64,000 bases of DNA from Nitrosomonadales bacterium (GTDB taxonomy: Bacteria; Pseudomonadota; Gammaproteobacteria; Burkholderiales; Gallionellaceae): assembly GCA_016223025.1 (NCBI GenBank), contig JACRPU010000010.1:1-64000 (forward strand), read 5' to 3'. The notes below the pieces were generated by a model. That model had not been told where the DNA came from and made no database searches. It was given only the letters and a program-made list of their open reading frames with translations. This document shows positions 1 to 64,000 of this stretch, in pieces; position 1 is the stretch's first letter, and each line of letters begins with the position of its first letter. The position numbers and the translations under genes were made by a program.

Positions 1-125
1 CCGGCCAGGATCAGCGTTTGCGGTGTTGAGATGTGCGGCATCGCGTTTGTCGGTGTCGGATCGTAGTTTTTTGTGTTTGTCGTGCCGCGCTGCCATGAAA
101 AAATCAGGGCGGCAGGCAGCGGCGT

Positions 126-2369
126 GTGTCTAAACTTCAGATACTGGAAAGAAAACGCATCGAAAAAGAGCAGGCGCGGCTGGTGGCGATCATCGAGGCA
201 ACCCCGGACATGGTGGCCAGCGGCGACTCGGACGGTCGCGCGACCTACTGCAACCCGGCGGGGTTGCGGATGCTCGGGTTCGAGCGGTTGCAGGAACTGT
301 CGGCGCAGCATTACCTCAACGTCCACCCCGCGTGGGCGGAGAAACTGGTGCGGGAAACCGGCATTCCCCACGCCGTCGCGCACGGCTCGTGGAGCGGGGA
401 AACCGCGCTGTTGCGCGGGGGGCGCGAAATCCCGGTGTCGCAGGTGATCCTCGCGCACAAAGGGGAAGACGGCCAGATCGAATACCTGTCAACCGTGGTG
501 CGCGATATTTCCGCGCTCAAGGAAAGCGAAAGGCGCATCATGCGCCTCAACCGCGTGTACGCGGTGTTGAGCAGCATCAATACCACCATTGTCCGCACCC
601 GCAGCCGCCAGGAGCTGTTTGACGAAACCTGCCGCATCGCGGTGGAACAGGGCCAGTTCCGGTTTGCCTGGGTCGGCCTGTTCGATGCCGAAGGCGCGCA
701 CCTCACCCCGGTGGCCAGAGCGGGTTTCGAGAACGGCTATCTCGACAGGATCGTCCTGTCCACCCGCGACGACACGGCGGGTTGCTTCAGGATGCTGGTG
801 CAGGCGCTGCGCGAAAGCAAGCTGGTCGTCTGCAACGACATCGAAAACGACCCGCGCATGAAGTGCTGGCGGGAAGAGGCGGCGCGCCGGGGCTACCTTT
901 CGATGGCGGTGTTCCCGCTGCGCTGCGGGACGCAGGTGGTGGGGCTGCTCTCGCTTTACGCCGCGGAAAGGGATTTTTTCGACACCGTGGAGATGAAGCT
1001 GCTGGTCGAGATTGATGATGACATTTCGTTCGGGCTCGACCACATCGAAAAGGAAGAGCGCCTCAACTACCTCGCCTACTATGACGACCTGACCGGGCTT
1101 CCCAACCGCGCGCTGTTTTACGACCGGCTAAACCAGATCCTGCCGGTGGCGGAGCGGCAGAAAACCCTGGTGGCGCTGCTGCTGGTCAACCTGGAGCGGA
1201 TGCGCGACATCAACGAGACGCTGGGGCGGGCGGGCGGCGACACCCTGCTCAAAATGGCGGCGCGGCGCCTCGGCGAGTCCGGGATGAACGTGAACCACCT
1301 CGCGCACTTCGGGGCCGGCTACTTCGCGGTGGCGCTGGACAACATCCAGCGGGAAGCGGATGCCGCGCACACTCTGGAGCACGACATTGCCTCCTGTCTG
1401 GCCAAGCCGTTTGCGGTTGGCGGCAAGGAGCTGCGGGTATCGGCCAAGGCGGGCATCGCCCTTTTCCCTTCCGACGGCGCGGATGCCGACACGCTGTTCC
1501 GCAACGCCGATGCGGCGCTGAAGAAAGCCAAGCTGGCCGGCGACAAGTATCTGTTTTACACCCCCGAGCTCAACGCCCGCGTCGCCGAAAACCTCATGCT
1601 CGAAAACAAGCTGCGCCGGGCGCTGGAGCGCGAGCAACTGGTGCTGCATTACCAGCCGAAAATTGACCTCAGGACGGGGAATATCAGCGGGCTGGAGGCG
1701 CTGATGCGCTGGAACGACCCCGATTCCGGCCTGGTGCCGCCGATGCAGTTTATCCCCCTGCTCGAAGAAAGCGGGCTGATCCTCGATGCGGGCCAATGGG
1801 CGCTGGAACAGGCGGCGGCGGATTTCCGGAGGTGGCGCGCAAACGGCCTGCCGACTCCCCGGATTGCGGTCAATGTCTCGGCGTTCCAGTTGCGGCACAA
1901 GGACTTCGTCGGCATGGTGGGGCGCGTGCTGGGCGACGCCGGGGACATGGCCGCCAGCCTGGGAATCGAGATCACCGAAAGCATGATCATGCACGACATC
2001 GAGGCCAGCATCCGGAAACTCCAGGTCATCCGGGACATGGGGCTGGAAATAGCGGTGGATGATTTCGGCACCGGCTATTCCTCGCTCAGCTATATCGCCC
2101 GGCTGCCCGTCAACACGCTGAAAATTGACCGCTCCTTCATTGCCCATATAACCAGCAGGGCGACCGACATCAGCATCACTTCGGCGATCGTTTCCCTGGG
2201 GCGCTCGCTGGGCCTGAAAGTCATCGCCGAAGGCGTCGAAACCGAAGGGCAAAAGACCTTGCTGCAACAGCTCGGCTGCGACGAGATGCAGGGCTACCTC
2301 TTCAGCAAACCGCTGCCCTCCGCGGAAATGGAGACGATGCTGCGCCGGGGAATAAATGAGCGGCCCTGA
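126..2369 (+). CDS. PAS-GAF-GGDEF(degenerate)-EAL c-di-GMP phosphodiesterase
   Basis: Predicted cytoplasmic sensor that hydrolyses c-di-GMP. The 747 residues read as a PAS fold (about 20-135), a GAF-type domain (about 150-310), a GGDEF-type domain (about 318-480) and an EAL domain (about 500-745). The cyclase signature is degenerate: GAGYF stands where GGDEF should be (residues 396-400). The EAL domain keeps its hallmarks: E-A-L at 524-526, ITES, VDDFGTGYSSL, LKIDRSF and AEGVET. So the GGDEF part is probably a regulatory pseudo-enzyme and the EAL part active. The start is a GTG; an in-frame TGA lies 28 bases upstream and no ATG lies between, and the Shine-Dalgarno is weak. It overlaps the next gene by 14 bases, so the pair is probably translationally coupled. 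No membrane segment is seen. Confidence 0.88.
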   Translation: MSKLQILERKRIEKEQARLVAIIEATPDMVASGDSDGRATYCNPAGLRMLGFERLQELSAQHYLNVHPAWAEKLVRETGIPHAVAHGSWSGETALLRGGREIPVSQVILAHKGEDGQIEYLSTVVRDISALKESERRIMRLNRVYAVLSSINTTIVRTRSRQELFDETCRIAVEQGQFRFAWVGLFDAEGAHLTPVARAGFENGYLDRIVLSTRDDTAGCFRMLVQALRESKLVVCNDIENDPRMKCWREEAARRGYLSMAVFPLRCGTQVVGLLSLYAAERDFFDTVEMKLLVEIDDDISFGLDHIEKEERLNYLAYYDDLTGLPNRALFYDRLNQILPVAERQKTLVALLLVNLERMRDINETLGRAGGDTLLKMAARRLGESGMNVNHLAHFGAGYFAVALDNIQREADAAHTLEHDIASCLAKPFAVGGKELRVSAKAGIALFPSDGADADTLFRNADAALKKAKLAGDKYLFYTPELNARVAENLMLENKLRRALEREQLVLHYQPKIDLRTGNISGLEALMRWNDPDSGLVPPMQFIPLLEESGLILDAGQWALEQAAADFRRWRANGLPTPRIAVNVSAFQLRHKDFVGMVGRVLGDAGDMAASLGIEITESMIMHDIEASIRKLQVIRDMGLEIAVDDFGTGYSSLSYIARLPVNTLKIDRSFIAHITSRATDISITSAIVSLGRSLGLKVIAEGVETEGQKTLLQQLGCDEMQGYLFSKPLPSAEMETMLRRGINERP

Positions 2370-4386
2370 CCCGCTGCCCCGCCCGCCCCTGCCGCAGCGG
2401 ACCCATTTCGGTTTTCTGCTGCCCTGGATGGTGCTCGTCTTCGGCCTGCTTATCACGCACCAGTTGTGGCGGCACGCGCAGCAGAGCGCCGAAGAGGCGC
2501 TGCAAGCGGATTTCGATTCTCTCGTGCGCGAGACAAACGGCCATATCGAACAGCGCATGGCGGTCTACGAGCAGGTGCTGCGCGGGGCGGACGGCCTGTT
2601 CGCCCACGCCGGCGTCGTGACGCGCGGGGAGTTCCGCGACTACATCGCCCGCTTGCGCCTGAAAGAAAGCTACCCCGGCATCCAGGGAATACGATTCTCC
2701 CCCGTCGTGCCGCTGGCAGAAAAAGAACGCCACATCGCCGCCATGCGCCTGGAAGGCATGGCCGGATATTCCATTCACCCGGAGGGCGTGCGCGATTTCT
2801 ACGCGCCGGTGATGTACACCGAGCCGCATGACGTGCGCAACCGGGTGATTTTCGGTTACGACACCTACTCCGACCGGGATCAGCCCGTGCCCGGCGAACA
2901 CGTTGCCGGGGAGCGCCGCGCCGCCATGGAGCAGGCGCGCGATACCGGCAATGCCGTCATTTCCGGCAAGGTCAAACTGCTGTTCGAGACCGGCAAGGAT
3001 ATGCAGGCCGGTTTCCTGATGTTTCTGCCCGTGTACCGGTACGGCGCGCCGCACGGCACCCTCGCCGAGCGCCGCGCCAACCTCATCGGCTGGATCAGCC
3101 TGGTATTCCGCATGGGCGATCTTATGGCCGGCATCCTCGGCGAGCGCGCCGCCGAGATGGACACCGAAATTTTTGACGGCGAGAAAATATCGGAAAAGAC
3201 GCTGATGCTCGATACCGACGGCGTTCCGCTCGCCCTTATCAAATCGTCCGATCCGCGATTCAGCGCCGTTGACCGCCTCAAGATCGCCAGCCATATCTGG
3301 ACGGTGGCAAACTATTCCCTGCCAGATCTTGAAGCGCAGATGGACAGGAGCAAACCGCAACTCATCGGCAACGGCGGCATCGTCACCAGCATATTGCTCG
3401 CCCTGCTCACCTGGCTGCTGGTGCATGGCCGGGAGCGCGCCCTGCAGGCGGCGCGCAGGATGAACCGGGAACTGATCGAGCGCGAAGAGCGGCTGCGGCT
3501 CGCCGCCACCGTATTCGAAACCGTGGACGAGGCGGTGATGGTGACCAACCCGGACAACCGCATCATCGCGGTCAACCCGTCGTTCACGCGGATCACCGGC
3601 TACTCCGCCGACGAGGTGATCGGCAGGAACCCGCGCATGTTTTCCTCCGGCAAGCACCCGCCAGAATTCTTCAGGGAGCTATGGGAAGCGCTGCTCGCCA
3701 AAGGCATCTGGAAAGGCGAGCTGTGGAACTGCCGCAAGAACGGCGAGGTTTACGTCGGCTGGTTTTCCTTCAACCGGGTATTCGATGAAACGGGCAACCT
3801 CACCCACTACGTATCGGTGTTTTCCGACATCAGCGAGCGCAAGGCCGCAGAAGAGCGCATCCGCCAGATGGCGCATTACGACCGGCTCACCAATCTGCCC
3901 AACCGCGCGCTGTTCAGCGACCGCTTCCGGCAGGCGCTCGCGAAAGCCCTACGGGACAGAACGCGCATGGCGCTGCTGTTCATAGACCTCGACAAGTTCA
4001 AGCCGGTCAACGACACGCACGGCCACAACGTGGGCGATATGCTGCTGGTGGAAGTGGCGAAGCGTTTGCAGTATTGCGTGCGCGGCTCCGACACCGTGTC
4101 GCGGGTGGGCGGCGACGAATTCATCGTGCTGCTGGCGACCATCGAGAAGGAACAGGATGCCATGATGGTCGCGGAGAAAATCCGCGGCGCCCTCAACCAG
4201 CCGTTCGAGCTGGCCGGGCTGGTTCTGCACATTTCTTCCAGCATCGGCGTCGCCCTCTATCCGGAACACGGCAGCGACGAGGAGCAACTATGCAAGTGCG
4301 CCGACATTGCCATGTACCGCGCCAAGGAAAACGGGCGCGACAACGCGCAGCTCTACCGCGCGGAGATGGAGAAAGTCAGCCGGTGA
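2356..4386 (+). CDS. CHASE-PAS-GGDEF membrane diguanylate cyclase
   Basis: Predicted inner-membrane sensor that makes c-di-GMP from GTP. A hydrophobic segment near residues 19-38 and another near 336-356 flank a periplasmic CHASE-like domain (about 75-290, with the family-like stretch YPGIQGIRFSPVVP). A PAS domain follows (about 378-490, NPSFTRITGYSADEVIG), then a GGDEF domain with an intact GGDEF at residues 585-589 and a DLTNLPNR-like opening. CHASE domains usually bind small extracellular ligands; which one cannot be told here. The ATG lies inside the end of the upstream phosphodiesterase gene, so an opposing cyclase and phosphodiesterase are made from one transcript. A repeat element follows the stop codon. 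Confidence 0.88.
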   Translation: MSGPDPLPRPPLPQRTHFGFLLPWMVLVFGLLITHQLWRHAQQSAEEALQADFDSLVRETNGHIEQRMAVYEQVLRGADGLFAHAGVVTRGEFRDYIARLRLKESYPGIQGIRFSPVVPLAEKERHIAAMRLEGMAGYSIHPEGVRDFYAPVMYTEPHDVRNRVIFGYDTYSDRDQPVPGEHVAGERRAAMEQARDTGNAVISGKVKLLFETGKDMQAGFLMFLPVYRYGAPHGTLAERRANLIGWISLVFRMGDLMAGILGERAAEMDTEIFDGEKISEKTLMLDTDGVPLALIKSSDPRFSAVDRLKIASHIWTVANYSLPDLEAQMDRSKPQLIGNGGIVTSILLALLTWLLVHGRERALQAARRMNRELIEREERLRLAATVFETVDEAVMVTNPDNRIIAVNPSFTRITGYSADEVIGRNPRMFSSGKHPPEFFRELWEALLAKGIWKGELWNCRKNGEVYVGWFSFNRVFDETGNLTHYVSVFSDISERKAAEERIRQMAHYDRLTNLPNRALFSDRFRQALAKALRDRTRMALLFIDLDKFKPVNDTHGHNVGDMLLVEVAKRLQYCVRGSDTVSRVGGDEFIVLLATIEKEQDAMMVAEKIRGALNQPFELAGLVLHISSSIGVALYPEHGSDEEQLCKCADIAMYRAKENGRDNAQLYRAEMEKVSR

Positions 4387-4442
4387 TTCCCGCCCGTCAC
4401 CACCCGGCACGATGGTAGGCCGGATGGGCGTGGCGATGATAA

Positions 4443-4693
4443 AGGGCGCTTCTAAAAATTCAGAGTTCGCCCAAATGCCCCACAAGGGGACGCCGATCCG
4501 CTACGGGCAAAAGTAGCCCGTGCGGAGTCGTCAGCAAGGCGTGGAAAAAATTTGCGAGCATCCGCTACGCGGATTGCCTGCTTACCCCACGTCGCAGCGC
4601 CGCATATAGCGCCGCATATGGATGATATGTAAGCAAGAAATTTTTTCCGCAACGCAGCAGTTGGGATGAAATGTGGATTTTTAGAAGTGCCCT
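4443..4693. repeat. MITE-like element, copy 1 (inverted ends AGGGC.CTTCTAAAAAT)
   Basis: The segment starts with AGGGCGCTTCTAAAAATTCA and ends with the near-perfect reverse complement (the end reads AGGGCACTTCTAAAAATCCA on the other strand, 18 of 20 matching). It encodes nothing obvious. Its reverse complement shares the inner blocks GCGTTGC, TTGCTTACATATCA and CATATGCGGCGC with a shorter element at 17521-17663, so the two are relatives in opposite orientation. It fills most of the 355-base gap between the cyclase gene and the thioredoxin gene. Possible 2-base flanking duplication AA; no transposase nearby. Confidence 0.72.
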
Positions 4694-4741
4694 AAAATCT
4701 GTTCCCGGTCACACCCGCCCATAACCCGAAAGGCCTGTCGC

Positions 4742-5251
4742 ATGAAAGCAATTATTCTCTTCTGCATATTGTTGGCAGGAATCCCCGCAACCGCTGCGGC
4801 GGGCACTCCCGGAGAGGTGGAGGTGGGCGGTTATTTGCGCGAGGCGACATTGAACGGGTTTTCCGGCAAGCCCAGAAAATTTTCCGATTTCCGGGGCAGG
4901 CCGCTGATCATCAATGTCTGGGCCAGTTGGTGCAGCCCCTGCCGGGCGGAGATGGGATCGCTGGAGCAGCTCGCGCGCCGGTTCGGAGGCAGGCAGTTCA
5001 ACATCATCGGGATTTCCACCGATGACGACGGCTATGCTGCCGCAGCCTTCATCAAGAAATCGAAGATCACCTTCGAGAACTTTCTCGACAGCAAGGTGTT
5101 CCTGGAAAACATGCTGGGCGCCAACACGATCCCATTGACCGTTCTGGTGGACGCCAAAGGCCGCGTGCTGCTGAAAGTCAGGGGAAACCACCAGTGGGAC
5201 AGCCCGGAATATCTGGACTTGATCGGAAAGACCTTCGGCATGAAGTTGTAG
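4742..5251 (+). CDS. TlpA/ResA-like periplasmic thiol-disulfide oxidoreductase
   Basis: A 169-residue exported thioredoxin-fold protein. The N-terminus is a clear signal peptide (MKAIILFCILLAGIPATAAAG). The redox motif is WASWCSPC with the CxxC around residues 61-64, and the cis-proline loop is TIPLTV. This is the arrangement of the TlpA/ResA/DsbE group, which reduces periplasmic disulfides, often in cytochrome c maturation; no cytochrome genes are nearby, so the substrate is open. GAAAGG about eight bases before the ATG supports the start. It stands alone between a MITE-like element and a palindrome pair, convergent with nnrS. Confidence 0.85.
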   Translation: MKAIILFCILLAGIPATAAAGTPGEVEVGGYLREATLNGFSGKPRKFSDFRGRPLIINVWASWCSPCRAEMGSLEQLARRFGGRQFNIIGISTDDDGYAAAAFIKKSKITFENFLDSKVFLENMLGANTIPLTVLVDAKGRVLLKVRGNHQWDSPEYLDLIGKTFGMKL

Positions 5252-5293
5252 CCGGAGCTTGCCAGGGAGCCGCAGCGAGCGGGACGCTTCTGT

Positions 5294-5352
5294 GGGTGCG
5301 AATTCATTCGCACGAATAACCGGGCCGGTTGGGCGCGAATGAATTCGCACCC
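5294..5352. repeat. Inverted pair of GTGCGAAT..ATTCGCAC palindromes
   Basis: Two copies of the 18-base palindrome GTGCGAATTCATTCGCAC stand head to head (5296-5313 and about 5334-5351), separated by about 20 bases, so the whole segment can also fold as one long hairpin. It sits between the convergent tlpA-like and nnrS genes and could act as a bidirectional end structure. Related copies occur at 20291-20340 and 50651-50668. Confidence 0.75.
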
Positions 5353-5385
5353 GCCACCCCCGCCTTCCGGTTTATCCGCAACCTC

Positions 5386-6621
5386 TCAATGCTCCTTGCC
5401 GTCCACCCTCGGGCCGAGAAGAAAAGGGGCCAGGCGCCACCCGATCAGCGCATAACAGATCGTCCAGCCAAGAGCCGACAGCAGGATGCATGCCTGATAA
5501 GATGCGGGCCAGATCTGCGGCGGAACGATCCGCACCAGGCCGGCTGCCCCGCAAATCAGGATGGCAGACTTGTCGCTTCCGGTGAAAAGAATTTTGCGAC
5601 CCGTGTGGCCCAGGCTGATGCGGACCAGCATCGCCGGGATAATCAGCCCCATGCATAACAGGGTGAAAACATGCGCCGAAACATTGCCGACGGTATCCAG
5701 TTTTCCGGCAAGACGCAGGCATTCGAGAAAAAGGCCGGCCACGAGACTCAGATACCCGGCATACATCACGCCTATATCCAACCGGCTCAACCCCTGTAAC
5801 GGCTTCCAGAAAAAAAACCGCACCAGGAGCAGCGTCGCGGTTGCCGCCAGCACGACAACCGCGACGTAAACCGGCAAAACGCCTGCAAAAACTGCGGCCA
5901 GCGCACCCAGCCTGATGGCTGCATCCAGCCTGCGGTTTCTCGGTATGTCCACCCCGAAAGCGGCTCTCATGAACTGGGACAGCGTGCGCTCCAGCATGAT
6001 GACTACCGCCAGCCGGAACAGGCCAAGCGTCATGGTCCACCCCAGCTCGAAATATTGTTCGCTCAACAGCAGGTTTTTGCTCAGCAGGAACAAGGGAAGC
6101 GCCAGGATGAACAGCCAGTTCTCGGGATAGCTGTCGTTCTTGCGGTGCGCGACGAGTGTCCACAGCAGCAGCGCCAGCATCAGCAGCATGAAGGCGCTGT
6201 GCAGGGCGAACAGCAGCGCCGCCGGAAAACCGGAGGGAAGCAGAAAAGCGAGCCTGTCCGCGAGCCAGAGCGCGGCCAGCACAAATAAAACCGGCCCGTG
6301 GAAACCGCGAATCTTGACCCAGTTCTTGGTGGCGGTCAGCAGGAACCCTCCCAGCACGGCCCAGCCGAACCCGTAAAACATTTCGTGGGCGTGCCATTGT
6401 TGCGGTGTCAAGCCGGAGCGGAGAACGAGATGGCCGGAAAGCACCAGCAGCCATAACAGCGGGAGCAGGGCGCCGCTGACGATGCCCAGGATGAAGAACG
6501 GCCTGAACCCGACGAGCCAGACCGGCTGCCGGAAAAAAGATGGGGGTGCTTTTGCTGGGTTCACGTCGGATTGCTGCCGGATTAACTGGATTGCGGTTTT
6601 ATAGCATACCTTGAACCGCAA
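5386..6621 (-). CDS. nnrS: NnrS family multi-helix membrane protein
   Basis: A 411-residue, very hydrophobic protein with about twelve predicted transmembrane segments. It matches the NnrS family: the N-terminal PVWLVGFRPFFILG and the HAHEMFYGFGWAVLGGFLLTATKNW block are family hallmarks, with His residues that could bind heme or metal. NnrS proteins are heme- and copper-containing membrane proteins linked to nitric oxide stress and denitrification; the exact chemistry is unsettled. The longest frame begins at TTG (6621); an internal GTG at about codon 20 (before NPAKAPPSFF) is a possible alternative start. It is divergent from map. No nitrite or nitric oxide reductase genes are visible, so a protective role is more likely than a pathway role. 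Confidence 0.88.
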   Translation of the reverse strand: MRFKVCYKTAIQLIRQQSDVNPAKAPPSFFRQPVWLVGFRPFFILGIVSGALLPLLWLLVLSGHLVLRSGLTPQQWHAHEMFYGFGWAVLGGFLLTATKNWVKIRGFHGPVLFVLAALWLADRLAFLLPSGFPAALLFALHSAFMLLMLALLLWTLVAHRKNDSYPENWLFILALPLFLLSKNLLLSEQYFELGWTMTLGLFRLAVVIMLERTLSQFMRAAFGVDIPRNRRLDAAIRLGALAAVFAGVLPVYVAVVVLAATATLLLVRFFFWKPLQGLSRLDIGVMYAGYLSLVAGLFLECLRLAGKLDTVGNVSAHVFTLLCMGLIIPAMLVRISLGHTGRKILFTGSDKSAILICGAAGLVRIVPPQIWPASYQACILLSALGWTICYALIGWRLAPFLLGPRVDGKEH

Positions 6622-6677
6622 AGCGTTCGCTTATCGCCGAGTGGATAAATTTGCCCGCCGGAAATGTTCCGTGCAAG

Positions 6678-6706
6678 TTGTTATTGCCGCCGCTATCCAC
6701 TATCCT
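6678..6706 (+). promoter_or_regulatory. Candidate sigma70 promoter for map
   Basis: TTGTTA and TATCCT are separated by 17 bases, with the map ATG at 6735 giving a leader of about 20-25 bases. Spacing is ideal, boxes are moderate matches. Confidence 0.4.
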
Positions 6707-6734
6707 TTGCCGCTTCCCAACCACGCGAACCATC

Positions 6735-7529
6735 ATGGCTGCCAGCATCAAAACCCCGGAGGAAATCACCAGAATGCGCATTGCCGGACTGTTGGCCAGC
6801 GAAGTGCTGGACTACATCGCCCCGTTTGTGCGCGCCGGTTTCTCCACCGCCGAAATAGACCGGCTATGCCACGACTACATGGTGGGCGTGCAGCAGTGTA
6901 CGCCCGCCCCGCTCAATTACGCGCCGCGCGGGCATGCCCCCTACCCGAAATCCATTTGCACCTCGATCAACCACCAGGTTTGCCACGGTGTGCCGGGCGA
7001 CAGGAAGCTCAAGAACGGCGACATCCTGAACATAGATATCACCACCATCAAGGATGGCTACCACGGCGACACCAGCCGCATGTTCTATATCGGCGAACCT
7101 TCCATCCAGGCGCGGCGCCTGTGCGAGCACACCTTTCTGGCGATGTGGCGCGGCATCCGCGCCGTCAGGCCGGGCGCGCACCTGGGCGACATCGGGCACG
7201 CCATCCAGAGTTATATCGAGGCGCAAGGATACAGCGTGGTGCGCGAGTTCTGCGGGCACGGCATCGGCCGGCAATTTCACGAAGAGCCGCAGGTGCTGCA
7301 CTACGGCAAACCCGGTAGCGGCATGAAACTGGAGGCCGGCATGGTTTTCACCATCGAGCCGATGATCAACGCGGGCAAGGCCGCCATCAGGCAACTGGGG
7401 GATGGTTGGACCATCGTGACCGGCGACCACAGCCTGTCGGCGCAGTGGGAGCACACCGTGCTGGTAACCGGAACCGGCCATGAAGTGCTGACCCTGTCCG
7501 CCGGTTCCCCGCCGCCCCCCGCGCAATAA
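6735..7529 (+). CDS. map: Type I methionine aminopeptidase
   Basis: Removes the N-terminal methionine from new proteins. The 264-residue product MAASIKTPEEITRMR... carries all five metal ligands of the pita-bread fold: Asp in NIDITT, Asp in HGDTSR, His in GHGIGR, Glu in TIEPM and Glu in QWEHT. The open frame extends upstream to 6651, but that stretch has no family similarity; the ATG at 6735 gives the normal length. The tail ends in a short Ser/Pro-rich run (SAGSPPPPAQ). It lies 19 bases before glnD in the same direction, as in other proteobacteria, without rpsB next to it. Divergent from nnrS. Confidence 0.95.
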   Translation: MAASIKTPEEITRMRIAGLLASEVLDYIAPFVRAGFSTAEIDRLCHDYMVGVQQCTPAPLNYAPRGHAPYPKSICTSINHQVCHGVPGDRKLKNGDILNIDITTIKDGYHGDTSRMFYIGEPSIQARRLCEHTFLAMWRGIRAVRPGAHLGDIGHAIQSYIEAQGYSVVREFCGHGIGRQFHEEPQVLHYGKPGSGMKLEAGMVFTIEPMINAGKAAIRQLGDGWTIVTGDHSLSAQWEHTVLVTGTGHEVLTLSAGSPPPPAQ

Positions 7530-7548
7530 GCCGTGTAAGCTTAAACCC

Positions 7549-10251
7549 GTGCAAACCGCAGCCAAAATCTGCCAAAGCCTGCGCGAGGGGCGCATGTCGC
7601 TGCAACGGGGGTATGAAGGTCATGCTCGGCCCGCACGGCTGTTGCGCGCCCACGCCAGGCTGGTGGACGAGCATTTGTGCGCGGCCTGGCAAATGCTGGC
7701 CATGCCGCCCGGCCTGGCGCTGGTGGCGGTGGGAGGCTACGGGCGCGGCGAGCTATATCCGAAATCCGACATTGACCTGCTGATCCTGCTCCCCGGCGAG
7801 CCGGGCGCGGCGTTGCGGCAACGCTTGCAGAAGCTGGTCGGCCTGCTGTGGGACCTCGGGCTGGAAGCCGGCCACAGCATCCGCACCGTGGCGCAATGCG
7901 TGGCGGAATCCGCCGATGTTACGGTGCGCACCAACCTGCTGGAAGCGCGCCTGATCACCGGCGCGCGCCCGCTGTTCGGGGAGATGCGGGACACGCTGGC
8001 GCGATGCATGGATCGCCGCGCGTTTTATCTGGCCAAGCAGAAAGAGCAGGAACAGCGGCACGCGCGTTTTCTGGAAGCCGACACCAACCTGGAACCCAAC
8101 CTGAAGGAAAGCCCGGGCGGCCTGCGCGACCTGCATTCCGTGTTGTGGATCAGCCGCGCCGCCGGTTTGGGCAACACCTGGCGCGAGCTGGCTGCCGCCG
8201 GCCTGATAACCGCGCAGGAAGCCATCGCCATCGCGCGCCACGAGGCCTTGCTGCAAACCTTGCGCATCCGTTTGCATTATCTGGCCGGGCGCCGCGAAGA
8301 CCGCCTGCTGTTCGATTACCAGGCTGCCGTTGCGGAGCAGATGGAAATCGCGGGCGCAAAGGAGTCGAGAAACAATAAGTTGGACAATTATGGGTGTGCT
8401 GGCGGGATGCGATGCAAGGCGCCAGGCGCGCCGCATGGCCATTCCATGCAAGCGGCTGGCAACGCCGCAACGCGCCCGTCAGCGCGGCCAGAATGTTCGA
8501 GTTATTGTTTCTCGACTCCCAAGGGCGCGCGCCGCGCCAGCGAGCACCTGATGAAGCGCTTTTACCGCACCCGGCAGGCGGTGCTGCTGCTCAACGCCGT
8601 GCTGTTGCAGAACCTGCGCGCGCGCCTGTTTCCGGAAGCGGGCATGACAAACCCGCTCAACGCGCGTTTCGTGACGCGCGACACCCTGCTGGAAACGCGC
8701 GATGAAATGTTGTTCGAGCGCGAACCGGAGGCGATTCTGGAATGCTTCCTGCTGCTGGCGCAACACCCGCGCCTGACCGGATTTTCCGCCTCCACCCTGC
8801 GCGCGCTATGGCGCGCACGTCGCAAAATGGATGCGGCCTTCCGGCGCAATGCCGGCAACCGCGCGCTGTTCCTGGAAATCCTGCGCCAGCCGCAAGGCAT
8901 CACGCACACGTTGCGGCGCATGAACCAGCTCGGCATCCTGGGGCGCTATTTGCCCGCTTTCGGGCGCGTTGTCGGGCAAATGCAGTACGACCTGTTTCAT
9001 GTTTATACCGTGGATGAACACATCCTGATGGTGGTGCGCAACCTGCGCCGCCTCAATCTTGCCGCCCATGCCCACGAACACCCTTTGTGCAGCAAGCTGA
9101 TCCATGATTTTGCCCGCCCCGAAGTGCTGTACATCGCCGGCCTGTTTCACGACATCGCCAAGGGGCGCGGCGGCGACCACTCGGCCCTGGGCAGGGCGGA
9201 TGCGGCGCGCTTCTGCAAGGCGCACGGCCTGAGGCCGGAAGATGCCGAGCTGGTGGCGTGGCTGGTGGAGCATCACCTCACCCTGTCGGCCACGGCGCAG
9301 AAACAGGATCTTTCCGACCAGGACGTGATCGCCGCTTTCGCCGCCAAAATTCCGAACGACCGCTATCTGGTGGCGCTGTACCTGCTCACCGTGGCGGACA
9401 TCTGCGGCACCAGCCCGAAAGTCTGGAATGCGTGGAAAAGCAAACTGCTCGAAGATCTGTTCCGGGCGACGCGCCGCTACATGATGGGCGGCAAAAGCGC
9501 CGACCAGGTGGGAGATATCCGCGCGCGCGCGCGCGAAATCCTCAACCTGTACGCGATGGATCCGGAGGCCCACGAAATGCTGTGGGCGCAGCTCGACGCG
9601 GAATATTTTCTGCGCCACGAACCGGACGAAATCGCCTGGCATACCCGCTTGCTGGCCCGCCGCGCCAACAGCGCAACCCCCGTGGTCAAAGTGCGCCTGA
9701 GCCGCATCGGAGAGGGCCTGCAAGTAATGGTGTACTGCCCGGATCAACCTTACTTGTTCGCGCGCATCTGCGCTTTTTTCGAGCGGATGCGCTACAACAT
9801 CATGGAAGCCAAGATTCACACCACCCAGCACGGCTATGCGCTGGACAGTTTTTTAGTGATGGGTACGGGCCATACCGAAATGGCCTACCGCGACGTGATG
9901 AACTTCATCGAGTACGAGCTGGCGCAAAAACTTGGCGGCCAGGAGGCCCTGCCCACACCCCAGTCAGGCAGGGTAAGCCGCCAGCTCAAGCATTTTCCCA
10001 TCGCGCCGGAAGTCCGCATAGAAGCCGACGAAAAAGGCCGTTTCATGATGTCCGTCGTCGCGGGTGACCGGCCCGGCCTGCTGGCGCGCATCGCCTATGT
10101 GCTGGCGCGCCACCACATCAACCTGCGCAGCGCCAAAATCAACACGCTGGGGTCGCGCGCCGAAGACACTTTCCACATAAACGGCGCATCGCTGGCCCAA
10201 CCTAGCGCCGTTGCCCTGCTGCGCGAAGAGCTGTTGCGGCAAATCGCGTGA
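7549..10251 (+). CDS. glnD: [Protein-PII] uridylyltransferase/uridylyl-removing enzyme with in-frame insertion
   Basis: Senses glutamine and adds or removes UMP on PII proteins. Domains in order: nucleotidyltransferase (GGYGRGELYPKSDIDLLIL, about residues 61-79), helical GlnD-type domain, HD phosphohydrolase (GLFHDIAKGRGGDHS, about 530-545), and two ACT domains (about 710-790 and 825-899). At 900 residues it is about 40-50 longer than usual. The excess is residues about 272-325, encoded by a 159-base element with perfect inverted ends that splits the usual run ...EIAGAK|GARRASEHLMKRFYR. The inserted segment has no stop codon, is Cys/Gly/Ala-rich and looks unlike the rest. Frame and all catalytic motifs downstream are intact, so the enzyme may still work. 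The start is GTG; it follows map by 19 bases. Confidence 0.93.
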   Translation: MQTAAKICQSLREGRMSLQRGYEGHARPARLLRAHARLVDEHLCAAWQMLAMPPGLALVAVGGYGRGELYPKSDIDLLILLPGEPGAALRQRLQKLVGLLWDLGLEAGHSIRTVAQCVAESADVTVRTNLLEARLITGARPLFGEMRDTLARCMDRRAFYLAKQKEQEQRHARFLEADTNLEPNLKESPGGLRDLHSVLWISRAAGLGNTWRELAAAGLITAQEAIAIARHEALLQTLRIRLHYLAGRREDRLLFDYQAAVAEQMEIAGAKESRNNKLDNYGCAGGMRCKAPGAPHGHSMQAAGNAATRPSARPECSSYCFSTPKGARRASEHLMKRFYRTRQAVLLLNAVLLQNLRARLFPEAGMTNPLNARFVTRDTLLETRDEMLFEREPEAILECFLLLAQHPRLTGFSASTLRALWRARRKMDAAFRRNAGNRALFLEILRQPQGITHTLRRMNQLGILGRYLPAFGRVVGQMQYDLFHVYTVDEHILMVVRNLRRLNLAAHAHEHPLCSKLIHDFARPEVLYIAGLFHDIAKGRGGDHSALGRADAARFCKAHGLRPEDAELVAWLVEHHLTLSATAQKQDLSDQDVIAAFAAKIPNDRYLVALYLLTVADICGTSPKVWNAWKSKLLEDLFRATRRYMMGGKSADQVGDIRARAREILNLYAMDPEAHEMLWAQLDAEYFLRHEPDEIAWHTRLLARRANSATPVVKVRLSRIGEGLQVMVYCPDQPYLFARICAFFERMRYNIMEAKIHTTQHGYALDSFLVMGTGHTEMAYRDVMNFIEYELAQKLGGQEALPTPQSGRVSRQLKHFPIAPEVRIEADEKGRFMMSVVAGDRPGLLARIAYVLARHHINLRSAKINTLGSRAEDTFHINGASLAQPSAVALLREELLRQIA
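8361..8519. mobile_element. MITE-like palindromic element inserted in frame in glnD
   Basis: Perfect 18-base inverted ends: GGAGTCGAGAAACAATAA at 8361-8378 and its reverse complement at 8502-8519. The similarity of the two arms continues imperfectly for several more bases (T.G.ACA), and the centre is itself a palindrome around CATGGCCATTCCATG. The total is 159 bases. AAG occurs on both sides (8359-8361 and 8521-8523) and may be a target duplication. The net gain of 162 bases keeps the glnD frame. No transposase is present; it is non-autonomous. Confidence 0.85.
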
Positions 10252-10351
10252 AGGGGCCGCCGGTTATCCCCAGGGTAAAGTTGTTCTCGCAAATTTGTTT
10301 TATAAATCAACAGATGAATGACTTTCCCCCCCCGGTCAATCTTAAAGAAAC

Positions 10352-10386
10352 GTAGGGCGGATAAGCGCTGCGCTTATCCGCCCTAC
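10352..10386. repeat. Perfect REP-like hairpin between glnD and the coiled-coil gene
   Basis: GTAGGGCGGATAAGCG, a 3-base loop CTG and the exact reverse complement form a 16-bp stem. It overlaps the TAG stop of the gene on the minus strand and lies 100 bases after glnD, between convergent genes. This is a common proteobacterial dispersed palindrome. No T run follows on either strand, so it is an end-stabilising or rho-aiding structure rather than a classical terminator. Confidence 0.75.
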
Positions 10387-12794
10387 AAGCTTTCTTCGTC
10401 GGGTATCGGGAATGCCCGCAACCGGGTGGCAAGTTTCAGGCCCTGCCAGGCGGCTCCTCCTTCAACCGGCGGCGGGGCATCCGGCAACGCGGCTGAGGCC
10501 TGATTCTGCGGTGCCGGCAATGCCCTGACATCTGCCGCTGCCCGCATTTCCACGCTCGCTGCCGCAGGCTGCGCCGCCTTCGCCATCGCCTCACCCGTGG
10601 TCGGCGCGGAGAAATCCGGCGCAAGCGGCGACAGCACCGCCAACCCGAACAGCAGCGATGCGAGCAGGGATGCCCGGGTTAGCGAATTGCGCCGATCCGC
10701 CTTGCGCAGTCTCTCCAGGAGCCGCCCGGTCTCCGCCTCCGCATTGGCCTGCCGGATTTCTTCGCACAATCCTGCCGCAGAAACCCGGTGGAACTCCTCG
10801 CGCGCCTGCAATGCCAGCGCCACTTCCTTCTGCAACCGCGCCTTTTCCTGCAAGGCAAGGGTTGCCTGCTGCTGCGCCCGCGTTTTCCCTTCCGCCGCCT
10901 CGCGCGCATTCCGCTCGGCCTGCTCCAAGTCGCGCGCCGCCGCCGCCGCCATTTCTTCGGCTGCGATGCGCGCCCCGGTTTCCGCTCCGGCGCGCCGCTC
11001 ATCATCCAGGCGCGACTGTTGCAGGTCGCGCGCGCGCGCCTCCGCAACGCATCTGGATTGCGCGCTCTCCAGATATTGCCGCTCGATGCGCGCGCTTTCC
11101 TCGGCCAGCAACCTGGCCTGCTGTTCGGCGTCAAGCCGCTGGCGCGCCATGGCCGCAGCGCGCGCTTCTGCTTGCAGCTTTGCCTTTTCTGCTTGTGCGG
11201 CCTGCTCCACGGTATCGGCGTGCAGCCTGGCCATGTTCCGGGCACGGATTTCAGCATCTTCTTTCTCTCTGGCCGAAGCCAATGCTTGTTCCGTCAGTTT
11301 CAGCCTGGCTACCGCAGCATCCCTGGCTCGTGTTTCCGTGGCTATGCGTTCGTTATCCGCCTCGATCGCCTGTAATTCTGCGCCCATGCGCGCCCCGATT
11401 TCGGCAATCGCGCGATTCTCGGTTTCCGCGCGCGCCAGCGCCACGCGCGCGGCTTCTTCCTGTTCCGCGGTGCGCTGCATGGCGGCGGCGCAGGCCTGGC
11501 GTTCCGCCTCGACGCATTCGCGGGCCGCTCCGATGGCCGCATTGGTTGCCGCCAGTTTTGCCTCTTCGGCCTGGCGCGCCGCAACAGCCAGTTCGGCGCG
11601 TTGCCGGGCGGCCTGCGCCAACTGCTTCTCGGCCAGGATTCCGGCTTGCGTTTCCTGCGCCGCCAGCCGGTCCGCCGCCAGCCGCGCCAGCTCGGCATCC
11701 GCCAGTTCTCGCTGCAAGCGCGCTTTCTCGTTTGCCGCCTGCCCGGCTTTTGCGGCCATTTCCGCGCGCCTGCCGGCCTCTGCCACGGCTTCCGCTTCGG
11801 CCCGCAACTGGATTTCCATGCCGCGAGCGGCGAGCATTTCCGCTTCGGCGCGCTGCTGCGCGAGCGCGATCAGATCCCGCTCTGCCTCCAGCTTGCATTG
11901 CGCGGCTTGCCTGGCCCGCGTTTCCGCATCCAGCCGCTCGTGCGCTTCCAGCTCTGCCTGCCGCATCAGCGCGTTGGCTTCTTCCCGTTCCCGCGCGGCC
12001 TGCTGTTCGATTTCCGCGCGGGCCGCAAGCCAATCCTGCACTTCCTGTTCCATGCGACGGCTCTGCTCGTCCGCAGCCCTGCTCCGCTCTTCCTTTTCCG
12101 CGCACGCTTTCCGGCAAGCCTCGGCCGCTTCGATTGCGCGGGCTTCCGCCTCGATACCGGCATCGGCCCGCTCTTTTGCCTGACTTTCCGCCGCCGTGCG
12201 CTGCTGCGCCAGATCAGCCGCATGGCGCTCCGCATCGGCGCGCGCCAGCGCGACCCGTTCCGCTTCCATCTCGGCTGCCGCGCGCGCCTGGCTCTCGGCC
12301 AGCGCGGCGGTTTCGGCGCGCCGCCGCGCCTGCATTGCCTCGATGGCGGCCATCTCGGCTTTGGCCCTGGCATTGACCTGCGCCAGCGCCTCTTTTTCGG
12401 CATGGGCCCGCTCTTGTATCGCTCTGGTGATTGACTCTTCCACGCCGTTTTTTTCCTGCGCCAGCAAAATCGCTTCCCGTTCGAGCCTGGCGCGGTTTTC
12501 CGCTGCTGCGCGCGCCTGCTGTTCTGCGGCCAGGCGCTGCTCCGCCGCTTGCTGCGCGTCCTGTTCCGCGCGATTTTTCGCTTCGACCTGCTCCGCCAGA
12601 TCGCTCTCGTAGCGCGCTTTTGTCTGGGCGACCGCGCGCGCGCGCGCTTCCGCGCGCATTCTTGCCTGCAGCGCGAGCTGCGCTTCGATTTCCGCCTCCA
12701 TGCGGGCGTGCGCTTCCTGGATAGCCGCCGATTCGGCAGCGTTTTCCTCCGGTTGCGCGGCAACCAGGCGGATTCTGTTTTGTGGTGCTGACAT
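10383..12794 (-). CDS. Giant alanine/glutamate-rich coiled-coil protein with C-terminal membrane segment
   Basis: Function unknown. About 803 residues, of which roughly 40-690 form an uninterrupted Ala/Glu/Arg/Gln-rich helix with few prolines and glycines. Much of it follows a 14-residue (two-heptad) period in which an AE pair recurs, for example in the stretch near residues 145-240. A hydrophobic segment follows near the C-terminus (SLLASLLFGLAVLSPLAP), then a Pro/Ala-rich tail of about 75 residues. So a long cytoplasmic rod anchored by its C-terminal end is the simplest reading. The start was set at the second ATG (12794, MSAPQNRIRL), because GGGGC lies seven bases upstream; the first ATG at 12806 has no such site. 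It is transcribed divergently from the Ser/Thr kinase gene, whose product also has a long coiled coil. Confidence 0.75.
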   Translation of the reverse strand: MSAPQNRIRLVAAQPEENAAESAAIQEAHARMEAEIEAQLALQARMRAEARARAVAQTKARYESDLAEQVEAKNRAEQDAQQAAEQRLAAEQQARAAAENRARLEREAILLAQEKNGVEESITRAIQERAHAEKEALAQVNARAKAEMAAIEAMQARRRAETAALAESQARAAAEMEAERVALARADAERHAADLAQQRTAAESQAKERADAGIEAEARAIEAAEACRKACAEKEERSRAADEQSRRMEQEVQDWLAARAEIEQQAAREREEANALMRQAELEAHERLDAETRARQAAQCKLEAERDLIALAQQRAEAEMLAARGMEIQLRAEAEAVAEAGRRAEMAAKAGQAANEKARLQRELADAELARLAADRLAAQETQAGILAEKQLAQAARQRAELAVAARQAEEAKLAATNAAIGAARECVEAERQACAAAMQRTAEQEEAARVALARAETENRAIAEIGARMGAELQAIEADNERIATETRARDAAVARLKLTEQALASAREKEDAEIRARNMARLHADTVEQAAQAEKAKLQAEARAAAMARQRLDAEQQARLLAEESARIERQYLESAQSRCVAEARARDLQQSRLDDERRAGAETGARIAAEEMAAAAARDLEQAERNAREAAEGKTRAQQQATLALQEKARLQKEVALALQAREEFHRVSAAGLCEEIRQANAEAETGRLLERLRKADRRNSLTRASLLASLLFGLAVLSPLAPDFSAPTTGEAMAKAAQPAAASVEMRAAADVRALPAPQNQASAALPDAPPPVEGGAAWQGLKLATRLRAFPIPDEESL

Positions 12795-12994
12795 GATTTG
12801 CCCCATTCGCGTATCCGTGCCGGACGGAGTGGCACGACGCTACGATAGCAATTCGGCCTGCCAGACAAGCCCGGAATAGAAGCAGGAAACGGGGTCATTT
12901 ATCCCGAACCCGGCCACATGGCCAAAAAGGCACGCCCCCTTTCGGCAAGCCATCGGCGGAACGGGCCGTAGTGCCCATTTTTTGCAGATAGGCG

Positions 12995-13024
12995 TTACAA
13001 TAAGGCGTTAATAATTATTATAAA
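12995..13024 (+). promoter_or_regulatory. Candidate promoter for the kinase operon
   Basis: TTACAA and TATAAA are 18 bases apart in an A/T-rich island of an otherwise GC-rich 339-base divergent gap (12795-13133). The predicted leader is about 100 bases. Nothing else was recognised in the gap. Confidence 0.3.
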
Positions 13025-13133
13025 ATCCGGGAGATCTGCTCACCCGTTTCACTGGTGGGTTCTGTTTTTTGCCGGCGCGCAATGCATCTTCAAAATTCTT
13101 CATCCGAGCCGATGCACAATGTAATCAAATAAC

Positions 13134-15815
13134 ATGCTGACAAAACTCGGCAAATACGACATCAAGCGTGAGCTCGGCAAGGGCGCCATGGGCATAGTCT
13201 ATGAAGGATTCGACCCCTTCATCGAACGCACTGTCGCGATCAAGACGATCCTCAAGTCCATGCTCGACAGCGCCGAGGCAAAGGACATGCTCAGCCGCTT
13301 CCGCCGCGAAGCCCAAGCGGCCGGACGCCTCACCCATCCAAACATCGTCTCCGTTTACGAATACGGCGAAGACCAGGACATGGCGTTCATCGCCATGGAA
13401 TTCGTTCACGGCAAGGAGCTGAAAAAATATTTCGAGGCCGAAGAACGCTTCCACATGAAGGACATCGTGCGCCTCATGACGCAGCTTCTCGATGCCCTCG
13501 AATATTCCCACAACCGCGGCGTGGTGCACCGCGACATCAAGCCGGCAAATATCATCATCACTGAAGACAGGCAGTTGAAGGTTGCGGATTTCGGCATCGC
13601 CAAAATCGAATCCTCCCAACTCACCCAGGTCGGCACCGTGCTCGGCACACCCACTCACATGTCGCCCGAGCAGTTCATGGGCCTCGCCGCGGATCGCCGC
13701 AGCGATATTTATTCTTCGGGTGTCATTCTCTACCAGTTCCTCACCGGCGAACGGCCATTCACCGGCAGTGTGATCACCATCATGCACAAGGTGCTGAATC
13801 AGGAACCGGTGCCGCCGTCCACGCTCAACTTCAATGTCTCGAAGGCTCTCGATGAGGTGGTAAAAAGGGCCATGGCAAAGCGCCCGGAAGATCGTTTTCA
13901 AACCGCCCGCGAATTTGCCGAAGCATTGCGGGGCGCCGCCGAAGGGGAGATGACCGCCATTACCGGAGCCGGAGCCGCGCCGGATGAGACGGTGATCTCC
14001 GCAGATGGGGATATTGCCTCGCAATCCGGAACCGCCGCCGAAATCAACCAGGAAGAACTCGATCTTTGGAAGCGCCTTCAAAGCAGCACCCGCATCCCGG
14101 ATTTGCAGCTTTACCTGAACAAATACCCCGATGGCACTTTCACCGACCTCGCAAAATCGAAGATCGCCGCACTGGAAAAAAACCAGCTCGATCGCAGGGG
14201 AGCGAACCGGGCGCAACTGGCGGAGGCTGACGCTGAAGCCGATTCTTCCCAGACCGAAATCAACTTCTGGCGCCGCATCAAAGCCAGCGCCGATCCAAAA
14301 GACTTCGAGGCTTATCTCGAAACATATCCCAAGGGGCATTTTGCGGAGCTTGCCAAACTGAGACTCGGTTCCTTTGGTAAAGCCGGGCCTTCCGGCAAGG
14401 AACGGGAGAATAAGCCTGCCGCAGAAACGCGGGTGATTCCCCCGCCGTTCGCGGAAAAAGAAGCGCTGCAGGCTCCCGGGAAGGAGGGGAAAAAACTTCC
14501 ATGGGCCGGCATCGCTGCCGGTGTGCTGGCTATTGCGGGAGCCGGCGTGGCATGGTTCGCCCTGAAGCCGCCCCCGGCGCCGCCGCCGGAAACTGTGGCA
14601 AAACCCGCGCCGCTGTCGGCTGAAGCTCAGGCGAGGGCTGATGCCGAGAAAGCCAAACAGGAAAGGGAGAAATTGCAGCAGCAAATGGCGGATCTGGTCA
14701 AGCTGGAGCAAGAAAAGCTGGCGTTGGCCAAGCTGGAAAGAGAAAAAATAGAGAAAGCCAACCTGGAAAAAGAAAAGGCGGACAAAGAACTGGAAGAGAA
14801 GGTCAAGCAGGAACAGGAGCTGATAGCCAAGATCAGGGAAGAGACCCTGCGGGAACAGGAACGGGCAGCGAAAGCCAAGCTGGAAGGCGAAAGACTGGAG
14901 AAAGCCAGGCTGGAAAAAGATAGATTGGCCCAGGAAAAAGAGAAATTGGCTCAGGAAAAAGAGAAATTGGCTCAGGAAAAACTGGCCAAGGAAAAACTGA
15001 CAGCCGCGCAATTAGCCGCCAACGCCGAGAAGATCAGACAGGAAAAAGAAAAAGCGGACAAGGAAAGGGCGGCAGCGGAGAAGGAAAGGGCGGCAGCGGA
15101 GAAGGCCAGGCTGGAACTTGAAAAAGCCGAGCAAGCCAGACTGGCAAAAGAGAAGGCGCTCAGAGCCGAGCAGGAACAGGCCCTGGCGAAACTGAAAGCT
15201 GAAAGAGAAGCTGCCGCAGCCAAGGCTGCGGAGGCCAAGACGCGCGCAGAGGCCGAAAAAGCTGCGGCGAAAGCCCGCGCCGAAGCAGATGCCATAGCCG
15301 AGAAAAAACGCATTCTCGAGGCCAAGGCAGAGGCAGAGGCCGAGAAGTCGAGACTGGAAGCGGAGGCAAAAGCAAAGGCCGACGCGGAAGCATCAGCGGC
15401 GGCCAAGACAAAGGCTGCTGCTGAAAAAGCGGCGGCGGATAAAGCAAAGGCCGACGCGGAAGCCGCCGCAGCCAAGGCAAGGGCCGATGCGGATGCCGAA
15501 GCAAAACGCAAGGCAGAAGCAGAAAAGGCCAAGGAGGCCGCTGCGCCTCCAGCGGCGCCAAGCGCGGTCGCGGCGGGCGACCCGGCAGAGCTGTATCAGC
15601 ATGGCCTGAGGGAAGAGGGCAAGGGCAACATCGCCGCCGCAATGAAACTGTTCAAGGATTCCGCCAGTGCGGGTTACGGTCCGGCGATGAAAAAACTCGG
15701 CGACATTTACGGCGTAGGCAATGACGCCGTACCCCGCGATTATGCGGCCTCGATCAAGTGGTACAACAAGGCCAGGCAAGCCGGCATGGCCCTCGATGCC
15801 AACATAAAGCGCTGA
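13134..15815 (+). CDS. Transmembrane Ser/Thr protein kinase with TolA-like stalk and Sel1-like tail
   Basis: A Hanks-type kinase of 893 residues. The kinase domain (about 8-265) has the glycine loop GKGAMG, the catalytic Lys in VAIK, HRDIKPANI, DFG and SPEQ. Two repeats of about 45 residues follow (about 302-350 and 372-415, with ELDLWKRLQSS / EINFWRRIKAS and LYLNKYPDGTF / AYLETYPKGHF). One transmembrane helix lies at about 455-477, then a Pro-rich linker, then about 300 residues of charged coiled coil rich in K, E and A (about 500-800), and last a Sel1/TPR-like tail (about 815-892). Topology: kinase inside, stalk and tail in the periplasm. Its TGA overlaps the ATG of the BON gene. Substrates are unknown; no FHA or PP2C phosphatase gene is nearby. 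Confidence 0.9.
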   Translation: MLTKLGKYDIKRELGKGAMGIVYEGFDPFIERTVAIKTILKSMLDSAEAKDMLSRFRREAQAAGRLTHPNIVSVYEYGEDQDMAFIAMEFVHGKELKKYFEAEERFHMKDIVRLMTQLLDALEYSHNRGVVHRDIKPANIIITEDRQLKVADFGIAKIESSQLTQVGTVLGTPTHMSPEQFMGLAADRRSDIYSSGVILYQFLTGERPFTGSVITIMHKVLNQEPVPPSTLNFNVSKALDEVVKRAMAKRPEDRFQTAREFAEALRGAAEGEMTAITGAGAAPDETVISADGDIASQSGTAAEINQEELDLWKRLQSSTRIPDLQLYLNKYPDGTFTDLAKSKIAALEKNQLDRRGANRAQLAEADAEADSSQTEINFWRRIKASADPKDFEAYLETYPKGHFAELAKLRLGSFGKAGPSGKERENKPAAETRVIPPPFAEKEALQAPGKEGKKLPWAGIAAGVLAIAGAGVAWFALKPPPAPPPETVAKPAPLSAEAQARADAEKAKQEREKLQQQMADLVKLEQEKLALAKLEREKIEKANLEKEKADKELEEKVKQEQELIAKIREETLREQERAAKAKLEGERLEKARLEKDRLAQEKEKLAQEKEKLAQEKLAKEKLTAAQLAANAEKIRQEKEKADKERAAAEKERAAAEKARLELEKAEQARLAKEKALRAEQEQALAKLKAEREAAAAKAAEAKTRAEAEKAAAKARAEADAIAEKKRILEAKAEAEAEKSRLEAEAKAKADAEASAAAKTKAAAEKAAADKAKADAEAAAAKARADADAEAKRKAEAEKAKEAAAPPAAPSAVAAGDPAELYQHGLREEGKGNIAAAMKLFKDSASAGYGPAMKKLGDIYGVGNDAVPRDYAASIKWYNKARQAGMALDANIKR

Positions 15816-16408
15816 TGCCGCTCGGCGGGGCATCGTTACGCGCCATTCTGTTTGGCGTTTTCGTTGCATTCTCGCGGGCGGCCATCGCCTTTGACCCGAT
15901 AGTCAGCATCGTCGGCATGGGCATCTCGACCTCGATGGATGCGCGCACTGCCGGTGAAGTCAAGAACGATATCCAGATTGATGTCGCGTTGACGAAAAAA
16001 CTGCTGGATCACAAAGGCGACGACTTCAAGAATGTTTCCGCGCTCGTTTTCGCGCAGCATGTCGTGCTGATCGGCTATGCCAGAAACGGCAGCGTCAGAC
16101 GGCAAGCCGGAGCGCTGGCCAAGCCGGACAAGCTCATCCGTTCGCTCAGAAACGACATCCTTATCGGGAAACCGGACGGCAATTTCGGCGCCAACCTCGT
16201 CCTCGACAAAAAAATCGGCCTGGCGCTGACGGCAGCCAGGGGGATAAGCTCGGTCAACATGCGCTGGAAAGTATATGGCGGCGCGGTATTCCTCGCGGGT
16301 GTCGCGCAAAGCCCGGAAGAGGCCAGGCTTGCCGCCGCCACCATCCGCAGCCTCGGCGGGGTCAAGAAGCTCCGCCCGCATCTGAGGATCGTCAGAAAAA
16401 AGAAGTAA
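15815..16408 (+). CDS. Exported BON-domain protein coupled to the kinase gene
   Basis: A 197-residue protein beginning MPLGGASLRAILFGVFVAFSRAAIA, a signal peptide. The mature part resembles OsmY/BON proteins: a first BON-like unit (DIQIDVALTKKLL... ALVFAQHVVLIGYA) and a second, weaker one (KIGLALTAARG... VYGGAVFLAGVAQSPEEARLAAATIRSLGGVKKLR). BON domains bind phospholipid surfaces in the periplasm or outer membrane. The frame is open back to 15758, but the ATG at 15815 overlaps the kinase TGA by one base (TGATG) and gives the signal peptide, so it is the likely start. The coupling suggests action together with the kinase's periplasmic stalk; this is inference. Confidence 0.75.
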   Translation: MPLGGASLRAILFGVFVAFSRAAIAFDPIVSIVGMGISTSMDARTAGEVKNDIQIDVALTKKLLDHKGDDFKNVSALVFAQHVVLIGYARNGSVRRQAGALAKPDKLIRSLRNDILIGKPDGNFGANLVLDKKIGLALTAARGISSVNMRWKVYGGAVFLAGVAQSPEEARLAAATIRSLGGVKKLRPHLRIVRKKK

Positions 16409-16479
16409 ACCCCGACCGCTATCCGGTTTGAATCGGCAACGCCCGGCTCCCGGAGAGCTTTTTCAACAGCCTGTTAAGG

Positions 16480-16485
16480 TATAAT
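16480..16485 (+). promoter_or_regulatory. Minus-10 box TATAAT just before ribF
   Basis: A consensus TATAAT lies only 10 bases before the ribF ATG, with no good -35 box. Transcription from here would start within about five bases of the ATG, giving a nearly leaderless message. No Shine-Dalgarno is seen before the ATG, which fits. Confidence 0.45.
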
Positions 16486-16495
16486 CCGCGCCCTT

Positions 16496-17422
16496 ATGCT
16501 AATACTTCGCGGACTCCACTCTCCAGACAGGCAGCCGATCGCGCTGACCATCGGTAATTTTGATGGCGTGCATCTCGGCCATCAGGCCCTGCTCGACCAG
16601 TTGCATGATGCGGCGCGGTCGCGCGGCCTGCCGGCTGCCGTGCTGGTATTCGAACCGCACCCGCGCGAATTCTTCACCCCGCAACAGGCGCCGACGCGGC
16701 TGACCAACATGCGCGAAAAGCTGGAACTGTTCGCGGGGCTGGGCCTGGATCGCGTGCATGTGTGTCATTTCAACAGCGATTTTGCGCAGATGAGCGCGTC
16801 CGACTTCATCCATGCGCTGCATGAAAAACTGTCAGTGCGATTTGCCCTGATCGGCGACGATTTCCGTTTTGGCAGCGGTCGCAGCGGCGATTTTGCGCTG
16901 ATGGAAAAAGTCGGCGCGCAGCACGGTTTTGCGGTGCAGGCCATGCACAGCGTGCTGCATGACGGCATACGCATTTCCAGCACGGCGGTGCGCCTCGCGC
17001 TGGCGGAAGGGAAAATGGATGTGGCGCAACGCTACCTGGGGCGCCCCTACAGCATCAGCGGGCGCGTGGAACACGGCGACGGCATGGGCAAACGGCTCGG
17101 CTTTCCCACCGCCAATATCCAGTTGAAACACAACCGCCCGCCGCTGTCCGGCATTTTCGTGGTGCGGGTGCAGGGCGACGGCATGGGACCGATGCAGGGC
17201 GTGGCGAGCCTGGGCGTGCGCCCGACGCTGAGATCGGACGGCAAAGCGGTGCTGGAAGTGCATGTGTTCGATTTTTCCAGCGAGATTTACAACCGGCACA
17301 TGCGCGTGGATTTTCTGCACAAGCTGCGCGACGAGGAAAAATACCCCGATGTGGAAACGCTGAAGCGGCAGATTGCGCTGGATGTAACGAATGCGAGGCA
17401 ATGGTTCAAGCAACATGGCTGA
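16496..17422 (+). CDS. ribF: Bifunctional riboflavin kinase/FAD synthetase
   Basis: Phosphorylates riboflavin to FMN and adenylates FMN to FAD. 308 residues, normal length. The N-terminal FAD synthetase part has LTIGNFDGVHLGHQALL (the HxGH nucleotidyl-transfer motif) and ISSTAVR; the C-terminal riboflavin kinase part has GRVEHGDGMGKRLGFPTANI and GVASLGVRPT. The start MLILRGL matches relatives. Its message may be leaderless (see the TATAAT upstream). In many betaproteobacteria ribF lies before ileS and lspA; here it is followed by a repeat element and tgt. Confidence 0.95.
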   Translation: MLILRGLHSPDRQPIALTIGNFDGVHLGHQALLDQLHDAARSRGLPAAVLVFEPHPREFFTPQQAPTRLTNMREKLELFAGLGLDRVHVCHFNSDFAQMSASDFIHALHEKLSVRFALIGDDFRFGSGRSGDFALMEKVGAQHGFAVQAMHSVLHDGIRISSTAVRLALAEGKMDVAQRYLGRPYSISGRVEHGDGMGKRLGFPTANIQLKHNRPPLSGIFVVRVQGDGMGPMQGVASLGVRPTLRSDGKAVLEVHVFDFSSEIYNRHMRVDFLHKLRDEEKYPDVETLKRQIALDVTNARQWFKQHG

Positions 17423-17520
17423 TTGCCGCGCATCCGCCGCTCTTCGGGCGGTTCTGGCGCAGCGCTTGGCCCGATACATGCCGGATGCGGATTGAGGGGC
17501 TGGCTTCCCCGAGGAATTCA

Positions 17521-18783
<1,263 letters not shown>

Positions 18784-18850
18784 CGGGTTTGCGCATCGCA
18801 TTCCGGATAGCCGACCGCAAGGGGCAAACGGGTGCGGCAACGGCTTTGCA

Positions 18851-18880
18851 GGCATCCCGCGTCACGGTTTCCGGGATGCC
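18851..18880. terminator. Possible bidirectional hairpin between tgt and gltA
   Basis: A 9-bp stem GGCATCCCG/CGGGATGCC with a loop of about 12 bases lies between the convergent genes. No T tract follows on either strand, so intrinsic termination is uncertain. Confidence 0.3.
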
Positions 18881-18942
18881 GATGTTCACCCTGTCTGGCT
18901 GAAACACGTCCCGCGAATTCTTCCGGCTCGCCCGTTCCGGGA

Positions 18943-20244
18943 TCATCCGCGGCCTGCCTGACGGCTGCCGATCGGCACGTAGTCGCGCCTGGTTGCTCCC
19001 CGGTACAACTGGCGCGGACGGCCTATCTTGTGGTCGGGTTCGGCGATCATTTCGTTCCACTGCGAGATCCAGCCCACGGTGCGCGCCACGGCAAAAATCA
19101 CCGTGAACATGTTGACGGGGATGCCCAGCGCACGCAGCACGATGCCGGAATAGAAATCCACGTTCGGATACAGCTTGTGTTCGATGAAGTATGGGTCGCT
19201 CAGGGCGACGCGCTCCAGTTCCATCGCCAGTTCGAACAGCTTGTGGTTTTCCAGCTTGAGTTCCCCCAGAACCTCGTAACAGGTCTTGCGCATCACCGCA
19301 GCGCGCGGATCCATGTTCTTGTAGACGCGGTGGCCGAAACCCATCAGGCGGTATTTCTTGTCTTTCACGCCCTGCACGTATTCCTTCACGCGCGAGATGT
19401 CGCCGACCTCTTCCAGCATTTTCAGCGCGGCCTCGTTGGCGCCGCCGTGCGCAGGCCCCCACAGCGCGGCGATGCCGGAAGCGATGCAGGCGAACGGGTT
19501 CGCCATGCTCGACCCGGCCAGGCGCACCGTCGAGGTGGAGGCGTTCTGCTCGTGGTCGGCGTGCAGGATGAGAATGCGGTCCAGCGCGCGAACCAGCAGC
19601 GGGTTAGGCTCATAATCCTCGGTCGGGGTGCCGAACATCATGTACATGAAATTTTCCGCATAGCCGAACCTGTTCTTCGGGTACATGAACGGCGCGCCGG
19701 TGTAGTACTTGTGAGCCATCGCGGCAAGGGTCGGCAGTTTCGCCAGCATGCGCATCGCGGAGATCTCGCGGTGGCGGGGATCGTTGATGTCCAGCGAATC
19801 GTGATAAAACGCCGACAGCGCCCCCACCACGCCGACCATCACCGCCATCGGGTGCGCATCGCGGCGGAAGCCGGAATAAAAGCGCACGATCTGCTCGTGC
19901 ACCATGGTGTGGTGCGTGACGATGTCCCTGAATTCAGCCGACTGCGCGGCATCCGGCAAACCGCCGTTCAGCAGCAGATAGCACACTTCGAGAAAATCGG
20001 AATGCTCGGCCAGTTGTTCGATCGGATAGCCCCGGTAATACAGCAGCCCGGCATCGCCATCAATAAAGGTAATATTCGAGGTGCAACTGGCCGTGGCGAA
20101 AAACGCGGGATCATAGGTAAACACGCCCAGCTTGCTCAGGTTGTGGATATCAATCACGTCCGGGCCAAGCGTGCCGGACAGGATCGGCAGCTCGATGCTC
20201 CTGCCGTCATCCAGCGTCAATGTTGCGATGCGTTTGCTTTCCAT
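18943..20244 (-). CDS. gltA: Type II citrate synthase
   Basis: Condenses acetyl-CoA and oxaloacetate to citrate. 433 residues. The catalytic set is present: His in [12 protein letters not shown], His in [15 protein letters not shown] and Asp in PNVDFYSGI. The length and the opening ([24 protein letters not shown]) match the proteobacterial hexameric type II enzyme, normally inhibited by NADH. The frame is open upstream to 20316, but GGAGG seven bases before the ATG at 20244 fixes the start. It follows sdhB and sdhE in the same direction, with a 100-base gap holding a palindromic repeat. The C-terminus is a few residues longer than usual (SRQAGRG). Confidence 0.96.
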
Positions 20245-20290
20245 GAGTTTCCTCCCGGCATTAGCGGGCCGAATGCCCGTAGTCCCCGCA

Positions 20291-20340
20291 GGGGCGAATT
20301 CATTCGCACATCGCATTTGTGCTGGTTAAATTCGCACCTG
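20291..20340. repeat. Degenerate GTGCGAAT/ATTCGCAC palindrome
   Basis: GGGGCGAATTCATTCGCAC (20291-20309) and a partial inverted arm AAATTCGCACCT further on match the family seen at 5294-5352. It lies in the leader of gltA, between sdhE and gltA. Confidence 0.6.
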
Positions 20341-20344
20341 CCAA

Positions 20345-20578
20345 TCAAATCGCCCTGATCTTTTCCAGCAATGCCTGACGCTCGCCCGGCGCCGCTTCCA
20401 GCCTGCCGGCAATCATGTCCCACAGCGGATTATCCGGCATATCCAGCAGTTCATCGAATGCGGCCTGCTGCGCTTCATCCAGCCCCGCGTAGCGCTGTTC
20501 GACGAAGCGGCCCAGCACGATGTCCAGCTCCAGCAAGCCGCGACGGCAGCGCCAGCGGATGCGTTCCATTTCTTTCAT
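20345..20578 (-). CDS. sdhE: Succinate dehydrogenase flavinylation factor SdhE
   Basis: A 77-residue protein of the SdhE/YgfY family, which promotes covalent FAD attachment to SdhA. The family motif RGLLELD (RGxxE) is present at residues 13-19, preceded by RIRWRCR. GGAG six bases before the ATG supports the start. It lies 16 bases after sdhB and before gltA, the usual betaproteobacterial order. Its client SdhA is not encoded in this window. Confidence 0.93.
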   Translation of the reverse strand: MKEMERIRWRCRRGLLELDIVLGRFVEQRYAGLDEAQQAAFDELLDMPDNPLWDMIAGRLEAAPGERQALLEKIRAI

Positions 20579-20594
20579 GCGGGCTCCGGCTTAT

Positions 20595-21290
20595 TCATAC
20601 CGCCCGCTTTACCATCAAGTCCTTGATTTTTCCGATGGCGCCGGTCGGGTTCAATTCCTTGGGGCATACGTCCACGCAATTCATGATGGTGTGGCAGCGG
20701 AACAGCCGGTAAGGGTCTTCCAGATTGTCCAGCCGTTCGCCGGTGATCTGATCGCGGCTGTCGGCGATGAAACGGTATGCCTGCAACAATCCTGCGGGGC
20801 CGACAAACTTGTCCGGGTTCCACCAGAACGAAGGGCATGCGGTGGTGCAGCAGGCACAAAGGATGCACTCGTACAAACCATCCAGTTCGGCACGCTGCAC
20901 GGGCGATTGCAAACGCTCGGTTTCCGGCGGCGGATCGTTGTTTACCAGATACGGTTTGATCGAATGGTATTGCTTGAAGAACTGCGTCATGTCCACGACC
21001 AGATCGCGGATTACCGGCAGGCCGGGCAAGGGGCGCAGTTCGATCGGCTGCTTCAGGCCTGACAGCGGCGTGACGCACGCCAGGCCGTTGCGCCCGTTGA
21101 TGTTCATCGCATCCGAGCCGCACACCCCTTCGCGGCAGGACTTGCGGTAACTCAAGCTGTCGTCCCGCTCCTTGAGCAGCGCCAGCGCGTCCAGCAGCAT
21201 TTTGTCGCCCGCCTCGATGTCCAGTTCATAACCCTGCATGGTCGGTCGGGCGCCGGCTTCCGGGTTGTAGCGGTAGATTTTGAATTTCAT
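20595..21290 (-). CDS. sdhB: Succinate dehydrogenase iron-sulfur subunit
   Basis: Carries electrons from the SdhA flavin to quinone through three clusters. 231 residues. Cysteines for [2Fe-2S] are in SCREGVCGSDAM and GLACVTPL; those for [4Fe-4S] and [3Fe-4S] are in CILCACCTTACPSFWW and CHTIMNCVDVCPKELNP. Normal length. Upstream, where sdhC-sdhD-sdhA would be expected, there is instead a 232-base gap with a hairpin repeat and then a broken WYL-regulator gene. The membrane anchor and flavoprotein genes must lie elsewhere or be absent. Confidence 0.96.
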   Translation of the reverse strand: MKFKIYRYNPEAGARPTMQGYELDIEAGDKMLLDALALLKERDDSLSYRKSCREGVCGSDAMNINGRNGLACVTPLSGLKQPIELRPLPGLPVIRDLVVDMTQFFKQYHSIKPYLVNNDPPPETERLQSPVQRAELDGLYECILCACCTTACPSFWWNPDKFVGPAGLLQAYRFIADSRDQITGERLDNLEDPYRLFRCHTIMNCVDVCPKELNPTGAIGKIKDLMVKRAV

Positions 21291-21396
21291 GGCTGCTTTC
21301 CCGTTTCACAAACAACACGTGCTTTGCCATTGAGCCACATATTGAAAGATCAATCAACGGCAGGAACGGTTCCAGCCGGATTGGCTGGGGAAAGCG

Positions 21397-21458
21397 GCCT
21401 AACGGTCATGGCGCAGGCCACCCCAATAAATGAATCGTCTGCGCCCTGACCGTTGGCC
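21397..21458. repeat. CCACCCC-loop hairpin repeat, copy A (upstream of sdhB)
   Basis: GGCCTAACGGTCATGGCGCAG pairs with CTGCGCCCTGACCGTTGGCC across a loop containing GCCACCCCAATAAATGAATCG. Copies B (30040-30092, before yhdP) and C (41290-41341, before trxA) keep the stem shape and the loop core GCCACCCC..AA..ATGAA. All three stand in the 5' region of a minus-strand gene. A CCCTCACTCTACTCTC-type stretch follows at 21491. Confidence 0.65.
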
Positions 21459-21522
21459 GTTCCTCGAAACTTCGGCCTTTGGCCTCGTTTTCCCTCACTC
21501 TACTCTCCCGGAGGGAAGTTGA

Positions 21523-21826
21523 TCATAGAAGGGTGGGCTGGAGCGTGGACAGCAGATGCTGCATGGCCAGCAGCGCGTGGATTTCCGATGCGTTGAACCA
21601 CAGGCCGGGCAAGCTGTAGTGCTTCGCTGCTGCCGCATCTTCGGCGAAGCGGTAGCCGCGCCGCGCCCTGTCCCACGTGATCGGGGCGTGGAGCCGGTCC
21701 TTCCTGTAATCCGGATAGCGCTTCAGGGTTGCCGGCGAAACCCCCGGTTCCTCCAGAAAAATCGCCGTCGGCGCAATACGCCGCTCGTGCAGCAATTGGT
21801 CAATCTTGTCGCGCGGTGCGATCCAT
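21523..21826 (-). pseudogene. Decayed WYL-domain transcriptional regulator (N-terminal part)
   Basis: The ATG at 21826 opens MDRTARQD and stops; one base out of frame the sequence continues as KIDQLLHERRIAPTAIFLEEPGVSPATLKRYPDYRKDRLHAPITWDRARRGYRFAEDAAAAKHYSLPGLWFNASEIHALLAMQHLLSTLQPTLL and ends. This is the winged helix-turn-helix and the beginning of the linker of YafY/WYL regulators, which sense nucleotides or DNA ends. The frameshift near residue 7 and the loss of the whole WYL domain (family about 300 residues) mark it as a pseudogene. It lies between sdhB and the SEC-C gene. Family assignment is from the HTH sequence only. Confidence 0.65.
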
Positions 21827-21904
21827 CCCGCGATTGTATCCCCGGCAGGCTGGCGTGCGGTGGAAATTGGCCGCCGGCCATGATTCCCATAAGGTGCGCG
21901 GCTC

Positions 21905-23365
21905 TTACGGCAACTCTAATTTTTCCCTCAATTCGGCGATGATGGCCGGATCGAATGGCATGTTGGTATGACTGCTTCTCCGTTCAAAATCCAGCAGCAG
22001 GGCTTCGACCATTTCGCGGCCATCACGGGTTTTGACGGCCTGCATGGGCGTCTTGCCGCCGAGGGCGGGGAGGCTGGTTTCCGGCCAAGTGCTGAAGTGC
22101 CGGCGCAGGTGCCCGGCGATCTGCGCCCGGATTTCCGGGCGGCTGTTCAGCTCTTCCTGCTCTTTCCGGCGCTGCCGGGAAGCTGCCGTTTCACCTTGCT
22201 CTTTCTCGCGCGCCAGCAGGGATTGGAGCGATTCGATCACGGTGGTTTTATAGCATGCACCGGGCAGCATCTTTTCGACGAGGGTGCGGATTTTTTGCGC
22301 GCGGTTTTCGGAGTTGACCTCGATGGTCATCCCGTTTCCCTCTATCTCGATGTGGCCGAGGACGGTGCTGTCCCACGATTGGTGTTTCTCGTTGCCTTTT
22401 TTCTGCCAGGAAAACTCGACCTTGCGCAAATTGCCGGATGCATCGGATTCGGCATCCGCCAGCAATTCTTCCGCCGTGCCGGTCAGGCACAGCGGGCTGA
22501 GCGCATCGAAGGCCGCGCGCGGCGACTCGATTCCGTACACGAGGCGGTGGGGCAACAGGGGGTCGCCGTCGGTATTCTGCAACTGCGGCATGGGCGGGTT
22601 GAGCAGGCGGTCAACGATGTCGTGGTAGATGTCCAGCATTTCGTAGCGGTATTCCCTGAGCACTTCAGGTGTAATCGTCTTGTTGCGGCGCTCCATTTGC
22701 TTGCGCAGTTCCAGGACGGCGCCTTTTTCCATGGGCGGGAACATGAAGGGCGCGCAGGCTTCGAGCATGGTGACGCCGTCCATAACCACCAGCTTGCCGA
22801 ACAGGATGTCGCCGGCCCGCGATTGCCGCGAGCCGGAGTGCTCCGTCACCTCCATCTCTTTGCCGGTGAAGATGTCGCGCGCGGTGAAGCCCGCGCCCGG
22901 GCGGACGGAAAGGATGTCGCAAAAGCTGAACGGGCTCGCGCAGCATTGTTCGATGTAGCGGGCGAGCAGCGGGTCGAGCTGGCGGCCCTTCTTGTCCAGG
23001 TAGGCCCGTCCCACCGTGATTCTGTCCTGCGCCTCGCGTTTCACCGCAGTGTCGTGGTTATAGGGCAGCCATTCGTAAAAGAACCAGGGCATGAAAACCG
23101 GCATGTGCGGCGTGTCCATGGTGAACGGCCCATCCTGCTCATCCTCCCGATGCGGCATGAAATCGTCCCATGCTTCCGGCAGCGCCTCCCTGCCGAAATG
23201 AGCGGTGGCGAATTCGAGCATCCGCATGGGCGAACCTTCGATGGCGCGGCGTATCCTGCGCCACAGAAATTCGTTCTCCGGCGGCGCCTGCTCCGCCATC
23301 AAACAGCACTGCTTGTATTTTTTCCCGCTGCCGCAGGGGCAGGGGTCGTTGCGTCCGGGTTTCAT
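21905..23365 (-). CDS. SEC-C zinc-motif protein of unknown function
   Basis: 486 residues. The N-terminus MKPGRNDPCPCGSGKKYKQCCL is a SEC-C motif, the zinc-binding module found at the end of SecA and in many stand-alone proteins. The remainder is a mixed alpha/beta region that I do not recognise, with a charged helix (LLAREKEQGETAASRQRRKEQEELNSR) near residue 400 and a final MPFDPAIIAELREKLELP. No catalytic motif stands out. The frame is open to 23389, but GAGG eight bases before the ATG at 23365 places the SEC-C motif right at the N-terminus as in relatives. It is a lone gene between a pseudogene and a repeat-filled gap. Confidence 0.8.
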   Translation of the reverse strand: MKPGRNDPCPCGSGKKYKQCCLMAEQAPPENEFLWRRIRRAIEGSPMRMLEFATAHFGREALPEAWDDFMPHREDEQDGPFTMDTPHMPVFMPWFFYEWLPYNHDTAVKREAQDRITVGRAYLDKKGRQLDPLLARYIEQCCASPFSFCDILSVRPGAGFTARDIFTGKEMEVTEHSGSRQSRAGDILFGKLVVMDGVTMLEACAPFMFPPMEKGAVLELRKQMERRNKTITPEVLREYRYEMLDIYHDIVDRLLNPPMPQLQNTDGDPLLPHRLVYGIESPRAAFDALSPLCLTGTAEELLADAESDASGNLRKVEFSWQKKGNEKHQSWDSTVLGHIEIEGNGMTIEVNSENRAQKIRTLVEKMLPGACYKTTVIESLQSLLAREKEQGETAASRQRRKEQEELNSRPEIRAQIAGHLRRHFSTWPETSLPALGGKTPMQAVKTRDGREMVEALLLDFERRSSHTNMPFDPAIIAELREKLELP

Positions 23366-23714
23366 TTTATTTTCCTCGGTTGAGAGCATACCGTTTGCGG
23401 GAAAAGCAATGCGGGCGCAGATTCTCCCTCACCCGTGCGTGGCTGTTGCCGCTTCAGCGGCTCTACAACCACGGCCTACCCCTTGCGAGTGCAACCACTA
23501 CCCGTAAACCTCAAGCCAGGAAGGGTAGCGATTGATGCGGTTTGCAGGCTCACCACATCCTGCGGCCCTGTACTCCGCTCCGGTTCATGGGAATCAATTC
23601 TGGCGAAAAATTGGCGGCTGCGGTCTCTCACTTCTTGGACGGTTCGCTTCCAATTTCGCAGGGTGGTCTCAAAACCGGCCCGATGCTGGCCGGCGCACGG
23701 GCTTCGCATCTTCG
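23366..23714. other. Gene-free gap with a dispersed repeat
   Basis: No coding sequence is recognised. The part 23412-23496 is an inverted copy of a repeat found again at 35971-36084 (see that entry). The remainder has no feature I can identify. Confidence 0.6.
23412..23496 (-). repeat. Dispersed hairpin repeat GCAAGGGGTAGGCCGTGGTTG, copy 1
   Basis: Read on the minus strand: GCAAGGGGTAGGCCGTGGTT, then AGCCGCTGAAGCGGC, then CCACGCACGGGTGAGGGA and ATCTGCGCCC. The GTGGTTG and CAACCAC-like arms enclose an inner CCGCT/AGCGG stem, so it folds as a nested hairpin. The copy at 35971-36084 differs by an extra run of about 30 bases between the outer arm and the inner stem. Confidence 0.7.
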
Positions 23715-25211
23715 CTACGCCGTGCCCCCCACCGTCAGCCCGTCTATCCTTACCGTCGGCTGCCCCACGCCGACCGGCACGCTCTGGCCTTCCTTGCCGC
23801 AGGTGCCGACACCCGGATCGAGGGCCATATCGTTGCCGATCATGGAAACCCGGGTGAGCGCTTCGGGGCCGCTGCCGATCAGCGTCGCGCCCTTCACCGG
23901 GCAGGTGATCCTGCCGTTCTCGATCAGGTACGCTTCGGTGGTGGAGAACACGAATTTGCCGCTGGTGATGTCCACCTGCCCGCCGCCGAAATTGGCGGCA
24001 TACAAACCGCGCTCGACCGAGGCGATGATCTCCTGCGGGTCCTTGTCGCCGTTCAGCATCATGGTGTTGGTCATGCGCGGCATCGGCAGGTGCGCGTAGG
24101 ATTCGCGCCGCGCGTTGCCGGTGACCGGCACGCCCATCAGGCGCGCGTTCAGCGTATCCTGCAAGTAGCCCCTGAGCACGCCGTCCTCGATCAGCACGGT
24201 GCGCTGCGCCGGGTTGCCTTCGTCATCCATTTGCAGCGAGCCGCGCCGATTGATGATCGTGCCGTCGTCCACCACGGTCACGCCCCTGGCGGCGACGCGC
24301 TGGCCGATGCGCCCGGAAAAAGCGGAACTGCCCTTGCGGTTGAAGTCGCCTTCCAGCCCGTGCCCGACCGCTTCGTGCAGCAGGATGCCGGGCCAGCCGG
24401 AACCCAGCACCACGGTCATGGCGCCCGCCGGTGCCGGCTGGGCATCCAGGTTGGTCACGGCCTGATGCACCGCTTTGGCGGCGTAGTCATGCAGCACCGC
24501 GTCGCTGAAATAAGCGTAGTCAAAACGTCCACCTCCGCCGGCGGAACCTTGCTCGCGGCGGCCCGAGCTTTCCACGATAACCTGCAAGGATAGGCGTACC
24601 AGCGGGCGGATGTCGGCGTTCATCAGGCCGTCGCTGCGCGCCACCAGCACGATTTCATATTCGCCCGCCAGCCCCGCCATCACCTGGGTGACGCGCGGAT
24701 CGAGCGCGCGCGCGTAGCGTTCCAGCCGCTCCAGCAGCGCGACCTTGCCGCTATCCTTCAGGCTGGCGATGGGATCGTGCGGCAGATACATTTTGCGCTC
24801 GTCGCCTGCGCGCAATCCGCCGACGGAACTGCGGGCCGCTTGCTGCGGCGGCACCGGCGCAAATGCGAGCGCGGGCGCGCGCAGCGCCCCGCCCTGCCGC
24901 GCAATCGCGCGGGTGGCTTGCGCGGCGCCCTCCAGCGCGGCCAGGCTGATGTCGCCGGAATAGGCGAAAGCGGTTTTCTCGCCGCTCACCGCGCGCACCC
25001 CCACGCCCTGGTCTATGCCGAAGCTGCCGGACTTGACGATGCCCTCTTCCAGCGACCAGCTTTCGGCGCGGCTATACTGGAAATACAGATCGGCGTAGTC
25101 CACCCGGTGCGCCAGAATCCTGCCGAACACCTGCTCCAGGTGCCGCGTTTCCAGCGCGTGCGGCGCAAGCAGGGACTGTTGCGCGAGAGCGAACACCGTG
25201 TCGTTTTTCAT
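23715..25211 (-). CDS. tldD: Metalloprotease TldD
   Basis: Zinc protease that, with TldE/PmbA, matures or degrades small peptides (microcin B17, CcdA in E. coli). 498 residues. The zinc motif is [11 protein letters not shown] (HExxxH). Also visible: [41 protein letters not shown] and the C-terminal [33 protein letters not shown], all typical. The open frame runs back to 25343, but the ATG at 25211 overlaps the nit stop in an ATGA, giving translational coupling. TldE is not in this window. Last gene of the yhdP-nit-tldD operon, the usual order in betaproteobacteria. Confidence 0.95.
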
Positions 25212-26068
25212 GGCTGTGGCCTGTTGAGGGTGCGATGCGAAAGGGCCGGCAAACTGGCGCGCAGGCTGGCCTGGTAGGACGGGTTCACGTCGGCGATCAC
25301 CACTCCGGAACCCCGCGCCAGGCGATCCAGCACCCGCCCCCACGGATCAACGATCATGCTGTTGCCGTGCGTTTCGCGGCCGCTGACGTGATAGCCGCCC
25401 TGCGCGGCAGCCACCACATACGCCAGGTTTTCGATGGCGCGCGCGCGCACCAGCACTTCCCAGTGCAACTTGCCGGTAGTTTCGGTGAAGGCGGCGGGCA
25501 ACGTGATGATGTCCACGTCCTTCATGGCGCGGAACAGCTCGGGAAAGCGCAAATCGTAGCAGACCGCCAGGCCGATGCGCCCGAAGGGGCTGTCCACCAC
25601 CACCACCTGCTTCCCCGGTTCGATGGTGCGCGCTTCGTGATAATGCTCGTTGCCGAGGTCGAGGTTGAACAGGTGGATCTTGTCGTAACGCGCCACCAGG
25701 CCGCCCGTTTCGTCAAACACCAGGCAACTGTTGCGCACTTTTTCCGGCGCATCCGCCGCCAGCGGAATCGAGCCTCCCACCAGCCATATCCGGTATTCGT
25801 GCGCGGCATCGCGCAGGAAGGACTGGATGATGCCGCTGCCGGGCTGCTCGCGCAGCGCCACCTTGTCGTTTTCATGCATCCCCATGATCGGGAAGTATTC
25901 CGGCAATACCACCAGGCGCGCGCCCTGGTCTGCCGCCATCGCGATCAGGCGACGCGCTTCGTTGAGGTTGCCCGCGACATTCGGCCCGGAAGCCATCTGC
26001 ACGGCGGCAACCTTGAACGACTGGGTTTGCGCGGCGATTTTTTTCTGGGTGGAATGACCATCCAACAT
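25208..26068 (-). CDS. Nitrilase-family carbon-nitrogen hydrolase (Nit1/YafV-type)
   Basis: 286 residues. The catalytic triad is visible: Glu in LPEYFPI, Lys in YDKIHLFN and Cys in [22 protein letters not shown] and [13 protein letters not shown] are also family features. Its closest relatives by context and motif (bacterial Nit between yhdP and tldD) are deaminated-glutathione amidases, which repair a side product of transaminases; this specificity is inferred. GGAAG before the ATG at 26068 supports this start over the open frame to 26167. The ATG lies 13 bases after the yhdP stop, and the TGA overlaps the tldD ATG. Confidence 0.9.
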
Positions 26069-26081
26069 ATTCTGCTTCCGG

Positions 26082-29000
26082 TTAATTATTGTCTGCTGCG
26101 GCGGGTTTGCCCGCCCCCACCTTGACCACATTGGGATTTTCCCAGGTGCCGGTGACATTGTATTCAAACGACACCAACTTATCGAGCGGCTCGCGCAGAA
26201 GCTTGTTGACGATGAAGGTGCCGATGCCCACCAGAGGTCCGCCGGTGAACGCGCCCAGCATGGAAACGCTGTTCCCCACCGTGGGCAGGATGCGCACGTT
26301 CAGGTTCTGCGTTTCGCGGCCCAGGTCAATCTGGCCCGCCATGGTCACCTTGGCGGCGGAGCCGTCAATCTTGAAATCGCCGGTGGACAGCACGCCCTGC
26401 CTGATCTGCGCCGTGCCGGTGATGCTGTCGAAGGCGAAGCCCTCGCTGAACACGTCGGTGAAATCCAGCGTGATGTGCCGGGGCAAAGCCTGCAAGCTCA
26501 AAATGCCCAGCAGCTTGCCGATGCCGGGCTTGATTTTCAGGAACTGCCCTTTTCCCGTGTCCAGTTTGAGCGTGCCATCCAGCGTGGCATAGCTGAAATC
26601 ATCCGGCCCGCCCTGCCAGACGAACGCCCCATCGAGTTTGCCGCTGCCGTTCCTGACGCTGTCCGGGTAACCGGAGCGGGCGAGAATCTTTCCCGCATCG
26701 CCGATCTCCAGCTTGAGGTTGACCCGCGTCTGCGCCTTGCCGTCCGCCGCGCCCCATTTGCCGTCCGCCGTCAGCAGGCCGTCGGGATTAGTGATGCGCA
26801 TGCGCTCCAGCAGCCAGTCGCGCCCGTGGTGCTGCGCCAGCAATTCCATGCGCCCGAGCGGTTTGCCCTTGTAGGTCAGCTCCTCCACCGCCAGATCGAG
26901 CGCGGGGAGCTCGCCGCCGGTCGCGCTTTTATCAGCCACTTCTGCGGCAACCGGCTTGCGGGCGGCAGCCTCCTTGTTTCCGCTCTCGCCCTTGTCCAGA
27001 AACAGATTCTTCAAGCGCGCATGGAGTTTCCCTTTGTCTTGCCCCTGCCAGATCACCTCGCCGTTCGCTTCCCTGGAAGCCAGTTGCGCGGCAAGTGCGC
27101 CATTCTGGTTGCGCGCGTTGATGCGCAGGTCATTCACCTGGTAACCATAGACATCCAGGCTCTGGACCAGCAGTTCCGCACCGGCAAAACCGGTCGGCGC
27201 CGTTCCGCCAGACCCGCCCAGCAAAGGCCCCCATCCTTCCAGCGACAGTTTCGGCACGGTGCCGGTGAGCCACACCCCATCCCGCAACTGCAATTTTGGC
27301 GTGCCGCCGAAGCTCACTGTGCCGCGCTTGACGATCCAGCCCTCCCCTTCCTCGCGGCGCAGCAATTTTGCGCCGAACAGTTTGCCGTATTGCAGGGAAA
27401 GCGTGTCTTGTTGCGCGGTCGCGCTCTTCATCTCGAAGCGCACCGGGACGGTTTCTCCGGCGCCTTTGGCAAATGGCTCCGGCAGAGATGAAGACAGTCC
27501 GTCCAGGTTTGAGGTAACCACGACATCGGCCAATTTCTTCTGCACCTGGATTTCCGCTTCCCATTCGCTGCCGCCGTGCAGATAAGCCAACAGCGGGTGC
27601 GATGCGGTTTTGCGCAGCGCATCCATGTCGGTCTTGCCGCGCAACCTGGCCTGCACCGCACCGTCCGCGCCGCTCTGCACCGACAGCGTGGCCGGGCCAC
27701 CGAGGATTTGCGCGCTGGCGTTGCGCGTGCGCAGGGAGGATTCCGTAAACAGCAGTTCCCCGTTTACCTGGCGCAGCGTCGGGACGCCTTCGCCCAGCTC
27801 CATTTCGTTATCGGAAAAACGATAGCTGCCGGAAACTTTCGCCGGTTTGCCGCCCTGCAGCGGGACATCCACCATCAGGGCAAGCTTGCCGTTGCCGCGC
27901 GCCGCCATGCCGTCGGTGAAACCGTCTATGTAGCCGCGCACCGGGCTTTTCTGGATGAAATCCAGGCCGTGCGCGGTTTCCGCCAGAGCCTCGCCGCGCA
28001 CCTGCAACAGCAGGTCGGGGCTGGACGTATCCGGCACAACCACGCTCACCTTTTGCAGGCGCGCGCCCACCGTCGCGGCGGACGGCGCGATCACCTCCAG
28101 CCGGTTGCCCTGAACCAGCAATTCGGCGGTGATATTTTCCAGGCGCGGCCACTCTCTGGCGTATTCCATTGATACGTCCCTGGCACGCATGCGGATGCTG
28201 AAAATGCCTTTCCTGTTTTCGGGGAACGGAAAATCGTTCAGGTCGCCATGCAGGCGCAGGCGGAATTCGGAAGCCTGCCCGCCCAGCAACGCATCGCGTA
28301 TCCAGGCGTGGGTTTCCTCGCCCAATGCGGCCAGCGGAATGTAGCGGTCGGCATGATGCACGTCGGCGCGCGTCAGGGCGATGGTCAGGTCAATTATGCC
28401 AGGGCTCTTCGGCTGTCCGGGGCTGTCCGGCACGGTGCGGTAGCTGCCGAACAGGGTTCCGGCAACGTCGGCGTTGGCGACTGAAACATTGCCGAACTTC
28501 ACTTCCAACCCATCTTTGCCCGATTGCCAGCCGGACTGCGCGGTGAGCGTGTCGAATTGCAGCGGCTCCGGCATGATGTGCGGCGCATCCACCACCAGCT
28601 TTCGCGCATTCAGCGACAGCGTGCCGCCGCGTTCGTTGCCGTCCACTTCGCCGCTCAGCCCGCTGAACCCTGGCAGGCTGTCCGTGCGCCGCAGGGATAG
28701 CCTGTCAAATTGCGCCTTGATATCGTAATGGGCCAGCTTGCCCGCTTCGCTCTGCCATTTGGTTTGCAGGCCCGCCACCAGGCCTTGCGGCGCAAACTCG
28801 GCGAGCCGTTTCCTCAAGTCCTGCCCCAGCGGCAAATAGTCCGCAAGGCCGGTCAGGCCGGCCAGATCCAGCGTATTGGCGCGCAGTTCGCCGCTGTCCG
28901 AGCGCCTGTCCCCGGCCCCGGCAAGGCGCAGGAAAAAGTCGGTTGGCTGCACCGGCAAACCGTTATTCATCTGCAACGAAAATTTGCGCGCGGAAATCTC

Positions 29001-30005
29001 CATCCCCTGCGCCGACTCCTGCCAATCAAGGCGCCCGCGCAGCGCGCGCAAATCGAGCACCGGCAAATCCTCGCCCAATTGCGCCCGCACATCCGCCAGC
29101 ACGAGATCGGTTGTCAGCCGGTTGGCCTTTCCCTCCCCGAACTCCATCCAGCCGCGCAACGCCCCCTTGCCGAGCCGGAAACCGGCGGGCAACGGCAACC
29201 ACGCCCGCCATGCGCCCACATCAACATAATCGAGCTGGGCGAACAACTGGCCGCGCCAGTTGCGCAGATCGTCAAAGCTGTTGCCGTAAAAATCGCCGCG
29301 CACGTCGAGCTGCGCGGACAGTTCCGCCGGGGGCAGCGCGCGCACCGCAAAACGGTGGCGCCGCCCGGAAACCGCGATCAGGCCGACCTTCTCCATCAGC
29401 CAGTTATCCTCGATGAGCCCGCTATTCTCGACGAGAAGGTTCACCTGATCGAATGCCAGCGGCGCGGCGGCGCGCTGTTCATCCTGCCAGGTAATGCGCG
29501 CATCCCGCACCACGATGCGCGCCTGGTGCAACAGCCAGTCGGACAGGTTTTTGTCCGACGGCTCGCCGGACAGCGCCATGCCCGCGATGTACAGCAAGCC
29601 CTGCGCATCACGCCTGACCAGCAGGTTCGGGCGATCGAGCTCGATGCTGTGCAAACGCACTTCGCCGGCCAGCAATGTTGCCCACGACACCACGTTATCC
29701 ACGCGCGGCAGCGCCAGCGCGGTCTGGCCCCGCTTATCCAGGATGCGCACATCGGTGAACGACAGATGGGGGCGGATGCCTTGCCAATCAGCCTCGATCT
29801 TGCCGATGGAAACCGGCTGCCCGATGGCCTGGCTGGCGGAAACCGTGATGATGCCGCGATACCGCTCGATGTCCGGCAATATCCAGTAACGCAGCCCCAG
29901 CATCAGCCCGGCGCAGGCAAGCGCCACCAGCGCCGTGCCGACCAGCGCGATTCGGGCCAAGTGGCCCAGCCCTTTCCAGGCCAGGCGCAGGGAGGCTCTC
30001 AGCAT
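26082..30005 (-). CDS. yhdP: YhdP family AsmA-like envelope lipid-transport protein
   Basis: About 1307 residues. A signal-anchor helix lies at the N-terminus (LARIALVGTALVALACAGLMLGLRYW), then a long periplasmic region of beta-rich repeats, and the conserved C-terminal AsmA-like block (LPTVGNSVSMLGAFTGGPLVGIGTFIVNKLLREPLDKLVSFEYNVTGTWENPNVVKV). YhdP, TamB and YdbH are inner-membrane-anchored bridges that carry phospholipid to the outer membrane in E. coli. The frame opens with GTG at 30029, but the ATG at 30005 (MLRASLRLAWKGL) gives the usual start; neither has a good Shine-Dalgarno. First gene of yhdP-nit-tldD. A hairpin repeat (copy B) stands directly upstream. Confidence 0.9.
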   Translation of the reverse strand: MLRASLRLAWKGLGHLARIALVGTALVALACAGLMLGLRYWILPDIERYRGIITVSASQAIGQPVSIGKIEADWQGIRPHLSFTDVRILDKRGQTALALPRVDNVVSWATLLAGEVRLHSIELDRPNLLVRRDAQGLLYIAGMALSGEPSDKNLSDWLLHQARIVVRDARITWQDEQRAAAPLAFDQVNLLVENSGLIEDNWLMEKVGLIAVSGRRHRFAVRALPPAELSAQLDVRGDFYGNSFDDLRNWRGQLFAQLDYVDVGAWRAWLPLPAGFRLGKGALRGWMEFGEGKANRLTTDLVLADVRAQLGEDLPVLDLRALRGRLDWQESAQGMEISARKFSLQMNNGLPVQPTDFFLRLAGAGDRRSDSGELRANTLDLAGLTGLADYLPLGQDLRKRLAEFAPQGLVAGLQTKWQSEAGKLAHYDIKAQFDRLSLRRTDSLPGFSGLSGEVDGNERGGTLSLNARKLVVDAPHIMPEPLQFDTLTAQSGWQSGKDGLEVKFGNVSVANADVAGTLFGSYRTVPDSPGQPKSPGIIDLTIALTRADVHHADRYIPLAALGEETHAWIRDALLGGQASEFRLRLHGDLNDFPFPENRKGIFSIRMRARDVSMEYAREWPRLENITAELLVQGNRLEVIAPSAATVGARLQKVSVVVPDTSSPDLLLQVRGEALAETAHGLDFIQKSPVRGYIDGFTDGMAARGNGKLALMVDVPLQGGKPAKVSGSYRFSDNEMELGEGVPTLRQVNGELLFTESSLRTRNASAQILGGPATLSVQSGADGAVQARLRGKTDMDALRKTASHPLLAYLHGGSEWEAEIQVQKKLADVVVTSNLDGLSSSLPEPFAKGAGETVPVRFEMKSATAQQDTLSLQYGKLFGAKLLRREEGEGWIVKRGTVSFGGTPKLQLRDGVWLTGTVPKLSLEGWGPLLGGSGGTAPTGFAGAELLVQSLDVYGYQVNDLRINARNQNGALAAQLASREANGEVIWQGQDKGKLHARLKNLFLDKGESGNKEAAARKPVAAEVADKSATGGELPALDLAVEELTYKGKPLGRMELLAQHHGRDWLLERMRITNPDGLLTADGKWGAADGKAQTRVNLKLEIGDAGKILARSGYPDSVRNGSGKLDGAFVWQGGPDDFSYATLDGTLKLDTGKGQFLKIKPGIGKLLGILSLQALPRHITLDFTDVFSEGFAFDSITGTAQIRQGVLSTGDFKIDGSAAKVTMAGQIDLGRETQNLNVRILPTVGNSVSMLGAFTGGPLVGIGTFIVNKLLREPLDKLVSFEYNVTGTWENPNVVKVGAGKPAAADNN

Positions 30006-30039
30006 AAGGAACGGTGGCCGGGCGGCCACGCAAGCAAGC

Positions 30040-30092
30040 TAACGATCATGGCGCAGGCCACCCCGAATGATGAATCGCCTGCGCCACAATCG
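30040..30092. repeat. CCACCCC-loop hairpin repeat, copy B (upstream of yhdP)
   Basis: AACGATCATGGCGCAG and CTGCGCCACAATCGT form the stem; the loop reads GCCACCCCGAATGATGAATCG. It is nearly identical to copy A at 21397-21458. On the minus strand it lies just before the yhdP start, so it would be in the yhdP leader if the promoter is further upstream. Confidence 0.65.
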
Positions 30093-30290
30093 TCCCCTCA
30101 CCCCCGTTCCCCCTCGCCCAAAAGGAGAGGGGTACGGTATGCCCTCGCTGCGCGAGATTCACTTTAACCAGGGTGTGCATCGGGAAATAATGAGCCGGTT
30201 GAGGCGGTATTTTAACTCCAACAGGCTGCTGAAAGGCTCTGCGGAAGCCGTATTTGCCACGAAAATTGCGTAGCGGGAGGGCTTGCCAAC

Positions 30291-30434
30291 TATCCCCCAT
30301 TATTCCCGGAGGGGGATAATGGGCCACGGGGTTAATTCTAAGCCGGACGAGTCGGAGCCAAAAATGGAAAGCCGTCTTCTCGTGCTATCCCCACCATTTT
30401 CCCCGAACGGGAAAATGAGCCACGGGGCTGAATA
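30291..30434. repeat. Two tandem hairpins of one repeat family
   Basis: Unit 1 (30291-30338) reads TATCCCCCATTATTCCC, GGAG, GGGGATAATGGG, CCACGGGG. Unit 2 (30385-30434) reads TATCCCCACCATTTTCCCC, GAAC, GGGAAAATGAG, CCACGGGG. The arms have diverged together so that each stem is kept, which suggests the fold is selected or that each unit amplified as a hairpin. They lie just after the end of the His-rich protein gene. Confidence 0.65.
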
Positions 30435-30454
30435 AGGAGGGGTTTGTTCCAGCA

Positions 30455-31060
30455 TCAATGGGTGAGCGGTTTCCAGCCGGAATCGTCAAAATAGGTCGCA
30501 TATTTTTCCAGCGCACCGACCACTTTCACGGCGCCATCCCGGCGCTTCACTTTCTTCAGTTTGCCTTGCATCGCCCCGATGCCTTCGAGCATGTCGGCGA
30601 GGATCAGGTGCAATTGCGCGTCGGCTTTCGGATCGAGCTTGCAGTTGCCTGCCATGTATTCCACCTCGCCGTTGATCTTGCCGGCCAGTTCGCCATATTC
30701 GGAGTCAGAAAGTTTGCCCTCATGGATGCCGCCCAGTGACGCGGCGATAATATCGCGAATATTTCCCATCGCTTTGCGCAGCGGCTCGTCTATCGCCCAT
30801 TTCTTGCCGTTGTCGAGCGTGGGTTTGGCGGCGGAACCGTGATGGGAGTGCCCGTGCTTTGCGGGCCCGGCAGCCGGCGCGTTGGCCGTGCCGAGACAAA
30901 GCGTCAGCGCGAGAACGGGCAGGGAATGCTTCCGAAACAAAGGCAGCTTCGGGGAACGGTCCTCCGGTTTGCCGGTTTTACCGGGCTCCTGCCGCAGCCT
31001 GCCCTCGAATGGGGCTGTCGGGGGCGGGAGCGGCGGAATTGAATTTCCGGAAGCAGGCAT
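30455..31060 (-). CDS. Secreted His-rich helical protein, conserved hypothetical
   Basis: 201 residues. After a Pro-rich N-terminal stretch of about 40 residues comes a signal-peptide-like segment (LPVLALTLCLGTANAPAAG), a His cluster (KHGHSHHG) and a helical domain with the recognisable block WAIDEPLRKAMGNIRDII, NGEVEYMAGNCKLDPKADAQLHLILADMLEG and ALEKYATYFDD. This resembles small periplasmic proteins annotated as DnrO-like in betaproteobacteria; no function is established. The His cluster and the single Cys suggest metal binding (inference). GCGGAA eight bases before the ATG supports this start, although a TTG just before FRKHSLP would give a conventional signal peptide. It lies four bases after the cyclase gene. 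Confidence 0.65.
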   Translation of the reverse strand: MPASGNSIPPLPPPTAPFEGRLRQEPGKTGKPEDRSPKLPLFRKHSLPVLALTLCLGTANAPAAGPAKHGHSHHGSAAKPTLDNGKKWAIDEPLRKAMGNIRDIIAASLGGIHEGKLSDSEYGELAGKINGEVEYMAGNCKLDPKADAQLHLILADMLEGIGAMQGKLKKVKRRDGAVKVVGALEKYATYFDDSGWKPLTH

Positions 31061-31063
31061 AAT

Positions 31064-32719
31064 TTATTCCGCCTGGCTCACACGGTTTTTGCCGCTTTTC
31101 TTGGCCTGGTACATGGCCTTGTCGGCGCGCTCGATCATATCTTCCGCTGTTTCTTCCCCGGCGCGCAACGCCACGCCGGCGCTGAAGGTGATCAGCAGCC
31201 GCTCGTTGCCGTGCAGAAAGAATTTTCTGGTGAGCTCGCGCTGCAGGCGGGTGATGATTTCTATGGCTTCCGCCAGTTCGGTATCGGGCAGAATGATGAG
31301 AAATTCCTCGCCGCCATAGCGCGCCACCGCATCGGTCGGACGCAGGGTGTCCTTGATGACTTTCGTGAGGTGTACCAGCGCCCGATCGCCGACCTGGTGG
31401 CCCAGGGTGTCGTTGAGCTGCTTGAAATTGTCTATGTCGAGCATCGCCAGGCTGACCGGGGATTGCTGGCGCTCGGCGCGTTTGATTTCGCGCTCCAGCG
31501 TTTCATCCAGCCCGCGCCGGTTGAGCGCGCCGGTGAGTTGGTCCGCATGCACCAGTTCGCTGGTTTGTTCCAGTTCCTGCTCCAGTTGCCGGACGCGCTC
31601 TTCGGCTTGTTGAGCCTGCTTGCGGGTGGTGAGCAGTTCCTCGTGCGAGCGTTGCGCGCTGTCCTGGATGATGCGCGTGTCGTGCATGATTTCATCGAGA
31701 ATCTGGCTCAGCGCGGCGAGATTGTCTGCGCCCCGGATTTTCATGCTGTATCCGATGATTTTGCTGTGGTAGGCGCCGGTAGTTTCGGTCAAGCCGCCCA
31801 GGCGGTCAATGAAGGTAGTCATCAGATTCTTGAGGGTGGTCTTGGCATCGCTCAGGCTTTCCTTCAGGAAGCCCTGCTCGATGATGGCGCTGCGCAGGTT
31901 GCGTTCCGCATCGGCGATGGTGCGCTTGTCCAGCGGGTGCGCGATGATTTCCTGCAAGGTGGTAATCTGGCCGTGCAGCCATTTGTCTTCGGCGGCCAGT
32001 TCGCCGATGTTCTCCACCAGCAGGCGCAACAGGCGTACCACGCCATCCTGAATCTTCGTTTTGTCCTCTGCGCGCAACTCCAGCTTGATCCAGAACTGGC
32101 GCAACTGCTTGGCCAGCCTGGTGGCTTGCCCGTGATCTCCGGTGGCGCGCGCCTGCTGGGCCAGCGCCTGTATCTCGCCCGCCAGTTCCGGCTGCGCGCC
32201 GAGCGAGCTTTCCAGGGTTTGCGCCAGCAGTTCGCGCAATTGGGCCACCAGCTCGATGCTCTTGATTACGCCCTGGGGCGAGCCCGTTGCCGCCGGTGCG
32301 GCTGCGACCGGTTCCAGCACCGCCGGAACCAGATCGTCGGAGCCGGGCGCAAGCGGCGCGCCGGACCAGGAATGCACCAGGGCCTGCAACTTTTCGTACA
32401 GCGCATCGGGGTTGCCGGAAAATTTGTTCAGCACGGTTTCCAGGCCGTCTCTCTTGCGCGTGACGGTAATGCCCTTATGCGGGGTTTCCAGTTGCTTGAG
32501 CAGGTCGCGGATCAGCTTGGGCCACACCGGAGCGGGCTTTGCCGGGCTGTCCGGCGATCCCTGCGCCGGAGGTGCGACCACCTCCGCCCGCACGCCGGCA
32601 GCCCCGCAGATTTCCTGATACACGTGCGCATAGTTGTCGGGCGTCGGGACGATTTTGCGCGCGGCCAGGGTTTTCAGGGTTTCGCGCGCGATGTCGGATG
32701 GAGTGTGGTGAGCGGACAT
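31064..32719 (-). CDS. Cytoplasmic diguanylate cyclase with long helical N-terminus
   Basis: 551 residues; makes c-di-GMP. The N-terminal part (TPSDIARETLKTLAARKIVPTPDNYAHVYQEI, then a Pro/Ala-rich linker and several hundred residues of helix) has no known sensor domain. A coiled coil (about 345-385) leads into the GGDEF domain (DQLTGALNRRGLDE, then YGGEEFLIILP near residues 466-474). A GGEEF signature is compatible with activity; no clear RxxD inhibitory site was checked. It has no membrane segment. The same N-terminal block is seen in other betaproteobacterial cyclases of unknown input. Operon with the His-rich secreted protein downstream. Confidence 0.88.
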   Translation of the reverse strand: MSAHHTPSDIARETLKTLAARKIVPTPDNYAHVYQEICGAAGVRAEVVAPPAQGSPDSPAKPAPVWPKLIRDLLKQLETPHKGITVTRKRDGLETVLNKFSGNPDALYEKLQALVHSWSGAPLAPGSDDLVPAVLEPVAAAPAATGSPQGVIKSIELVAQLRELLAQTLESSLGAQPELAGEIQALAQQARATGDHGQATRLAKQLRQFWIKLELRAEDKTKIQDGVVRLLRLLVENIGELAAEDKWLHGQITTLQEIIAHPLDKRTIADAERNLRSAIIEQGFLKESLSDAKTTLKNLMTTFIDRLGGLTETTGAYHSKIIGYSMKIRGADNLAALSQILDEIMHDTRIIQDSAQRSHEELLTTRKQAQQAEERVRQLEQELEQTSELVHADQLTGALNRRGLDETLEREIKRAERQQSPVSLAMLDIDNFKQLNDTLGHQVGDRALVHLTKVIKDTLRPTDAVARYGGEEFLIILPDTELAEAIEIITRLQRELTRKFFLHGNERLLITFSAGVALRAGEETAEDMIERADKAMYQAKKSGKNRVSQAE

Positions 32720-32815
32720 GGATGAATTTTGCGGGTTGCTTGCGAGGGAATGACAAAGCCAATGGATTAACCGGGATTATACCAATATAACGCCAACAGC
32801 CCGCCCTTCAAAAAC

Positions 32816-34594
32816 CTAACCTTCCTCCTGCTGTTGCAAGGCCCACATTTGCGCATAGATTCCCTGCCGCACCAGCAAATCGCGGTGGGTGCCGCGCTCG
32901 ACGATGCGCCCTTTGTCCATCACCAGTATCTCCCGAGCATCCACGACGGTGGAAAGGCGGTGCGCGATGACCAGGGTGGTGCGGTCGCGCGCAACGCCGC
33001 GCAGCTCGCCCTGTATCGCCTTCTCGGATTTGGAGTCCAGCGCCGAAGTCGCTTCGTCAAAAATCAGGATGGCCGGGTTTTTGAGGATGGCGCGCGCGAT
33101 CGCCACGCGCTGCTTTTCGCCGCCGGAAAGCTTGAGGCCGCGCTCGCCCACCAGCGTTTCATACCCCTGCGGCAGCGATTCGATGAAGGCGTGGATATGC
33201 GCCAGCCGCGCAACCTCCTCCACTTCCTCGCGGCTGGCGCCCGACCGCCCGTAGGCGATGTTGTAATAGATGCTGTCGTTGAACAGCACGGTGTCCTGCG
33301 GCACGATGCCGATGGCCGCACGCAGGCTGGCCTGGGTCACCTGGCGGATGTCCTGCCCGTCAACCAGGATGCGCCCCGCGCCCGCATCGTAAAAGCGGAA
33401 CAGCAGGCGCGACAGCGTGGACTTGCCCGCCCCGCTCGCCCCCACCACGGCGACGGTGTGCCCTGCCGGAATATCAAAACTTACATCGAAAAGGATTTGC
33501 CGTTCCGGATCGTAGGAAAAACTTACCCGCTCGAAGCGTATCGCCGCCCGCTCCAGCCTCAGCGGCGCGGCATCCGGCGCGTCCTCGATTTCGCGGCGCT
33601 CGCCGAGCAGGCGGAACATTTTTTCCATGTCGGCCAGCGCGTGCTTGATCTCGCGGTAGACGAAACCGAGGAAATGCAGCGGCATGGAAAGCTGCAACAT
33701 GAACACGTTGACCAGCACCAGATCGCCCAGGGTCATCGTCCCCTTCGCCACGCCGTCGGCGGCCAGCAGCATCAGCGCGGTGATGCCGGCGGCGATGATC
33801 GTGCTTTGCCCGGCGTTCAGCGCGGCCAGCGAAGTCTGGTTTTGCACCGCCGCCTTTTCCCATTTGGCGAGATGCGCGTCGTAGTGGTTGGCCTCATAGC
33901 CCTCATTGCCGAAATATTTCACCGTCTCGTAGTTGAGCAGGCTGTCTATGGCGCGGGTGTTGGCCTTGGAATCCATGTCGTTCATGGTGCGCCGGAACAC
34001 CATGCGCCACTCGGTGACCAGCAGGGTGAACGCCGCATACACCACCAGCGTGATGAACGTGATGGCGGCGAACCACGGGTTGTATTTGCCCAGCAGGATG
34101 ACGGCGACCAGCGTGATTTCCAGCAGCGTGGGCAGGATGTTGAACAGCATGAAGTTGAGCAGGAAGCCGATGCCACGGGTACCGCGCTCGATGTCGCGCG
34201 AAACGCCGCCGGTCTGCCGCTCCAGGTGGAAGCGCAGGCTCAGGCTGTGCAGGTGGGCAAATATCTTGAGCGCCACGCGCCGGATGGCGCGCTGCGTCAC
34301 CTTGGCAAACACCGCGTCGCGCAGCTCGCCAAACAGGGTGCTGCACAGCCGCATCGAACCGTAGCCGACCACGAGGAAAACCGGCACGACCAGCATCGCC
34401 TGCGGACGATCCATCGCATCCACGATTTCCTTGAGCACCAGCGGCACCGCCACGTTGGCCAGTTTGGCCAGCACCAGCATCGCCAGCGCCAGCGCCACCC
34501 TGGCCTTATACTCCAGCAGGTAGGGCAGCAGAGTGCGAATGGTATTCCAGTCGCCGCGCGTGGAGTGTTCCGGTGAAAAGGGAAGGGAGCGCAT
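32816..34594 (-). CDS. Atm1/HMT1-type ABC exporter (fused permease and ATPase)
   Basis: 592 residues: about six transmembrane helices (residues 25-320) fused to an ATPase. ATPase motifs: Walker A GASGAGKST (about 382-390), Q-loop IVPQDTVLFND, signature LSGGEKQ (about 485), Walker B ILIFDEATSALD (about 505) and the H-loop in VIAHRLSTV. The stretch NTRAIDSLLNYETVKYFGNE is the mark of the Atm1/HMT1 subgroup, whose bacterial members export glutathione conjugates and help in metal tolerance. It works as a homodimer in the inner membrane. Divergent from the peptidase gene. Confidence 0.92.
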   Translation of the reverse strand: MRSLPFSPEHSTRGDWNTIRTLLPYLLEYKARVALALAMLVLAKLANVAVPLVLKEIVDAMDRPQAMLVVPVFLVVGYGSMRLCSTLFGELRDAVFAKVTQRAIRRVALKIFAHLHSLSLRFHLERQTGGVSRDIERGTRGIGFLLNFMLFNILPTLLEITLVAVILLGKYNPWFAAITFITLVVYAAFTLLVTEWRMVFRRTMNDMDSKANTRAIDSLLNYETVKYFGNEGYEANHYDAHLAKWEKAAVQNQTSLAALNAGQSTIIAAGITALMLLAADGVAKGTMTLGDLVLVNVFMLQLSMPLHFLGFVYREIKHALADMEKMFRLLGERREIEDAPDAAPLRLERAAIRFERVSFSYDPERQILFDVSFDIPAGHTVAVVGASGAGKSTLSRLLFRFYDAGAGRILVDGQDIRQVTQASLRAAIGIVPQDTVLFNDSIYYNIAYGRSGASREEVEEVARLAHIHAFIESLPQGYETLVGERGLKLSGGEKQRVAIARAILKNPAILIFDEATSALDSKSEKAIQGELRGVARDRTTLVIAHRLSTVVDAREILVMDKGRIVERGTHRDLLVRQGIYAQMWALQQQEEG

Positions 34595-34723
34595 TGACTG
34601 GATCGAAAAGGCCGGAGATGAGCAGGCGCATTATAGCGGCCCCGCGAGCCGCCCGATGGGGCGGACACGACAAGTTTCCTGCAATGCTCCGTTCGCTTTT
34701 TTCGCTGCGCGCTCTTTCCGCTT

Positions 34724-34750
34724 TGATTTTTCTAAAGATTTTGGTATTCT
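34724..34750 (+). promoter_or_regulatory. Candidate promoter for the D-Ala-D-Ala peptidase gene
   Basis: TTGATT and TATTCT are 15 bases apart in an A/T-rich patch. The spacing is short, so the call is tentative. Confidence 0.3.
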
Positions 34751-34789
34751 TGCGGACACAATGAAAATGTGGCTATTCCGGGGGGCGGT

Positions 34790-35683
34790 GTGCGCAACAA
34801 ATTTCTGCTGATGGTATTGCTGGGTTGTTCGCTGGCGGCGCAGGCTGCGGCGGGCGATGCGGCAACGCGGATACAGGATGACGAGCTTGCCAGCACGGTG
34901 CTGAGGTTCACCTCATCGCCCAAGCTGCGCTCGGCGATTGCCCTGATTTATGACGAAGATGGGCAGGCCCCTTTGTATACCAAGAACGCGGATACGGTCG
35001 CGCCTATCGCTTCCATCACCAAGCTGATGACCGCGATGGTGGTGCTGGACGCGCAACTGCCGCTGGATGAGAAAATCCGCATCAGCAGGCAGGACATGGA
35101 TAAGCTCAAGGGCACCAGCTCGCGCATGAACCCCGGCCTGGAACTGTCGCGCGGCGAGTTGCTCCGGCTGGCTTTGATGTCCTCCGAGAACCGTGCCGCC
35201 GCCGCGCTGGCGCGCACCTATCCGGGAGGGGCGGAGGCTGCCGTTGCGATGATGAACGGCAAAGCGCGCGAACTGGGCATGAAGGATACGCAGTTCCGCG
35301 ACCCCACCGGCCTGCACAGCGGCAACACATCCACCGCGCAGGACCTGGTGAAGATGGTCCAGACGGCGCAACGCTACGACCTCATCCGGGAATACACCAC
35401 CACTTCATCCTATACCGTGAAGGCGGGGCGCAGGCCGATGCGTTTCAGCAACACCAACCCGCTGGTAAAAAACGCTTCCTGGGATATCGGCGTCAGCAAG
35501 ACCGGCTACATCAGCGAGGCGGGACGCTGCCTGGTGATGCAGGCCAGGATCAACCAGCGCCCGGTAGTGATCGTGCTGCTCGATTCGTGGGGTTTGCGTT
35601 CCCGCATCGGCGATGCCAACCGCATCAAGAAATGGATGGAAAGCGCCGAAGCTCGGACGCACGTCAGCACTCGCCGCAGTTGA
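34790..35683 (+). CDS. pbpG: D-alanyl-D-alanine endopeptidase (PbpG/PBP7-like)
   Basis: Periplasmic serine peptidase that cuts peptidoglycan cross-links. About 297 residues. Active-site motifs: SITK (SxxK, in PIASITKLMTAMVVLDA), SEN (SxN, in MSSENRAAAALA) and KTG (in VSKTGYISEAGRC). The signal peptide is MRNKFLLMVLLGCSLAAQAAAG if the GTG at 34790 is used; this start has a GGGGG stretch just upstream. The open frame begins at another GTG (34769), which would add seven residues before the signal peptide and has no Shine-Dalgarno. Monocistronic and divergent from the ABC exporter gene. Confidence 0.9.
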   Translation: MRNKFLLMVLLGCSLAAQAAAGDAATRIQDDELASTVLRFTSSPKLRSAIALIYDEDGQAPLYTKNADTVAPIASITKLMTAMVVLDAQLPLDEKIRISRQDMDKLKGTSSRMNPGLELSRGELLRLALMSSENRAAAALARTYPGGAEAAVAMMNGKARELGMKDTQFRDPTGLHSGNTSTAQDLVKMVQTAQRYDLIREYTTTSSYTVKAGRRPMRFSNTNPLVKNASWDIGVSKTGYISEAGRCLVMQARINQRPVVIVLLDSWGLRSRIGDANRIKKWMESAEARTHVSTRRS

Positions 35684-36275
35684 TGCCTTCCTGCCGGATT
35701 AAATCGCGTCAGCGTTTCAGCGCCCACGCCACCAGGGCAACCAGAAACAGTAAAACAAACAGTTCGATGAGCACGGAAATTTGTTCTCGCAAAAAAGCAC
35801 ATTAAACCTGAAAACCTCAGTTGGAAATGGGCCATCCAGGAGCAGCCCCTCATCCCCAGCCCTTCCCCCGGAGGGGGAAAGGAGCAAAACCCCTCCCCCT
35901 CCGGGATAACCAGCCGCTTGGCCGCCGTTTTTTGGCGGCTTAGCAGAATGGCTGGTAGTTTCATCAGAGGGGTTGCACCCGCAAGGGGTAGGCCGTGGTT
36001 GCCTCGAAGAGGTTCTTGCCCCCTGTGGGGGTAAAGCCGCTGAAGCGGCAACAACCACGCACGGGTGAGGGAAAATCTGCGCCCATGTTGTTTCTCATGC
36101 AAGCCGGATACTCTCAACTGCGGAATCCAGGTTAAAACAAAGCGTATGCCAGGAGCCCGCAGGCCGGCGAACAATCACTCTGGCGAAGAACAAGTTCGCC
36201 GTGGTTCGATGCGCATCAAGGCTTCTCTTGGCGGGAAACTCCGGCATTAGCTCGCCGCAATCTGGTTCTGTTGTT
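35684..36275. other. Gene-free, repeat-rich gap between pbpG and proB
   Basis: 592 bases. Contents: a possible 27-codon hydrophobic frame on the minus strand (35709-35792; see findings), CCCTCATCCCC...GGAGGGGG and CCCCTCCCCCTCCGGG stretches (35848-35907), a CCGCTTGGCCGCC/GGCGGCTTAGC region, and the dispersed hairpin repeat at 35971-36084. Bases 36085-36258 show no feature I recognise. Confidence 0.55.
35971..36084 (+). repeat. Dispersed hairpin repeat GCAAGGGGTAGGCCGTGGTTG, copy 2
   Basis: It shares GGTTGCACCCGCAAGGGGTA, GGCCGTGGTTG, AGCCGCTGAAGCGGCAACA and CCACGCACGGGTGAGGGA with the inverted copy at 23412-23496. It carries about 30 additional bases (CTCGAAGAGG and CCCCCTGTGGGGG hairpins) between the outer arm and the inner stem. 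Confidence 0.7.
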
Positions 36276-36293
36276 CTACAACAGAACCAGATT
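36259..36293. repeat. Perfect 16-bp palindrome spanning the proB stop codon
   Basis: AATCTGGTTCTGTTGT, a 3-base loop and the exact reverse complement. On the minus strand the last proB codons form the first arm and the TAG stop begins at the loop. No T run follows, so it is not a classical terminator; it may protect the 3' end of the operon message. Confidence 0.7.
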
Positions 36294-37406
36294 GTCTCTA
36301 TGAATCAGTTCTGCCTCGTCCACATACCCGAGGATGCTTTCGATTTCGTGGCTGGCGTGGCGTGCGATGCGGCGCGCTTCATCGGCGCTGTAATTCACGA
36401 GCCCGCGCGCGATATCGTTGCCGTCGCCGTCGAGGATGGCGACTACCGCGCCGCGCTCGAATTCGCCGCCAACCCCGGTTACGCCGATTGGCAGCAGGCT
36501 CTTGCCTTCGCTGCGCAGGGCGCGTACCGCGCCCGCGTCAAGCATGATCCTGCCGCTGACTTGCAGATGGTCCGCCAGCCATTGCTTGCGCGCGGCCAGC
36601 GTCATTTGCGGGGCAACGAGCAGGGTGCCGATGCTCTCGCCGCACAACAGGCGCGGCAGCACATCCGGCTCGTGGCCGGATGCGATGACGGTGTGCGCGC
36701 CGCTGCGCGCCGCGCGTTTGGCGGCGAGCACCTTGGTAATCATGCCGCCGCGCCCGATGTGGCTGCCCGCGCCGCCAGCCATTGCTTCGAGCAGCGCATC
36801 CCCCGCTTTTGCCTCGCGGACGAGTTGCGCATCGGAATCTTTGCGCGGATCGGCGCTGTACAGGCCGGTTTGGTCGGTGAGGATGATGAGCGCGTCTGCC
36901 TCGATCAGGTTGGTGACCAGCGCGCCCAGCGTATCGTTGTCGCCGAACTTGATTTCGTCGGTGACCACGGTGTCGTTCTCGTTGATGATCGGGATTACGC
37001 CGAGGGCCAGCAGGGTGCGCAGCGTGGAGCGGGCATTGAGGTAGCGTTCGCGGTCGGCAAGGTCGGCGTGGGTGAGCAGCACTTGCGCAGCATGCAGGCC
37101 GTGTTCGCGGAAACAGCTTTCATACACCTGCACCAGCCCCATCTGGCCCACTGCGGCGGCGGCCTGCAATTCGTGTACGGCGCCGGGACGCCGCTTCCAG
37201 CCCAGGCGCTGCATGCCTTCCGCAATCGCGCCGGAAGAAACCAGCACCGCCTCGCAGCCGTTCTCGCGCAGTGCGGCAATCTGTTTTGCCCAATTACCGA
37301 TGGCGCGGGTGTCCAGCCCCTCGCCCTGATTGGTGACGAGGCTGCTGCCGACCTTGACGACGATGCGCTTGCAGCGGGCCAATACTGTATTCGCGGTATG
37401 AGGCAT
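36276..37406 (-). CDS. proB: Glutamate 5-kinase
   Basis: First step of proline synthesis: ATP plus glutamate to glutamyl 5-phosphate. 376 residues. Amino-acid-kinase motifs: [45 protein letters not shown] and GTGGMITK-like [20 protein letters not shown]-terminal PUA domain follows (from about residue 285: [35 protein letters not shown]). The frame is open to 37517, but only the ATG at 37406 gives the family start; it begins two bases after the obgE stop. A perfect palindrome covers its stop codon. proA is not adjacent. Confidence 0.95.
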
Positions 37407-37408
37407 GG

Positions 37409-38623
<1,215 letters not shown>

Positions 38624-38650
38624 TATTTTTGATTTTCAATCTCCTACAAA

Positions 38651-38679
38651 CAAAAAAGCCCTACCTTGCGATAGGGCTT
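38651..38679 (-). terminator. Rho-independent terminator after rpmA
   Basis: On the minus strand AAGCCCTA, an 8-base loop and TAGGGCTT are followed by a TTTTTTG tract. It lies 20 bases after the rpmA stop and should end the rplU-rpmA message. Confidence 0.85.
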
Positions 38680-38698
38680 GGTTGCCAGTTGGCAGCTC

Positions 38699-38956
38699 TT
38701 ACGCTGCAACCACGCTTACTGTCTTGCGCCGGGACGCGCCCCTGATGGAAAACACCACCTTGCCGGCAGCCGTGGCAAACAGGGTGTGATCCTTGCCCAT
38801 GCCAACATTGTCCCCGGCGTGGATTCTGGTGCCGCGCTGGCGCACGATGATGCTGCCCGCGCTGATCGTTTCGCCGCCATAGCTTTTCACGCCGAGCCGT
38901 TTCGAGTGCGAATCGCGACCGTTACTGGTGCTGCCGCCGCCTTTTTTCGATGCCAT
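38699..38956 (-). CDS. rpmA: 50S ribosomal protein L27
   Basis: 85 residues, full length: [24 protein letters not shown]... The N-terminus has the usual proteobacterial form without the Firmicutes-type cleavable extension, and [17 protein letters not shown] and [14 protein letters not shown] are standard. It follows rplU by 36 bases and is closed by an intrinsic terminator. Confidence 0.98.
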
Positions 38957-38992
38957 GCTGTCGCTCCTTTACGCGTTACGCCCGGTTGGTGT

Positions 38993-39304
38993 TCAGGCAG
39001 AAATGCCGTCAATGCGGATTTCGGTGTAGTTTTGACGGTGCCCCTGGCGCTTCTGGTAGTGCTTGCGGCGCTTCATCTTGAAAATCCTGATCTTGTCGCC
39101 GCGCCCGTGCGAAACGATGGTCGCCTGGACCGATGCCCCGCTCACCAGCGGCTTGCCGGCAATCAGCTTGTCGCCGCTGCCGACTGCCAGCACTTTGTCC
39201 AGCACGATCGCGCTGCCGACATCGCCGACAACGGATTCGATTTTCAGGGTTTCGCCCTGGGCGACGCGGTATTGCTTGCCGCCGGTCTTGATTACTGCGT
39301 ACAT
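38993..39304 (-). CDS. rplU: 50S ribosomal protein L21
   Basis: 103 residues beginning [23 protein letters not shown] and containing the C-terminal signature [23 protein letters not shown]. The open frame extends further upstream, but the family start is the ATG at 39304, with GAGCGAGG just before it. A near-consensus promoter lies 40 bases upstream, so rplU-rpmA is a strongly expressed two-gene unit. Confidence 0.98.
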
Positions 39305-39341
39305 GACTGCCTCGCTCGAATGAGGTTTTACAGAGCCGCGC

Positions 39342-39369
39342 ATTATACACAAACGGACTTTGCCGTCAA
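39342..39369 (-). promoter_or_regulatory. Strong sigma70 promoter of rplU-rpmA
   Basis: On the minus strand TTGACG, a 16-base spacer and a perfect TATAAT, then a purine start region about 35 bases before the rplU ATG. Confidence 0.85.
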
Positions 39370-39403
39370 AATGATTTTACGAAAAAACTCGCGCAGCGAG
39401 CCA

Positions 39404-39467
39404 TATTCCCCCTCCCCCTCCGGGAGAGGGCCGGGTTGAGGGAGGGGTATGGCGCGTTTCACCTGCC
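39404..39467. repeat. CCCTC/GAGGG-type palindromic repeat between rho and rplU
   Basis: CCATATTCCCCCTCCCCCTC, CGGGAGAGGG and GGGAGGGGTATGG form an imperfect hairpin. The same type of C-rich/G-rich repeat recurs at about 30093, 35848 and 41343. It lies just after the rho stop. Confidence 0.5.
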
Positions 39468-39474
39468 ATGCCCC

Positions 39475-40731
<1,257 letters not shown>

Positions 40732-40903
40732 AAGGGGTGGGAATGGTAATGATGCGGAGTTAAGGGAACCTGCCTGGGGGAAGGTGCTGCGGTTTACACG
40801 GAAACGCTATACGCCCGAACTGCCTAGATTGTCTCTGGATTATGGTTGTGTGCGGGTGCGGCGGGAACGAAACAGGGCAGTTGCAGGCGCGAGGTTAAAC
40901 GGT
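40732..40903 (-). promoter_or_regulatory. rho leader, candidate autoregulatory rut region
   Basis: The 172 bases between trxA and rho have on the minus strand long C-rich, G-poor runs (for example CCGTTTAACCTCGCGCCTGC and CCTTCCCCCAGG). In E. coli Rho terminates its own message in the rho leader. The base composition fits such a role here; no promoter boxes stand out. Confidence 0.35.
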
Positions 40904-41230
40904 TCAGATGTGGCTGTCAATAAACGCGGTGAGCTGCGATTTCGATACCGCGCCAACTTTGGTTGCTTCGATATTGCCATTCTTGAATAACATCAGCGTG
41001 GGTATGCCCCGGATGCCGTATTTCTGCGGGGTCTGCTGGTTCTCGTCCACATTCAGCTTGGCCACGATCAGGCGCCCGGTATATTCCTTGGCCACCTCTT
41101 CCAGTATCGGGGCGATCATGCGGCAGGGGCCGCACCATTCCGCCCAGTAGTCCACCAGCACGGGCAACGGCGCCTGCAGCGCCTCGGCAGCAAAAGTTGA
41201 ATCGGTGACATAACGGATGTGTTCGCTCAT
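40904..41230 (-). CDS. trxA: Thioredoxin
   Basis: 108 residues, cytoplasmic. Active site [10 protein letters not shown] with the canonical CGPC, buried Asp in LVDYWAEW, and the cis-Pro in [10 protein letters not shown]. No signal peptide. [13 protein letters not shown] is the usual betaproteobacterial opening. It stands upstream of rho. A CCACCCC-loop hairpin (copy C) lies 60-110 bases before its start. Confidence 0.97.
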
Positions 41231-41289
41231 TTGGGTTCTCGCTTTGGGTTGGATTGCTTGTCGGTTCTTGAAGGTTGCGTGCTGCCTCT

Positions 41290-41341
41290 AACGGGCATGG
41301 CAAAGTAGCCACCCCTGAAAATGAAACTCGCCATGCCCGTT
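41290..41341. repeat. CCACCCC-loop hairpin repeat, copy C (upstream of trxA)
   Basis: A perfect 12-bp stem AACGGGCATGGC/GCCATGCCCGTT encloses a loop with GCCACCCCTGAAAATGAAAC. The stem bases differ from copies A and B, but pairing and the loop core are kept. Confidence 0.65.
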
Positions 41342-41445
41342 CCCTCACTCTACTCTCTCCCGGAGGGAGAGAGGGCGAAGCCCTCGCTGCGCGAGTTTCA
41401 CGTTAAAAACATGAGCCGACTCTTCACATTTTTGAGCAGTTTTCC

Positions 41446-41491
41446 GTCGGGCTTCAGCCCGAATCGGCGGCAACGTCGGGCTGAAACCCGG
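41446..41491. repeat. Pair of TCGGGCTTCAGCCCGA palindromes
   Basis: GTCGGGCTTCAGCCCGA and, 13 bases on, GTCGGGCTGAAACCCGG. Each can fold alone. This is a common dispersed palindrome; no role is evident here. Confidence 0.6.
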
Positions 41492-41623
41492 TCTGCGTTT
41501 GGTTCCGGCTCGCCCGGCATGGGTTATTTGAAGTTTTGCCGCAGCGGCTGGATTGCGGCGAACATCCTAACCAAAAAAAGTCTGGATGGGAAGGGCGCGC
41601 GTATCCGTGTGATTTAACAGGGT

Positions 41624-42430
41624 TTACATGCGCCAGACATATAGGGTCGAGCGGTGCAGGTCATCGAGCGCGATGGCGTTCTGCGGGGGATGGCCGGGCA
41701 CCGCAAAGGTGTTGCTGACGAACAGCGTGCCGGGGCGCATTTCGATTTTTGCCTTGAGCCATAGCCGCTCCATGGGTACCGGCGAAAGGTAGGCAAACAC
41801 GACATCGTATTGCGCCAGATCGCATGACCACAGGCTGCCCCACCGCACCCGGCAATTGCGGGCGCCTCCCAGCGCGATGCGCAGCCAGCTTGCCAGGAAG
41901 GGCAGCGGCGCGGACTCCACGCCGTAATAGCGGCCATCCGGACGCGTATTGGCCAGATAAAGCAGCATGCCGCCCATGCCGGAGCCGAGATCCATGAAAC
42001 TGAAATCTTTTCCGGGCGATGCGGCGGGAAGCAGGGTTTCCAGCGCCCGCCACGCTTTGCGGCTGGAAAGGTAAAGCGGCACCTGGGTGCGAAAGGTGCT
42101 CCAGTATATTGCCAGCATCACCAGGAAGGCGGCCAGAAACCAGCCCGGAGGAAGGTCGAGCGATTGCGCCCATACCAGGGCCGGCAGAAAGAACAACTGG
42201 ATGGGGAGCCACCAACTGGCCAGGCCGGACCACCGGCTGAGCAGCGCCGCGATGAACCCGCACAGAAAAGCGAAGGGCATCGGCGTGACCGCGTAGCCGC
42301 TCCGGCGCGCCAATGCGGCACAAGCCAGGGCGATCAGAAACGCCGCCACTTGCAGCAGCAGGGCGGCAACCGGGGGCGGCACACCGGCCAATCTGCCGGC
42401 GCGTCGCGCGGTTCTCGGGGAATCAGACAC
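41624..42430 (-). CDS. Membrane-anchored class I SAM-dependent methyltransferase
   Basis: About 268 residues. Four hydrophobic segments come first (LLLQVAAFLIALACAALA, MPFAFLCGFIAALLS, PIQLFFLPALVWAQ, FLAAFLVMLAIYW), followed by a Rossmann-type methyltransferase domain whose SAM-binding loop is FMDLGSGMGGMLLYLA and whose acidic strand end is YYGVESAP. The substrate is unknown. The longest frame starts at 42613, but the GTG at 42430 (VSDSPRTARR) overlaps the stop of the upstream RquA-like gene by eight bases and is the likelier, coupled start. Membrane anchoring and the partner gene suggest a lipid or quinone substrate, which is inference. Confidence 0.7.
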   Translation of the reverse strand: MSDSPRTARRAGRLAGVPPPVAALLLQVAAFLIALACAALARRSGYAVTPMPFAFLCGFIAALLSRWSGLASWWLPIQLFFLPALVWAQSLDLPPGWFLAAFLVMLAIYWSTFRTQVPLYLSSRKAWRALETLLPAASPGKDFSFMDLGSGMGGMLLYLANTRPDGRYYGVESAPLPFLASWLRIALGGARNCRVRWGSLWSCDLAQYDVVFAYLSPVPMERLWLKAKIEMRPGTLFVSNTFAVPGHPPQNAIALDDLHRSTLYVWRM

Positions 42431-43139
42431 GGTATTCGGCCACCCGGTAAAAGCCGCCAAATAATGCGGTTTCGCCATTGTGCCGCAAGGTCTTGCCGTT
42501 GTCGCGGGCGCAGGCGGCAAGCTGGGCGTGGAGGTCGCTGTGCCAGAAATCGCCCAGGAAAGGCTCCAGTTTTTCCAGCATCCGGCGCAATGGCGCGAAG
42601 CGGTGCAGCACATGGAGCCCGCAGTTCGCGCCGTATTCGGCGATAAGCAGGTGGCCGCCGGGCTTCAATACCCGCACGGTTTCTTGCAGCATCCGCTGGC
42701 GCGCCTCGCCGGGCAGCTCGTGCAGCAGGAAAAAAACGATAACGGTGTCGAAACTGTCACCGGCGTACGCCAGCGCTTCGGCGTTGATCCGCGCGTACCG
42801 GACAGGTTTTCCGGCGGAAGAAATCTTGCGTTGCGCCGCGCGCAACTGGATGGCGGCAACATCCAGCAGGTGCAGTTCGCGCGTGTTTGCCGCCCGCGCC
42901 AGAGCGGGGGTGAGGGAGCCGTAGGCGCAGGTGAGCTGCAGCGTGCGCGCGCCGTCCGTCGCGGCATAGCGGCGCATCACTTCATCGAGAATGTTGCGGT
43001 ATTGGCCGAACAGGATCAGGTTGATGACGGGATAATGATCGAAGAACCACACGCCTGCCGGGTCGAGATAGGCCCACCAGTAATGGCGCGCGAGATATTC
43101 CGGCGCCCCGTCACGGTGGCGCCGCCAGAATTCAAGCAT
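42423..43139 (-). CDS. RquA-like class I methyltransferase
   Basis: 238 residues. The order of blocks matches RquA, the enzyme that converts ubiquinone to rhodoquinone: YLARHYWWAYLDPAGVWFFDH, LILFGQYRNILD, LQLTCAYGSLT (the altered SAM loop, Cys-x-Tyr-Gly, instead of D-x-G-x-G), LLDVAAIQL, VIVFFLLHELPGEARQ, LKPGGHLLIAEYG, LEPFLGDFW and ALFGGFYRVAEY. Some RquA positions differ (IAEYG where a VDYH-type stretch is expected), so it may be a relative with another substrate. The ORF starts with ATG and ends inside the next methyltransferase gene. If truly RquA, the cell could make rhodoquinone for fumarate reduction at low oxygen. Confidence 0.6.
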   Translation of the reverse strand: MLEFWRRHRDGAPEYLARHYWWAYLDPAGVWFFDHYPVINLILFGQYRNILDEVMRRYAATDGARTLQLTCAYGSLTPALARAANTRELHLLDVAAIQLRAAQRKISSAGKPVRYARINAEALAYAGDSFDTVIVFFLLHELPGEARQRMLQETVRVLKPGGHLLIAEYGANCGLHVLHRFAPLRRMLEKLEPFLGDFWHSDLHAQLAACARDNGKTLRHNGETALFGGFYRVAEYRV

Positions 43140-43181
43140 GTGCGTCAGCGCGGCAACTAATCTTCCGCGCGCATCGCCGGC

Positions 43182-43466
43182 TCAAGGCTGCGCGCTTTGC
43201 GGCACGGCGGGGCTGCGCTCTTCTTCCCGGCGCATCCTCTTCAGGAGCGCATTCATTACCTGTTCGATCTGGTCGCCCGTCATCCACTCCCTGCCGAACA
43301 GAATGGCCCCCACTAAACGGCGCCCCTGCCCGGAAAGCTCCTCTTCAATCTGGCAGCACAGCGCTTCCTTCAACTGCGCCTCGGTAATGAATTTCATCTC
43401 CACGGCCGTTTGCCCGAACCGCGGGCAATACTTGTCGGAAATGCTTTTCAGCGAGCCTGTTGTCAT
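43182..43466 (-). CDS. Small conserved protein with MshEN-like helix, unknown function
   Basis: 94 residues: ...SISDKYCPRFGQTAVEMKFITEAQLKEALCCQIEEELSGQGRRLVGAILFGREWMTGDQIEQVMNALLKRMRREEE. The pattern 'FG..AVE..FIT..QL..AL..Q.......RLLG.IL......T..QIE..L' resembles the N-terminal regulatory domains of type II secretion/pilus ATPases (GspE/MshEN), some of which bind c-di-GMP, and stand-alone homologues of it. That relation is by pattern only. It is divergent from the HDOD-REC-GGDEF gene, with about 85 bases between the starts, so a link to c-di-GMP is possible. Confidence 0.65.
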   Translation of the reverse strand: MTTGSLKSISDKYCPRFGQTAVEMKFITEAQLKEALCCQIEEELSGQGRRLVGAILFGREWMTGDQIEQVMNALLKRMRREEERSPAVPQSAQP

Positions 43467-43550
43467 AATCGTTTCTTCTCCACCTCTAAAGTTTCCTGCA
43501 TTCTTGCCGATTTCGCCAAAGTTGTCACCGGATAAAAGGGAATTTGAACT

Positions 43551-45479
43551 ATGCCCAGCAAACCCACCTTCGAGGAGCTCAAGTCTGGCGACCGTTTACC
43601 ATCTCTGAAAGGCGCGGCCCTGGAGGTGTTCCGGCTCAACCAGAAGGAAGAGGTAACGAATCTGGAGATCGCGCGTGCGATCAAGGCCGACCCCGCGCTG
43701 TCCGGGCGGCTCGTCCGGGCTGCCAACGCGCCAGCATCGCACCAGGTAAGGCCGATTGTATCCGTGATGGACGCGCTCACGGTGCTGGGCCTGAATATGG
43801 TGCGGCAGATGGCGCTGGCCCTGTCGCTGGTGGATGGCAACCGCAACGGGGCGTGCCAGAAGTTTGACTATCCGGCGTTCTGGTCGCGCTCGTTGCTTAC
43901 CGCAATCACGGCGCAAAAGCTGGTTTTCCGCAAGGGGGTGGGATCTGCGGAAGAGATTTTTGTTCTCGGATTGCTCGGACAAATCGGCTCGCTGGCGCTG
44001 GCAACGGCCTATCCATTGGAGTACGCGCGTATTCTCGAACAGATGCCGACCGATGCGGATACCGGGCTTGCCGGGCTCGAACGCGCGGAGTTCGGCCTCG
44101 ACCACAACCAGTTGACCAGGGATATGCTGGCCGACTGGAGCATGCCCCAGTCGTTTTACAAGGCCGCCCTGCACCACGAGGATCCGGCCCAATCCAGTAT
44201 TGCGGAGGGGAGCCGGGAATGGCATTTGCTGCACGTGCTGCACGTTGCAAATTATTTTGCCAGGGTGTGCCTGGCCCAGGAGAAGCAGCGGCAAACGATG
44301 GTTCCCAAGCTGATTTTCAGGGCCGCCCGGCTGGGCGTGGAGTCGGAGATGCTGATCGCGCTGGGCGACAAGGTAATACCCGAGTGGCAGGAATGGGGCA
44401 AGATGTACGGCATCCGCACGGTGGCGATGCCTCCTTTTGCCAAATTGCTGGCAGTCGCTCCGCTGGCGCCGGAAACCATGGATGAGATGGCGGCACCGCG
44501 CAGTTCCGCCGCTTACAAATTGCGCATCCTGCTGGTAGATGATGACCGCGCCGTGCTGTTGATGCTGAGAATGTTGCTGGAAAATGCCGGCCATACGGTG
44601 ATTGTGGCAAGCAACGGGAAAGAGGCGCTTGGCATGGTCGAGAAGCACATGCCGCAACTCATACTCGCCGACTGGATCATGCCGGAGATGGATGGCGTCG
44701 AATTTTGCAAGGCGCTCAGGCAGAACGATGAGTGGCGCAATATCTACGTGTTCATCCTGACGGCGCAGGAAAGCACGGACCGGCTGGTGGAGGCGTTCGA
44801 GGCCGGGGCAAACGATTACATGATCAAGCCGGTCAACTCCAAAGTGCTGGCTGCGAGGCTGGGCGCCGCCCAGCGCGTGGTGCAGTTGCAGGAAGAACTG
44901 GAGTTTGACCGCCAGCAGTTGCACAAGCTCGCCACCGAACTGGCGGTTTCCAATGAGCGGCTACAGCAAATGGCGCTCACCGACGTGCTCACCGGCTTGC
45001 CCAACCGCCGCGCCGCCAACGAGCACCTGGAACAACAATGGGCGATCGCGGAGCGGAGCGGTCGCCCGCTGTCCTGCATGATGGTGGACATAGATCATTT
45101 CAAGAAGATCAACGACGTGTATGGCCACAAGTTGGGGGATGACGCGCTGAAACGGGTGGCCGAAACCATGAACCTATCCATACGCAAGCAGGATACGGTG
45201 TGCCGCCTGGGCGGCGAGGAATTTCTGGTGATATGCCCGGACACCCCGGCAGAACAACTGTACCGCTACGCGGAGAGGCTGCGCAATGCCGTCGCAGAAA
45301 TCGAGCTGCATGGCGCCCATGACCGGGGTTTCCATCTTACGGTCAGCATCGGCCTGGCGAGCAAGGAACCGGCCTTGCTGAACACGGAAATGCTGTTGCA
45401 GCTCGCCGACAAACGGCTGTATGCCGCAAAAAATGCCGGGCGCAACCGCACGGTCGCGGAGTTGGCGCCGCATTCCTGA
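43551..45479 (+). CDS. HDOD-REC-GGDEF signalling protein
   Basis: 642 residues. An HDOD domain (about 10-215: LPSLKGAALEVFRLNQKEEVTNLEIARAIKADPALSGRLVRAANAP) is followed by a receiver domain (about 322-440) with acidic pocket LLVDDDRA, phospho-acceptor Asp in ILADWIMPEMDG and Lys in YMIKPVNS. After a helical linker comes a GGDEF domain (LTDVLTGLPNRRAA; GGEEF at about 554-558). So a phosphorylated receiver probably controls c-di-GMP synthesis, with the HDOD part as additional regulator. No histidine kinase gene is near. The ATG is preceded by AAAAGGGAAT. Convergent with gluQ. Confidence 0.9.
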   Translation: MPSKPTFEELKSGDRLPSLKGAALEVFRLNQKEEVTNLEIARAIKADPALSGRLVRAANAPASHQVRPIVSVMDALTVLGLNMVRQMALALSLVDGNRNGACQKFDYPAFWSRSLLTAITAQKLVFRKGVGSAEEIFVLGLLGQIGSLALATAYPLEYARILEQMPTDADTGLAGLERAEFGLDHNQLTRDMLADWSMPQSFYKAALHHEDPAQSSIAEGSREWHLLHVLHVANYFARVCLAQEKQRQTMVPKLIFRAARLGVESEMLIALGDKVIPEWQEWGKMYGIRTVAMPPFAKLLAVAPLAPETMDEMAAPRSSAAYKLRILLVDDDRAVLLMLRMLLENAGHTVIVASNGKEALGMVEKHMPQLILADWIMPEMDGVEFCKALRQNDEWRNIYVFILTAQESTDRLVEAFEAGANDYMIKPVNSKVLAARLGAAQRVVQLQEELEFDRQQLHKLATELAVSNERLQQMALTDVLTGLPNRRAANEHLEQQWAIAERSGRPLSCMMVDIDHFKKINDVYGHKLGDDALKRVAETMNLSIRKQDTVCRLGGEEFLVICPDTPAEQLYRYAERLRNAVAEIELHGAHDRGFHLTVSIGLASKEPALLNTEMLLQLADKRLYAAKNAGRNRTVAELAPHS

Positions 45480-45516
45480 CGGAATGGTTTGCGTGGCGCA
45501 ACCCGCCGGGTAGTGA

Positions 45517-46551
45517 TCATGCGGCGCTTTCCACAATTCCCTCCAGCTTCCGCCTGTCCCAGTGGGCGATGGCCCAGCCCAACACCTCACCCGGATCGTA
45601 ACCGGATAGTTCTGCTGGCGGTTGCTGCCGCAGAAAAACGAGCGCGCGCAGCAGGGAGCCGACCGGATTGGCGGCGGTTACCGGCGTGGCAAGAGTCTGT
45701 TTGCTCAGTTTCTCGCCCTGCGCGTCGATCGCGGTGGGCAGATGCGCGTAACGCGGGACGGGCAAGCCGAGCAGCCGTTGCAGGTATATCTGGCGCGGCG
45801 TGGAAACCAGCAAATCCGAGCCGCGCACGACATCGGTGACACCCTGGAACGCATCGTCCACCGCTACCGCAAGCTGATAGGCGAACAGCCCGTCGGCGCG
45901 CTTCACCACGAAATCGCCGGTCTCGCTTTCGATGTGCTGGCAAATATGTCCTTGCAGCGCGTCGTTGAATTCAATTATTCCATTTTCATTTTGAATTCCG
46001 TCATTCCCGCGCAGGCGGGAATGGCGGTTGAGGAGATCAGACCGAACCCGCCAAGCCAAAGTGCGTGCCGCTGCAGTTCCCTCTCCCATCCGTGGAGGGT
46101 CAGGGCGGGGGCGCATCCCATTCCGACACGTCCCCGGATAAATCATCCCGTCTATGCCGTGCAGCGCCGAATCGGCGATTTCCTTGCGCGTGCAAATACA
46201 GGGATACACCGAACCGCTGCCCCGCAATTGTTGCAGCGCTTCTTCATAGGCCGCCGTGCGCCGGCTCTGATACAGGATGGGTTCGTCGCCGTGCAACCCG
46301 AATGCATCCAGCGTGCGCAGGATGCCCTCTGCCGCGCCCGGCACACAGCGCGGCGCATCGAGGTCTTCCACGCGCACCAGCCAGGTTCCGTTATGGTGCC
46401 TGGCGTCGAGGTAGCTGCCGACGGCGGCAACGAGAGAGCCAAAATGGAGGGGGCCGGTGGGAGAAGGGGCGAAGCGCCCCCGGTAGGTTGAATCAGGCAG
46501 GGACAGTTTCTTCCTCGAATTCCAGCTTGACCTTTTCGTCCGCGCCCACAT
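45517..46551 (-). CDS. gluQ: Glutamyl-Q tRNA(Asp) synthetase with in-frame repeat insertions
   Basis: Attaches glutamate to queuosine 34 of tRNA-Asp. Visible: the HIGH-like APSPTGPLHFGSL, the zinc ligands CICTR and YPGTC, WRVRV-like AWRVR, and the KMSKS-like GEKLSKQT. The protein is longer than the usual about 300 residues. Between YPGTCRNG and GIIEFNDALQG there are additional residues (RPRPDPPRMGEGTA and SDLLNRHSRLRGNDGIQNEN) encoded by two dispersed palindromic repeats. The frame is open throughout. The only ATG start (46551) lies inside clpA; a CTG at 46506, preceded by GAGGAAG, is a plausible true start and would shorten the overlap. It works in the same queuosine pathway as tgt, also in this window. 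Confidence 0.88.
   Translation of the reverse strand: MWARTKRSSWNSRKKLSLPDSTYRGRFAPSPTGPLHFGSLVAAVGSYLDARHHNGTWLVRVEDLDAPRCVPGAAEGILRTLDAFGLHGDEPILYQSRRTAAYEEALQQLRGSGSVYPCICTRKEIADSALHGIDGMIYPGTCRNGMRPRPDPPRMGEGTAAARTLAWRVRSDLLNRHSRLRGNDGIQNENGIIEFNDALQGHICQHIESETGDFVVKRADGLFAYQLAVAVDDAFQGVTDVVRGSDLLVSTPRQIYLQRLLGLPVPRYAHLPTAIDAQGEKLSKQTLATPVTAANPVGSLLRALVFLRQQPPAELSGYDPGEVLGWAIAHWDRRKLEGIVESAA
45990..46022. repeat. ATTCCCGC/GCGGGAAT repeat inside gluQ
   Basis: CGTCATTCCCGCGCAGGCGGGAAT is the well-known dispersed palindrome, with an 8-bp ATTCCCGC/GCGGGAAT stem (46003-46022). It is read in frame in gluQ as ...NRHSRLRGNDG... Confidence 0.8.
46079..46106. repeat. CCCTCTCCC...GGAGGG repeat inside gluQ
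   Basis: CCCTCTCCCATCCGTGGAGG and the following GTCAGGG match the C-rich/G-rich intergenic repeat type of this genome (compare 41342 and 60550). It is read in gluQ as PDPPRMGEG. Confidence 0.55.
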
Positions 46552-48745
46552 CCACCGTCACCCTGCCGCCGTTCGCCAGCTTGCCGAACAGCAGTTCGTC
46601 GGCGAGTGCTGCGCGGATGGTGTCCTGGATCAGGCGCGCCATCGGGCGGGCGCCCATGACGGGATCGAAACCGTGCTTGGCGAGGTAGTCCTTCAGCGCG
46701 TCGGTGAACACGGCTTCCACCTTTTTCTCGTGCAACTGCTCTTCGAGTTGCATCAGGAACTTGTCCACCACGCGCAGGATGACTTCGCGATCCAGCGCCG
46801 CGAACGAGACGATGGCATCCAGGCGGTTGCGGAATTCCGGGGTGAACAGGCGCTTGATCTCGGCCATCTCGTCGCCGGCCTGAGCGGTCTTGGTAAAACC
46901 GATCTGCGTTTTGCTCAAAGCTTCCGCGCCCGCGTTGGTGGTCATGATGATGACCACGTTGCGGAAGTCCGCTTTGCGCCCGTTGTTGTCGGTGAGCGTG
47001 CCGTGATCCATCACTTGCAGCAGGATGTTGAAAATATCCGGGTGCGCCTTTTCGATCTCGTCCAGCAGCAGCACGGAGTGAGGCTGCTTGCTGATAGCTT
47101 CCGTGAGCAGTCCGCCCTGATCGAAGCCGATATAGCCGGGCGGCGCGCCGATCAGGCGCGACACGGCGTGGCGTTCCATGTATTCGGACATGTCGAAGCG
47201 GTGCAGCGGCATGCCCATGCTGTAGGCCAACTGGCGCGCTACCTCGGTTTTGCCCACGCCGGTGGGGCCGGAAAACAGGAAACTGCCGATCGGTTTCTGC
47301 GGGTTGCCCAGGCCGCTGCGCGACATTTTGAGCGCGCGCGCCAGCACGTCAATGGCCTTGTCCTGTCCAAACACCACTGCCTTGAGGTCGCGGTCCAGCG
47401 TTTTGAGCGTGTTGCGGTCGTCAGAAGAAACGGTGCGTGGCGGGATGCGCGCGATCTTGGCGATGATGTCTTCGATCTCGTGCTTGCCGATGAGCTTTTT
47501 CTGCTTGGATTTTGGCAGGATGCGTTGCGCCGCACCGGCTTCGTCAATCACGTCAATGGCCTTGTCCGGCAGGTGCCGGTCGGCGATGAAACGTGCGGAA
47601 AGTTCGACGGCGCTGGTCAGCGCCGCCGCGCTGTATTTGATGCCGTGGTGACTTTCGAAGCGAGTCTTCAGCCCTTTCAGTATTTCGATGGCCTGTTCCA
47701 CGCTCGGTTCGGGTACATCCACCTTCTGGAAGCGGCGCGACAGCGCGTGATCCTTCTCGAAGATGCCGCGATATTCCTGGTAGGTGGTGGCGCCGATACA
47801 TTTGAGCGCGCCGCTCGCCAGCGCGGGTTTCAGCAGGTTGGAGGCGTCCATGGTGCCGCCCGATGCGGCTCCCGCCCCGATCAGGGTATGGATTTCGTCA
47901 ATGAACAGGATGGTGTTGGATGCGCCGGCCAGTTCCTTGAGCACCGCTTTCAGGCGCTGCTCGAAGTCGCCGCGATATTTGGTGCCGGCCAGCAGCGAAC
48001 CCATGTCGAGCGCATAGACATGCGCATCCTTGAGAATTTCCGGCACGTTGCTTTCCGTGATGCGGCGCGCCAGCCCTTCGGCGATGGCGGTCTTGCCCAC
48101 GCCCGCCTCGCCGACCAGCAGAGGGTTGTTCTTGCGGCGGCGGCACAGGGTCTGGATGACCCGTTCCAGCTCGATTTCACGTCCGATCAACGGGTCAATC
48201 TTGCCGGCGAGCGCTTGGGCGTTGAGATCCAGCGTGTAGTCGCGCAACGCCCCCTCGCTGCCCGCTTCCTGTTCCGTATCGGTATCCTGGGTTTTCTGGG
48301 TGGCTGTCTGGACCGACTTGTTGATGCCGTGCGCGATGTAGTTCACCACATCCAGCCGCGTGATGGCGCGCTGGTTGAGAAAAAACACCGCATGGGAATC
48401 TTTCTCGCCGAACAGCGCGACCAGGATGTTGGCGCCGGTGACTTCTTTTTTGTTGGTGGATTGCACGTGCAGGATGGCACGCTGGATAACACGCTGGAAG
48501 CCGACGGTAGGCTGGGTGTCCACCTCGCCGTTTCCGGGCAGAACGGGCGTGTGGGTGGCGACGAAATCGGTCAGCACCGCGCGCAATTCGTCAATATCCG
48601 CACCGCAGGCGCGCAGCACATGAGCGGCGGAAGAGTTATCGAGCATGGCGAGCAGCAGGTGTTCCACCGTGATGAATTCGTGGCGTTTCTGGCGTGCTTC
48701 GACGAACGCCAGATGCAGGCTGACTTCAAGTTCTTGCGCGATCAT
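46493..48745 (-). CDS. clpA: ClpA, ATPase subunit of ClpAP protease
   Basis: AAA+ unfoldase that feeds ClpP. 750 residues, normal length. N-domain repeats (1-145), first ATPase with [15 protein letters not shown] and [14 protein letters not shown], second ATPase with [15 protein letters not shown] and [14 protein letters not shown], sensor GAR-type region ([14 protein letters not shown]). The IGF/IGL ClpP-docking loop was not checked. It begins three bases after clpS, and its start follows the ClpS stop as in E. coli. ClpP is not in the window. The C-terminal end overlaps gluQ if gluQ starts at its ATG. Confidence 0.97.
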
Positions 48746-48748
48746 GAT

Positions 48749-49057
48749 TTATGTGCCCTCCAGTTCGCATCGTAGCGGATGCTCGCGCTGCTTGGCAAAT
48801 GCCGACACCTGCCCCACTTTGGCTTCCGCGATGTCCTTGGGATAAATGCCGCATACCGCAGAGCCTTCCTGATGAACTTTGAGCATCACCTGGGTGGCGC
48901 GTTCACGGTTCATCGCAAAAAACAGTTGCAAAACCTCGACGACAAAATCCATCGTCGTGTAATCGTCGTTGAACAACACCACCTTGTACAGCCTGGGCGG
49001 CTTGCTCTTGCTGCGCTCCGCTTCCAGCACGGAAGCGTTTTCGTGTTTTGTGGCCAT
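48749..49057 (-). CDS. clpS: ClpS adaptor of ClpAP
   Basis: Delivers N-degron substrates to ClpA. 102 residues from the ATG at 49057. The family core is complete: [24 protein letters not shown], the substrate-pocket region with NDD and Met, [28 protein letters not shown]. The frame opens 21 bases earlier at an ATG (49078) that has a slightly better upstream GGA; with the start at 49057 the GAGG is only one base away, so the longer form [14 protein letters not shown] cannot be excluded. Directly upstream of clpA. Confidence 0.93.
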
Positions 49058-49151
49058 GCCTCGCAACCATTCTTGCATTGTGTCCGTTTGTATATTTGAC
49101 GATTAGAATGACTTTTTCAAGTGTGTTTTGAAAAAATACTTGCATAACCAC

Positions 49152-49181
49152 TTGACGATGTGGGGGATACAGGAGTAAAAA
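49152..49181 (+). promoter_or_regulatory. Candidate promoter and long leader of the cold-shock gene
   Basis: TTGACG and TAAAAA are 18 bases apart, about 115 bases before the ATG. A leader of about 100 bases would fit the long untranslated leaders of cold-shock genes. The -10 box is a weak match. Confidence 0.3.
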
Positions 49182-49297
49182 GCGCGTGGGTGTTTGAATC
49201 AAGTTACCTGCAGTACTGGTTTTGCCATGTTGTGCGGTCTTGGAATTCAAACAGTTTGACGGGAATCCACCCGGTTTTTTAGTTAAGGAAGCAACAC

Positions 49298-49501
49298 ATG
49301 GCAAACGGTACAGTAAAGTGGTTCAATGATGCAAAAGGTTTTGGTTTCATTACGCCGGATGATGGCAGCGAAGATTTGTTTGCGCACTTTTCCGCAATCA
49401 ACATGAGCGGTTTCAAGACGCTCAAGGAAGGCCAGAAGGTCACCTTCGACATCGTCCAGGGCCCGAAAGGCAAGCAAGCTTCCAACATTCAGGCACCTTG
49501 A
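49298..49501 (+). CDS. cspA: Cold-shock domain protein
   Basis: 67-residue nucleic-acid chaperone: [23 protein letters not shown]... The RNA-binding motifs RNP1 (KGFGFI) and RNP2 (LFAHF) are intact. AAGGAAG lies seven bases before the ATG, and a strong terminator follows. Which Csp paralogue this is (cold-induced or constitutive) cannot be told from sequence; the symbol denotes the family. Confidence 0.96.
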
Positions 49502-49522
49502 CCGGTATCTGAAGCTGGACAC

Positions 49523-49549
49523 AAAAAAGCCCGCATTGCGGGCTTTTTT
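49523..49549. terminator. Bidirectional rho-independent terminator after cspA
   Basis: AAAAAAGCCCGC, ATT and GCGGGCTTTTTT: a GC-rich 6-7 bp stem flanked by A and T runs on both sides, between the convergent cspA and ygfZ. Confidence 0.92.
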
Positions 49550-49562
49550 GTTGCGCTTGCCC

Positions 49563-50591
49563 TTAGCCCGGATAGGGCAACGGCAGGAATTGCAGCGGTG
49601 CGCCGCTCAGAGTTGGCCAGTGAAGCGTGCGGCTCTCGCGGCTGCTGATCTGCACAACCGCCAGCAGGTCGCAGCCGCCTCCCGGCGCGGGGGCCGCATT
49701 GACCACCATGCCGCTGGCCTGCTCTTCCATGTCCGCGCTGTAAAGTTCGTCCCCCGGCTGCGGGATAGCATCGCCATCCATGTGCGCCAGAAACATGCGG
49801 CGTTTGAGCTTGCCGAGATATTGCGTGCGCGCGACGATTTCCTGCCCGGGATAGCACCCCTTCTTGAAGCTGACCCCCCCGATCAAATCGAGATTCGCCA
49901 TTTGCGGCACGAACTGCTCCTGCGTGGCGGGCGTGACGACCGGGATACCGGCGCGGATGTTGAGCCAGTCCCAGCAAACGGAGCCGGCCGGGCGCGCAGC
50001 TTTGCTCAGGCTTGGCCACAGCGCGGTCGCATGTTGCGGGGTGGTGTTGATCTGAAAGCGCTGCGTGCCGCAGCAAATGACGCTGGCGGTTTCGTGCTGC
50101 TCGGCCTGCAATACCTCATACGGGGCCGAGCCGAAGCATTGCTTCACCAGCGCGGCAGCGTCCGCCCCGGATAGCCCCAGACAAATCATTTCATCGCTGG
50201 CGTCGGCAATTTTCACCTTGGCACGCAGTACATACAGGGAAAGTTTTTTCTGGATGGCCGTGCAGAGCGTGCGCGGCAGGTGCAGGAAGTAATCATTGCC
50301 AGTTTGCCAGATCAGGAAGGTCGCCAATATACGTCCCTTGGCGGTGTTGAAGCTGCTCGGCTGCGCCCGCGTCGCTCCGACCTCCTCCACGTCGCTGCTC
50401 AAAAGGTTCTGCAAGAAACTTTGCGCATCGCCCCCCGTGACTTTGAGCGCACCGAACTGGCCGAGATCGCACAGCACCGCGCCGTCGCGCGCGGCGACCA
50501 GTTCCGCGGCGGCTGCGCCGAAATGCTGCACCACGCCGCCCCGGAGGGCGGCGCCTTGCCGCGACAAGAAGTCCTGCCAGGCTTGATTCAT
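49563..50591 (-). CDS. ygfZ: Folate-binding Fe-S cluster assembly protein YgfZ
   Basis: 342 residues, related to aminomethyltransferase (GcvT). Helps maintain certain Fe-S enzymes such as MiaB. The hallmark KGCYPGQEIVART (K-G-C-Y-x-G-Q-E) is present near residue 240, and NLDLIGGVSF, GIP and FNTAKGRILA are as in relatives. The start at the ATG 50591 (MNQAWQDFL) is supported by GAGG six bases upstream; the frame is open slightly further. Convergent with cspA. Confidence 0.93.
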   Translation of the reverse strand: MNQAWQDFLSRQGAALRGGVVQHFGAAAAELVAARDGAVLCDLGQFGALKVTGGDAQSFLQNLLSSDVEEVGATRAQPSSFNTAKGRILATFLIWQTGNDYFLHLPRTLCTAIQKKLSLYVLRAKVKIADASDEMICLGLSGADAAALVKQCFGSAPYEVLQAEQHETASVICCGTQRFQINTTPQHATALWPSLSKAARPAGSVCWDWLNIRAGIPVVTPATQEQFVPQMANLDLIGGVSFKKGCYPGQEIVARTQYLGKLKRRMFLAHMDGDAIPQPGDELYSADMEEQASGMVVNAAPAPGGGCDLLAVVQISSRESRTLHWPTLSGAPLQFLPLPYPG

Positions 50592-50650
50592 CCAAAACCT
50601 CAGTTGACGAAGAACATTCTGGTATTTCAATTAATTAGCCGCTATTGTGG

Positions 50651-50668
50651 GTGCGAATACATTCGCAC
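50651..50668. repeat. Single GTGCGAAT/ATTCGCAC palindrome
   Basis: GTGCGAATACATTCGCAC, an 8-bp stem with a 2-base loop, in the 156-base gap between efp and ygfZ. Third locus of this family in the window. Confidence 0.7.
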
Positions 50669-50747
50669 CTACGAACCCCTCAACTGGGGCTTTTAGTTCA
50701 TTGGCTTCAGTCCTTGTCGGTTATTTGTTTCCTGCAACGAACAACAG

Positions 50748-51308
50748 TCAGGCTGCCACGCGCTTCCTGAATTCGTTGGTGCGGGTATCAATTTCGATCT
50801 TGTCGCCGATCTCGCAAAATGCCGCTACGGGCAGTTCCATGCCGGTGTTGATTTTGGCCGGTTTCATCACCTTGCCGGATGTGTCGCCGCGCACGGCGGG
50901 TTCGGTGTAAACGATTTCGCGCACAACCGTGTTTGGCAGCTCGACCGAAATCGCCTTGTCGTTGTAAAACACCACTTCGCAGGGCATGCCGTCCTCGATG
51001 TAATTGAGGGCGTCGCCCAGATTGTCCTTTTCCACCTCGTACTGGTTGTATTCGGCATCCATGAACACGTACATCGGATCGGAGAAATAGGAGTAGGTGC
51101 AATCCTTGCGATCCAGTATCACCTGGTCAAATTTGTCGTCTGCCCGGTAAATGGCCTCGCTCGGCGCATCGGTGAGCAGGTTCTTGAATTTCATTTTTAC
51201 CACCGAGCCGCTGCGCCCAGAACGGCTGTATTCGGCCTTCTGGATCACCAGCGGGTCGGATCCCACCATAACGACGTTGCCTGCACGGAGTTCTTGAGCA
51301 ATTTTCAT
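50748..51308 (-). CDS. efp: Elongation factor P (Arg32 type)
   Basis: Relieves ribosome stalling at polyproline. 186 residues, three OB-like domains. The tip loop reads [10 protein letters not shown], with Arg at residue 32, the form that is rhamnosylated by EarP rather than lysylated by EpmA. The next gene upstream is earP, which confirms this type. Full C-terminal domain ([14 protein letters not shown]). Confidence 0.97.
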
Positions 51309-51332
51309 CTTGATCTGCCTGAATCAATAAAA

Positions 51333-52622
51333 TTAAGAGGCGCGGATTTTACCAACTTCGTGGAAAAAATCCAGCAACTTCAAAGCCAGGCTGTTGCCGG
51401 AAAGCTGTTGCGCCCATGCGGTCGCGTGCTGCCGCAGCATAGATCCGTGCGCCCGGAAATCGTTCCACGCGTCGCGGATGGGAGAGGGTGACGCAACGCC
51501 TTGCCCGCCTTCTCCGTTCCAGGCTTCCCACAGCCCGCGCAGCGCCTGCGCCGCATCCGGCGGCAATCCGGCGCAATACAGCGCCAGGAAAGCGCGCAGC
51601 TTCTGCATATGCACGCCATCGTGCTGCGGGTAGATGTGCCAGACGAACGGGCTGCCAGCCCACTGCGCCCGCACGCAGGAATCCTCGCCGCGCACAAAGT
51701 TGATGTCGCACGCCCACAGCAATTGGTCGTAGCGCTCCTGCTCCGCGAACGGCAGCACGCGCACCTCCAGGTTGCCGTGTGAATAGCCCTGCAGGCCGGG
51801 ATTTACCTCGAAACGGTTCATGTACCCTCCGGGCGTCCCGGCATGACGGTTGTGTCGGGATAAGCCACGGCCCGCATCCTCGAAATACCGCTTAACCTGC
51901 GGCAGGGCGCGCCCTTCGGGCATCATGCAGCAAACCGGCGCATCGCCTTCCGCCCAGGCAGCCAGCAGTTCCGGCAGCGCGGGGTTTTCGTAGCAAAACA
52001 GCGACACGCGCGTTTCGTCCGGACCGGGCGGGGAAACTCCGAGCATTTGCCAGAAAGCGTCCACGGCCAGCCGGTCGCGCTGGAACGCATCACGCCGCGC
52101 CAGCAGATCGCGCTCCAGCAGCAGCCCGCCGGTTTGAGGAGTGAATCCGGGAAAAAAGAAATATTTCACCAGCGGCAACTGCGGGTGTGGCGAAGGCAGT
52201 TTGTGGCACCCCTCAATCCAGCCTTCCGCGCTGAGATGTTCGAGGTTGATCCAGACCGGCTTGCGCGCCTGCGCCGCCATCGCCGCCACGTAGCTCTCCG
52301 GCAGCTTGCAGGCGAAAGCTTCGATCACCAGTTCGGCGGGCATCGCGGCTGAAACGGCTCCGCCCCCTCCCGTCTGCGCCCCGGCGCGAAAAGCGTCGGC
52401 AGTCCAGTGCCTGACGGTCGCGCCACGGGCGGATTGCGCCGGCAACCCGGAATCAATTTCCGGGCACAGCTTGCGGAAACTTGCCAGGTCATCCACCCAC
52501 AGCCGCACCGCGATGCCGTGCTCGTTCGCCAATTGCCTGGCCAGGCGCCAGCACACGCCGATGTCTCCATAGTTGTCCACCACGGCGCAGAAAATATCGC
52601 AAGTAGCCGGTTTGTAATGCAC
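51333..52622 (-). CDS. earP: EF-P arginine rhamnosyltransferase, possibly with an in-frame insertion
   Basis: GT-B glycosyltransferase that transfers rhamnose from dTDP-rhamnose to Arg32 of EF-P. 429 residues, about 40-50 above the usual length. The N-terminal catalytic stretch CDIFCAVVDNYGDIGVCWRLARQL has the two conserved Asp residues (16 and 20); the nucleotide-sugar site FVRGEDSCVRAQWAGSPFVWHIYPQ is intact. The excess includes a stretch (about RGLSRHNRHAGTPGGYMNRF, then EVNPGLQGYSH) before GNLEVRVLPF, encoded by sequence with a CCGGG/CCCGG palindrome, and smaller additions near TGGGGAVSA and EGGQGVASPS. dTDP-rhamnose genes are not in the window. It lies 24 bases before efp. Confidence 0.9.
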   Translation of the reverse strand: MHYKPATCDIFCAVVDNYGDIGVCWRLARQLANEHGIAVRLWVDDLASFRKLCPEIDSGLPAQSARGATVRHWTADAFRAGAQTGGGGAVSAAMPAELVIEAFACKLPESYVAAMAAQARKPVWINLEHLSAEGWIEGCHKLPSPHPQLPLVKYFFFPGFTPQTGGLLLERDLLARRDAFQRDRLAVDAFWQMLGVSPPGPDETRVSLFCYENPALPELLAAWAEGDAPVCCMMPEGRALPQVKRYFEDAGRGLSRHNRHAGTPGGYMNRFEVNPGLQGYSHGNLEVRVLPFAEQERYDQLLWACDINFVRGEDSCVRAQWAGSPFVWHIYPQHDGVHMQKLRAFLALYCAGLPPDAAQALRGLWEAWNGEGGQGVASPSPIRDAWNDFRAHGSMLRQHATAWAQQLSGNSLALKLLDFFHEVGKIRAS

Positions 52623-52709
52623 GGGTTTAACCTCTACCCTCTCCGCAAGCTTGGGTTCCTAACGGGGCCGGCAAACTTCAATGTGGACGCCGGTGCTTTA
52701 CCCGTCGAA

Positions 52710-52937
52710 TCAGCCGGCATTCGCCTTCAGCTTCACCGCAAAATCCGCCACGCCGATCTTGAACAGAAACCTGGCGGCGGTATCCAGCGTTTTGAATTCC
52801 CGTGTTTCGCGCTTGGCCGTTTCCAGCGGATTGCCGTTGGCGACGATCATGTAGCCTTGCGCCATGACGGCGTAATGCACCTGGATTTGCTTGAGCGCGT
52901 TGGCGTCGAGCAGCAGTTTGAGTTCGCGTTCGGTCAC
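52710..52937 (-). CDS. Small conserved hypothetical protein
   Basis: 75 residues beginning TERELKLLLDANALKQIQVHYAVMAQGYMIVANGNPLETAKRETREFKTLDTAARFLFKIGVADFAVKLKA after a GTG start. GGGAAG five bases before the GTG supports this start. The open frame continues far upstream to 53429, but that part is the shadow of hldD. It looks like a small alpha/beta protein of the type found with plasmid partition (ParC-like) genes; this resemblance is weak and the function is unknown. Between hldD and earP. Confidence 0.6.
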   Translation of the reverse strand: MTERELKLLLDANALKQIQVHYAVMAQGYMIVANGNPLETAKRETREFKTLDTAARFLFKIGVADFAVKLKANAG

Positions 52938-53041
52938 TTTTTCTTCCCTTCTGTTACGCATCGCCAGGCAGGATTTTGCGATCCGCTTGGCGGGTACCGC
53001 GCAACCCCGGTGCCAGGCGCGGCAGAGTTTTTCACCGCCCC

Positions 53042-54037
53042 TCAGATGCCTCCCAGCAGATAAGTCACATACCGCGCCACGCCCTGCTCCACGCTCAGAA
53101 ACGGCTCGGCATATCCCGCCGCGCGCAACGCGCCGATGTCGGCCTGGGTATAACTCTGGTACTTTCCCTTCAGTTGCTCCGGAAAGGATATGTAACGGAT
53201 CAGTTGCTGCTGCCGCATGGCCTCCAGCGTCAGCGCGCTTTTGCCCTCTGCGCCGCGCAGCGTGTTGACGGCGGCAACTGCCACATCGTTGAAACTCTGC
53301 GCGCGGCCCGTGCCGAGATTGAAAATGCCGGACTTGCCGGGATGTTCCAGAAAATGCATGTTGACCTTGACCGCGTCTTCCACCGAAACGAAGTCGCGCA
53401 ACTGTCCGCCGTTCTCGTACCCGTCGCACCCCTCGAACAGTTTCACGTACCCTTCGGCGCGGTACTGGTTGAACAGGTGGCAGGCCACGGAAGCCATGCG
53501 CCCCTTGTGCGCTTCGCGCGGACCATACACGTTGAAATAACGCAGGCCGACGATCTGCGCGCTACGCTTGTGCCAGCGGCGGCGCACCACCTGGTCGAAC
53601 AGGAATTTGGAATAGGCGTACACGTTGAGCGGCGCCTCGTGCTCGCGGCTCTCCTTGAACGCCGGCCCGGCGCCGTACACCGATGCGGAAGAAGCGTACA
53701 GCAAGGGCACTTCCTCGTTCTGGCAGTAGTTGAGCAGCCCCAGCGCGTAGCGGTAATTGTTCTTCATCATGTAGCGGCCATCGCTTTCCATGGTGTCGGA
53801 ACAGGCGCCCTGGTGCAGCACCGCCGTGATGAGGCCATCGAAGAACCCCTCCTCCAGCTTTCCGAAAAACTCCTCCTTGTCCAGATAGTCGGCGATGTCG
53901 CAATCCGCCAGGTTCCTGAACTTGTCGGCGTTCTTCAGGTTGTCCACCGCGATGATGTTGTTCTCGCCGCGCTCGTTCAGCGCCTTCACCAGGTTGGCGC
54001 CTATAAATCCGGCTGCGCCGGTGACGATGTAATACAT
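53042..54037 (-). CDS. hldD: ADP-L-glycero-D-manno-heptose 6-epimerase
   Basis: Last step of ADP-heptose synthesis for the LPS inner core. 331 residues. Rossmann start [19 protein letters not shown] with GxxGxxG, catalytic YAYSK (YxxxK) in [13 protein letters not shown], Ser/Thr in YASSASVYG, and the NADP-typical [14 protein letters not shown] seven bases before the ATG at 54037 fixes the start; the frame is open to 54133. It follows the heptose kinase gene, so the pathway genes are clustered. Confidence 0.96.
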
Positions 54038-54098
54038 ATTTAACTCCTCAATTGGGAAGGGCCAAAGGGAAAGCGATAAGGGAAAAGCCGTGCGCGCC

Positions 54099-55070
54099 CT
54101 ACCCCTCCCTCCTCCCCCTTCCCTCTTCTCCAATGTCTTTGATTATTTCTTCACGGCTCACCACCGCCGTACCCAGCTTGCCCACCACGATGCCGGCAGC
54201 GCGGTTGGCGATGCGCATCGCCAGCGCCAAGTCCGCCCCGCTCGCCAGCATGGTCGCCATCGTCGCGATCACGGTATCGCCCGCGCCGCTGACATCGAAC
54301 ACCTCGCGCGCCTGCGCCGCTTCGTGCAGCACCTCGCCCGCGCGGTACAGGCTCATGCCATCCTCGCTGCGCGTCACCAGCAAGGCCTCCAGTTGCAGTT
54401 CGGCGCGCAGGCGCTCGGCCTTGGCGGACAATTCCGCCTCGCTTTTCCAGCCGCCCGCCACCTGGCGGAACTCGCCGCGGTTCGGCGTCAGCAGAGTGGC
54501 GCCGCGATAGCGCGCGTAATCCTCGCCCTTGGGGTCAACCAGCACCGCTTTGCCAGCCGCGCGCGCCAGCCGGATCATTTCGCCGATGTGCGCCAGCCCG
54601 CCTTTGCCGTAATCGGACAGCACCACCACATCGGCGTGCGGCAACTGCTCGCGGAAATCCGCCAGCTTGGCGTTCAGCACTTCGTGGCTGGGCTGCGTTT
54701 CAAAATCTATGCGCAACAACTGCTGGTGCCGCGCGATGGCGCGCAGCTTGATGGTGGTGGAAATGGTGGCGTCGCGGTGCAGCGATGCGGTCACCCTGCC
54801 CTGCCCGGCCAGCAGCTTTTCCAGACAGGCGCCCGCCTCGTCCTCGCCCACCACCGACAGCAACGTGCAGTGCGCTCCCAGCGCCGCGATGTTGCGCGCC
54901 ACGTTGGCCGCGCCGCCCGGGCGCTCCTCGGCTCGCCCGACCTTGAGCACCGGCACCGGCGCCTCCGGCGAAATGCGCTCGACATCGCCAAACCAGTAAC
55001 GGTCCAGCATCACGTCGCCGGCCACCAGCACATGGGCCTTCTCAAATGATGGCAGGCTGCTCATGCCCAT
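54099..55070 (-). CDS. rfaE1: D-glycero-beta-D-manno-heptose-7-phosphate kinase (single domain)
   Basis: PfkB/ribokinase-family kinase, 323 residues. Motifs: [43 protein letters not shown] and the catalytic [14 protein letters not shown]. Only the kinase half of HldE is present; the nucleotidyltransferase (domain II, rfaE2) must be encoded elsewhere. The C-terminus ends in a Gly/Arg-rich tail ([10 protein letters not shown]) from a poly-purine stretch. Same direction as hldD, 61 bases apart. Confidence 0.93.
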
Positions 55071-55190
55071 TCTCCAACCCTTGCGCGATCATCCTCTGCG
55101 TAACTCAACAAAACACTCACTCCCATTCCTTCCTTTTTCTATTGTGCCATACAAGATACCAATTCCCCATCCGGCTCGGCTTGGGTCAGG

Positions 55191-55998
55191 TCACCCATCG
55201 CCTGCCGACCGCGCGCTTTCCAGCAAGGTGCGATCACGCTCCAGTTCGGCGCGCAATTCCTCTTCCGTCGGCAACACCAGGCGGTATTTGCTGGCAAACA
55301 ACTGCTCGTTCTCATGCAGCACGGAATAGCGCACCACCGAAGCATCCTTGGTCGCGCACAGAATGATGCCTACCGTCGGGTTGTCTTCCGGGCCGCGCTT
55401 CAAGTCGTCGTACATGCGCACATACATGTCCATTTGCCCGACATCCTGGATCGCGCACCAGTTCGCGCGGCGAAGACAGCGCACTGGTATTTGCCAACGC
55501 CTCTGCCTCAACAGGCGCACGATCCCGGCTGACGAGCAGACGCTCGTAGTACAGCGTACCGATCTGCCGCTCCAATGCCCGCGAACTCCAGCTCTGCGCA
55601 GCCGTTTCATCCATGTACCAACTACGAGCCTGCGCATCCTCCACGCGCAGCAAAGTGCGGTAATGCGTCCAGCTCAATTCGTGACGCAGTGCGTCACGAA
55701 TTGGAAATGCTGTGTAAAACAACCGCATGTAGCGCAAGTTAGATGCATCGAAACCCCGTCCGAATCCCGCAGTCAACAATTCCGCCAGACGTGGCAATAG
55801 CCGCTTGCCATATTCCGCGCGCGCGGCCCCGCCCTGCTCGAACTCCACAATATGCCGCCCGATCTCCCAGCAAGTGCGCACCTGAATCGCATCCACCGCC
55901 CGCAAGGCGCGACCGCGCGCATCGCGGATGAAATCGCGGAGCTGCCCAACCAGAGTTTGCAGCGGCGGGTCGTTTTGATTGAATGGAAGGTCACTCAT
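55191..55998 (-). pseudogene. DUF1016 (YhcG-like) PDDEXK nuclease, frameshifted with core deleted
   Basis: The N-terminal part is intact (SDLPFNQNDPPLQTLVGQLRDFI... RALERQIGTLYYERLL... SSPRELVRDP, from 55998) and is the conserved DUF1016 N-terminal domain. At the point where the nuclease core should begin (the FVFYHR...LIDLK region), the sequence jumps to DVGQMDMYVRMYDDLKRG...PTVGIILCATKDASVVRYS... FASKYRLVLPTEEELRAELERDRTLLE, the family's C-terminal part, in a different frame. So about 100 residues with the catalytic residues are missing and the frame is broken. It starts nine bases after the type III res gene and was probably part of the same defence operon. Confidence 0.8.
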
Positions 55999-56007
55999 TG
56001 TTATGGG

Positions 56008-58707
56008 CTAACATTGCACCGCCGGTTTGGATGCCCGCAGCCATTCCCGCACCGGCATTAAATCATCCCAATCCACAGTCGCACCAAGGCTGCCATCGTC
56101 TTTCACGACGCGCAGCCGGCTCTGATCCCTGGTGAGAAACAACACCTTTCCGTAATACTTGGGAATACGCCGCGCCTTGCGCGAAGCGTCCTTCGTACTT
56201 TCTTTGGTTTCGATCAACCGTATCATGGACTCATCGTTTGGCAGGTGAGACAGGCAGACCACAAAATCCGGGTGGAAATAATTCTGATGTTCGCCCCGCA
56301 CCAGCCGAACGGCGTAAGGCTTGCGATCCGGGTTGCGGTGCCACCATTCCACAAAATCAGCACGATCCAGCGCCTTGGCAAACTCGCGCTCTTCACCGTT
56401 CAGCTTGAGCAAGCTGTCGTATTTCCCGATGCTCAATGCACTGCCTGCCAGCGTCATCTGGCGGTCAGCCAGCCATTCGCGCTCATCCAGCACCAGCAAG
56501 GTTTCTATCTTCGCCAAATCGTCTTCCGACGGCGGCAGCACCCCGTAAATATTTTTGTGTGACGCTGCCAGACTCAACGCGACCGGAAACACCATCAAAT
56601 CCGGCAACGGCGCCGCATCTTCCAGCGTGGTAAATTCGGCAATGAGGCTTTGCATCAATTCCGCAATACTCTGTGCCTCGCGGCGGATCACCCAATGCGC
56701 GGCATCGCGCGCATAGCGCTTTAACTCAGCCTCATGGGGGCGTGTTTCTTCGTCGAGATGCTCAAACTCTTCCTCGATCAATCCACGCAAACGGCTCGCC
56801 AGCACCTCGACGATAATGCGCACGTCTTCGTCCTCCACCTGCTGCAAGTTGTGCAGGATACCGATCGCTTCGCGCGCCAGCGCGCTGCGGTCGGTAATCA
56901 TCAGCACTTCTTCCTCATGGCGTACACCCTTGGTCAACTCGGTGTGAACCTCTTTTTCCTTGAGTCTGTTCAACGCCGCGCGCACCGCATTCCGCTTTAA
57001 CTCGTCAGATATTGGCAAGCGCATCGCCACCGCCTCCGACACCTTGTTCATGTCCTGCATCACTGGGCGCTGCTCACGCTTGAGCGCGCGCGGCAAGTTG
57101 CGGATATTTGAATGAAGGGGGTAAGCGCGTATGCTTTTTGTACTTAACAGTTCAAGCAACTCGGCCTCGGAGCGTGGTGCCTCATACTTGCGCAAGGGAA
57201 CGTTTGCCGCCGGCATACGGATTGGCTCATCGAGCCCATAGCCATCATCTGCATTACCCGACACGGGTAAATTTCCGAACAGATTCTGCTGCGGCCCCGA
57301 GGATGCATGAGGGGGAAACTCATGCTCCTGGAAATCGAATGATGCCTTGCTCTCCGGCAAAGGCAGCCCATAGTCCAACGGTGGCTGATTGGTTTCGCGG
57401 TTGGTGTAGACCAGCGCGCCGGAATTGGTCTGTCGCACCAGCAGCTTTTCCGTTTGTCCTTCCAGTTGGCTTTTCACCGCGCTGCTGGCTTGCACTGCCG
57501 ACTCGAAGCCACCCTGCGCCTCCGCATCTGCCAGATAAACATAGGCGGTATTCAGGTCTGGAGGGATCGGCATCGGCTTGGGGAATGCCTCGCGAATCGG
57601 GCGCGCCACGCGCATCACTCGCCCGATAAACTGCATCGCGAAATCCGCATCGTTCACCGGCTTGGTCGAGGCCAGCACAAACGCGCGCGGCGCATCGAAC
57701 CCCGTGCCCGCCGACTGTTTGAAGATCAGCACTTCCTTGCTGCTGTCGTTGGCAATCGCCGCCATCAGCACCGGATCGGGATCGTCCGAAGAATGCTTGC
57801 CGATCAGCGCCGGATGCACCCCGCACAGATTGATTAAAGCCTGCTCTGCTTCTTCCACCGTCTTGTCGCCATTCGCCACCTGCACCAGCAGTAATGGCGT
57901 CAACGGCACACCCGCTGCCTGCAACTGTTTCTTGAGGCGCTGCGAGCGTTTCCATGCTTGGCGTAATACGGTTTGCTTCAAGTCCGCCACCGTCTGCACG
58001 CTCTGACGCAAGTCGTACACCACCGCCTCGATATAGCGTTTATTCAGCCGCGCATTCACCACCTCGTCGCGGCTGGCGGCAAAATTCTCGTAAGCACTCT
58101 TGCCTGCCGCGTTCAAAAACTCCAGCAGCCGTTCATCCTTCGGCGTTGCTGTCGCCATGATTAAAAAATCCGCATTCAGCCAGTGTGCAAATTTGCCAAA
58201 CTCCGTAGTCTTGTCCAATCCGATGTGCGCCTCGTCCACCACCAGCCCGATAGACAGCTCCTGCGCTTTTGCCCGCGCGACAAACTCCGCCAGCGTGCGC
58301 GTGTCGTCATCGGCATTCGAGTTATAGCCCGTCTTGCGGTCGGTTGCTTTTGCCACGCCTTGCGCGGTGGAGAGCAACACCATGCCGGGGCGCGCATCCT
58401 GATTGCGTCCGCGCGCCAACATCACCGGAATCAACCCGGCACAATTCGCCGCCAGCGCATCCTCGGTCTGCTGCACCAGATTCACGAACGGCACGAACCA
58501 CAGCCACAGCGTGGGACGCGCCGCGCTCACCGCTTCCAGCACACGCGAAATGATGAAGGTCTTGCCCGACCCCGTCGGCGCGCGCAGCAAACAGGGCGGC
58601 GCGGCATCGCGCAACAGCGCGCGCGTCATGCCTTCCACAAGCGCGCCTTGAAACGCCTCAGGCTCGATGGCCGCCGACTGCGCTGCGATGATGTCGCGTG
58701 TGGTCAT
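56008..58707 (-). CDS. res: Type III restriction enzyme, Res subunit
   Basis: 899 residues. ATP-dependent helicase and nuclease subunit. Helicase motifs: I APTGSGKTF (about 44-52), II VVDEAHIG, III MATATPK, VI QFIGRVMRVARP. A C-terminal PD-(D/E)xK nuclease is suggested by HPDFVVCL followed by RLIETKES near residue 835. It cuts DNA between head-to-head unmodified sites when complexed with Mod. It is transcribed after mod, separated by 160 bases with an inverted repeat. Reading frame intact, so the restriction function may be alive. Confidence 0.9.
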   Translation of the reverse strand: MTTRDIIAAQSAAIEPEAFQGALVEGMTRALLRDAAPPCLLRAPTGSGKTFIISRVLEAVSAARPTLWLWFVPFVNLVQQTEDALAANCAGLIPVMLARGRNQDARPGMVLLSTAQGVAKATDRKTGYNSNADDDTRTLAEFVARAKAQELSIGLVVDEAHIGLDKTTEFGKFAHWLNADFLIMATATPKDERLLEFLNAAGKSAYENFAASRDEVVNARLNKRYIEAVVYDLRQSVQTVADLKQTVLRQAWKRSQRLKKQLQAAGVPLTPLLLVQVANGDKTVEEAEQALINLCGVHPALIGKHSSDDPDPVLMAAIANDSSKEVLIFKQSAGTGFDAPRAFVLASTKPVNDADFAMQFIGRVMRVARPIREAFPKPMPIPPDLNTAYVYLADAEAQGGFESAVQASSAVKSQLEGQTEKLLVRQTNSGALVYTNRETNQPPLDYGLPLPESKASFDFQEHEFPPHASSGPQQNLFGNLPVSGNADDGYGLDEPIRMPAANVPLRKYEAPRSEAELLELLSTKSIRAYPLHSNIRNLPRALKREQRPVMQDMNKVSEAVAMRLPISDELKRNAVRAALNRLKEKEVHTELTKGVRHEEEVLMITDRSALAREAIGILHNLQQVEDEDVRIIVEVLASRLRGLIEEEFEHLDEETRPHEAELKRYARDAAHWVIRREAQSIAELMQSLIAEFTTLEDAAPLPDLMVFPVALSLAASHKNIYGVLPPSEDDLAKIETLLVLDEREWLADRQMTLAGSALSIGKYDSLLKLNGEEREFAKALDRADFVEWWHRNPDRKPYAVRLVRGEHQNYFHPDFVVCLSHLPNDESMIRLIETKESTKDASRKARRIPKYYGKVLFLTRDQSRLRVVKDDGSLGATVDWDDLMPVREWLRASKPAVQC

Positions 58708-58731
58708 GATGCAAGTTCCGCGTTGTTATCG

Positions 58732-58860
58732 TTCCCACGCTCCGCGTGGGAATGCCGCCCGTGACGCACCGCGTCGCGACAAACGTGTACTACGTCCAAT
58801 CCAGAAATCACCGCAGAGCGGTTCTGGATGCATTCCCACGCGGAGCGTGGGAACGATGAG
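58732..58860. repeat. Inverted pair of GTTCCCACGCTCCGCGTGGGAA palindromes
   Basis: TCGTTCCCACGCTCCGCGTG continues to GGAATGC at 58732-58756 and returns in inverted form near 58830-58858. Each copy is itself a hairpin. It fills most of the gap between mod and res, so within the operon message it would form a strong secondary structure. Confidence 0.75.
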
Positions 58861-58867
58861 AAACCGC

Positions 58868-60886
58868 TCATATCGCACTCCCTCTTTGCCCGCTCAACAA
58901 CGCATCCATCAAGCTATAGCAATTCGCCTCCACCCCGCGCGCGGCAAGCTGTTCGCTCAATGTTTTAGGGCGAGTGGAATATATTGCCAGCCTGGCCACA
59001 CCATGCCGTTGCGGCCAGGCGGCGAGAATTTCTATCGAAGCATCGTTGACCTCGTTGCACACCAGCAACTCGCAATCTTCCACCCGCCCGAGGCGCTGCA
59101 CCGCGCCCTCCGATGCGGCGCACACTACGCCCAAGCGCTTCAACGCCAGCAATTGAAACGCATGAGCCGCATCAATTTCAAAATGCGCGTCGGCGGCTTC
59201 CACCTTATCCAGTTGCAGGTAGGCGAATTCGCCGCCCTGCTCCGGCGTGTAACCCGCACGGCCAGAGTAGCCCTTGATAACGCGGCGCATCCGTTCCGCG
59301 CACACATCGCGGCACAGATTCTTGTCCGGCTCCTTGGTGTTGGCCTCGGTGCTGGAACACAGGATGAAACGGCGCTGCCCGCCATCTTCGGCATTCAGCT
59401 CCAGCACCGCTTGCCCGGTGGTGCCGGAACCGGCGAAGAAATCTAATACGATGTCATTGGGCTGGGTAGCTTGGCGTAGTAATTCTCTAATCAGGGTCGG
59501 AGGCTTTGGATATTGGAAAACCTTTGATCCGAGTACCTCTTGAATGACTTCCGTGCCCTCACCCGCCTGAGGTGATCGCATAACAACAAAGTCCTCATCG
59601 TCGTAGATTTCATTGATTCGCGATATCCATGAGCTAACCGGATTGATATGACTCTGCAAATCCACCCAATGTTTCTTAAATAGTGGCCTCCCGAAACCGA
59701 CAGGTTTGCCAACCCAGAATTCAAGATCGGGAGTATCTCTCGTTAGCAATGGACGCTTGCGCTTAGGTGTAACCGGAATGTCACCGCAGTCAATTGCCGC
59801 CGTCAGTTCATCAAGTGTGTTCCAAACAACAACTCGTTCTTCTGTTGGAAACAGAATCTTTTCTCTGCGTATCCACTCCTCCATGGTTTCTGCTTGTAGC
59901 GTAGCTGCATTCTCCACTCTCGACTCTGTCGCATACGCCCAAACTCGATTTTCATCACACGGATACCATCGCCCTGTTTTGGGGTTATGGACAGGGTAGA
60001 AAAGATTTTTGCGCTGAATGCGATCAAAGGCGAGTGTTAACGGGTCCCCATTCCATGGGCCGCGCGGATCATTGTCCGGGTTCTTATATTTTTTTTGTGT
60101 CTTCTCTCGCCCATTAAACGCAAAGGCTTCGCGCGCATAGACCAAAATATGTTCATGAACATCACTAAAATTTCTGCCTTTTGCACTCGTTGTATCTCGT
60201 GTTCTCCAGACTTGACTACCAACCCGCATCCCCGGAAACACTTCGTCCATCAGCAGCTCCAGCCGCGCGCGGTTTTCGTCGTTGATGGACACCAGGATCA
60301 CGCCTTCCGGCGTGAGCAGGTCGCGGGCGAGGGCGAGCCGCCGATACAAAAATTCCAGCCACTGCGAGTGCCGCCAGCGGTCATTCGCGCCGACATAGTG
60401 ATCGTTATAGACCCAGTCCTTGTTGCCGGTGTTGTATGGCGGGTCGATGTAGATGACGCGGATTTTTCCGGCGTGGGTGGCGCGCAGCAGGCGCAGGGAA
60501 TCGTAGTTGTCGCCTTCGATGATGAGGTTGCGGTGGGTGAAACCACCTTCTCCCCCAGCCCCTCTCCCGCCTGCGGGCGAGGGGAGTGTGTAGGTTGGGT
60601 TAGCGGGGTCATCGCGTAACCCAACATTGCCATGAGCCGGAGCGCCGCTTGTCGGGTTACGCCCTGATGGGCTAACCCGACCTACATTGGTGCAACTCCA
60701 TTCTTCCACCAGACGCGGCAGCACCAGATCGGCATTCAGCGCCGCATCGCGTTCGATGGCGCTCGCTTCCCAATACAGCCCCAGCTTTTGCTTGGTGAGA
60801 TGCTCCACCAGCAGGCGGCGCAGTTGCTGCTCGTTCAGGTGTTCGAGTTGGGCAAGCAGGTTGGCGGCGCGGGGAGAATCGGTCAT
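58868..60886 (-). CDS. mod: Type III DNA adenine methyltransferase, Mod subunit, with in-frame repeat cluster
   Basis: 672 residues. N6-adenine methyltransferase of the beta class: catalytic DPPYNTGNKDWVYND (about 148-162) precedes the SAM motif DFFAGSGTTGQAVL. It provides site recognition for Res. Residues about 66-116 (CTNVGRVSPSGRNPTSGAPA..., up to GGFTH) do not belong to the family: they are encoded by three dispersed palindromes (60549-60686), and the normal text resumes at HRNLIIEGDNYDSLRLL. Frame is kept. The insertion lies before the catalytic motif and may be tolerated as a loop. The recognition site cannot be read from the sequence. First gene of the mod-res-DUF1016 operon. Confidence 0.92.
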   Translation of the reverse strand: MTDSPRAANLLAQLEHLNEQQLRRLLVEHLTKQKLGLYWEASAIERDAALNADLVLPRLVEEWSCTNVGRVSPSGRNPTSGAPAHGNVGLRDDPANPTYTLPSPAGGRGAGGEGGFTHRNLIIEGDNYDSLRLLRATHAGKIRVIYIDPPYNTGNKDWVYNDHYVGANDRWRHSQWLEFLYRRLALARDLLTPEGVILVSINDENRARLELLMDEVFPGMRVGSQVWRTRDTTSAKGRNFSDVHEHILVYAREAFAFNGREKTQKKYKNPDNDPRGPWNGDPLTLAFDRIQRKNLFYPVHNPKTGRWYPCDENRVWAYATESRVENAATLQAETMEEWIRREKILFPTEERVVVWNTLDELTAAIDCGDIPVTPKRKRPLLTRDTPDLEFWVGKPVGFGRPLFKKHWVDLQSHINPVSSWISRINEIYDDEDFVVMRSPQAGEGTEVIQEVLGSKVFQYPKPPTLIRELLRQATQPNDIVLDFFAGSGTTGQAVLELNAEDGGQRRFILCSSTEANTKEPDKNLCRDVCAERMRRVIKGYSGRAGYTPEQGGEFAYLQLDKVEAADAHFEIDAAHAFQLLALKRLGVVCAASEGAVQRLGRVEDCELLVCNEVNDASIEILAAWPQRHGVARLAIYSTRPKTLSEQLAARGVEANCYSLMDALLSGQRGSAI
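60549..60686. repeat. Cluster of three dispersed palindromes inside mod
   Basis: (a) CCCCTCTCCCGCCTGCGGGC with GAGGGGA (60558-60586); (b) GTAGGTTGGGTTAGCG ... CGCGTAACCCAACA (60590-60626); (c) the inverted relative of b, GTCGGGTTACGCC ... GGCTAACCCGACCTAC (60651-60686). b and c together form a large inverted repeat. All are read through in frame by mod. Confidence 0.8.
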
Positions 60887-60941
60887 GTTTGTGCGTAGTT
60901 ATATGGCATCGCCGTCGGCATGTTTCCCTACAGCGAAACCA

Positions 60942-61643
60942 TCACGCCCGCCCCTCGATGTCTCTGGAAATGTTTTGCAATGCCCGCAGCGGATCAGCCG
61001 CGCGGGTGATCGGGCGGCCTATCACGAGATAGCTGGAACCCGCTTCCAGTGCGGCGCGCGGCGTCATGATCCGCGACTGGTCGTCTGCCGCAGCATCTGC
61101 CGGACGGATGCCGGGCGTGACCAGGCAGAATTCGTTTCCACATTCGCGGCGCAGCAGGGCCGCTTCCTGCGCGGAGCACACCGCACCGTCCAGCCCGCTG
61201 GCGCGCGCCAGTGCGGCCAGGCGCAGCACCAACCCGGCAGGCGCGGCGGCGATGCCAATCTCGGCCAAATCCTCCTGCGCCATGCTGGTGAGCACGGTCA
61301 CGGCGATCAGCATGGGAGGGCGCTCCGCCTGCGCCACTGCCTCGCGCGCCGCTTCCATCATTTTGCGCCCGCCCAGCGCATGCACGTTCACCATCCACAC
61401 ACCCAATGCGGCGGCGGCCTTGCAGGCCTGCGCCGCAGTGTTGGGGATGTCGTGGAATTTCAGGTCGAGAAAAATCTCGAACCCGCGCCGCATGAGCTGC
61501 TCCACCAGTTGCGGCCCTTCCGCCGTAAACAGCTCCTTGCCCACCTTGAGGCGGCACAGCGCGGGTTCCAGCCGCGCCACCAGATCCAGCGCGGGCGCGG
61601 CTTGCGGGTAATCGAGCGCGACGATGATTTTCGGGTCGGTCAT
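60942..61643 (-). CDS. pyrF: Orotidine 5'-phosphate decarboxylase
   Basis: Last step of UMP synthesis. 233 residues, normal. Catalytic signature [10 protein letters not shown] with the key Asp/Lys, start [13 protein letters not shown], and the phosphate-binding VTPGIRP and [12 protein letters not shown]. The frame is open far upstream through lapB, but the ATG at 61643 overlaps the lapB stop (ATGA), as in other proteobacteria. End of the rpsA-ihfB-lapA-lapB-pyrF cluster. Confidence 0.97.
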
Positions 61644-62815
61644 ACGGTCAATCCGTTTTCTTCGCTGCGTCGCGGCGAATAGGTCTCCCATCCGTGGCAG
61701 GCCGGGCAATGCCAGTAAAACTGGCGGGCCTTGAAACCGCAATTGGTGCAGCGGTACATCGCCAGCGGGCGCGTGCGCTGATGCACCAGATTCTTCACCA
61801 TTTCCACGTCGGCGCGGCGGTCGTCGGGTATATCCAGCAGGCGCGCTTCCAGCAGTTTGTCCAGCCCGAGCAGGGTCGGGTTGCGCTGCAATTCGTCGCG
61901 CACCAGCTTGTATGCCGCTTCCGCGCCATCGCGGTGCAGGATGGCGTAAAACAGCACGTTCATCAAATCCAGCGAGGGGTAGCGGGCGAGGTATCCTTGC
62001 AGCGCGGCGATGCCCGCTTCGGTGCGGTCGCTCTGGCGGCAGGCTTCCAGCAGGCGTTCCGCCACCAGCGGGAGATACTGCGCATCCTGCTGCTCGATGC
62101 GCTTCCATGTCTCGATGGCATCCGCGTAGTTGTGAGCCGCATATTCGATATCCCCCAGCATCATGCTGGCGCGCACCGCGTGGGGGTTCCTGACCAGAGC
62201 CTGCTTCAAGTGGGTGCGCGCCGTGTCCACACGCTTGTGCGGCAGTTCGGCGGCGGCCAGCTCGCAGTAGAAGAAGGCCGCTTCCTTGTCGTGCGGCTGG
62301 CCGGAAATCGCAGCCAGACGCTGCGTCACGTCAATCGCCTTGAGCCAGTCCTTTTCCTTCTGGTACAGCTCCAGCAGAAAGTCCAGCGATGGCTTGGCGT
62401 ATTGCGTGTCCTGCAAATCCTGGAACAGCGCCTCGGCGCGGTCCAGTATGCCCGCCTTGAGATAATCCTGCGCCAGCTCGAACAACGCCTGCTGCCGTTT
62501 GTCTTCTTCCAGGTCGGCGCGCTCGACCAGGTTCAGGTGCATGCGCAGGGCGCGGTCCACTTCGCCCCGGCGGCGGAACAGGCTGCCCAGCGCGAAGTGC
62601 AGCTCGATCGTCTGCGGGTCAACCTTGACCACCTCGATGAATGCCTCGATGGCCTTATCCTGCTGCTCGTTGAGCAGGAAGTTGAGCCCCTGAAAGTAGG
62701 AGCGCGGCAGGGCGCTGGATTCGGACAGCAACTGCTTGATGTCTATGCGCGCCGCCAGCCACCCCATGCCGAAAAACAGCGGGAAGACCAGCAACATCCA
62801 CGGTTCGAATTCCAT
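61640..62815 (-). CDS. lapB: LapB (YciM), regulator of LPS synthesis
   Basis: 391 residues. Inner-membrane protein that couples FtsH-dependent LpxC degradation to LPS assembly. One N-terminal membrane helix ([20 protein letters not shown]), about nine TPR units (40-350; for example [31 protein letters not shown]) and a C-terminal rubredoxin-like zinc/iron knuckle [11 protein letters not shown]...[12 protein letters not shown]. All four metal Cys are present. Follows lapA, overlaps pyrF by four bases. Confidence 0.95.
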
Positions 62816-62825
62816 ACCGGTTCAA

Positions 62826-63122
62826 TCAGGAAGGCTGAATGGGCATCTGCTGCGTTTCGCCGACGCCCGCGAGTTTGTTTTTCAGGCGCAGGTCGCGCTT
62901 GAGCGCGGCAATTTCCCTGCGCTGCCGGAAAATGTTACCCAGCAAGGCAAGTATGCCAACGCCCATCCCCGCAGCAAAAAAAAGCAGCATGACAACCACC
63001 AGCGAAGCATGCCATTCGGAACCGAAGAAATAGCGCACCACCACGGGCTGGTCATTCTTCAGCGCGAGGCCGAGCAGCATGAGAAACAGGGCGGCGCGCA
63101 ACAGCCAAATCAGGTAGGGCAT
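62826..63122 (-). CDS. lapA: LapA (YciS, DUF1049) membrane protein
   Basis: 98 residues with two membrane helices (IWLLRAALFLMLLGLAL and LVVVMLLFFAAGMGVGILALLG) and a charged cytoplasmic tail (FRQRREIAALKRDLRLKNKL). Partner of LapB in LPS assembly in E. coli. It lies ten bases before lapB and 116 bases after ihfB. Confidence 0.92.
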   Translation of the reverse strand: MPYLIWLLRAALFLMLLGLALKNDQPVVVRYFFGSEWHASLVVVMLLFFAAGMGVGILALLGNIFRQRREIAALKRDLRLKNKLAGVGETQQMPIQPS

Positions 63123-63238
63123 GGTTTATCCCGCATGAAAGCTTTCTGCAACAATAGTGCGAACAGGCAAAAAATCGGCGGCACCATCTTGCGACAGGCC
63201 GCCAATTTGCTTGCTCCAGAGCCCCGGCAAGAGCCGGC

Positions 63239-63526
63239 TCAGGACGGCGGGTAATCCACCCGTTCCCGCAACTCCTTGCCCGCCTTGAAGTGCGGCACGT
63301 GCTTGGCCGGCACCTGCACCTTGTCGCCCGATTTGGGGTTGCGCCCGGTCCGCGGCGGCCGGTAGTTCAGCGAAAAGCTGCCGAAGCCGCGAATTTCGAT
63401 GCGACCCCCGCGCGCCAGGGTTCCCGACAGGGTGTCCAGAATCACCTTGACCGCCAGTTCTGCGTCCTTGGCCAACAGTTGCTGGTGGCGCTCCGCCAGC
63501 CTGGAGATAAGATCAGAACGTGTCAT
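63239..63526 (-). CDS. ihfB: Integration host factor beta subunit
   Basis: 95 residues: [51 protein letters not shown]... with the DNA-bending beta-arm [30 protein letters not shown]. The Pro of the arm tip (RNPKSG) is present. GGAGGG before the ATG at 63526 fixes the start; the longer frame is rpsA shadow. Ten bases after rpsA, the usual order. Confidence 0.97.
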
Positions 63527-63536
63527 CGCACCCTCC

Positions 63537-64000
63537 TTACGGCGCAGCCTTGTTCGTGTCGAGCTTCGCCTTGAGCAATGCGCCCAGGTTGGTGGTTCCG
63601 GCAGCGGCGGCGGCGGTGTTATCCGCTGCGAGCCTCTGCATGGCGACCGCCTCCTCGGCCCTGTCCAGCGCCTTGACCGACAGGTTGATGCCTCGGTTCT
63701 TGCGATCAATATTGATAATCACCGCCTTCACCGCATCGCCTTCCTTGAAGTGGTTGCGGATATCCTCGACGCGGTCGACCGACACTTCCGATGCCTTGAG
63801 ATAGCCCTCGATCTCGCCGTCCAGGGTGATGGCCGCGCCTTTGGCATCAACCTGCTTGACCAGGCCGTTCACCACGCTGCCCTTGTCGTGCGTCGCGATA
63901 TAGCTGCTGAAAGGATCGCCATCCATCTGCTTGATGCCCAGCGAAATGCGCTCGCGCTCCACGTCAATCGCCAGCACCATGGCTTCGATTTCATCGCCCT
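63537..64000 (-). CDS. rpsA: 30S ribosomal protein S1 (3' part, cut by window end)
   Basis: Only the C-terminal about 154 residues are in the window; the gene continues beyond 64000. The last complete S1 RNA-binding repeat is visible ([71 protein letters not shown]) and the end of the one before it ([18 protein letters not shown]). The C-terminal tail is Ala-rich. The downstream neighbour ihfB confirms identity. Confidence 0.96.

Follow-up and report, generated by a model that had tools for sequence, protein, structure and literature searches.

We analysed a stretch of 64,000 nucleotides from a Nitrosomonadales genome of the Gallionellaceae (contig JACRPU010000010.1), hereafter the window, around a gene predicted to encode a long helical rod protein. 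The following features were recognised.

7549..10251, plus strand: convergent neighbour of the rod gene, which we take from its sequence to be glnD.
10351..10387, no strand: 17-bp palindrome, bidirectional terminator-like, between the convergent glnD and rod genes.
10383..12794, minus strand: rod gene, 803 aa (P0001), from the open frame, a codon-position test and homologues in 89 of 158 Gallionellaceae genomes.
10419..10439, minus strand: tail motif LKLATRL, residues 786-792; family form L-K-[LM]-[SA]-T-E-L (LKLSTEL-like).
10617..10673, minus strand: C-terminal transmembrane (TM) helix, residues 708-726, from hydropathy, charge asymmetry and alignment A2.
10794..12740, minus strand: 46 tetradecad units, residues 19-667, from lag analysis and a 14-state model.
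11205..11432, minus strand: central AIEADN module, residues 455-530, RM..ELxAIEADNERI..E.RA.
12102..12107, minus strand: sole register slip, residues 230/231, four extra residues, stutter-type, within an AlphaFold helix break (225-238).
12618..12794, minus strand: N-terminal head and conserved cap, residues 1-59, MSAxxKIRLV...ESxAIQEARARxEAE..., from alignment A1 (25 rows).
13134..15815, plus strand: Ser/Thr kinase with its own coil, outside the rod system.

The rod frame runs from an ATG at 12794 to a stop codon at 10383-10385, as a preliminary description of this DNA had placed it (10383-12794, about 800 residues). An alternative in-frame ATG lies at 12806. The later start was preferred, since 19 of 33 relatives have no start codon in the frame ahead of the one that corresponds to 12794. 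Relative to a same-genus homologue, 137, 131 and 282 differences fell on codon positions 1, 2 and 3, and this third-position excess supports coding of the rod frame. The rod stretch carries two long antisense frames. For the one at 10597-12183, whose third positions coincide with those of the rod, the same test gave 89/97/186. As the codon-position test alone leaves this antisense frame possible, the sense frame was decided by conservation of the rod protein across the family.

Sequence comparison places the rod in a protein family that is undescribed. P0001 (Pfam at E ≤ 1) and 13 aligned members matched nothing in Pfam or NCBIfam, and the A3 profile matched no PDB chain at E ≤ 1e-5. Literature searches of openly licensed PMC papers brought up no title or abstract start that named a bacterial cytoplasmic rod with a 14-residue repeat or this family. 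Rods range from 536 to 2182 aa, and the family has a conserved cap, AIEADN module and LKLSTEL-like tail motif. The repeat profile A4 (E ≤ 1e-10) matched only 3 of 398 genomes of the phylum, all f1 or f16; this threshold lies near the family's own scores (1.7e-11 for the window genome itself), so that absence of the rod from other groups is unproven. The cap profile A5 (E ≤ 1e-6) matched 2 of 369 genomes of the class, namely the window's genome and G050, and 72,556 plasmid records contained no rod match at E ≤ 1e-5.

The rod with a 14-residue period that the preliminary description had noticed is confirmed. AE pairs occur in P0001 at lag 14 in 15 cases against 3.4 expected (z 6.6), bearing out the reported AE pair every 14 residues, and recur at lags 28, 42 and 56. 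Lags of 14, 28, 42, 56 and 70 also give peaks of residue identity (z about 7-9), which is depressed at lags 7, 21 and 35; a helical period of 3.5 residues is also present. In a cyclic 14-state repeat model, which was trained on the rod proteins themselves, P0001 scores +373 bits, compared with -177 ± 13 for shuffled sequences. Peaks at multiples of 14 were found in each of the 33 family members. Of 19 further proteins, 16 of them from outside the family, 17 have such peaks; the exceptions are two short f42 proteins with z14 of about 2. When 351 ORFs of at least 300 aa from the window and from loci of 8 kb or more were surveyed, 53 had a mean z14n above 4, and all 53 were rods or other-frame readings of rod loci. 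Pairwise alignments of the rods point the same way, with 146 of 389 indels being multiples of 14 (chance, 7%) and 208 multiples of 7. The register is kept for up to 1236 residues without a slip.

The claim of about 650 residues of unbroken helix holds approximately. The 46 units span residues 19-667 with the one register slip, and proline is absent from residues 21-695; AlphaFold places helices at 22-224, 239-510 and 528-704 with low-confidence breaks between them, so that "unbroken" is approximate. The model was built on 13 alignment rows and has a mean pLDDT of 65.6 and a pTM of 0.23. We dropped its fold as a clue to function, as the model shows helix alone. The proposed length of close to 100 nm agrees with the repeat region (650 residues × 0.15 nm, about 97 nm).

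Each unit has an apolar face at positions 0, 4, 6, 10, 11 and 13 (LIVMF 0.26-0.52). Within this face lie R/K at position 3 (74%) and E/D at position 7 (76%), one each per four helical turns, with a conservation near that of the best apolar position. Opposite charges pair strongly from i to i+4 (z 30) and i to i+3 (z 21) and weakly from i to i+5 (z 2.4), the pairing typical of parallel dimers. The charged fraction of the rod is 0.34.

The cap recurs outside Gallionellaceae. Within a group of relatives, the central module lies almost equally far from the N-terminus in each member: six complete Gallionella-type proteins, 768-1860 aa long, have it at residue 631-633, and the distance from module to C-terminus in the same six ranges from 136 to 1228 residues; in L053, whose cap is shortened, it lies at 617. 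The membrane anchor and tail reported earlier are present in the window protein. Seven K+R residues are found in the 20 residues before the TM helix and one after it, so the tail is predicted to be periplasmic, by this charge rule only. It comprises 77 residues with one motif and no Pfam domain. Rods without a TM helix occur in five flagellated Gallionellaceae (L032, L035, L037, L039 and L131, the last judged by eye).

The rod and kinase genes are divergent as described, with a gap of 339 bp (12795-13133). The preliminary description inferred that the rod may be a substrate or partner of the kinase, and overall co-occurrence of the two is weakly in favour (24/8/65/61, p = 0.018). However, none of the 31 distinct loci of relatives with 1 kb or more of upstream sequence has a kinase beside the rod, so the divergent pair is not conserved there; in one locus, L034, a kinase of 34% identity lies four genes from the rod. 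The sister genome G001 has the rod, and its best kinase match (48% identical) is on another contig. Of 31 other genomes with a close relative of the kinase (E ≤ 2e-115), 8 have no rod; in the remaining 23, rod and kinase relative are separated by 31 kb or more or lie on different contigs. Within genus g13 the association is not significant (p = 0.21). As a negative control, kinase relatives showed no association with flagella (26/6/91/35, p = 0.37). We rejected a kinase partnership on this synteny and co-occurrence and regard it as very improbable.

The data support an association of the rod family with flagella rather than with the kinase. In genus g30, outside Gallionellaceae, 6 of 7 homologues are the next same-strand gene behind fliP...fliR, beginning roughly 90-200 bp after fliR; the flagellar genes were named by Pfam in L101, L102 and L106 and by similarity to L101 in L103, L107 and L110. 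Ammonia monooxygenase is present in 5 of the 7 g30 genomes. These homologues have no TM helix, tail motif or clear central module, so their features in common with the family are the cap and repeat only. In two genomes of another family, f42, the homologue has 243-248 aa, with cap, AIEADN module and TM helix, and its gene is flanked by those of a ParA-like ATPase and a GGDEF protein. Pfam matches in its surroundings in L133 are FlhB, FlhA, an SRP-type GTPase, a sigma factor, MotB-like proteins, FlaG and FliD; flagellin was identified by Pfam in L105, which overlaps L133. Homology of the short protein is supported by a pairwise comparison (44% over 63 residues, E = 2e-8; z 6.0 over phase shuffles), and the shuffle z of the short proteins against L035 is only 1.5 and 2.2. 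Compared with 156 block-shuffled controls, in which 14-residue pieces of true modules are retained, their module scores (43.9 and 39.5) exceed the 95th percentile (34.5) and stay below the maximum (45.1).

Among the 158 Gallionellaceae genomes, 87 have rod and flagella, 2 rod only (G104 and G128, lacking both flagellar markers), 30 flagella only and 39 neither (p = 9e-16, Fisher, kinship ignored). The counts in genus g13 are 43/2/6/25 (p = 3e-12, Fisher, kinship ignored), and in its 44 genomes at least 90% complete and at most 5% contaminated they are 25/1/5/13 (p = 2e-6, kinship ignored). The 30 flagellated genomes without the rod, including 14 of 14 flagellated g9, 3 of 3 g14 and G035, which has a rod fragment, indicate that the rod is not a general flagellar requirement. 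The Gallionellaceae rod gene is not beside flagellar genes, and inspection by eye of the homologues in f8, f19, f24 and f38 showed no flagellar gene up to two genes away. MreB was uninformative as a shape marker, being present in 18 of 18 genomes tested.

The preliminary description had called the protein a cytoskeletal or spacer element; a rod or spacer fits all observations, and the kinase role attached to it is the part that fell away. Our preferred reading (probability about 0.55) is a cytoplasmic helical rod, anchored in the inner membrane, that serves as tether or scaffold for the flagellar apparatus, most likely at the pole that carries the flagella. Alternatively, it could be a general cytoskeletal or cell-shape filament that is anchored in the inner membrane and acts like crescentin, flagella being merely correlated through free-swimming lineages. 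Its long rod, strict repeat, membrane anchor and large length variation suit such a filament, as do the four-residue slip, which resembles intermediate-filament stutters, and the location of the Gallionellaceae gene. It leaves unpredicted both the co-occurrence with flagella and the positions behind fliP...fliR and in a flagellar cluster, and the search of PDB chains gave it no match; we judge it rather unlikely.

A similarly low probability is given to a stable single alpha-helix, either a monomer or weakly associated, that is a pure spacer between the membrane and a cytoplasmic client. The contrast of very strong i to i+4 and i to i+3 pairing with weak i to i+5 pairing, the Ala-rich composition and the low single-chain pTM would be expected of it, but a charged fraction of 0.34 is low for stable single alpha-helices, the apolar face persists, and the heptad or tetradecad register favoured by the indels is needless for a lone helix. 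That the frame is functionless low-complexity sequence drifting in a GC-rich genome could be argued from its Ala/Glu-rich composition and the antisense frames; the third-position excess, the register held over hundreds of residues in long members and the conserved cap, module and motif make this extremely improbable.

The link to flagella is supported by data, and for the flagellum-serving rod we infer the following mechanism. The rod, alpha-helical and cytoplasmic, would reach about 100 nm if fully extended. Rods may associate via the apolar face, and the R/K(3)-E/D(7) pair of each unit may staple the helix or key the register. The C-terminal end would be pinned by the TM helix, the strand-like tail motif could dock to a periplasmic partner, and the cap and AIEADN module could bind cytoplasmic partners. 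The ParA-like ATPase is a candidate for the latter because its gene adjoins the short homologue. The membrane-proximal part would be a stalk of variable length. More speculatively, and on balance doubtfully, the family might form a new class of flagellum-serving cytoplasmic rods with the tetradecad, in place of the heptad, as structural unit. Such an arm would measure or tether; its distal segment would have a fixed length and its membrane-proximal stalk could be adjusted in evolution, and through the LKLSTEL tail it would connect a periplasmic partner with a ParA-type system at the pole that bears the flagella.

We compared the rod with known systems as described in the cited papers. The Caulobacter polar scaffold PodJ is a pole-localised protein with a cytoplasmic coiled coil, a disordered region, a TM anchor and a periplasmic part with TPR and peptidoglycan-binding domains (PMC8980812). 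The rod is predicted to have its parts in the same order, but its periplasmic part would be the 77-residue tail, with no TPR or peptidoglycan-binding match. The polar landmark HubP/FimV has a periplasmic LysM domain, a single TM helix and a very large repetitive cytoplasmic part with acidic repeats and a C-terminal TPR region, and interacts with ParC/ParP and FlhG (PMC8789113). The rod likewise has a single TM helix and a large repetitive region, on the cytoplasmic side by the charge rule only, but LysM, acidic repeats and TPR were not found in it, and its TM helix follows the repeats on their C-terminal side. Crescentin, for which PDB entries are cited, is a long helical rod with a four-residue stutter in its C-terminal half and a membrane localisation that depends on its first 27 residues (PMC10873595). 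Both are long helical rods; however, crescentin has heptads, whereas the present rod has tetradecads with identity depressed at 7, 21 and 35, its one four-residue slip, which may be comparable to the stutter, is in the N-terminal third, its anchor is a C-terminal TM helix and its profile matches no PDB chain at E ≤ 1e-5. FipA, the FlhF recruiter, is an 18.4-kDa membrane protein with an N-terminal TM helix and DUF2802, is encoded beside flhF/flhG and organises the polar flagellum (PMC11620751). It resembles the rod as a membrane protein, and the rod too may serve a polar flagellum, but the rod has no N-terminal TM helix and no DUF2802 (no Pfam match at E ≤ 1).

An unannotated Ala/Glu-rich ORF is thus placed in a family with a testable function. 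If the rod does organise flagella, then iron oxidisers among the betaproteobacteria, and related ammonia oxidisers, have a flagellar or polar scaffold unlike HubP, PodJ and FipA in its domains. A 14-residue unit kept so strictly is an unusual structural design, and the range of rod lengths is a natural series for asking what length does in the living cell.

Of 35 distinct relative loci, 13 keep glnD as convergent neighbour of the rod, 12 have guaA near it and 13 have neither; L028, L032 and L033 have both glnD and guaBA. We read the position beside glnD as ancestral, not as that of a partner. A functional tie to glnD or guaBA was rejected, by judgement, as these are housekeeping genes and the rod occurs with either, both or neither. 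The palindrome at 10351-10387 contains the rod stop codon. It is single-copy in the genome at up to 3 mismatches, and a REP-like repeat was rejected. The 3-kb region has 5 terminator-like sites against 5.3 expected, and this palindrome has by far the longest stem.

The rod gene and the surrounding features of the window are as follows.

10351-10387: 17-bp palindrome where glnD and the rod gene converge, including the rod stop codon
10383-12794, minus strand: rod gene
10597-12183, plus strand: frame of 528 aa mirroring the rod gene
10658-12376, plus strand: frame of 572 aa mirroring the rod gene
13134-15815, plus strand: Ser/Thr kinase gene, divergent from the rod gene
14912-15493: C-terminal Ala/Glu/Lys coil of the kinase; its DNA contains 21- and 36-bp tandem repeats

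The names guaA, guaB, glnD, and map are those that we take the neighbour genes to have from their sequences. The rod gene is a genuine frame of 803 residues (29% Ala, 15% Glu, and 12% Arg), with no proline in residues 21-695. Differences from a homologue in the same genus (71.6% identical residues over 796 codons) numbered 137, 131, and 282 at codon positions 1, 2, and 3; because they pile up on the third position, coding is supported. One antisense frame over the gene has the same third position as the sense frame in this test, and only the conservation of the sense protein across the family rules it out as coding. The two plus-strand frames have the appearance of antisense artefacts produced by GC-rich Ala codons. 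The palindrome, present in one copy in the genome, looks like a bidirectional terminator.

Residue identity within the rod peaked at lags 14, 28, 42, 56, and 70 (z about 7-9) and was depressed at lags 7, 21, and 35; thus, the 14-residue period noted earlier is real, and its unit is a tetradecad rather than two heptads in succession. We fitted a cyclic 14-state model to the window rod and 51 homologues (52 sequences in all); its consensus was A / Q,E / A,E / R,K (74%) / L,I,V / E,A / A / E,D (76%) / Q / Q,E / A,L / I,A,T / E / A, and it placed 46 units over residues 19-667 of the window rod, interrupted by one four-residue slip at 230/231. The longest unbroken register was 1236 residues, in the homologue L118. 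Of 389 indels between homologues, 146 were multiples of 14 (7% by chance) and 208 were multiples of 7, counted per pair over 163 protein pairs, such that the events are not independent. Among 351 ORFs (300 aa or longer) from the window and loci of 8 kb or more, the mean 14n z exceeded 4 in 53, all of which were homologues of the rod or rod loci read in another frame. The period was present in homologues of 600 aa and more outside Gallionellaceae and faint in the two short proteins of the family f42. Lag analysis detected no 14-residue period in the kinase coil, in which, unlike the rod, lag 10 ranked top and lag 7 was raised.

The head and cap (MSAxxKIRLV...ESxAIQEARARxEAE) aligned across 25 members, with rows trimmed by script to begin at the M of MSAxxKIRLV. 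The central module, with a near-invariant AIEADN, covers residues 455-530 in the window. Its start lies near residue 612-615 in nine members of the Gallionella type regardless of length (L034, L035, L039, L051, L056, L057, L058, L117, and L118), at 598 in L053, and near 489-506 in most 800-aa-type members. C-terminal to the rod, a juxtamembrane KLRKT segment is followed by a predicted TM helix, as expected from the membrane anchor described earlier; among Sideroxydans-type and long Gallionella-type members, several had a hydrophobic segment below the cut-off used. In the 20 family proteins with a TM called, 4-7 basic residues precede the helix and 0-3 follow it, except in L045, where the hydropathy window landed in the tail; since basic residues precede the TM, the positive-inside rule predicts a cytoplasmic rod. 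At its end, the tail carries the motif L-K-[LM]-[SA]-T-E-L, with pattern matches in 25 of 34 proteins. The other nine comprise L025, in which the motif reads LRLSTDL; three proteins cut off at contig ends (L022, L038, and L056); L030, with the TM but not the motif; and L032, L035, L037, and L039, with neither motif match nor TM. AlphaFold (13 rows) predicted, at low confidence (pLDDT 65.6, pTM 0.23), three long helices interrupted at the slip and at 511-527.

No Pfam or NCBIfam match was obtained for the rod protein or 13 aligned members, nor a family match for six distant members (one sub-threshold, E=0.086), and no PDB chain matched the rod. The cap profile detected the rod in 89 of 158 Gallionellaceae genomes. 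In the order sample, 27 of 300 genomes matched, 8 strongly within Gallionellaceae and 19 weakly outside (E 1e-12 to 1e-4); in the class sample, two of 369 passed E<=1e-6, the window's genome and G050. Six outside proteins scored z 4.7-10.8 against the window rod in a shuffle test, somewhat inflated because the shuffle disregards the slip, and z 1.5-7.2 against L035, which supports similarity beyond composition and phase. Among outside proteins with a called TM and tail, leaving out L104, L105, and L111, the tail motif was above chance in L100 (p=0.001) and L114 (p=0.0005), marginal in L112 (p=0.026), and not found in L109 (p=0.38). The L114 rod (ORF at 3434) begins with MSRLLDSIKQAERSRQ, which we take to be reminiscent of GspB-type N-termini, and ends with an LKMDEEL form of the motif.

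In the genus g30, the rod is the next gene behind fliP...fliR on the same strand in six of seven genomes; fliP and fliR were not in the 9-kb locus of the seventh (L099). Ammonia monooxygenase occurs in five of the seven. In two f42 genomes, the gene flanked by a ParA-like ATPase gene and a GGDEF gene encodes a homologue of 243-248 aa with cap, AIEADN module, and TM. The ATPase gene directly precedes the short homologue within a flagellar cluster, and its product is a possible partner.

L105, 3763-4557: ParA-like ATPase gene, first f42 genome
L112, 4891-5688: ParA-like ATPase gene, second f42 genome

Pfam confirmed FlhB, FlhA, an SRP-type GTPase (FlhF-like), a sigma-70-type factor (FliA-like), two MotB-like proteins, FlaG, and FliD in L133, and flagellin in the overlapping L105. 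In L134, Pfam confirmed the sigma factor (ATPase and GGDEF in the overlapping L112); FlhA-, FlaG-, and FliD-like readings there were made from sequence starts alone, and no flagellin was observed. The f42 gene that we interpret as FlhG gave no Pfam hit.

These neighbours predict that the rod goes with flagella in the family of the window. A flagellar marker, flagellin (PF00669) or FlgI (PF02119), was found in 87 of 89 rod genomes versus 30 of 69 without the rod (158 Gallionellaceae genomes, p=9e-16, phylogeny ignored). Within genus g13, the counts were 43/45 versus 6/31, and 25/26 versus 5/18 in its 44 good-quality genomes. The kinase, used as a control, showed no such association (26/32 with a relative versus 91/126 without, p=0.37). 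Contrary to the prediction, the rod is absent from all 14 flagellated g9 genomes and 3 g14 genomes; G035, which has a rod fragment without the N-terminus, was counted as rod-negative. The rod genomes without markers have altered rods, G128 without part of the cap (L053/L116) and G104 without a TM by eye (L130). This would fit relaxed selection, although five flagellated genomes also have TM-less rods.

The best reading is that the rod is a membrane-anchored scaffold or tether serving the flagellum, with its location, partners, and assembly inferred. Its C-terminal end would be held at the membrane, with the tail motif predicted to be periplasmic. Cap and module rank among the most conserved stretches, and the short f42 proteins keep only these two and the TM; cap and module are therefore likely binding sites in the cytoplasm. 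A polar location is likely, as an FlhF-like gene accompanies the f42 homologue. In our wheel geometry, the apolar positions 0, 4, 6, 10, 11, and 13 of the 14-state model form one face, on which R/K at 3 and E/D at 7 also sit. Opposite-charge pairing beyond phase composition was strong at i to i+4 (z 30) and i to i+3 (z 21) and weak at i to i+5 (z 2.4) in 37 proteins; therefore, the helix is heavily self-stapled and compatible with several oligomeric states.

As far as the available parts of the respective papers describe them, PodJ (PMC8980812) and HubP (PMC8789113) resemble the rod in layout and setting, but their defining domains are absent from it, and crescentin (PMC10873595) differs in repeat and anchor, with no sequence match. 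FipA (PMC11620751, available part) was a further system compared. In the accessible portion of a Gallionellaceae pangenome study (PMC10734462), the sole 'cytoskeletal' passage is a bactofilin entry.

The divergent kinase-rod pair, whose conservation the preliminary description proposed to check, is not conserved: among 40 relative loci (35 distinct), a kinase gene was adjacent to the rod in none of the 31 distinct loci with 1 kb or more of sequence 5' of the rod, and the sole kinase-domain match lies four genes from the rod (L034). Another 31 genomes carry close kinase relatives (E<=2e-115), eight of them without the rod; where both occur, the two genes lie on separate contigs or 31 kb or more from each other. 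Of the 35 distinct loci, 12 have guaA within four genes upstream of the rod and 13 have convergent glnD beside it; both are near in L028, L032, and L033, and neither in 13. The window glnD encodes 900 aa versus 845-865 in relatives with a complete copy, apparently through an in-frame insertion of ~50 residues at about 8360-8560, judged by eye. Several Gallionella-type rods have a GGDEF-domain gene upstream (L034 5879, L035 3601, L117 2733, and L118 3084), and such a gene likewise adjoins the short f42 rod.
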